From NCBI GenBank assembly GCA_918241715.1, contig CAKJYB010000042.1:1-32363 (forward strand): a stretch of DNA of 32,363 bases, given 5' to 3'. Shown in pieces: positions 1 to 32,363 of the stretch. A program made the position numbers and the translations under genes. The notes under the pieces were generated by a model. The model was not told where the DNA came from. It did not search any database and worked only from the letters and a program-made list of their open reading frames with translations. This stretch comes from Clostridiales bacterium (lineage in GTDB: Bacteria > Bacillota > Clostridia > Christensenellales > UBA1242). How positions within the stretch are numbered: the first letter of the stretch is position 1; each line of letters opens with the position of its first letter.

Positions 1-15
1 CATACAATGTTTTTG

Positions 16-32
16 ACGGCAAATGCCGTTTT
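16..32 (+). terminator. short hairpin ACGGC-AAAT-GCCGT followed by TTT; possible terminator of an upstream gene outside the window
   Basis: inverted repeat plus short T run. Confidence 0.35.
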
Positions 33-44
33 AAAGGAGAAAAT

Positions 45-161
45 ATGCCTTGCTGTTATAACCACCCAAGAATGATTTTTTGCCAGAGAATTATCACAAA
101 TTGCAGAAATGAAGTTGTAAATCCAACAATCACAAACACAAACAACACCACAACAAACTGA
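45..161 (+). CDS. small Cys-containing, Asn/Thr-tailed protein (38 aa) MPCCYNHPRMIFCQRIITNCRNEVVNPTITNTNNTTTN
   Basis: ATG preceded by AAAGGAG SD at about 33-39; in-frame stop TGA 159-161; hairpin downstream at 167-191; absent from the ORF track because of length. Confidence 0.5.
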   Translation: MPCCYNHPRMIFCQRIITNCRNEVVNPTITNTNNTTTN

Positions 162-166
162 CAAAC

Positions 167-203
167 AAGATGCATCTTTTTGGTGCATCTTACATATTTT
201 TTT
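167..203 (+). terminator. hairpin AAGATGCA...TGCATCTT followed by T-rich stretch
   Basis: 8-bp inverted repeat 167-174/184-191, then acatattttttt. Confidence 0.5.
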
Positions 204-288
204 AAAATCGTTTGCAATTTTTTGATAGCATATTTTAAAATAAGAATAGAAGAGGGCGTTTTGCACAGATTATATGTGGGGGTGAATA

Positions 289-417
289 ATGGGTTTTAAA
301 GACGAATATTCATTGCTTACATGGGTGGCATTCAAAATGACAGGGAATCCAGAAGTGGCTTCGCTGATGATCAACGCCGAAAGAGGAAAAGAAGAAGAAA
401 ACGTCCTAGGAAGATAA
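289..417 (+). CDS. yqzL: YqzL-like small protein (42 aa)
   Basis: ORF MGFKDEYSLLTWVAFKMTGNPEVASLMINAERGKEEENVLGR; SD-like GGGGGTGA; directly abuts recO; the xxxWxxFKxTGxxxxxxLM pattern and recO-adjacent position match YqzL of Firmicutes. Confidence 0.65.
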   Translation: MGFKDEYSLLTWVAFKMTGNPEVASLMINAERGKEEENVLGR

Positions 418-418
418 G

Positions 419-1147
419 ATGACACAAAAAATTCAAGCAATAGTGATTCGTTCTAATGACAGAAAGGAGAAAGATAAAAACGTTCTCCTTTTTTCACTTG
501 AAAATGGCAAAATGTGGGCAACGCTTAAGGGTGTTAAAAGCCCAACGGCAAAAATGAAACTTGCCCAAAATCCATTCTGTTATGGAGAATTTGTGCTTGA
601 AGATGGCAAGGCTGGGCAGATTATAACAGGCTTTGAAGCGATTGAGACGTTTCATGAAATAAGTGAAGATGTTGACAAATACTTTGAGGGAACGGCAATT
701 TTAGAAATTATCAATTCAATTGATTTTTCTTCAAAAGAAGAGATGGCAAGAGTTTTTGTTTTGACGATAAGGTCGCTAAAAACCTTATGTTTTGAAAATG
801 TTTTGCCACTTTATGTTTTGGACAAATTTTTGATTTCACTTTTTGACATCACGGGGACTCCACTTGAAACAAAAAGATGTTCTTGTTGCGACACAACAAT
901 CTTTGAAAGAATGTTTATTGATTATGCAACAGGCGAACTTACCTGCATAAACTGCATGAAGTATGGAAGCGAAGAACTTGCCAAAACGACGATTTCTGCG
1001 CTTAAAATTTTGTCTTCAACTGAGTTTGACAAACTTCAAACACTCAAACTTGCACAGGACAGTGAACTTGGGCTTTTGAGAGTTCTGGCAAGAAATTTTG
1101 AAGCCAGATTTGACAAAAAACTAAAATTTGTTGGGATTTTCTCATAA
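419..1147 (+). CDS. recO: DNA repair protein RecO
   Basis: 242 aa; N-terminal OB-like start, C-terminal CSCC...CINC cysteine pairs typical of RecO; position after the YqzL-like ORF. Confidence 0.9.
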   Translation: MTQKIQAIVIRSNDRKEKDKNVLLFSLENGKMWATLKGVKSPTAKMKLAQNPFCYGEFVLEDGKAGQIITGFEAIETFHEISEDVDKYFEGTAILEIINSIDFSSKEEMARVFVLTIRSLKTLCFENVLPLYVLDKFLISLFDITGTPLETKRCSCCDTTIFERMFIDYATGELTCINCMKYGSEELAKTTISALKILSSTEFDKLQTLKLAQDSELGLLRVLARNFEARFDKKLKFVGIFS

Positions 1148-2005
1148 TTCGTCCAAACTTATGTCGCATATCTTTTCGTCTTTGATTTCAAAAGAAACAT
1201 AGTTTTTGCAGGTCTTGCTTAAAACTAAAAATTCATTTTCATTTAGGGGCAAAAAGTTTTCTATCTCTCCAAAAAATTGGGAGAGATTTTCTTTTTTTAT
1301 TCTTTTCTGCAGTCTTTCGGAAAGAAAAACCGTTGCACAAGCGAAGTCTTTAGATTTGACTGCTTCCAAAAAAAGAAACGACAAAAGCTTTTTGTCTTGA
1401 TTTACACTTGAGATGTAGGATTCGTTTTGTATGGAAATTCCGTCTTCAAACAACACGGAAAAAGTTTTTTCTCTGCAAGAAAAATCGTCAAACCTTTTTG
1501 TGATTGACAAAACGTTGTTTTCAAAGGAGAGATTTTCTCCAGAAAAATGAGACAACTTTTCAGTCAAAACATTGAAAGCGTAAAAGTCCTTTTCAAATGC
1601 AACAAAAACAAATTTTGAAGAGTGAGAAATTTTGTAGGAGATTGTTTTGTGAAGACATTTGCATTTAGTTATGTGATTTGCTCCCTCAAAGACAAGCCTG
1701 TTGTTTCCTATAAAGATTTTGCAAGTTTTTCCACCAACAGAGACTGATTCTTTGTTGTAAGAAAAGACAAGTTGTGGCTTTTCCAAAATTGCAAAATGTT
1801 GATTGTTGTGTTTAACAAAAGAGACTTTGTCGCTGTCAATAGGCTGATTTAAATTTATGCAAAATGGAAGAGCCAACGCCGACTTTGGATAGACAAAAAC
1901 AAAATCTTCGTCTTCACATTCAAGGTTGTCATTTTCGTTTAATTCGACAAAATCATTTTTTGCCTTTATCACACATGGATAAGTGGTTTTTACAATATAT
2001 TTCAT
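1142..2005 (-). CDS. hypothetical protein (287 aa), beta-rich, no family recognised
   Basis: long ORF, start ATG at 2005; 6-bp tail-to-tail overlap with recO. Confidence 0.7.
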   Translation of the reverse strand: MKYIVKTTYPCVIKAKNDFVELNENDNLECEDEDFVFVYPKSALALPFCINLNQPIDSDKVSFVKHNNQHFAILEKPQLVFSYNKESVSVGGKTCKIFIGNNRLVFEGANHITKCKCLHKTISYKISHSSKFVFVAFEKDFYAFNVLTEKLSHFSGENLSFENNVLSITKRFDDFSCREKTFSVLFEDGISIQNESYISSVNQDKKLLSFLFLEAVKSKDFACATVFLSERLQKRIKKENLSQFFGEIENFLPLNENEFLVLSKTCKNYVSFEIKDEKICDISLDEL

Positions 2006-2090
2006 ACAAAAATATATGAAACACGCAATTATTTTATGAATTTTGATTATTTTTTTTGTTTTTGGAAATTATTTTTGCAGGAGATAAAAA

Positions 2091-2807
2091 ATGAAAATTT
2101 GGAATGACGAAGAAGTTAAAAATTTGTTTTCGGAAGCAGAAAATTGCAAAAAAGAGAGAAAATCTTTAAAATTTGCCTTTCAAAAACACGCAGAAAAATA
2201 TGGAAGAAAACCAAATAGTGTAAGAAATTATTATTATTTTGATGTTGAAAATCTTAAAAAAGATAAAAACAGGTGCAAAAAGTTGGGAATCGACATAAGC
2301 AAGCACGAAAAAAGTCAGTATGTTGCCTTTGGAAAAGAAGCAGAAGAAAAACTTTTGCTTCAAGTTAGACAAATGACCAAGCAGGGAATGTCGGTCAGAA
2401 ATGCTTGTGAAAAGATAAGTGGGGGAGACCTTTGTTTGATGACAAGACTTCAAAACAAAATTCAAAACATAAAGAGAAAAAACTTGCAAAAAGACAACGT
2501 GATTTTGTTTAAGCAAAGAAAAAACACTCTCACAGAAAACGACATCAACAGCTTGTTTATGGGGCTTGTCAAACTTATCAAAAAGACAACAACAGAAGAG
2601 ATTGAAGAGAGAGTTAAGATTGAAAAGATTAGCACGGACAATCTTTTGAAAAAGGCCGTCTTTGATTTGGGCGAAAAGGACAGAATGATTGAAAAACTTA
2701 AAGATGAATTTAAAACTCTCAAAAATGAAAACAAAAAGCTCAGCGACAGACTGAACAAATATCTTCTAAACAAAAAAAAGACGAAACAGGCTCTTATTGG
2801 AGAATAA
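2091..2807 (+). CDS. SANT/Myb-like (RsfA-like) putative DNA-binding protein with C-terminal coiled coil
   Basis: SD GCAGGAG; two N-terminal SANT-like units (WNDEEVKNLF...RKPNSVRNYYY and FGKEAEEKLL...LMTRLQNKIQNI); Lys/Glu heptads at C-term. Confidence 0.55.
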   Translation: MKIWNDEEVKNLFSEAENCKKERKSLKFAFQKHAEKYGRKPNSVRNYYYFDVENLKKDKNRCKKLGIDISKHEKSQYVAFGKEAEEKLLLQVRQMTKQGMSVRNACEKISGGDLCLMTRLQNKIQNIKRKNLQKDNVILFKQRKNTLTENDINSLFMGLVKLIKKTTTEEIEERVKIEKISTDNLLKKAVFDLGEKDRMIEKLKDEFKTLKNENKKLSDRLNKYLLNKKKTKQALIGE

Positions 2808-2812
2808 AAAAT

Positions 2813-2841
2813 TTGTGTTGAAATGGTTTTTGTGATAAAAT
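2813..2841 (+). promoter_or_regulatory. putative addB promoter TTGTGT-N17-TGA.TAAAAT (extended -10)
   Basis: -35 2813-2818, -10 2836-2841 (spacer 17); ATG begins 7 nt after the end of the -10. Confidence 0.55.
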
Positions 2842-2847
2842 CATTTT

Positions 2848-5800
2848 ATGGAAATAACGCTTGTTAGGGGAGCAACTGCTTTTGAAGCAGGAAAAAGCAC
2901 AATAAAAAAGATTGACACAAAAGACATGACTCAAAAAAACTATGTTGTTGTGCCAGACACTTTTTCTATGCAGGCAGAAAAACTTTTGTTTGACGAACTG
3001 GGAATAAAGGCAACTTTCAACATTGAAGTTGTTGGAATATCAAAACTTGCCAGCAGAATTTTAAGAGAAAACAATGTTGCCTTTGCAAGAATTTCAGGAT
3101 TGGAAGAAGTGTTTAATGTTTTTCAAGCCGTAAAAGAATGTGAGAGTGATTTTAAGTATTTTGAAAAATGCGACATAGAATTTTGCCAAAAAATTTTGGA
3201 AATAATAAAGCAATTTAAGTCTTGCAAGATAAAGCCAGAAAACATCAAACCAACAAAAAATGAATTGTTAAACAACAAGATGCACGATCTCAAACTTGTT
3301 TATGAACATTATGAAAATTTGCTTGGTGAAAAATTTGATTTGTCAAAATTGTTGGAGTATTCCGTCCAAAACGTTCAAAACTTCAAAAACCTTTCAAATT
3401 TAAATCTTTATTTTGTAAATTTTGATAGTTTCTCTCTTGAAATTGGAAATTTTATTTGCAAACTTGCAGAATATGTAAACAAAATTTATATTGGAATGGC
3501 TTATCCACTTTCAGTAAACAATGGATACATTTATGAAGACGACATCAAGTCAAAAATAACAAAACTTGCTGGTGAAAAGGGCGCAAAGCCAAAAGTTGAA
3601 GAAGATTTTTCTCAACCTACCGGAAAGAGAAGAAAGATTGTTGAAAACTTGTTTGGTTTTAGTGTAGAACAAGGAAAGAGTGATTATTTTGTAAACGTTC
3701 TTGCAACAAACAGGCAGGACGAAGTTGATTTTGTTGCAAAATATATCAAAAGAGAAGTGTTTAAGGGCGCAAGATTCAACGATTTTGCTGTTGCAATTTC
3801 AAGTGATACTTATTACGATAAAATCAGAACAACGTTTGAAAAATATGGGATTGTTACATACACGGACGACGCTGTAAATCTTTCGCAGACGATGCTTGGA
3901 AGATTTGTCTTGAAAGTTTTTGAAATTGCAAGGCTTGGGTTTGATATGCCAAACTTACAATGGCTCGTTTCATGCGATTTGCTTGGGGAAGATAAAGAAA
4001 GTTTGCATGACATAAACTTTTATCAAATTGACGACGAAAAAGAGTTTTTGGAAAGACACCAAACGTATAGTTGGATTGTCTCAAAAATAAACAGCCTGAA
4101 AAAGTGCAAGTTGGCACAGGATTACGTTGGTTGCCTTAAAGAACTTGTCGGTTTTGTGGGAGAAAACTACAAAAACATTGTCAACAGACTTGAAGAAGAA
4201 AGATTCTATAAGAAATCAAGCGAAAACACTCAATCACTTGAGCTTATTTCGCAAGTTTTTGAAAAGATTTCAGAGCTTGGTGGAAAACAGGAGTTTTCTG
4301 TTTTTGATTTTGAAAACTTGGTCAAAATTTCTTTGCAAAGTGTCAAAGTTGAAACGATTCCGTCATACATTGATGCTGTTTTTGTTGGCGATGCAACAAA
4401 GAGTTATTTTGAAGACGTAAAAGTTTTGTTTGTTTTGGGCGCCAACGCAAAAGAACTGCCAAAAACGCAGGCCGATACGGGAATTATTGACGACAACGAC
4501 ATCAAGGAACTTAAGTTTAATTATGCCTTAGAGCCGGAAATAAAGGTTTTAAACAGACGTGCAAGACTAAAACTTTTTGAATGTTTGCAACATGCTCAAG
4601 AAAAACTTATTGTTTGTTGCCCATCAGCAGGAGACGACAAGATTTCGCAATTTGTTTTTGACCTTAGAAAAATGTTCGGTGAAAACGTTTTGAACACAGC
4701 AAACATGGGCCTTTCAATTGATTCTGCAAAGAGCAAAAAGGAAAGGTTTGACGATTTGTTGTTGTGTCTTGGAAGTGAAGATAAATTTTTGGAAAATTAT
4801 TCTGCACTTCAGGCAAACAAGATGATTCCTGTAAAACTTGAAGGAATGTTAAAAAGCATTGCTGGAGAATTCCCAAAAGAAAAGGAATATAAATTTATTC
4901 CAAAAGAAGATGCACAGAAACTTTTAAAATCAAAAATTTCTGTTACATCACTTGAGACGTATTTTGCCTGTCCATTTAGATTTTTTGTTGAAAAATCTTT
5001 GGGGGTAAAAGAACTTGAAATATACATGCCTGACAAGAGAAATTTTGGAAGTTTTGAACATGACTTGTTGGAAAATTTTGTTTCACAATACAACCTAAAA
5101 GAAGAAAAAATTGATTGCGTAAACGAATTTTTGAAGAAAAACATGCTGAAAATTGCAAAAAAATATTATGACGAAAAGACTTTAAGCGAAAAATCTTTTG
5201 TGAAATACTTGGAGAACGAAAGCAAAATTATTTTGAAGAATGTGTTGCACGAAGCGAAGTACAGCAAGTTTGTTCCAAAGTATTTTGAATATGGTGTAAG
5301 CAAAAAAGTTGACAAAAATCTGACCTTGTGTGGAATTATTGACAGGGTTGATGTGTTTGAAAACAGATTTAGAGTTCTTGATTACAAAACCGGAGAGCAA
5401 AAGGGAATCAAAGATAGTTTGTTCTGTGGAAAAAAACTTCAACTTTTTATTTATGCGAAAGCGTTGAAAGAACAACTTGGTTTGGACTGCTCCGGAGTTT
5501 ATTATTTTAATTGTCAGACAAAATACAATTCAAAGTCAAAGTTGAAATTGTTGCATGGAATGACCAAAAACGACTATGATGTTGTGGTTGCTTCGGATTA
5601 TAGGCTTGCTGAATATGGGCAAAAAAGTGATATTTTGTCCGTCACAGCAAAGAAGAATCCAAACAAGGGAGAAGAATTCTACGACAGGTCAAAACTTTTG
5701 GTAAAAAATTTTGACAAAACGTTTGATTATGCAGAGAAAATTGCAATAAACGCACATAAGGAAATGCAAGAAGGTTATATTGAAGATAAACCACTTGCCG

Positions 5801-5892
5801 ATTCGTGCAAAAATTGCCCATATATTTCAGTGTGCATGCACAGAGAAGAAGATGGACAGAGAAAAATTTTAAGCGCAAAGGATGTTTTTTAA
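2848..5892 (+). CDS. addB: AddB-like helicase-nuclease subunit, PD-(D/E)XK with Fe-S cysteines
   Basis: GIIDRVD...RVLDYKTGEQKG nuclease motif; CPFRFF upstream plus CKNCPYISVC at C-term (AddB Fe-S staple pattern); followed by addA. Confidence 0.88.
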   Translation: MEITLVRGATAFEAGKSTIKKIDTKDMTQKNYVVVPDTFSMQAEKLLFDELGIKATFNIEVVGISKLASRILRENNVAFARISGLEEVFNVFQAVKECESDFKYFEKCDIEFCQKILEIIKQFKSCKIKPENIKPTKNELLNNKMHDLKLVYEHYENLLGEKFDLSKLLEYSVQNVQNFKNLSNLNLYFVNFDSFSLEIGNFICKLAEYVNKIYIGMAYPLSVNNGYIYEDDIKSKITKLAGEKGAKPKVEEDFSQPTGKRRKIVENLFGFSVEQGKSDYFVNVLATNRQDEVDFVAKYIKREVFKGARFNDFAVAISSDTYYDKIRTTFEKYGIVTYTDDAVNLSQTMLGRFVLKVFEIARLGFDMPNLQWLVSCDLLGEDKESLHDINFYQIDDEKEFLERHQTYSWIVSKINSLKKCKLAQDYVGCLKELVGFVGENYKNIVNRLEEERFYKKSSENTQSLELISQVFEKISELGGKQEFSVFDFENLVKISLQSVKVETIPSYIDAVFVGDATKSYFEDVKVLFVLGANAKELPKTQADTGIIDDNDIKELKFNYALEPEIKVLNRRARLKLFECLQHAQEKLIVCCPSAGDDKISQFVFDLRKMFGENVLNTANMGLSIDSAKSKKERFDDLLLCLGSEDKFLENYSALQANKMIPVKLEGMLKSIAGEFPKEKEYKFIPKEDAQKLLKSKISVTSLETYFACPFRFFVEKSLGVKELEIYMPDKRNFGSFEHDLLENFVSQYNLKEEKIDCVNEFLKKNMLKIAKKYYDEKTLSEKSFVKYLENESKIILKNVLHEAKYSKFVPKYFEYGVSKKVDKNLTLCGIIDRVDVFENRFRVLDYKTGEQKGIKDSLFCGKKLQLFIYAKALKEQLGLDCSGVYYFNCQTKYNSKSKLKLLHGMTKNDYDVVVASDYRLAEYGQKSDILSVTAKKNPNKGEEFYDRSKLLVKNFDKTFDYAEKIAINAHKEMQEGYIEDKPLADSCKNCPYISVCMHREEDGQRKILSAKDVF

Positions 5893-8800
5893 TGGCTGAA
5901 AAGAAAGAAGAGAAGATTCTGGAACAAACCAAAGTTTTGGAAAACAAAAAGAAGAACATGATTGTCAGTGCTTCAGCAGGCAGTGGCAAGACCTTTGTTA
6001 TGATAAAATATGTCACAGAATTGGTTTGTGAAAGAAAAATCCCACTCAAAGACATTGTTGTTTTGACATTTACAAAAGCTGCTGCTGCAGAAATGAAAGA
6101 ACGCTTGGAAAAAAGTCTTAGAAAACAAAAGCAAACGGCCTATGTTGTGGAGCAGATTGACTCTTTGCCAACTGCCAACATCTCAACAATAGACTCTTTT
6201 TGCGAAAAAAATCTTAAAAAATATGCAAATTTGGTTGGTCTTAGTGAAACATTTAGCGTTTTAGATGCAAATTTGGACGAAAAACTGAAAAAGGAAAGTT
6301 TTGACAAGGCAATAAAACTTTTCAAACAAACTGAGCCAGAAAAATATGTTCAACTTGTAGAAATTTTCAAAAACAATATTGGGGAGATAAGAGAAATCGT
6401 CTTTTCAATTGAAAGTTTGGTTGATGTTGTAAGCGACAGGAATGACTTTTTGCAAAAAAATATGAAAAATGCAGAGAGTTATTTTGATAAGGCTGCAGAC
6501 TTTCTTGTTTTGAATTTTAAAAATATGCTAAACAAGATTTTTGAAAAAATCGAAAAACTTCATCTTGTCGAATATGAAAATGCTGTAAGAAAAAATATGG
6601 GAATCATTTTGCAGGCAAAAGATATTTTTGAACTTTGCAGTATTTTAAATAATGTTGAAATGCCAGACAGACCAAAGAAAAAAGATGTTGGTGAGGAAGT
6701 TTTTGATTTGCTCGGGAAACTTAAAGAATTGTTTGAAGGAGAAAAGGAAAAGATTTTAGACCTTGATCTTCTTGACAATCAAAAGGCAAAAATGCAGAGA
6801 GAAGGCATTTTGGAAAAGAGCTTTTTAAGTTTGTTTTTGGCTTATGAAAAAATTGAAAGCGAAACAAAACTTGCAAGAAATTGTTTAAGTTTTTCTGATC
6901 TTTCAAAATTTATGGTCAAACTTTCAGAAAAAGAAAATCTGTTTGGAAATGTCAAGTATGTTTTTATTGACGAATATCAAGATACAAGCAAAATTCAAGA
7001 GAGAATTGTAAAAAATATCGCAAAAAACTGCAATTTTGTTGCTGTTGGTGATGTGAAACAGGGAATATACGGCTTTAGATTGGCTGACAGCGAAATCTTT
7101 TTGAAAGATGTAAAAGATTTTGATGAAAACGAAGATTCGGCAGTGAATTATCTTAAAGAAAACTTTAGAAGTGATGAAAGAGTGTTGAACTTTATCAACA
7201 AAGTTTTTGATGTTTGCATGAGAGAAGAAAATACCGGAGTTGAATACAAAAAAGACGCAGATCTTCACGCTTTCCACAGATTTAAGAATGACGGAAGCAA
7301 GGCTGTAACAATTCATGTTGTAAAGGAAGAAAAACCAGAAGAAGAAACTTTGCCGGAACTTTACAGCGTAAAAAATGCAAAAATTGAGTTGAAAAACTCA
7401 GACCTAAAGCAAATGCTTGACATAAGAGAGCAAATTTTTGTTGCAAGAAAAACCAAGATTTATGAAGACGAAGAGTTTAGAGATTGCAAATTTGGTGATA
7501 TTGCAATTTTGAGCAGAAGCAGAAGTGATTTGTATTTTTGTCTTGAAGAGTTTTTGATTGAAAGTGGGATTCCTGTTGGCACAGACTCTAAGAAAAAACT
7601 TTTAGACGAAGTAGAAATAAAAGTGCTTTTAAACTTTTTAAAAATTTCTCTTATCATGGAAGACGATATTGCAACTCTTTCCGTTTTGCTTTCTCCAATT
7701 GGTGGATTTACTCTTGAAGAAATTATAAAAGAAAAGGGGACACAGACCATTTGTGAAATGGTGCAAAATAATCAAAAATTTGCATCCGTAATCAAAAAAA
7801 TTGAAGATTTTAAAAGAAATATGTCTGTTTTTGGTGCAAAAAAAGCGTTTGATTTGTTGTTTATTGAAACAAAGTATAGGTCATATTTAAATTCTAAACA
7901 AGACTTCAAAATGGTAAACGAATTTGTTGACGCCTTTCTTCAAAACGTTCAAGAGTGTGGATTTGAATATGATTTGCCATCTCTTATAAATTATTTTGAA
8001 AACGTTGACATTGATGTTGAAAATTTGGGGCAAGTCCAAGACGGCGTAATTTTGGAGACCATACACGCAAGCAAGGGGCTTGAATATCCGGTTGTCTTTT
8101 TGATTGGTTGTGATAAAGATTTCATGAAAGTTTCGGGCAAAGAAAATCGAAACGTAAGAATTGACGAAAACTTTGGCTTCGCCGTAAAAGATTTTAATGT
8201 TGACGAAAACGAAAATTCCACAAGCGTAAGAATGCTTGCAATAAAGCAACTTGAAAAAAGAAAACGTTTTAGAGACGAATTGATGATTTTTTATGTTGCT
8301 CTCACCAGAGCAAAGAACAAACTTGTTTTGTTTGGAAAGTATGATGCAAAAATCTTTGAGAAGAAAAACCTTGATGAGTGCAAGACATACTTTGACCTTG
8401 TTTTCAACGCATGCGACGACATGAGACGGGCGCTTCAAAATGACGAAAAATACGAAGATGTGGACGTTGAAGCACATGTTGTAAATGACGTGATTTTAAA
8501 AGAAATAGAAAAAGAAGATGTGGAGAAAAACCCAGAGTTCGAGACAAGTTGTGTGGCAAAGATTAAAGAATATTTGGGGTTTGACTATAAATATGATGAT
8601 AAGTTGAACTTCAAACTTAAAGAAGGGGTAACAAGTCTCAACTTGAAAAATCTTGAAAACAACCTTGAGAAATATTCAAACGAAAACTTCAGTTTTGTCG
8701 GTGCTGGTGTTGAAATTGGAAACGCATATCACTTGGCGATGGAAAATCTTGACTTTGAAAAGATTGACAGCGTTGACGACATAAAAAGACAGATAGAGCA

Positions 8801-9197
8801 GATGTCCGCGTTGTTTGATGGAACTGAAAAACTTTTGAATTATGGGGTTTTGCTTGAAAACATAAAACTTGTAAAGAGTGTTGTTTCGGGGGCAACTCTA
8901 TATAAAGAAAAAAGGTTTATCATGAAAGAAAAACTCTGCAACCTTTTGGAAGGTGTGGAATATGACGACAAGATATTGCTTCAGGGTGCAGTGGATTTGT
9001 TTGCAGTGAAAAAGGACGAAGTTGTTTTGATAGATTATAAATATTCAAATTCGACCGATAAAAATTATTTGATAAATAAATACAAAAATCAAATTAAATT
9101 TTACAAAATGGCAATAGAAAACGCCTTTAATTTGCCTGTTAAAAATGCATATTTATTGTCATTAAAACACGCAGAATTGATTAAAGTTGAAGTTTAA
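5892..9197 (+). CDS. addA: AddA helicase-nuclease (UvrD/RecB-like)
   Basis: ATG at 5892 overlaps addB stop by 1 nt (TAATG); SASAGSGKT Walker A, FIDEYQDTS, GDVKQGIYGFR, VALTRAKNKL, C-terminal VLIDYKYS. The ORF-track start 5805 is an in-frame extension. Confidence 0.93.
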   Translation: MAEKKEEKILEQTKVLENKKKNMIVSASAGSGKTFVMIKYVTELVCERKIPLKDIVVLTFTKAAAAEMKERLEKSLRKQKQTAYVVEQIDSLPTANISTIDSFCEKNLKKYANLVGLSETFSVLDANLDEKLKKESFDKAIKLFKQTEPEKYVQLVEIFKNNIGEIREIVFSIESLVDVVSDRNDFLQKNMKNAESYFDKAADFLVLNFKNMLNKIFEKIEKLHLVEYENAVRKNMGIILQAKDIFELCSILNNVEMPDRPKKKDVGEEVFDLLGKLKELFEGEKEKILDLDLLDNQKAKMQREGILEKSFLSLFLAYEKIESETKLARNCLSFSDLSKFMVKLSEKENLFGNVKYVFIDEYQDTSKIQERIVKNIAKNCNFVAVGDVKQGIYGFRLADSEIFLKDVKDFDENEDSAVNYLKENFRSDERVLNFINKVFDVCMREENTGVEYKKDADLHAFHRFKNDGSKAVTIHVVKEEKPEEETLPELYSVKNAKIELKNSDLKQMLDIREQIFVARKTKIYEDEEFRDCKFGDIAILSRSRSDLYFCLEEFLIESGIPVGTDSKKKLLDEVEIKVLLNFLKISLIMEDDIATLSVLLSPIGGFTLEEIIKEKGTQTICEMVQNNQKFASVIKKIEDFKRNMSVFGAKKAFDLLFIETKYRSYLNSKQDFKMVNEFVDAFLQNVQECGFEYDLPSLINYFENVDIDVENLGQVQDGVILETIHASKGLEYPVVFLIGCDKDFMKVSGKENRNVRIDENFGFAVKDFNVDENENSTSVRMLAIKQLEKRKRFRDELMIFYVALTRAKNKLVLFGKYDAKIFEKKNLDECKTYFDLVFNACDDMRRALQNDEKYEDVDVEAHVVNDVILKEIEKEDVEKNPEFETSCVAKIKEYLGFDYKYDDKLNFKLKEGVTSLNLKNLENNLEKYSNENFSFVGAGVEIGNAYHLAMENLDFEKIDSVDDIKRQIEQMSALFDGTEKLLNYGVLLENIKLVKSVVSGATLYKEKRFIMKEKLCNLLEGVEYDDKILLQGAVDLFAVKKDEVVLIDYKYSNSTDKNYLINKYKNQIKFYKMAIENAFNLPVKNAYLLSLKHAELIKVEV

Positions 9198-9327
9198 AAA
9201 GGGAAAAATATTATAAGAAAAAGTGACATTTTTGGTTGCTTTTTCTCTTTTTGTTTTACGGACGAAAAAATGTTTTAAAAATATTTAAAAAATTATTAAA
9301 AAATGTTAGTAAATATTTTTTTGATTG

Positions 9328-9336
9328 TGATATACT
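9328..9336 (+). promoter_or_regulatory. extended -10 TGA.TATACT upstream of the AT-hook gene
   Basis: TTGTGATATACT, about 23 nt before ATG, SD between; no good -35. Confidence 0.45.
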
Positions 9337-9358
9337 ACAAATGTATATAGGAGGCTTT

Positions 9359-12043
9359 ATGAATTCGATGGGATTAAGCATTGTAGAAAATGTTGTAAAA
9401 TTTCTCACCAACGTAACAAGCAAACTTGGTATTGACTTGTTGTTTGTTATTGCTCTTGGCGTGGAAGTTTTGTTTGTTTTGTTCTATCTGATTAGATCTG
9501 CTTCGTCTTACGAAGTATCTTTAAATCGTGCATTGAACAAAATAAATTATTGGCTTTTTGAAAAGAAACATGTTACAGAAGAAAACATTAGAAGTTTGAA
9601 TGTTCTTTTCAAAACAAAGGCACCAAAAAGATTGACATATTATTGGCATCAATACGTTTTGTTTAGAGAAGGTGTTCCATCAAGTTATTTCACAGCAGAA
9701 AACTTGATTGAAAAACCAACAAAGACAAGTTCGTATAAAGCAAACATCAGAAAACTTGGAATCTTCTCCGGCTTCTGGGCTGCATTCGCTGCACTTTTCA
9801 TTCTTATCTTTGAAGGAAGAAACGGGGCTGCAGACACAGTGCTTAAAGGTTCGGTTTTGATTGAAGCAGTTTTGCTTGCTGTTGCAGTTGGACTTATTGG
9901 AATCTTGTTTATGCTCTTTATGAGTGCAAGAAGAAACAGCGTTTTGAATTCACTTTATCAAAATGTAAGTTTGTTTGACAGATTTATGGATAACGCCTGC
10001 ACAGATCTTCCATCATATATTGACTATCAAATCTTGTTTACTCCTGCCGAAATTGAAAAAGGCCAACCAGTTTTGAGAGAGTTCTTGGATTTTAAAGCAA
10101 GAAAAGAAAAGGAAGAATTCACAAAAGCAAAAGAAGAGCAAATCGATTATGTTACATACGACTTTAGCTCAACAGGTGTTGATGGCTCAGTTGTTCTTGA
10201 AAGAGCAATGAGAGAAAGTGAAAAGTTCTTGAAGAAGAGAGAAAAACTTCTTGTTCAGGTTTCACAACTTGAAGCAGAACTTGATTCAAGAAAGAAAAAC
10301 TTTGACAACATTCAAAGAGAATCTCAAACAAAGATTCAAGCATCTAAAGAAAACATTCAAAGACTCCGTCAGATGCAAGAAGAAACAACAAACAGAATTG
10401 AAAGCAACTACTATAGAAAACAACAAACTCAAGAAGCTGCAAAACAAGAGCAGTTGGAACAAGAGTTTGAACAACAAAGAGCAAAATACTTGCTTGAAAA
10501 AGGTGAGTGTGAAGAAGAGATTGCAAAACTTAATGCTGACCTTGAAAAGTATAGACTTGATGTTGAAAACGCAATGCTCAATGAATATAAGACATTCTTT
10601 GATAAGTTCTGCCACAGCGCTGAAAAAGTTGTTGCAAAAGTGTTTGACGAAAAGTTTAACGAAATGAAAGGTCAAATCGAACAAGACAAGCGCACAATTA
10701 CAGAACTTGAAATCAAGACAAAAAATATCCCTGCTCCACCAGAAGATTTGGGACAACAGATGCTTGGGGAATACGACGCCGAAGGAAATTATGTATATCC
10801 AAACGGAACATTCTATGACAGAAACGGAAACTTCCATGACGAAGAAGGAAGAATCTTTGCTCAAGATGGAACACTCTTGTATCTTCCAGAAGAGCCAAAA
10901 GAAGAAAAGCCAAAATCATTTGTTGATTTGGACGAACTTGATTCATTTGAATTTATGACAGATGTTGCTCAAAAGAATGACATTTATGATGTGGCAACAA
11001 ATGTTGTAAACGAAGTTGATAAAGACGAAGATATCGAAGTTATCAACAGCGCAAAAGAAAGAGAAAAGGCTGCTGCAGAAGCTGAAGCTGCCAAAGTTGA
11101 AGAAGAAAAGCCTGTTGAAGCAAAATTTGAAAACTTCTCACTTGATGCAGAAGAAGCTCCACAGGAAGTTCCACAAGAACAGCCACAACCAGAGACCGAA
11201 GAACCACAAGAAGAAGAGCCTGCACCTGCAGAACCAGAAGAAGAACAGGAAGAGCCAGAAGAAGTCGAAGACGAAGAACCTGAAGAAAACGACTATGAAT
11301 ATGAAGAAGAAGTTATCGAACATGATGGCCGTCCAAGAAAGATTGTCAAAGAAGAAGACAAACCTGTAAGAAAACCAGGTCGTCCAAGAAAAGCTGTTGT
11401 TGCGAAAGCTTCAGCAAGAAAACCGGGCAGACCAAAAAAGGTTGAAACAAAAAAACCTGCAAGAAAACCTGGTAGACCTAAGAAAGTTGAGCCAGTAAGA
11501 AAACCAGGCAGACCAAAAAAGGTTGAAACAAAACCAGTAAGAGCAGTTGGTCGTCCAAGAAAAGTTGAAACGGCAAAGGCTCCAGCAAGAAAGCCGGGCA
11601 GACCAAAAAAAGTTGTTGAAGCTCCAAAGGCTCCAGCAAGAAAACCGGGCAGACCTAAGAAAGTAGAAACAAAGGCACCAGTTGCAACAAAGAAGGTTGG
11701 CCGTCCAAAGAAAGTTGTTGAAGAACCACAAGAAGTTCGTGGACGTGGCAGACCAAGAAAAGAATCTTTAAACGAAATCAACAAGCGTTTGTCAGCAGAA
11801 GAACAAAAACTTGCACAAATGAGAAAGATTTTAAACAGAGAGCTTGAAGATGCAATGGTTGGAGTAAATTCTACAAAGACAACAGGAAATAACCAAGACA
11901 GAAGAAGTCAAATCATGAAAGAAATTGACGATCTTCAAAAAGAAGCTCAAAAAGTTATGAAGTCAAACGGCTCTCAAGAAAAGATGGCCGAAATCAACGA
12001 AAAACTTGAAAGACTTTTAAATGAAATTCAAAACTTGGGTTAA
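9359..12043 (+). CDS. membrane-anchored coiled-coil protein with EAGR-like segment, acidic/Pro-rich region and AT-hook array (~894 aa)
   Basis: SD TAGGAGG then ATG 9359 (in frame with ORF-track 9236); three hydrophobic N-terminal segments; long coiled coil; ten GRP[RK]K cores. Confidence 0.85.
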   Translation: MNSMGLSIVENVVKFLTNVTSKLGIDLLFVIALGVEVLFVLFYLIRSASSYEVSLNRALNKINYWLFEKKHVTEENIRSLNVLFKTKAPKRLTYYWHQYVLFREGVPSSYFTAENLIEKPTKTSSYKANIRKLGIFSGFWAAFAALFILIFEGRNGAADTVLKGSVLIEAVLLAVAVGLIGILFMLFMSARRNSVLNSLYQNVSLFDRFMDNACTDLPSYIDYQILFTPAEIEKGQPVLREFLDFKARKEKEEFTKAKEEQIDYVTYDFSSTGVDGSVVLERAMRESEKFLKKREKLLVQVSQLEAELDSRKKNFDNIQRESQTKIQASKENIQRLRQMQEETTNRIESNYYRKQQTQEAAKQEQLEQEFEQQRAKYLLEKGECEEEIAKLNADLEKYRLDVENAMLNEYKTFFDKFCHSAEKVVAKVFDEKFNEMKGQIEQDKRTITELEIKTKNIPAPPEDLGQQMLGEYDAEGNYVYPNGTFYDRNGNFHDEEGRIFAQDGTLLYLPEEPKEEKPKSFVDLDELDSFEFMTDVAQKNDIYDVATNVVNEVDKDEDIEVINSAKEREKAAAEAEAAKVEEEKPVEAKFENFSLDAEEAPQEVPQEQPQPETEEPQEEEPAPAEPEEEQEEPEEVEDEEPEENDYEYEEEVIEHDGRPRKIVKEEDKPVRKPGRPRKAVVAKASARKPGRPKKVETKKPARKPGRPKKVEPVRKPGRPKKVETKPVRAVGRPRKVETAKAPARKPGRPKKVVEAPKAPARKPGRPKKVETKAPVATKKVGRPKKVVEEPQEVRGRGRPRKESLNEINKRLSAEEQKLAQMRKILNRELEDAMVGVNSTKTTGNNQDRRSQIMKEIDDLQKEAQKVMKSNGSQEKMAEINEKLERLLNEIQNLG
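11320..11766 (+). repeat. degenerate tandem array encoding AT-hook units (R)KPGRP[KR]KVE..
   Basis: 10 copies of GRP[RK]K by reading the translation. Confidence 0.85.
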
Positions 12044-12050
12044 AAAAGAA

Positions 12051-12077
12051 AAGACCGATAATTCGGTCTTTTTTTAT
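12051..12077 (+). terminator. Rho-independent terminator AAGACCGA-TAAT-TCGGTCTT-T(n), probably bidirectional
   Basis: 8-bp stem plus T7 run; A-rich 5' flank serves the opposite strand. Confidence 0.88.
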
Positions 12078-12085
12078 TATTCTTT

Positions 12086-12385
12086 TTAGAATGGCCAAAA
12101 CTCAATCCAGCCTTTTGCCAATCCCCAAATTGTAAAGGCGAATGCTGCAATAATGCAAAGCATGCTCAAAAAGTAAAAGAGTTTTGCAAAGCCTTGATTT
12201 CCTGCTCTTTTTTGGTAGCCACCTGTAAACATGAGTGCCAAACCAACAAAAAACAAAATGTAAGTTAAAACAAGGAAGTTATCCAAAAACTTTATTGCGT
12301 GAAAGATGTAGATAACTGAAAAGCCAATTGCTACGGCGCTGCAAACAAGAGCCATTATTAAGTTTTTTTTCTGAACTCTGTCCAT
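12086..12385 (-). CDS. small integral membrane protein (99 aa, about three TM segments)
   Basis: start chosen at MDRVQKKN (ATG 12385) because the promoter -10 lies at 12409-12414, leaving the ORF-track ATG (12406) upstream of the expected start of transcription. Confidence 0.65.
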   Translation of the reverse strand: MDRVQKKNLIMALVCSAVAIGFSVIYIFHAIKFLDNFLVLTYILFFVGLALMFTGGYQKRAGNQGFAKLFYFLSMLCIIAAFAFTIWGLAKGWIEFWPF

Positions 12386-12408
12386 AAAACCACTCACTTT
12401 ATACATAT

Positions 12409-12437
12409 ATCATAAAATCTTTACAAAAATATGTCAA
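12409..12437 (-). promoter_or_regulatory. sigma-A type promoter TTGACA-N17-TATGAT
   Basis: forward TGTCAA 12432-12437 and ATCATA 12409-12414. Confidence 0.75.
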
Positions 12438-12452
12438 ACAAATTTGTGCAAA

Positions 12453-13316
12453 TTAAAAGTCAGGAACATATTTTTCACTGGCACTTTCAAAGTCTTGAAC
12501 ATAACCATTTGAAAGTTCTAAACTCTCCAAATGTGCAATAACGGCCTTATATTCGATTGGTTTGAGTTTTCTGTCAAGTTTGCTTTTTCCGTTTGGGGTA
12601 AACTGACTCATCACACTTATTTTTCTTGTTGGGAAGAAGTCGTTTATGATGTTTAGCACATTTATCGAATTTTCAACGTGTCCGGGCAAAACCAAATGAC
12701 GAATGACAACGCCTTGTTTCATAAATTCATTTTCCATTATGTCAGGCTTTTGTTTGCACATTTCTTTAAGTGCTGGCAGAGCCTGAGAAAAATAGTCATT
12801 ACATTTTGAAAACTCTCTGCCAAGATTGTCATTTGCATACTTAAAATCTGTCAAAAAGACGTCAACAAATTTGCTTACACGTTTGATGTTTTCTGTTGTT
12901 TCGTAGCCGTTTGTATTCCAAACGACAGGGATTTTTTTGTTTATTTTTTCAAAGGCAGACAAAAGAGAATCTGAAAAGTGTGTTGGTGTGATAAGGTCTA
13001 TTGAAGAATGAGAATCTTGATTTTCTTCTATAAGTTTGACAAACTCTTCAACAGAATATTCCTTTCCAACACCACCACGTGAGATTTCGTAGTTTTGACA
13101 ATAATCACACCTTAAGTTGCAACCAGAAAAGAAGATGGCAAGAGCACCTTTTTCTCCTGTTATACAAGGTTCTTCCCACTGAAAGTTTTTTATGATTTTT
13201 GCAATTTTTAAAGTGCTGTGCTCATTGCAAAAACCCAAAAAATTTGTTCTGTCAATATGACATTTTCTTGGGCATGCACTGCAAAATTTTTTGTCAAAAA
13301 CGTCTTTTTTCTGCAT
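12453..13316 (-). CDS. radical SAM protein, PflX / pyruvate-formate-lyase-activating-enzyme-like
   Basis: CNLRCDYCQ (CX3CX2C) cluster motif; N-terminal CPRKCHIDR...GFC; WNTNGYE; VRHLVLPGH. Confidence 0.85.
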   Translation of the reverse strand: MQKKDVFDKKFCSACPRKCHIDRTNFLGFCNEHSTLKIAKIIKNFQWEEPCITGEKGALAIFFSGCNLRCDYCQNYEISRGGVGKEYSVEEFVKLIEENQDSHSSIDLITPTHFSDSLLSAFEKINKKIPVVWNTNGYETTENIKRVSKFVDVFLTDFKYANDNLGREFSKCNDYFSQALPALKEMCKQKPDIMENEFMKQGVVIRHLVLPGHVENSINVLNIINDFFPTRKISVMSQFTPNGKSKLDRKLKPIEYKAVIAHLESLELSNGYVQDFESASEKYVPDF

Positions 13317-13322
13317 ACATAC

Positions 13323-13352
13323 ATTCTAGCACAACAGCATTGAAATTTTCAA
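13323..13352 (-). promoter_or_regulatory. promoter TTGAAA-N18-TGC.TAGAAT for the radical SAM gene
   Basis: forward TTTCAA 13347-13352, ATTCTA 13323-13328; 6 nt to ATG. Confidence 0.6.
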
Positions 13353-13377
13353 GGTTTTTAACAAGGAACACAAATAC

Positions 13378-13406
13378 TAGACAAAGCACGCAAAATATGA
13401 TATAAT
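13378..13406 (+). promoter_or_regulatory. promoter TAGACA-N17-TATAAT for the CNNM/CorC-like gene
   Basis: hexamers 13378-13383 and 13401-13406. Confidence 0.75.
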
Positions 13407-13455
13407 ATCACCTGTTAATCAGAATAAACCTAGATTAACAAAAAGGAGAAATATT

Positions 13456-14832
13456 TTGAATCACCCCAGTTTGCTTTTGGCAACACAATTTAATTACATA
13501 CATGGAATTTTAATAGCAGTTATTGTTTTCTTACTTGTTTGTTCGGCATTCTTTTCTGCAAGCGAAACAGCATATGCTTCTATGAACGTCATAAGAATTC
13601 GTTCTATGGCAGAAAACAAAGTCAAGGGCGCAAGAAGAACGCTTTATATAGCAGAACACTCTGACAGAGCTTTGACAACAATTTTGGTTGGAAACAACAT
13701 TGTAAACATTCTGGCAACCACGATGTGTGCTTACATTCTTTCAAGATTTATAAGCAGTGCAACACTCTACAACATTTTAAACACGGTTGTTATGACAATC
13801 ATAATTTTGATAACCGGAGAAATTTTGCCAAAGGCTTATGCAAAGGCACGTCCTGAAGCTGTTGCAATCAAATTTTCTGCAATAATGTTTGTGCTTATGA
13901 AACTTATGTATCCACTTGTTATTTGCTTTTATGGATTGCAAAAAGCGTTTACCAAAAAGGCAGCAAAAAATGACAATGCCGTAACGGTTACAGAAGATGA
14001 GCTTGAAGATATTATTGACACAATGGAAGAAGAAGGTGTGCTTGAAGATGGAGAAACGGACATTATTCAAGGGGCACTTAAAATCAAAGAAGTTACGATT
14101 GACAATATTATGACGCACAGAGTTGATGTTGTGTTTTTGGACATAAACTCAACAGAAGAAGAAGTTGAAAAGGTTTTTGCTGAATATCAATATAGCAGAA
14201 TTCCTGTTTATGAAGGAACAACTGACAACATTGTTGGAATTGTAAACATCAAAGATGTGTTTAGTTTTAAAATGCAAGGCAAAAAATTTCAACTTAGAAA
14301 TGTTTTGACAAAGCCACTCTTTACTGCAGAAAACACAAACGTTGACACGCTTATAAGAGAGATGCAAAAGAAAAGAAGCCACATTGCAGTTGTGTTGGAC
14401 GAAAATGGTGGAGTGTCTGGAATTGTAACACTTGAAGACTGCGTTGAAACCGTGTTTGGAGAAATCTACGACGAAACAGACAAAGACGAAAAGGAACCTG
14501 TCTTTGAAAAAATTGGAGAAAACGAATACAAGATTGATGCAGACATAAGCGTTGAAGATCTTTTTGAAAGACTTGAAATTGAAACTCTTCCAGAAGACCC
14601 ATATCAACCACTTTATTCTTTTGTCTTTGATTTGTCAGAAGACGTCCCTTCAATTGGAGAAAAGATTGAATACAACACAATTGACGAAATTATTGACGAC
14701 GAAGGAAACTTGACAAGACACAATATCACAATGGTATTTACAATCACAAAACTTGACGGACACAGAATTGAAATGGTAAATCTTCAAATTGTTGACAACG
14801 GCGACGAAAAAGAAGAAGAGAAGAAAGAATAG
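13456..14832 (+). CDS. hemolysin-family CNNM/CorC-like transporter (DUF21 + CBS pair + CorC_HlyC)
   Basis: TTG start with AAAGGAG SD; FFSASETAYASMNVIRIRSMAE, GEILPKAYAKA, CBS segments, SHIAVVLDENGGVSGIVTLEDCVETVFGEI. Confidence 0.92.
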   Translation: MNHPSLLLATQFNYIHGILIAVIVFLLVCSAFFSASETAYASMNVIRIRSMAENKVKGARRTLYIAEHSDRALTTILVGNNIVNILATTMCAYILSRFISSATLYNILNTVVMTIIILITGEILPKAYAKARPEAVAIKFSAIMFVLMKLMYPLVICFYGLQKAFTKKAAKNDNAVTVTEDELEDIIDTMEEEGVLEDGETDIIQGALKIKEVTIDNIMTHRVDVVFLDINSTEEEVEKVFAEYQYSRIPVYEGTTDNIVGIVNIKDVFSFKMQGKKFQLRNVLTKPLFTAENTNVDTLIREMQKKRSHIAVVLDENGGVSGIVTLEDCVETVFGEIYDETDKDEKEPVFEKIGENEYKIDADISVEDLFERLEIETLPEDPYQPLYSFVFDLSEDVPSIGEKIEYNTIDEIIDDEGNLTRHNITMVFTITKLDGHRIEMVNLQIVDNGDEKEEEKKE

Positions 14833-14856
14833 TTGAAAAAACTTTGTTTTTTGTGA

Positions 14857-14862
14857 TAAAAT
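14857..14862 (+). promoter_or_regulatory. extended -10 TGA.TAAAAT upstream of the SecB-like gene
   Basis: TTTTTTGTGATAAAATAGTTTTAGGAG; same core as the addB promoter. Confidence 0.5.
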
Positions 14863-14880
14863 AGTTTTAGGAGACAAAAC

Positions 14881-15276
14881 ATGAACGAACAAGAAATCAT
14901 TAAACCACATTTGGTAAAACCACTTTTAGACAAGGTTGTTTTTGAAAGACTTGGCTTTCCTTCAAACAATGCAACAATAAACATCAAACCAGAAGATTTT
15001 ATTGATGTAAGAAAGGTGTCTGAAGAAGTTGTAAAAGTGACAATGACAAGAGAACTTAACATTCAACCTGCAAACCTTATGAAACTTGCAGTAACAATGA
15101 GTGTTGACATTCCTGTTGACTCAATTGAATTTGGCAAACTTCCAGACCCAAAAGGATTTATCAAAACAAGCCAACCTGTAAGAATTTTGGTTTCTTACAT
15201 TTCAAACATGATTACAAATCTTTCTATGAACACGATTTTGGGACCTATCGTAACCCCACCAAACATTCAAGAATAA
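14881..15276 (+). CDS. SecB-like small protein (131 aa)
   Basis: SD TAGGAG; C-term LVSYISNMITNLSMNTILGPIVTPPNI resembles the SecB-family C-terminal ..iS..t....GPI.lPPiNi pattern. Confidence 0.5.
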   Translation: MNEQEIIKPHLVKPLLDKVVFERLGFPSNNATINIKPEDFIDVRKVSEEVVKVTMTRELNIQPANLMKLAVTMSVDIPVDSIEFGKLPDPKGFIKTSQPVRILVSYISNMITNLSMNTILGPIVTPPNIQE

Positions 15277-15300
15277 GTTGGTGCATACTGCACCACTTGT

Positions 15301-15374
15301 GCGGGTGTAGTACATCGGTAGTATGCGAGCTTCCCAAGCTTGAGAGGTGGGTCCGACTCCCATCATCCGCTCCA
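15301..15374 (+). tRNA. tRNA-Gly(CCC), CCA encoded
   Basis: acceptor GCGGGTG/CATCCGC, D arm GTAC/GTAT, anticodon loop TT-CCC-AA, T stem GTGGG/CCCAT, 3' TCCA. Confidence 0.92.
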
Positions 15375-15380
15375 AAAATC

Positions 15381-15404
15381 AGACAGACTTTGTCTGTCTT
15401 TTTT
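15381..15404 (+). terminator. terminator AGACAGAC-TTT-GTCTGTCT-TTTTT
   Basis: 8-bp perfect stem plus T run after the tRNA. Confidence 0.9.
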
Positions 15405-15423
15405 GTTAATTTAAACAAAACGC

Positions 15424-15451
15424 TTGCTTTTTTTGTGGAATCTGTTATAAT
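15424..15451 (+). promoter_or_regulatory. suf operon promoter TTGCTT-N16-TATAAT
   Basis: hexamers 15424-15429 and 15446-15451. Confidence 0.65.
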
Positions 15452-15512
15452 AATTCAGACCAATTTGGTAGGAATTCAAAAACCTGCGCAAATTTTTTAT
15501 TGTGGAGAGAAC

Positions 15513-16256
15513 ATGAAAAAACTTTTAGAAATCAAAAACCTTTCAGCAAAAGTAAACGACAAAAAGATTTTAAACGGGCTCAATCTTGTTGTAAACAAGG
15601 GGGAGATTCACGTTATTATGGGACCAAACGGGGCAGGCAAGAGCACGCTTGCAAACGTTGTTTTTTCCAACCCTGCATACGAAAAAACTGCTGGAAAGAT
15701 TGTTTTTGATGGAAAAGATATAACAAATATGAAGACGGACGAAATTGCACGTCTGGGCGTTTTTATGTCATTCCAAACACCAGAAGAAATTTCAGGCGTC
15801 AGCGTTTTTAATTTTCTTAAAACTGCAAAAGGAAAAATTGAAGGCAAAAATGTAAATTATTTCGAGCTTAAAGAAGAACTCAAGAAAAACACAAAAGGAC
15901 TTAAGATGCCTTATGAAATGATTGACAGAGATCTCAACGTTGGCTTTTCCGGTGGAGAAAAGAAGAAAAACGAAATTTTGCAGATGTTGGAGCTTAAGCC
16001 AAAACTTGCAATTTTGGACGAAACGGACTCTGGCCTTGATGTTGATGCAATAAGAATTGTGTCAAAAGGTATCGACATGTTTAAAAATGACGAAAACGCC
16101 GTTTTGATTATCACTCACTCTACAAAGATTTTGCAAAAGTTAAATGTCGACAAGGTGCACATTTTGATTGACGGAAAAATTGTCTACACAGGAGACAGCT
16201 CTCTTGCAGACGAAATAGAAAAAAATGGCTATGACAAGTTTAAGGCAGGTGTCTAA
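15513..16256 (+). CDS. sufC: Fe-S cluster assembly ATPase SufC
   Basis: GPNGAGKST, FSGGEKKKNEILQM, LAILDETDSGLDVDA; start at MKKLLEIKNL after GGAG SD. ORF-track start 15297 runs through the tRNA. Confidence 0.95.
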   Translation: MKKLLEIKNLSAKVNDKKILNGLNLVVNKGEIHVIMGPNGAGKSTLANVVFSNPAYEKTAGKIVFDGKDITNMKTDEIARLGVFMSFQTPEEISGVSVFNFLKTAKGKIEGKNVNYFELKEELKKNTKGLKMPYEMIDRDLNVGFSGGEKKKNEILQMLELKPKLAILDETDSGLDVDAIRIVSKGIDMFKNDENAVLIITHSTKILQKLNVDKVHILIDGKIVYTGDSSLADEIEKNGYDKFKAGV

Positions 16257-17656
16257 TGGCAAAGACACAGCTTGAAGAAGTAAATCAAAATTTTTATGAC
16301 TTCAAAAATGCTGACAACTATGATTTTAAAATGGAAAAGGGGTTGTCAGAAGAAATAGTCAGAGAAATTTCAAAAAAGAAAAAAGAGCCAAAGTGGGTTC
16401 TTGATTTAAGGTTGAAAGCGCTTGATGTCTACAACAAGTTGTCTCTTCCAACATGGGGACCAGATTTAAGCGAACTTAAGATGGACGAAATTTCAACTTA
16501 TGTAAGGCCAAAATCTTCTCTTCAAACAAAGTGGGAAGATGTGCCAAGTGAAATCAAAGACACGTTTGACAAACTTGGAATTCCAAAGGCAGAGCATGAA
16601 TATCTTGCAGGGGTTGGGGCGCAATATGACAGCGAAGTTGTCTATCATTCAATCAAAGAAAGTTTGTTGAAGCAGGGCGTCATTTACACAGATTTTGACA
16701 GCGCAATCAAAGAATATCCACAACTTGTAAAAGAATATTTTTCAAAATGTGTGCCAATTTTTGACCACAAGTTTGTTGCACTTCACTATGCAGTTTTTTC
16801 TGGTGGAAGTTTTGTCTATGTCCCAAAGGGAGTGAAACTTGAAATGCCACTTCAGTCTTATTTTAGATTAAACTCTCCGGAGAGTGGACAATTTGAACAC
16901 ACACTTATTATTGTTGACGAAGATGCAAGTTTGCATTTTATTGAAGGTTGCAGTGCACCAAAATATAACAAAGTAAATTTGCACGCAGGGTGTGTTGAAC
17001 TTTTTGTAAAGAAAGGGGCATCACTTAGATATTCGACAATAGAAAATTGGTCAAGAAACATGCTCAACTTAAACACGAAAAAGGCCATTGTTGAAAAAGA
17101 TGCAAAAATGGAGTGGATTTCTGGGAGTTTTGGGAGCAAGATTTCCATGCTTTATCCTATGAGTGTTTTGAAAGGGGACGACTCAAAGACAGAATACACC
17201 GGAATTTCCTTTGCAGGTGCAGGGCAAAACCTTGACACAGGATTTAAAGTTGTGCATATTGGAAAAAACACTTCAAGCGTGATTTCTTCAAGAAGCATCT
17301 CCAAGAATGGTGGAATTGCAACTTACAGAAGCCTTGTAAGCATTTTGCCAAATGCAACAAACAGCAAGTGCAGTGTAACTTGTGATGGGCTTATGCTTGA
17401 CGACTTGTCAAGAAGTGATACAATTCCAGTAAACAACGTTGAGAATTCGCAAGTTGCTTTTTCTCACGAAGCGAAAGTTGGAAAAATCAGCGAAAAGGCA
17501 ATTTTCTATCTTATGAGCAGGGGGCTCTCTGAAGAAGATGCAAAAGCTATGATTGTAAGGGGCTTTGCAAACCCTGTTTCAAAGGAACTTCCAATTGAAT
17601 ATGCAGTCGAAATGAACAGGCTTATAAATTTGGAATTGGAGGGAAGTATAGGATGA
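16256..17656 (+). CDS. sufB: Fe-S cluster assembly protein SufB
   Basis: GLSEEIVREIS, CSAPKYNKVNLHAGCVELFVKKGASLRYSTIENWS, FANPVSKELPIEYAVEMNRLI; 1-nt overlap with sufC. Confidence 0.95.
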   Translation: MAKTQLEEVNQNFYDFKNADNYDFKMEKGLSEEIVREISKKKKEPKWVLDLRLKALDVYNKLSLPTWGPDLSELKMDEISTYVRPKSSLQTKWEDVPSEIKDTFDKLGIPKAEHEYLAGVGAQYDSEVVYHSIKESLLKQGVIYTDFDSAIKEYPQLVKEYFSKCVPIFDHKFVALHYAVFSGGSFVYVPKGVKLEMPLQSYFRLNSPESGQFEHTLIIVDEDASLHFIEGCSAPKYNKVNLHAGCVELFVKKGASLRYSTIENWSRNMLNLNTKKAIVEKDAKMEWISGSFGSKISMLYPMSVLKGDDSKTEYTGISFAGAGQNLDTGFKVVHIGKNTSSVISSRSISKNGGIATYRSLVSILPNATNSKCSVTCDGLMLDDLSRSDTIPVNNVENSQVAFSHEAKVGKISEKAIFYLMSRGLSEEDAKAMIVRGFANPVSKELPIEYAVEMNRLINLELEGSIG

Positions 17657-18693
17657 TAAGAATAAACGAAACGCCATACAGAACTTCAAAAAATTATGGC
17701 ATAAACGACGTTGAAATTGACGAAAAGGTTTTGGACAAGCAAATTGTAAAGTTTTCCGGTTTTGAAGCAAAAAATGCACACGGAATCAAAATTTTGAGCA
17801 AAACAAACACAAAAAGCGAAAAAATAATTGCAAAAGAATTGTCAAAACAACTTGAAAATGCTTCTTTAAAAAGAAAGATTGTTGTAGAGACAAACACACA
17901 AAAACCAATTGTTTTGTGCTATGACTTTGAAAAAGAAAAAACTCTTTCACAGGTTGTTGAAATTGAAGTGCAGGAAAAAGTGAGAGCACAGATTGTTGTC
18001 AGACTTGTTGGAGAAAATGTTTATCAAAACGGGTTTTTGAAAATTTTGTGCAGAAAGGACAGCGTTGCAGAAATTGTTTTGTTGACAGATTTGGGCAGTC
18101 TTGGAGAAAACTTTTTGACGCTTGAAAATGTGATTGAAGAAAATGCAAGACTTGACTATAACCTTGTTGACTTTTCAAGCAAGCATTCAATATACAACTT
18201 CTATGGAAAACTTGTTGGGGAAAATGCCGTTTCAAATTTGAATGTTGTGTATCTTGCAGGACAGGACAACACTTTGGATTTAAACCTTTTTCAAGAAATT
18301 TTTGGAAAAAACTGCACAGCAACAATTGAAGCTGTTGGCACACTTGATGATTTTGCAAAGAAAAACTTTAAAGGGACGATTTCCTTTGTCAAAGGGTGCA
18401 AAAAGAGCTTTGGAAGTGAAAATGAGTTCTGTTTGCTTCTTTCTGACACAGCAAAGTCAAAGGCTCTGCCTATGCTCCTTTGCCACGAAGAAGATGTTGA
18501 CGGGAAACATAGCACTGCAGTTGGAAGAGCAGATGAGAAAGAATTGTTTTATGTCATGTCAAGGGGAATTGACCTTAAAGATGCAATCAAAATGCTTGTA
18601 AAAGCAAAACTCAATGTTGCACTGGAAAAGATTTTTGACAGAGATTTAAAAAATGAAATTTTTGACAAAATCGATGGGAGATTGGAAAAATGA
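17653..18693 (+). CDS. sufD: Fe-S cluster assembly protein SufD
   Basis: C-term LLCHEEDVDGKHSTAVGRADEKELFYVMSRGID; 4-nt ATGA overlap with sufB. Confidence 0.9.
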   Translation: MIRINETPYRTSKNYGINDVEIDEKVLDKQIVKFSGFEAKNAHGIKILSKTNTKSEKIIAKELSKQLENASLKRKIVVETNTQKPIVLCYDFEKEKTLSQVVEIEVQEKVRAQIVVRLVGENVYQNGFLKILCRKDSVAEIVLLTDLGSLGENFLTLENVIEENARLDYNLVDFSSKHSIYNFYGKLVGENAVSNLNVVYLAGQDNTLDLNLFQEIFGKNCTATIEAVGTLDDFAKKNFKGTISFVKGCKKSFGSENEFCLLLSDTAKSKALPMLLCHEEDVDGKHSTAVGRADEKELFYVMSRGIDLKDAIKMLVKAKLNVALEKIFDRDLKNEIFDKIDGRLEK

Positions 18694-19907
18694 GAGATTT
18701 AAAAAACATAAAAAACGAATTTCCACTTTTGAGAGACAGCGACATAGTCTATCTTGATAGTGGAGCAACATCACAAAAACCAAAATGTGTTGTTGACAGA
18801 ATTCAAAGATATTATGAAAAAGAAAATGCAAACCCAAATCATGGAGCCTACAAACTCAGCATAAAAACTGGTGAAGAAGTGCAGGAAGTAAGAGAAAAGG
18901 TTGCAAAATTTATCAATGCAAAAAATGCAGAAGAAATCATTTTTACAAAAAACGCAACAGAGGCTCTCAATCTTGTTGCACAGAGCTACGGAATGGCAAA
19001 TCTTAAAAAGGGAGATGAGATTGTTCTTTCAATCATGGAACATCACAGCAATCTTGTCCCATGGCAACAGGTTGCGCTTAAGAAAAAAGCAAAAATCAAC
19101 TATTTGTATATTGACAAAAACTTTGAGATTCCAGAAAGTGAAATAGAAAAGAAAATCACCAAAAACACAAAAGTTGTTTGTGTGCTTAGCGTTTCAAACG
19201 TTTTGGGAACGCACAACAACATTGAAAAAATTGCAAAAAAAGCACACTCCGTTGGGGCAATTGTTGTTGCCGACTTGACTCAAGGGGTTGCACACGTGCC
19301 ATTTGATGTTCAAAAAACTGACGTTGATTTTGCAGGATTTTCTGCACACAAAATGTATGGTCCACTTGGTGTTGGCGTGCTTTATGGAAAAAGAGAACTT
19401 CTTGAAAAAATGGATCCATTTTTGATGGGTGGTTCTATGGTGGAATATGTCTACGAACAAAAGACAACTTTTGCCGAACTTCCTAAAAAATTTGAAGCCG
19501 GAACGCAAAATCTTGCCGGAATTATCGGTTTTGGTGCTGCAATCGACTTTATGAACGAAATAGGATACAAGGCAATTACAAAGAAAGAAGCAGAGCTTTC
19601 AAAGTATGCTCTTGCGTGCTTGAAAAAACTTTCTTTTGTTGAAATTTATGCCACAAAAAACAATCCAGCAGTCATCTCTTTTAATGTAAAAAACATTCAC
19701 CCACACGATGTTGCAAGTTTGCTTGACGCAAAGAAAATTTGCATAAGGGCCGGCAATCATTGTGCTCAACCACTTTTGAGATTTTTAAATCTTGACTCAA
19801 CGCTTAGAATAAGTTTTGGAGTTTACAACACAAAAGAAGATATTGATGCTCTTGTAAAGGCTCTTGTCGAAATTTACGACAAGTTTAAAAAATATATCAA
19901 GGAGTGA
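18690..19907 (+). CDS. sufS: cysteine desulfurase SufS
   Basis: VYLDSGATSQKP, FTKNATEALNLVAQSYG, GFSAHKMYGPLGVGVLYGK, IRAGNHCAQPLL; ATGA overlap with sufD. Confidence 0.95.
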   Translation: MRDLKNIKNEFPLLRDSDIVYLDSGATSQKPKCVVDRIQRYYEKENANPNHGAYKLSIKTGEEVQEVREKVAKFINAKNAEEIIFTKNATEALNLVAQSYGMANLKKGDEIVLSIMEHHSNLVPWQQVALKKKAKINYLYIDKNFEIPESEIEKKITKNTKVVCVLSVSNVLGTHNNIEKIAKKAHSVGAIVVADLTQGVAHVPFDVQKTDVDFAGFSAHKMYGPLGVGVLYGKRELLEKMDPFLMGGSMVEYVYEQKTTFAELPKKFEAGTQNLAGIIGFGAAIDFMNEIGYKAITKKEAELSKYALACLKKLSFVEIYATKNNPAVISFNVKNIHPHDVASLLDAKKICIRAGNHCAQPLLRFLNLDSTLRISFGVYNTKEDIDALVKALVEIYDKFKKYIKE

Positions 19908-19909
19908 AT

Positions 19910-20338
19910 ATGAACGAATTTGATGACATATATAATGATTTGATTATGGAGCATAGTTTAAACAGCCCAAACAAAAAGAAACTTAAAGATGCTTCCGTCT
20001 GTCAACTTGGACACAACCCAAATTGTGGGGACGAAATAAGTCTTGAAGTTTTGTTTGAAAACGACATTGTCAAAGATGCTTCTTTTACTGGACATGGCTG
20101 TGCGATTTCGCAAAGTTCGACATCAATAATGATTGACACGCTTCGTGGAAAGACAAAAAAACAGGCAAAAGAGATTGTGCAGATTTTTATCAAAATGATA
20201 AAAAGAGAAAAACTCTCTGCAAAAGAGAAAAGACTCTTGGGGGAATCCATTGCATTTGAAAACATTGCAAACATGCCTGCAAGAGTTAAATGTGCACTTT
20301 TGTCTTGGCACACAATGGAAGAAGTCTTAGACAAGTAA
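19910..20338 (+). CDS. sufU: SUF system scaffold/sulfurtransferase SufU
   Basis: NPNCGDEISLEV, FTGHGCAISQSSTSIMID, RVKCALLSWHTME; AAGGAG SD 6 nt before ATG 19910. Confidence 0.93.
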   Translation: MNEFDDIYNDLIMEHSLNSPNKKKLKDASVCQLGHNPNCGDEISLEVLFENDIVKDASFTGHGCAISQSSTSIMIDTLRGKTKKQAKEIVQIFIKMIKREKLSAKEKRLLGESIAFENIANMPARVKCALLSWHTMEEVLDK

Positions 20339-20349
20339 GGCACATTTGC

Positions 20350-20378
20350 TTGACAAATTGAATAAGAAATTGTATAAT
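20350..20378 (+). promoter_or_regulatory. consensus promoter TTGACA-N17-TATAAT
   Basis: hexamers 20350-20355 and 20373-20378. Confidence 0.9.
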
Positions 20379-20405
20379 AGTGCTCGTTTTTACTAGGAGA
20401 AAAAA

Positions 20406-21191
20406 GTGTATTACAACAGAAAAAAGAGACTTGTACAAGAGCTTTCAAAGCTTTTTGAGAATGTTTCCGTAACTGATAGAAAAGGAAACATTTTTTATTC
20501 TGACGGAAACAAAGTGCGTGTAAGAAAGACAACCGACGAAAATGAGCTTTTGAAGATTGAACACAAGTTTGCAAACAACAAAAATGAAATGAAATTCCGT
20601 TGTTTTGAAGAAAAACTGAGTCAAAAAATATCAAAGATAATTTATCTTGGAAGAGAGCCTGTTCTTGTAAAAATGAATCTCTCTGCAGATAAAACTTTTT
20701 TTGATGGAATGGAAGCGACAAACAGCGCACTTAAAGTTGTTATTGATCATGATTCAAGACTTTATACAGACATGCTTACAGGCGTCTACAACAGGATTTA
20801 TATGGCAGACTTTTTGAGAGACAAAAATGTCAAAGCTGTTGCGATGGTTGATGTTGATGACTTTAAGAAAATCAATGACACCTATGGGCATATAGTCGGA
20901 GACATTGTTTTGAAAAATATAGCCAAAATCATTATGCTTTGCGTTGCAGAATTTGGAAAGGTTATAAGATTTGGTGGAGATGAGTTTGTCATTGTTTTTG
21001 AAAAAATTGAAAAAGACAATTTGCAGACAATATTGAAAGAGATTTCAAGGAAAATCGGAAATTTCACAATGAAAGATTTTGAAGAAAAGGCTTCTGTAAG
21101 CATTGGCGCTGTTTATGGAAACGGAAATGTTGACGATTTTCTTAGCAGGGCCGACAAAGCGATGTATGAGCTTAAAAAAAGGAAAAAGTAA
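20406..21191 (+). CDS. GGDEF-domain diguanylate cyclase
   Basis: GTG start with AGGAG SD; DMLTGVYNR, VDVDDFKKINDTYGHIVGD, VIRFGGDEFVIVF, SIGAV, ADKAMYELK. Confidence 0.92.
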   Translation: MYYNRKKRLVQELSKLFENVSVTDRKGNIFYSDGNKVRVRKTTDENELLKIEHKFANNKNEMKFRCFEEKLSQKISKIIYLGREPVLVKMNLSADKTFFDGMEATNSALKVVIDHDSRLYTDMLTGVYNRIYMADFLRDKNVKAVAMVDVDDFKKINDTYGHIVGDIVLKNIAKIIMLCVAEFGKVIRFGGDEFVIVFEKIEKDNLQTILKEISRKIGNFTMKDFEEKASVSIGAVYGNGNVDDFLSRADKAMYELKKRKK

Positions 21192-21200
21192 AAAAAGACA

Positions 21201-21237
21201 AAAATGTTTGTTTCGTTTTTTGAAACAGACATTTTTT
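21201..21237 (+). terminator. strong terminator AAAATGTTTGTTTC-GTTTTTT-GAAACAGACATTTT
   Basis: 14-bp stem with one G-U pair, then T run. Confidence 0.85.
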
Positions 21238-21270
21238 GACATTTAAAACACGTTTATTGTCATAAAAACT

Positions 21271-21299
21271 TTACTTTTTTCGGTGTTAAAAGATATAAT
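21271..21299 (+). promoter_or_regulatory. groESL promoter TTACTT-N17-TATAAT
   Basis: hexamers 21271-21276 and 21294-21299. Confidence 0.6.
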
Positions 21300-21325
21300 A
21301 TTTCTAGGATGTAAAGGAGAAGTTT

Positions 21326-23240
<1,915 letters not shown>

Positions 23241-23251
23241 AATTGCAAGAT

Positions 23252-23285
23252 AAAACTCTATCTTTTCGATGGAGTTTTTTTATTT
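23252..23285 (+). terminator. terminator AAAACTCTATC-TTTTC-GATGGAGTTTT-TTT
   Basis: 11-bp stem with one G-U pair, then T run. Confidence 0.88.
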
Positions 23286-23370
23286 AAAAAATCTAAAAAC
23301 ATAAGCCCAAATGTTGTTGACAAAATTTAAAACAAAGTGGTAATCTCTTTACAGAACAAGGAGAAAAATT

Positions 23371-24087
23371 ATGAGCATAAGTCTTGCAATCACACTTATT
23401 TTGGGGTTTATTTTGGTTTATATTTGCTTGGTGGAGATCTATTCGATTTTGTTTAGGATTACAGGGCTTACAACAATAAAAGCACGTTTCCAGGCAATTT
23501 CACTTCTTACAAATAGTGGCTATACCACAAGCGAAGCAGAAGTTGTAACAACAAACAAATTGCGTAGAAATATTGCTATTGCATCGATGATTACGGGGTA
23601 TTCATTCTCTGTTGTTATTGTGTCGCTTGTTTTCAACCTTATCACAAGATTGTCTGCAGAAAGCTGGAAAGAAAATTATGAAACAATTCTTATTGTTTTG
23701 GCGGCATTTGCTGGCGTTTTGATTTTTATGAAACTTCCATTTATCAAAAAACCTTTTGAAAAAGGCATCGAAGCGATTGCCAGAAGAATTATGAAAAAAG
23801 GGATAAAAGAAAACGTTATCACACTTCTTGACATTTACGAAAAGGACGTGATTGCTGAAGTTTCCATAAACAGTGTGCCAAAAATGATTCAGGACAAAAA
23901 ATTGATGGAAATCAATGCAAGAGATTTGTATAACATAAATATTTTGATGCTAAAGAAAAACGGAGTTGCAGAGATTGTTACAAAAGAAACAATTTTGCAA
24001 AAGAATGATGTCGTTGTTGTGTTTGGGCCACTTCAATCAATAAAAAGATTGTTTATGGAAAAAGAATACAAGAAGGAAGAAAAATAG
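23371..24087 (+). CDS. membrane protein with C-terminal TrkA-C (RCK_C) domain
   Basis: two TM segments; RFQAISLLTNSGYTTSEAE; C-terminal LMEINARDLYNINILMLKKNGVAEIVTKETILQKNDVVVVFG. Confidence 0.75.
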   Translation: MSISLAITLILGFILVYICLVEIYSILFRITGLTTIKARFQAISLLTNSGYTTSEAEVVTTNKLRRNIAIASMITGYSFSVVIVSLVFNLITRLSAESWKENYETILIVLAAFAGVLIFMKLPFIKKPFEKGIEAIARRIMKKGIKENVITLLDIYEKDVIAEVSINSVPKMIQDKKLMEINARDLYNINILMLKKNGVAEIVTKETILQKNDVVVVFGPLQSIKRLFMEKEYKKEEK

Positions 24088-24102
24088 CACTTGAGACAAT
24101 AA

Positions 24103-24128
24103 AAAACCTGCAAACTGCAGGTTTTTAT
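24103..24128 (+). terminator. bidirectional terminator AAAACCTGCA-AAC-TGCAGGTTTTT
   Basis: 10-bp perfect stem between convergent genes. Confidence 0.9.
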
Positions 24129-25315
24129 TATTTCCCTTCACCATTTTCAAGGTCGTCTATCTTTTTGGTTATGTCATTGTATTTGACTTTAAGAGATAAA
24201 AGTTCTTCGTTTGTCTTTTTCAACTCTTCTTTCAAACTTTCAATTTTTAAATTTTTAAGTTCTCTAGCAACTTTCTGATTTATAAACTCTTGTGGGAGAT
24301 TGTTTTTCACCATTTCCATATATGGAAGATATTGCTCATTTGCAAAAATTTCTGTAGGAAGAAAGTCAAAGAGTGCAGGACAAAGTGCAAGAAGTTCTTC
24401 TGGTTTGTCATATTCTGCAAGGAGGCTTGTAAGGTCAAATTTGTTTACGTAAACTCTTGCTCTCTTGTCTGAAGAGTAAATGGCAGAGAATTGTTCTGCG
24501 ATTCCTCTAGCAAACTCTGCTTTTGGAGAGTTTGATAATGCTTCGGTTAAGACAGCTGAAAAATCTTGTCCAGGGAAGATTGTCCTTGAAATTGTCTGCA
24601 AGAAAAGCATTTTTTCAACAGGGGTAATGTCCTTTCCGTTTAAGTGGGTTTTCGCAATTTCAAAACACTCTTTCAGTTCTGTAAAATCGCCGTTTCTTCT
24701 GTGAGGGGCAAATCTTAGGCTGCCGTATGCATTGATTACGTGTTCTGGCAAAAAGGCAAACATATCTGGGCATTTTTCAAGGGCGTGTTTTCTCATTTCA
24801 GAACTTGCATTTAGAAGTGCTTGTTTCATTACGGACTCATTTAAAGCTTCTCTAAGAGAATGATTTTTATCGTTTATTGTTTTTCCATAGAAATCAAGGA
24901 GTCTTTCCAAGAAGAAGGCATAAGATTTTTCAAGTAAAGAAGGTTTGAGAGTTTGGTTTCCTTGTCCGTAATAGATGGATGACACCTTAAAGAGGAAGTC
25001 AAGGACAGAGGCAGAGGCGTTTTCTTTTGTCAAATAGAAATAGTTTGAAAGATTGTAAGAAGCCCCATTAAAATCAAACATGCCATACATATTTGTTGAA
25101 AGTTCAGTTCTGTTTGTTTTCGCAAGGTCAATTTCTGTTTCGTTTACAACAGAGTCGTTTACGTAACAAGGTTGAAGTAATACGGAAACAAAAGCTGGAT
25201 TCTCAAGTCTTTTCTCAATTTCTTGTGTGTATATTCTAACGTTGTTTGTGGTTGATTTTGCGAAATCATCTAAAGATTTAAGACCATCAAACAAACTTTT
25301 TACAGATTCTACCAT
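24128..25315 (-). CDS. hypothetical helical protein with repeated CPxxFxFLP motif and C-terminal coiled coil
   Basis: start placed at MVESVKS (ATG 25315) with G-rich SD GGGGGGGTGA upstream; ORF-track start 25324 is a GTG lying in the SD region. Confidence 0.75.
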   Translation of the reverse strand: MVESVKSLFDGLKSLDDFAKSTTNNVRIYTQEIEKRLENPAFVSVLLQPCYVNDSVVNETEIDLAKTNRTELSTNMYGMFDFNGASYNLSNYFYLTKENASASVLDFLFKVSSIYYGQGNQTLKPSLLEKSYAFFLERLLDFYGKTINDKNHSLREALNESVMKQALLNASSEMRKHALEKCPDMFAFLPEHVINAYGSLRFAPHRRNGDFTELKECFEIAKTHLNGKDITPVEKMLFLQTISRTIFPGQDFSAVLTEALSNSPKAEFARGIAEQFSAIYSSDKRARVYVNKFDLTSLLAEYDKPEELLALCPALFDFLPTEIFANEQYLPYMEMVKNNLPQEFINQKVARELKNLKIESLKEELKKTNEELLSLKVKYNDITKKIDDLENGEGK

Positions 25316-25345
25316 TGGTTTCACCCCCCCAAATATTATATAAAT

Positions 25346-25373
25346 ATTATATCATTTTTGAACAAATTGTCAA
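25346..25373 (-). promoter_or_regulatory. promoter TTGACA-N16-TATAAT
   Basis: forward TGTCAA 25368-25373 and ATTATA 25346-25351; second ATTATA copy at 25335-25340. Confidence 0.8.
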
Positions 25374-25501
25374 TATCCCACAGAGAATTGTGTCGATTTG
25401 AAATCAATAAAGTGATTTTTTTATAATTTTTTTGCACAAAAACAAGGAAAATAACATTCAAAAAGAGTATAATAAAGTATAACGCTTTTTTGGAGAGTAA
25501 T

Positions 25502-27274
25502 TTGGAAAGTAAGGGATTTTCAGTCGATTGGCTTAGCGAACTTAAAAGAAAAAACGACTTGGCAACAATCGCTTCAAACTACTTGAAGATGGAGCAGAAA
25601 GGTCGCAGATTTTGGGCCTGCTGTCCATTCCACAATGAAAAGACGCCATCATTTTCTATCAACAATGATGACGGAATATATTATTGCTTTGGGTGCCATG
25701 AAAGTGGAGATGTAATAAAATTTGTTCAAAAAATGGAAAACGTTGAGTTTATGGATGCGGTAAAAATTTTGGCAGAAAAAGCCGGAATGGAAATACCTGA
25801 ATTTGTAAGTTCGGACAAAAACAGACAAAATCAAAAGCAAAAAGAAAGATGGCTTTCAATCTTTGATTATGCTTACAAACACTATGTGGAAAATTTGTAT
25901 AGCACAGATGCAAAACTTGCACAAGAATATATAAAGTCTAGGAAGTTTACAAGAAGAGAACTTGAAGACTTTAAAATTGGTTATTCAAAAGACTGGAACG
26001 ATTTGCCAAACTATTTGAAAGGCAAAGGCTTTTCTGACAAAGAACTTACAGAAAGTGGGGCTTGCATACAAAAAGATGGAAAGATTTTGGACCCACTTGC
26101 AAAGAGACTTGTCTTTCCAATCTTTAATGCTTTCAACAATTGCATAGGCTTCAGTGCCAGACTTTTAGAGCCAAAACCAGAGTTCGCAAAATACAAAAAC
26201 ACAGCAGAGAGTCCACTCTTCCAAAAGAGAAAAATTGTTTTCGGAATCAATATTTTGAAAGCACAACACCAACAAAAACTTGCAAACAATGTCATTTTGG
26301 TTGAAGGGCAAACAGATGTTATTGCCATGCACAAGGCAGGATTTAAAACAGCAGTTGCTTGCATGGGGACTGCAATGACGGAATATCACGTTGCAGAACT
26401 TAAGCGTTATAGCGACAACATTATTTTATGTTTTGATGGTGATGGAGCCGGAATCAAAGCTGCACTTCACGCTATTGAGATGTGGAGAAATCAAAATGTA
26501 AACTTGAGAGTTGTTTTGTTGCCAGATGGACATGACCCTGACGAAATCTTAAAGACCTACGGAAAAGAAAAACTCCAAGAAATGATTGACAACGCAAAAA
26601 ATTATATGGAGTTTTTGATTGACTATTATCAAACAAAGTATGACTTAAACAACCCACAAGAGAAAGGAAAGTATGTAAGGACAATTCTTGCAGAAATCAA
26701 AAAACTTGGAAGTCCAGCGCTTTTTGAGCCTTACCTTGAAATGGTGAGAGATATAACAAAAATACCTATTGATGTTTTGAGAAGAGACATAAGCACACAG
26801 GCAGAAGAAAAAACTGCAAAGGTTGCTGAGATAGAACTTCCACAAAAGAAGTCGAATGGAGATGACAAAGCACAAAGATTTATTTTGGCAGAACTTCTAC
26901 ATAAAAGACCAATTGTGGACAAGAAGATTGATTATGACAAACTTCTTGTTGGTTATGAAAGGTATTTAGAAATAATTGCAAAAGACCTGCCACTTTCTGC
27001 GATTTACGATTTTGAAGGCGCAACTGAAGACGAACTTTTGATGGAAATTGTAAATTTCAATTTTGCAGACATGGAAAAGGACGAAGAAAGATATTTTAAA
27101 GAATGTTTGTGGCGTGTTGCAGAAATTAGATTGAAGAAGATGCAAAGCGAACTTATGGAGAGATATAAAACTTGCGAAGATTTGACGGAACGAACGGACA
27201 TCGCAAGACAACTTGGAAAACTGGCAACACAGCTTAAAAACAAGAGTTTGGAGGAATTCAATGTCAGAAGATAA
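25502..27274 (+). CDS. dnaG: DNA primase DnaG
   Basis: CHC2 zinc finger [14 protein letters not shown]...[39 protein letters not shown]; likely TTG start at 25502 after TGGAGAG (25490 TTG also possible). Confidence 0.93.
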
Positions 27275-28343
27275 CAAAAAAGAAGAATTAGAGAAAATAA
27301 AACTCATGCACGAAAAATTGCAAGCGCTTGCAATGAAAAAAGGCTCAATAAATGAAGAAGACGTTTATTTTGCTCTTTTGAAAGTTGGAGACAACGCAAA
27401 AAATGTGGACAAGTTTTTGGAACTTCTCAAAAAACGTGGTGTAAAAATCATAAAGAGCACAGAAGACGAAGATCTTTTGAAAGACAACTTTTCTGATCTT
27501 GTTATGTCAGCAAGCGTGGACGACCCTGTAAAGATGTATCTTAAGGACATAGGAAAAGTCCCACTTTTGAGTGCTGAAGAAGAAAAAGACCTTGCAAAGA
27601 GAGTTATGGATGGAGACGAATATGCAAAGAAGAAACTTTGCGAATCCAACCTTAGACTTGTTGTCAGCGTTGCAAAAAAATATGTTGGAAAGACATCAAT
27701 GTCATTTTTGGATTTAATTCAAGAAGGAAACATGGGACTTCTTCGTGCAGTTGACAAATTTGACTACACAAAGGGATTTAAGTTTTCGACATACGCAACT
27801 TGGTGGATTAGACAGGCCATCACACGTGCTATGGCAGATCAGTCCAGAACAATCCGTATTCCTGTTCACATGGTTGAAACAATCAACAAATATGTGAAAG
27901 TAAGCAGAACTTTGATGCAAAAACTTGGAAGAGAACCAACCATTGAAGAAATTGCCAAAGAACTTGGAATGAGTGTTGAAAAGGTTATGGAAATCCAAAA
28001 GACAGCCCAAGACCCAATTTCACTTGAAACGCCAATGGGAGAAGAAGATGACGGAAAAATGGCAGACGTCATTGAAGACGAAACAGCAAAATCACCGATT
28101 GAATTTGCTACACAAAGTTTGCTTAGAGAACAACTTTTGGCAGTTATTGACACTCTTACACCAAGAGAACAAGAAGTTATCAGACAAAGATATGGACTTT
28201 TGGACGGAAAGCAAAAGACCTTGGAAGAAGTTGGAAAAGAATTCTCTGTTACAAGAGAACGTATCAGACAGATTGAAGCAAAAGCACTTAAAAAACTTAA
28301 AAACCCAAGCAGAAGCAAAAGACTTATTGATTTTGTTGAATAG
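27261..28343 (+). CDS. rpoD: RNA polymerase primary sigma factor
   Basis: ATG 27261 after GGAGG; sigma-70 region 2 [11 protein letters not shown]...[35 protein letters not shown], region 4 [17 protein letters not shown]; overlaps dnaG by 14 nt. Confidence 0.97.
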
Positions 28344-28351
28344 GAGAGAGT

Positions 28352-29053
28352 ATGAATATTGAAAGTATATTGAAATATCAAAAAGCAGATGAAGAACTTT
28401 ACAAGGTAGAACAGAAACTTGTAAACAGCGCCTACAGAAAAAAAGGAAACGAACTTGCTGGAATTGCAAAAAGAGCACAGGCAAGATCAATTGAACTTGA
28501 AAACGAAGCAGAAAAACTTATTGCAGAACTTGACGACATAAAACAAAAATATGGAGTAAACAAGTCAAAGGCAGACGAAATTTTGGGGCTTAACATTGAA
28601 AACTCAACAGAAGAAGATTTGGAAAAACTTTCTGCACTTAAAACAAAGGTTGCAACAAATTTAAATATTTTGGAAAAACTTTTGCAAAAGTGTGCTGAAA
28701 ACATAAATCATATTTTGGCAGAATTCAACAAGACCAAAAAGATGTATGACGATGCAAGAACTCAATTTGCAGTATGCAAAGAGAAAATGGAAGAAGAGAC
28801 AAAACTCTTGGAGCCAGAAAAGAAGAGAATTGCAGAAGAACTTAAAAAACTTGAAAAAGACGTTGACGAAAAACTCTTGGCAGAATACAAGAAGAAACGT
28901 GCAGAAAACATTTTTCCTGTCATTGTTCCACTTGAAAGGGACAACTTCTGTGGAAGATGCAGAATGGAACTTCCAAAACTTGAGACGGCAAGAATTAAAG
29001 AGACGGGAGTTATCACATGCGAACACTGCAAACGTTTTGTTTATAAGGCATAA
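28352..29053 (+). CDS. coiled-coil C4-type zinc ribbon protein
   Basis: long coiled coil then CGRCRMELP...ITCEHCKRFVY; located after rpoD. Confidence 0.85.
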   Translation: MNIESILKYQKADEELYKVEQKLVNSAYRKKGNELAGIAKRAQARSIELENEAEKLIAELDDIKQKYGVNKSKADEILGLNIENSTEEDLEKLSALKTKVATNLNILEKLLQKCAENINHILAEFNKTKKMYDDARTQFAVCKEKMEEETKLLEPEKKRIAEELKKLEKDVDEKLLAEYKKKRAENIFPVIVPLERDNFCGRCRMELPKLETARIKETGVITCEHCKRFVYKA

Positions 29054-29058
29054 CAAAC

Positions 29059-29088
29059 AAAGGAACAGAAATCTGTTCCTTTATTTTT
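29059..29088 (+). terminator. terminator AAAGGAACAG-AAAT-CTGTTCCTTT
   Basis: 10-bp stem then TATTTTTTG; overlaps 3' end of the convergent desulfurase gene. Confidence 0.85.
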
Positions 29089-30220
29089 TGTTTGTTTTTA
29101 GCAAAATTTTGATTGCGAAAACAAGTTTTTCAATTTCTTGATAGGTGTTGAAATAAGAAAGAGACACTCTGACGGCACCGAAAGTTGCCGTGCCAAGGGC
29201 CTTATGTTTTAGTGGCGCACAATGCAAACCACTCCTTACGCAAATGTTCCACCTTTCGTCAAGATAGTTTGCAACATCTGCAGAGCCCACGTCTTTTATG
29301 TTAAAGGCAAACACGCCAAATGTGTTTTCTGTTTTTGTGTAAATTTCGACTGGAAGTTTTGAAAGTTCATAGTGAAGATAAGTCGTCAAATCTTCCAATT
29401 TTGATTGAATTTGACAAAAATTTTCTTCAACAAAATTTATCCCTTCGCAAAAACCAAGAATGGCAGGGGTGTTTAGCGTTCCGGCTTCCAATCTTTCTGG
29501 CAGAGATTGTGGCATTGACAGAGCAAGAGAATTTGTGCCTGTTCCACCAAACCGGTATGGGTTTATATCAAATTCTCCGTTCAAGCATAAACAGCCCACG
29601 CCTTGTGGAGAATAAAAACCTTTGTGTGGGGCAAGGGCGAGAATGTTTATGTTTTGTTTTTGCATGTCGTAAATCACATGTCCACCACCTTGAGCACCAT
29701 CTACAAGAAACAAAATGGCCTTTTCTTTAAGTTTTGCTCCAATGGAGTCAATGTCGGCAATATCTCCGTTGACATTTGAAATATGGTTGCAGATGACAAG
29801 ATAAGTTTTGTCTGTGATACACTTTTCTATATCTTCCCAAACGACACCCAGTTTTCCCGATTGTCCGGCAACGCTGTAAGAAAATTCGGGGTCTATTTCT
29901 TTTAGGTGTTCAAGTGGACGTAAAACAGAGTTGTGTTCGTTTATGGTGCAAACAACGTGCCCACCTTTTCTGTGGGTGCCAAATATTGCCATGTTAAGTG
30001 CGTCTGTGCAGTTTAGCGTAAAAACGACATTTTCTGGACTTGTGCCAACATGATTAGACACCAAAAGACGTGTTTTTTCGATTTCGGAAGCAGTTTTTAT
30101 CGCTTGTTTGTGTCCACTTCTGCCGGGATTTGCAGAAAAAATATTGAGAGAATTAAGCACTGCTCTCTGCACATTTTTTGGTTTTACAAGCGTCGAAGCT
30201 GAATTGTCAAAATAAATCAT
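29081..30220 (-). CDS. class V aminotransferase / cysteine desulfurase family protein
   Basis: start MIYFDNSAST at 30220 after AGGGGAAG SD; ALAPHKGFYSPQGVGCL, VRSGLHCAPLKHKALGT. Confidence 0.9.
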   Translation of the reverse strand: MIYFDNSASTLVKPKNVQRAVLNSLNIFSANPGRSGHKQAIKTASEIEKTRLLVSNHVGTSPENVVFTLNCTDALNMAIFGTHRKGGHVVCTINEHNSVLRPLEHLKEIDPEFSYSVAGQSGKLGVVWEDIEKCITDKTYLVICNHISNVNGDIADIDSIGAKLKEKAILFLVDGAQGGGHVIYDMQKQNINILALAPHKGFYSPQGVGCLCLNGEFDINPYRFGGTGTNSLALSMPQSLPERLEAGTLNTPAILGFCEGINFVEENFCQIQSKLEDLTTYLHYELSKLPVEIYTKTENTFGVFAFNIKDVGSADVANYLDERWNICVRSGLHCAPLKHKALGTATFGAVRVSLSYFNTYQEIEKLVFAIKILLKTNKK

Positions 30221-30294
30221 ATCTTCCCCTTTAAACAAAAATTGCTTATTATCAATATAATATTTTAGGGGAGTTTTTGTGAATAAGGAGCAAC

Positions 30295-30552
30295 ATGAAC
30301 TACACACTTGCCGTTTTCAAAACCAGACACGCTTCGCTTCGTTTTGCAAATCTTCTTCGTGAAAACAATATACCGGTTGCAATTGTAAATACTCCATACG
30401 AAATTGGAAATGTATGTGGAATTTCTGTAAAGTTTTTGTATGACTTTTTGTTTTATGCAAAGAGAATTATCATGCAGAGAGATTTTGTTTACAACTTTGA
30501 TGGATTTTATGCGATGTATGCAAATGGAAGATGGGGCAGACTGAACGAATGA
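30295..30552 (+). CDS. DUF3343 (putative Se/S carrier-like) protein
   Basis: 85 aa; MNYTLAVFKTRHASLRFANLLRENNIPVAIVNTPYEIGNVCGISVKF; AAGGAG SD. Confidence 0.75.
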   Translation: MNYTLAVFKTRHASLRFANLLRENNIPVAIVNTPYEIGNVCGISVKFLYDFLFYAKRIIMQRDFVYNFDGFYAMYANGRWGRLNE

Positions 30553-30577
30553 AAAAGAGCATATATTTGCTCTTTTT
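30552..30577 (+). terminator. terminator AAAAAGAGCA-TATATT-TGCTCTTTTT
   Basis: 10-bp stem plus T run, ends 16 nt before the next ATG. Confidence 0.88.
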
Positions 30578-30580
30578 TGA

Positions 30581-30586
30581 TAAAAT
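30581..30586 (+). promoter_or_regulatory. extended -10 TGA.TAAAAT abutting the terminator
   Basis: TTTTTTGATAAAAT; 6 nt to ATG 30593, no SD. Confidence 0.5.
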
Positions 30587-30592
30587 AATCTT

Positions 30593-31120
30593 ATGAAAAT
30601 CTTTGCCTTTTCTTTTATTGCTGTTTCAATGTTGTTTTTGTCTGTTTTTGGTGTCAATTGTTTTTACGGCTATCTTTTTCCAACAAAATTTAAGGAAGAA
30701 GTTGCAAGTGCATCGACGTCCTTTGGTGTTGACAGGGCTGTGATATATTCTGTTATCAATGTTGAGAGTGGTTTTCAAAAAGATGCAGTTTCAAGAAAGG
30801 GTGCAATTGGACTTATGCAACTCATGCCAGACACGGCAAATGAGATTGCCCAAAAACTTGACATAAAAAGTTTTGACTTAAAAAATCCACAGGACAACAT
30901 AACTCTTGGCACATTTTATTTTTCCACACTCAAAAAGAGATTTAAAGATGAGAAAACTGCACTTTGTGCATATAATGCTGGCCCATCAAATGTTTCGTTG
31001 TGGCTTTTAAACAAAAAATATAGTGATGACGGGAAAACGCTAAAAAACATTCCTTTTAAGGAGACAAGAGAATATATTGAAAAAATAAACAAAAACTTAA
31101 AATATTATTCAAAAAAATAA
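30593..31120 (+). CDS. lytic murein transglycosylase (SLT domain) with N-terminal signal/anchor
   Basis: VINVESGFQKDAVSRKGAIGLMQLMPDTA, ALCAYNAGPSNV. Confidence 0.93.
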   Translation: MKIFAFSFIAVSMLFLSVFGVNCFYGYLFPTKFKEEVASASTSFGVDRAVIYSVINVESGFQKDAVSRKGAIGLMQLMPDTANEIAQKLDIKSFDLKNPQDNITLGTFYFSTLKKRFKDEKTALCAYNAGPSNVSLWLLNKKYSDDGKTLKNIPFKETREYIEKINKNLKYYSKK

Positions 31121-31158
31121 ATGCGAAATCGATTTTTGTCAGTAATTTCGCATTTTTC
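31119..31158 (+). terminator. hairpin AAATGCGAAAT...ATTTCGCATTT
   Basis: 11-bp stem between convergent genes. Confidence 0.7.
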
Positions 31159-31169
31159 AGAATTTTTAT

Positions 31170-31634
31170 TTATATTTTTATTTCAATTTTTGTTTTATTT
31201 ATTTTGTCAAAACCCTCTTCAAAAGTTGGCATTTCAAAAATATCAAAATATTTGTCAATAACATAATCTGGAACAACTCTTCTTCTGCCTTTGTTTAGTT
31301 TGTGGCAGATTTCTTTTGGTGTGTCAATGACGATGGCAACCTTTTCTGCAGGAGTGTTTCCAAGTGCATCAAAAACATATTTTCTTGTCTGCCTGTTTAT
31401 GTTTGTTGCATCAATGACTACGTCTTTTTGTTGTTTAAGAGCCTTGTTCATTCTTTCGTATAAGGTGGAAAAGACTGCTTCATTTTGCGTTTGTATGTTT
31501 TCGTCTCCAAAAAGTTCTTTTCTTATTGCGTCGCTTGAAAGAATGATTGTGTTGTCATTCAAAAACTCTCTTTTTGCGTAAGTGCTTTTTCCACAGGCTG
31601 GTGGTCCAACAAGAAAAATTAACTTCGGCTTCAA
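31170..31634 (-). CDS. P-loop kinase, polynucleotide-kinase/zeta-like (AAA_33 type)
   Basis: VGPPACGKST, SSDAIRKELFGD, VVIDATNINRQTR, RRRVVPDYVIDKYFDIFEMPTFEEGF; TTG start (MKPKLIFLVG) after AAGGAG. Confidence 0.8.
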   Translation of the reverse strand: MKPKLIFLVGPPACGKSTYAKREFLNDNTIILSSDAIRKELFGDENIQTQNEAVFSTLYERMNKALKQQKDVVIDATNINRQTRKYVFDALGNTPAEKVAIVIDTPKEICHKLNKGRRRVVPDYVIDKYFDIFEMPTFEEGFDKINKTKIEIKI

Positions 31635-31647
31635 ATCTTTCTCCTTT

Positions 31648-32070
31648 TTAGATTTCGTTGACATTATAGCATTCAAATCCAGCTGCTCGTGCAGGTGCAA
31701 GATGTTTTTCTTTGTCATCAACAAAAACAATATCTTCGCTTTTTAGTCCAAGTTTTGCTTGGTACTCTTTAATCACATCTACTTTTTTGGTTGAAGAAGA
31801 AACAAAAATTATGTTTTGGTCTTCGATGTGAGGAAAGTGTTTTTCAAGCCAGAAATATTTTTGTTGAATCTCGTTGTTTGTGTCAACAACGCCAACAACA
31901 TAAATCTTTTTTGGGTTAACCTTTTCCAAAAGTTTTTGCATCTTTGCATTTGGTTTAAGTTTTGAGAAAGGTTTTTCAAACAACAATTCTCTAAGAGTTG
32001 GAGCCTTGTCAGGACACTCCGAAAGTGTGCCTTCATAATCTACAAAAATTGTCTTTTTTGTTAAATCCAT
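31648..32070 (-). CDS. HAD-superfamily phosphatase-like protein
   Basis: FVDYEGTLSE motif I, DIVFVDDKEKHLAPARAAGF motif IV; GAGGAG SD. Confidence 0.8.
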   Translation of the reverse strand: MDLTKKTIFVDYEGTLSECPDKAPTLRELLFEKPFSKLKPNAKMQKLLEKVNPKKIYVVGVVDTNNEIQQKYFWLEKHFPHIEDQNIIFVSSSTKKVDVIKEYQAKLGLKSEDIVFVDDKEKHLAPARAAGFECYNVNEI

Positions 32071-32091
32071 AACCTACTCCTCAGTTTTTTT

Positions 32092-32174
32092 TGGTGGGGA
32101 TAACAGGAGTTGAACCTGCACCCTTACGGACTGGAACCTAAATCCAGCGCGTCTGCCAATTTCGCCATACCCCC
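32092..32174 (-). tRNA. tRNA-Leu(UAG), CCA encoded
   Basis: RC GGGGGTATGGCGAAATTGGCAGACGCGCTGGATTTAGGTTCCAG...GCAGGTTCAACTCCTGTTATCCCCACCA; anticodon loop TT-TAG-GT. Confidence 0.95.
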
Positions 32175-32180
32175 ATGTGT

Positions 32181-32291
32181 TTAATAAACTGGATAATTGC
32201 GTGGAAAACCTGCATCGTGAACCAATTCAGATTTTCTGCCACAACCACAAACTAACAAAGCCAGACAAAAAATTATAATTACGTTTTTCAT
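32181..32291 (-). CDS. tiny lipoprotein-like ORF (36 aa) MKNVIIIFCLALLVCGCGRKSELVHDAGFPRNYPVY
   Basis: hydrophobic signal ending in a lipobox-like LVCGC; strong promoter directly upstream; absent from the ORF track. Confidence 0.55.
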   Translation of the reverse strand: MKNVIIIFCLALLVCGCGRKSELVHDAGFPRNYPVY

Positions 32292-32298
32292 GATGTTG

Positions 32299-32327
32299 AT
32301 TATAATAATGTTATGATTAGTTGTCAA
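32299..32327 (-). promoter_or_regulatory. consensus promoter TTGACA-N17-TATAAT for the lipoprotein ORF and tRNA-Leu
   Basis: forward TGTCAA 32322-32327 and ATTATA 32299-32304. Confidence 0.9.
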
Positions 32328-32363
32328 TTTAGCAAATAAAAAATATAAAATTGAAAAAAATAC

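Follow-up and report, generated by a model that had tools for sequence, protein, structure and literature searches.

The open reading frame at positions 9359..12043 (+ strand) of the window, by which we mean the whole 32,363-nucleotide stretch of DNA analysed, encodes an 894-aa membrane-anchored multi-AT-hook protein that probably ties DNA, and perhaps DNA repair, to the cell membrane of a gut bacterium of the order Christensenellales. We give a probability of about 0.5 to the reading that it is a multivalent DNA tether anchored in the membrane, with a functional link to repair by AddAB. To our knowledge, few bacterial proteins are known to hold DNA at the membrane. The conserved membrane family described here lacks annotation and is tied to addBA in many families of the order; it offers a concrete case in which repair at the membrane, or anchoring of the nucleoid there, can be tested, and its putative DNA-capture tail is confined to one lineage.

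The frame is conserved, opens with ATG at 9359 behind a ribosome-binding site (AGGAGG, 9349-9354) and closes with a stop codon at 12041-12043; all of its parts lie on the + strand. The membrane domain (9431..9928) has a ZorA/ExbB/TolQ-like fold as judged from hydropathy, the AlphaFold2 (AF2) model, Foldseek and hhalign, and consists of TM1 (9431-9496), a cytoplasmic helical loop, TM2 (9755-9829) and TM3 (9857-9928), the hydrophobic segments being at residues ~25-46, 133-157 and 167-190 of the protein. A coiled-coil stalk follows (10184..10723; AF2 helices at model residues 273-339 and 343-452), and between it and the linker lies a beta-like repeat module (10766..10882, model residues 467-505; G-x-Y-D-x-x-G-N-Y-V-Y...) that has conserved columns in the family, shows short strands in the model and is possibly a candidate protein-binding module. 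Its pattern may be written as 'G.YDE.GNYVY.NGTYYD..GNFHD'; it is present in two copies in one family member and has no Pfam name. Next come an acidic, Pro-rich linker (11084..11347), taken as disordered from its composition and low pLDDT, the AT-hook array (11318..11764) and a C-terminal helical module (11768..12037; AF2 helices 801-834, 839-865 and 870-890), residues ~573-800 having no confident order in the model. The C-terminal module is common to the short and long members of the family; the idea that the rest of the order shares it gained no support on comparison. The first-pass annotation had described three N-terminal hydrophobic segments, a coiled coil, an acidic/Pro-rich linker and final helices, all of which are confirmed by hydropathy, composition and AF2, and had overlooked the beta-like module, the ZorA/ExbB/TolQ fold and the addA linkage.

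The linkage is with addB (2848..5892, +; Pfam ADDB_N, 1.4e-24, and PDDEXK_1) and, directly upstream, addA (5892..9197, +; Pfam UvrD-helicase and PDDEXK_1). Upstream DNA was sufficient in 99 family loci; addA was directly upstream on the same strand in 93 of them, and addB was found upstream of addA in most. In two loci (L178 and L179) the gene is not adjacent to addA. Homologues from ten further families of the order lie right behind addA in 30 of the 34 loci sampled. The genes downstream vary between genera. Three of the four genus genomes without the AT-hook gene also have no addA (G003, G012 and G176). In G176, which is 100% complete, the window's AddA finds no AddA- or UvrD-type match, as opposed to at least partial PcrA/UvrD-type matches in its relatives. 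Of the genomes that have addA, G008 carries an exonuclease-like gene behind it instead of the AT-hook gene, and G064 and G094 have no AT-hook gene at that place. It may also be noted that the window includes housekeeping genes such as recO, and that two ORFs between recO and addB (1142-2005, -, and 2091-2807, +) have no Pfam match. On the other side of the AT-hook gene, a 106-aa small membrane protein (12086-12406, -) is the downstream neighbour in ~30 genus loci and again has no Pfam match. Further downstream, the start given for the ORF at 15297 is probably misplaced, since a predicted tRNA-Gly (15301-15374) overlaps it.

The protein was matched in 59 of the 61 genus genomes; one of these matches, the weak one in G003 (1573 aa), was rejected as an unrelated coiled-coil protein. 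With a membrane-domain profile it was found in 105 of 149 family genomes, covering 32 of the 42 family genera, and a profile of the same depth gave no match elsewhere among 292 genomes of the class. A deeper profile (A7), run on 297 genomes of the order, located the membrane domain in 88 of them, and in one genome overlooked by the first profile (G083) a homologue is present behind addA. Since a relative was found in Candidatus Caccovivens faecavium, which belongs to GTDB family UBA1242 of the order Christensenellales (PMC8035907), the host family of the AT-hook protein is probably UBA1242. The homologues outside the family are mostly 275-600 aa long. The architecture is conserved within the family. 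Hooks are, however, absent from all sampled members outside the family and from several genera inside it, and the first-pass annotation had named such hook-less homologues as counting against its reading. From these sequence comparisons the hooks appear to be a lineage-specific addition, in one family, to a wider AddAB-associated membrane protein. In a broader reading, which we hold only tentatively, a partner-less ZorA/ExbB-type ring is an order-wide AddAB membrane platform to which one lineage has added an AT-hook or histone-H1-like DNA-capture tail. If so, break processing (or the degradation of foreign DNA) would be a membrane-based activity, and the ZorA/ExbB fold would be seen in use without a motor partner.

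The transcription signals bear on how close the tie to addA is. A terminator-like hairpin is present after addA (9216..9246, +; consensus scan, 1 found vs 0.0 in shuffles), followed by a promoter-like element, TTAGTA...TGTGATATACTA (9306..9337, +). This element has the form TTAGTA-N19-TATACT with the extended -10 pattern TGTGATATACTA, is near-invariant in 70 of 72 genus upstream regions, and in its genus form before the AT-hook gene reads TTAGTA...TGTGnTATACTA. Together the hairpin and the conserved element indicate that the gene is probably transcribed on its own, so that addA and the AT-hook gene need not be co-expressed. These signals favour a general tether between nucleoid and membrane that would act in chromosome organisation or segregation in the manner of RocS, Noc or RacA; the addA neighbourhood would then be inherited gene order with no functional link. 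The series of anchor, coiled coil and DNA-binding end also resembles RocS in outline (PMC11500499). Yet a fast-evolving protein keeps its place behind addA across many families while the downstream genes change, and the gene and addA are jointly missing in three genus genomes, which makes a role detached from AddAB doubtful in our view.

The orientation of the protein in the membrane is supported by computation. In 45 of 46 members Lys/Arg residues are more numerous in the TM1-TM2 loop than in the outside segments (median 14 vs 1), and this positive-inside pattern places the N-terminus out and the tail in. Residues 1-340 were modelled by AF2 (pLDDT 85, pTM 0.61) and the model was compared by Foldseek with the PDB, where ZorA was the best match (E=4.4e-5), followed by ExbB and TolQ, at modest TM-scores of 0.43-0.48 of the ZorA chain. 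The model, Foldseek and the charge pattern thus agree on three TM helices with a loop and a tail in the cytoplasm, the fold known from MotA/TolQ/ExbB, and the fold by itself also implies a cytoplasmic tail. The hooks are therefore predicted to lie on the cytoplasmic side, as the tether proposed in the first-pass annotation presupposes. On aligning an order-wide membrane-domain profile (A8) by hhalign with a profile (A5) of ExbB-like proteins from the same order that have long tails and, with one exception, exceed the PF01618 cut-off, we obtained P=1.6e-8 and a probability of 95%, with the alignment spanning all three TM helices. Reversed and locally shuffled controls gave P values no better than 0.017, and the signal was retained (P=3e-8) without the members of this family. 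Of the profiles tried, only the deeper ones, A7 and A8, show the signal to ExbB-like proteins; a genus-only profile (A3) gave none against the ExbB groups, nor was there a signal against a flagellar-type MotA profile (A6). By the A8-A5 result, the membrane domain is distantly homologous to the MotA/TolQ/ExbB superfamily. PF01618 itself had no match in the members scanned and none in the family genomes. Searches of the membrane domain with Pfam, NCBIfam and PADLOC gave no convincing family; the PADLOC matches to LmuB and ZorA3 were weak and both vanished once the coil was left out, and sequence searches of the PDB returned only coiled-coil or chance matches.

The resemblance to ZorA raises the case of a Zorya-like anti-phage module, in which a ZorA-like protein would catch incoming DNA at the membrane and pass it to the AddAB helicase-nuclease. 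AddAB degrades linear DNA, and ZorA is the best structural match. Zorya, too, couples the ZorA tail with nuclease effectors (PMC11890865). We nevertheless consider such a module unlikely: no ZorB, MotB or ExbD partner was found in 19 genus genomes, the PADLOC matches are weak, and the gene is near-universal in the genus and placed among housekeeping genes (recO), as opposed to the patchy occurrence of defence systems.

Coming to the array itself, we count ten GRP[RK]K cores, as first reported, far above what shuffling yields. The hook region holds 9 of these, whereas 20,000 shuffles of it with composition kept gave a mean of 0.1 cores and a maximum of 2. The core at residue 657 (EHDGRPRKI), the first in the array, is set in acidic sequence and lacks basic flanks, which makes it a poor hook; the other nine have good AT-hook flanks. 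An exact KPGRPKK is found in only five of the ten, so the earlier 'mostly KPGRPKK' is an overstatement. The hook copies differ in codons and Tandem Repeats Finder did not detect the array, which argues against a fresh DNA duplication. The Pfam AT_hook (PF02178) cut-off was exceeded in 9 of the 13 genus genomes searched (21.5 bits in the window's own genome, with neighbours). All Pfam AT-hook matches in the window's genome and in those of its genus relatives fall in this single ORF, and eight other families of the order gave none. Two or more GRP cores were found in 88 of the 93 complete members surveyed (2-11 hooks each), and for most of the closest members in the genus the last hook lies 97-100 residues before the C-terminus. 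The cores hold invariant or near-invariant columns amid a variable, disordered region, and five very short, divergent members that have lost the long coil retain one or two hooks. Seven hook-less members from several genera, and one further member without hooks, from the genus set (L154), have instead histone-H1-like tails rich in Lys/Ala/Ser/Thr/Pro; a strongly basic tail is missing in a few family members. The genome had been taken to be markedly AT-rich, but the window, at 35% GC, is only moderately so. The median GC is 34% in the loci of the family vs 48% in the other families sampled; this agrees with a minor-groove AT binder and proves nothing.

One may ask if the repeats merely resemble AT-hooks and bind RNA, ribosomes, acidic proteins or the protein's own acidic linker. 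The strongly acidic linker does adjoin the array, and the number of hooks, from 2 to 11, shows no correlation with local GC content (Spearman rho 0.03). Against this, both the exact GRP[RK] core and how far it lies from the C-terminus are conserved while the linkers change, Pfam recognises the hooks in most of the genus genomes searched, and the H1-like replacement tails suggest the same type of ligand, which leaves a non-DNA ligand very unlikely. Finally, a functional ion-driven motor whose B subunit has escaped recognition and whose tail pulls or senses DNA would suit the ZorA/ExbB/TolQ fold and is highly improbable, because TM2 and TM3 have no conserved Ser/Thr/Asp/Glu as channel residues and the known B-subunit families (MotB_plug PF13677, OmpA PF00691, ExbD PF02472) are absent from the 19 genus genomes.

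For the preferred reading, an AddAB-linked tether, we envisage the following. The three-helix ZorA/ExbB/TolQ-type domain holds the protein in the cytoplasmic membrane and, by analogy with proteins of that fold, may serve as a ring-like anchor, probably of about five subunits. The coiled-coil stalk and disordered linker would extend into the cytoplasm, where the AT-hooks, going by motif identity and conservation, would bind the AT-rich minor groove at many points and keep DNA at the membrane. In this way DNA ends, or the nearby nucleoid, could be kept at a membrane site of break processing by AddAB, with which the protein may be in contact. That hooks are kept across the family or swapped for other basic tails fits a membrane-DNA tether, and as the gene is the usual addBA neighbour across many families of the order, such a tether most likely serves AddAB. 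The retention of hooks (88/93), the restriction of AT-hook matches to this ORF, the H1-like replacements, the topology, the fold, the addA adjacency and the joint absence with addA count for this reading; the separate promoter and hairpin, the three genomes having addA without the gene, the two loci with the gene away from addA, the hook-less homologues and the tails that are not strongly basic count against it. The tether first proposed is thus in keeping with the architecture, topology and persistence of the hooks; its role as simple genome compaction is not, as the domain belongs to an order-wide family behind addBA.

Among known systems, ZorA of Zorya, of the MotA/TolQ/ExbB superfamily, has a three-TM fold, N-out, with a long helical cytoplasmic tail (PMC11890865), and the AT-hook protein is like it in all these features. 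Unlike ZorA, it has no PF01618 match, ZorB-type partner or conserved channel residues, and its tail ends in AT-hooks; of the Zorya set (ZorA + ZorB + ZorC/ZorD or ZorE), no ZorB-type gene and only weak ZorA3 matches were found. RocS, Noc and RacA are membrane-DNA tethers, RocS with a coiled coil between its ends (PMC11500499, PMC4331003, PMC6593407). The protein here similarly has one end on the membrane and the other proposed to bind DNA, with a coiled coil as in RocS, but uses a polytopic anchor instead of an amphipathic helix and an AT-hook array, with no HTH/ParB-type DNA-binding domain by Pfam. As for AddAB/RecBCD-type repair operons, no membrane partner of AddAB, AddAB-membrane link or bacterial membrane-anchored AT-hook protein was found in the literature searched, which lay mostly outside subscription journals; in Christensenellales the gene or its hook-less homologue is the usual neighbour downstream of addA. 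With HMGA, other multi-AT-hook proteins and Myxococcus CarD (PMC4374960 and general knowledge), the protein shares the repeated (K/R)xGRP(R/K)K beside an acidic region; it differs from HMGA and CarD in that the CarD domain was not found in it and in that its hooks are anchored to the membrane.
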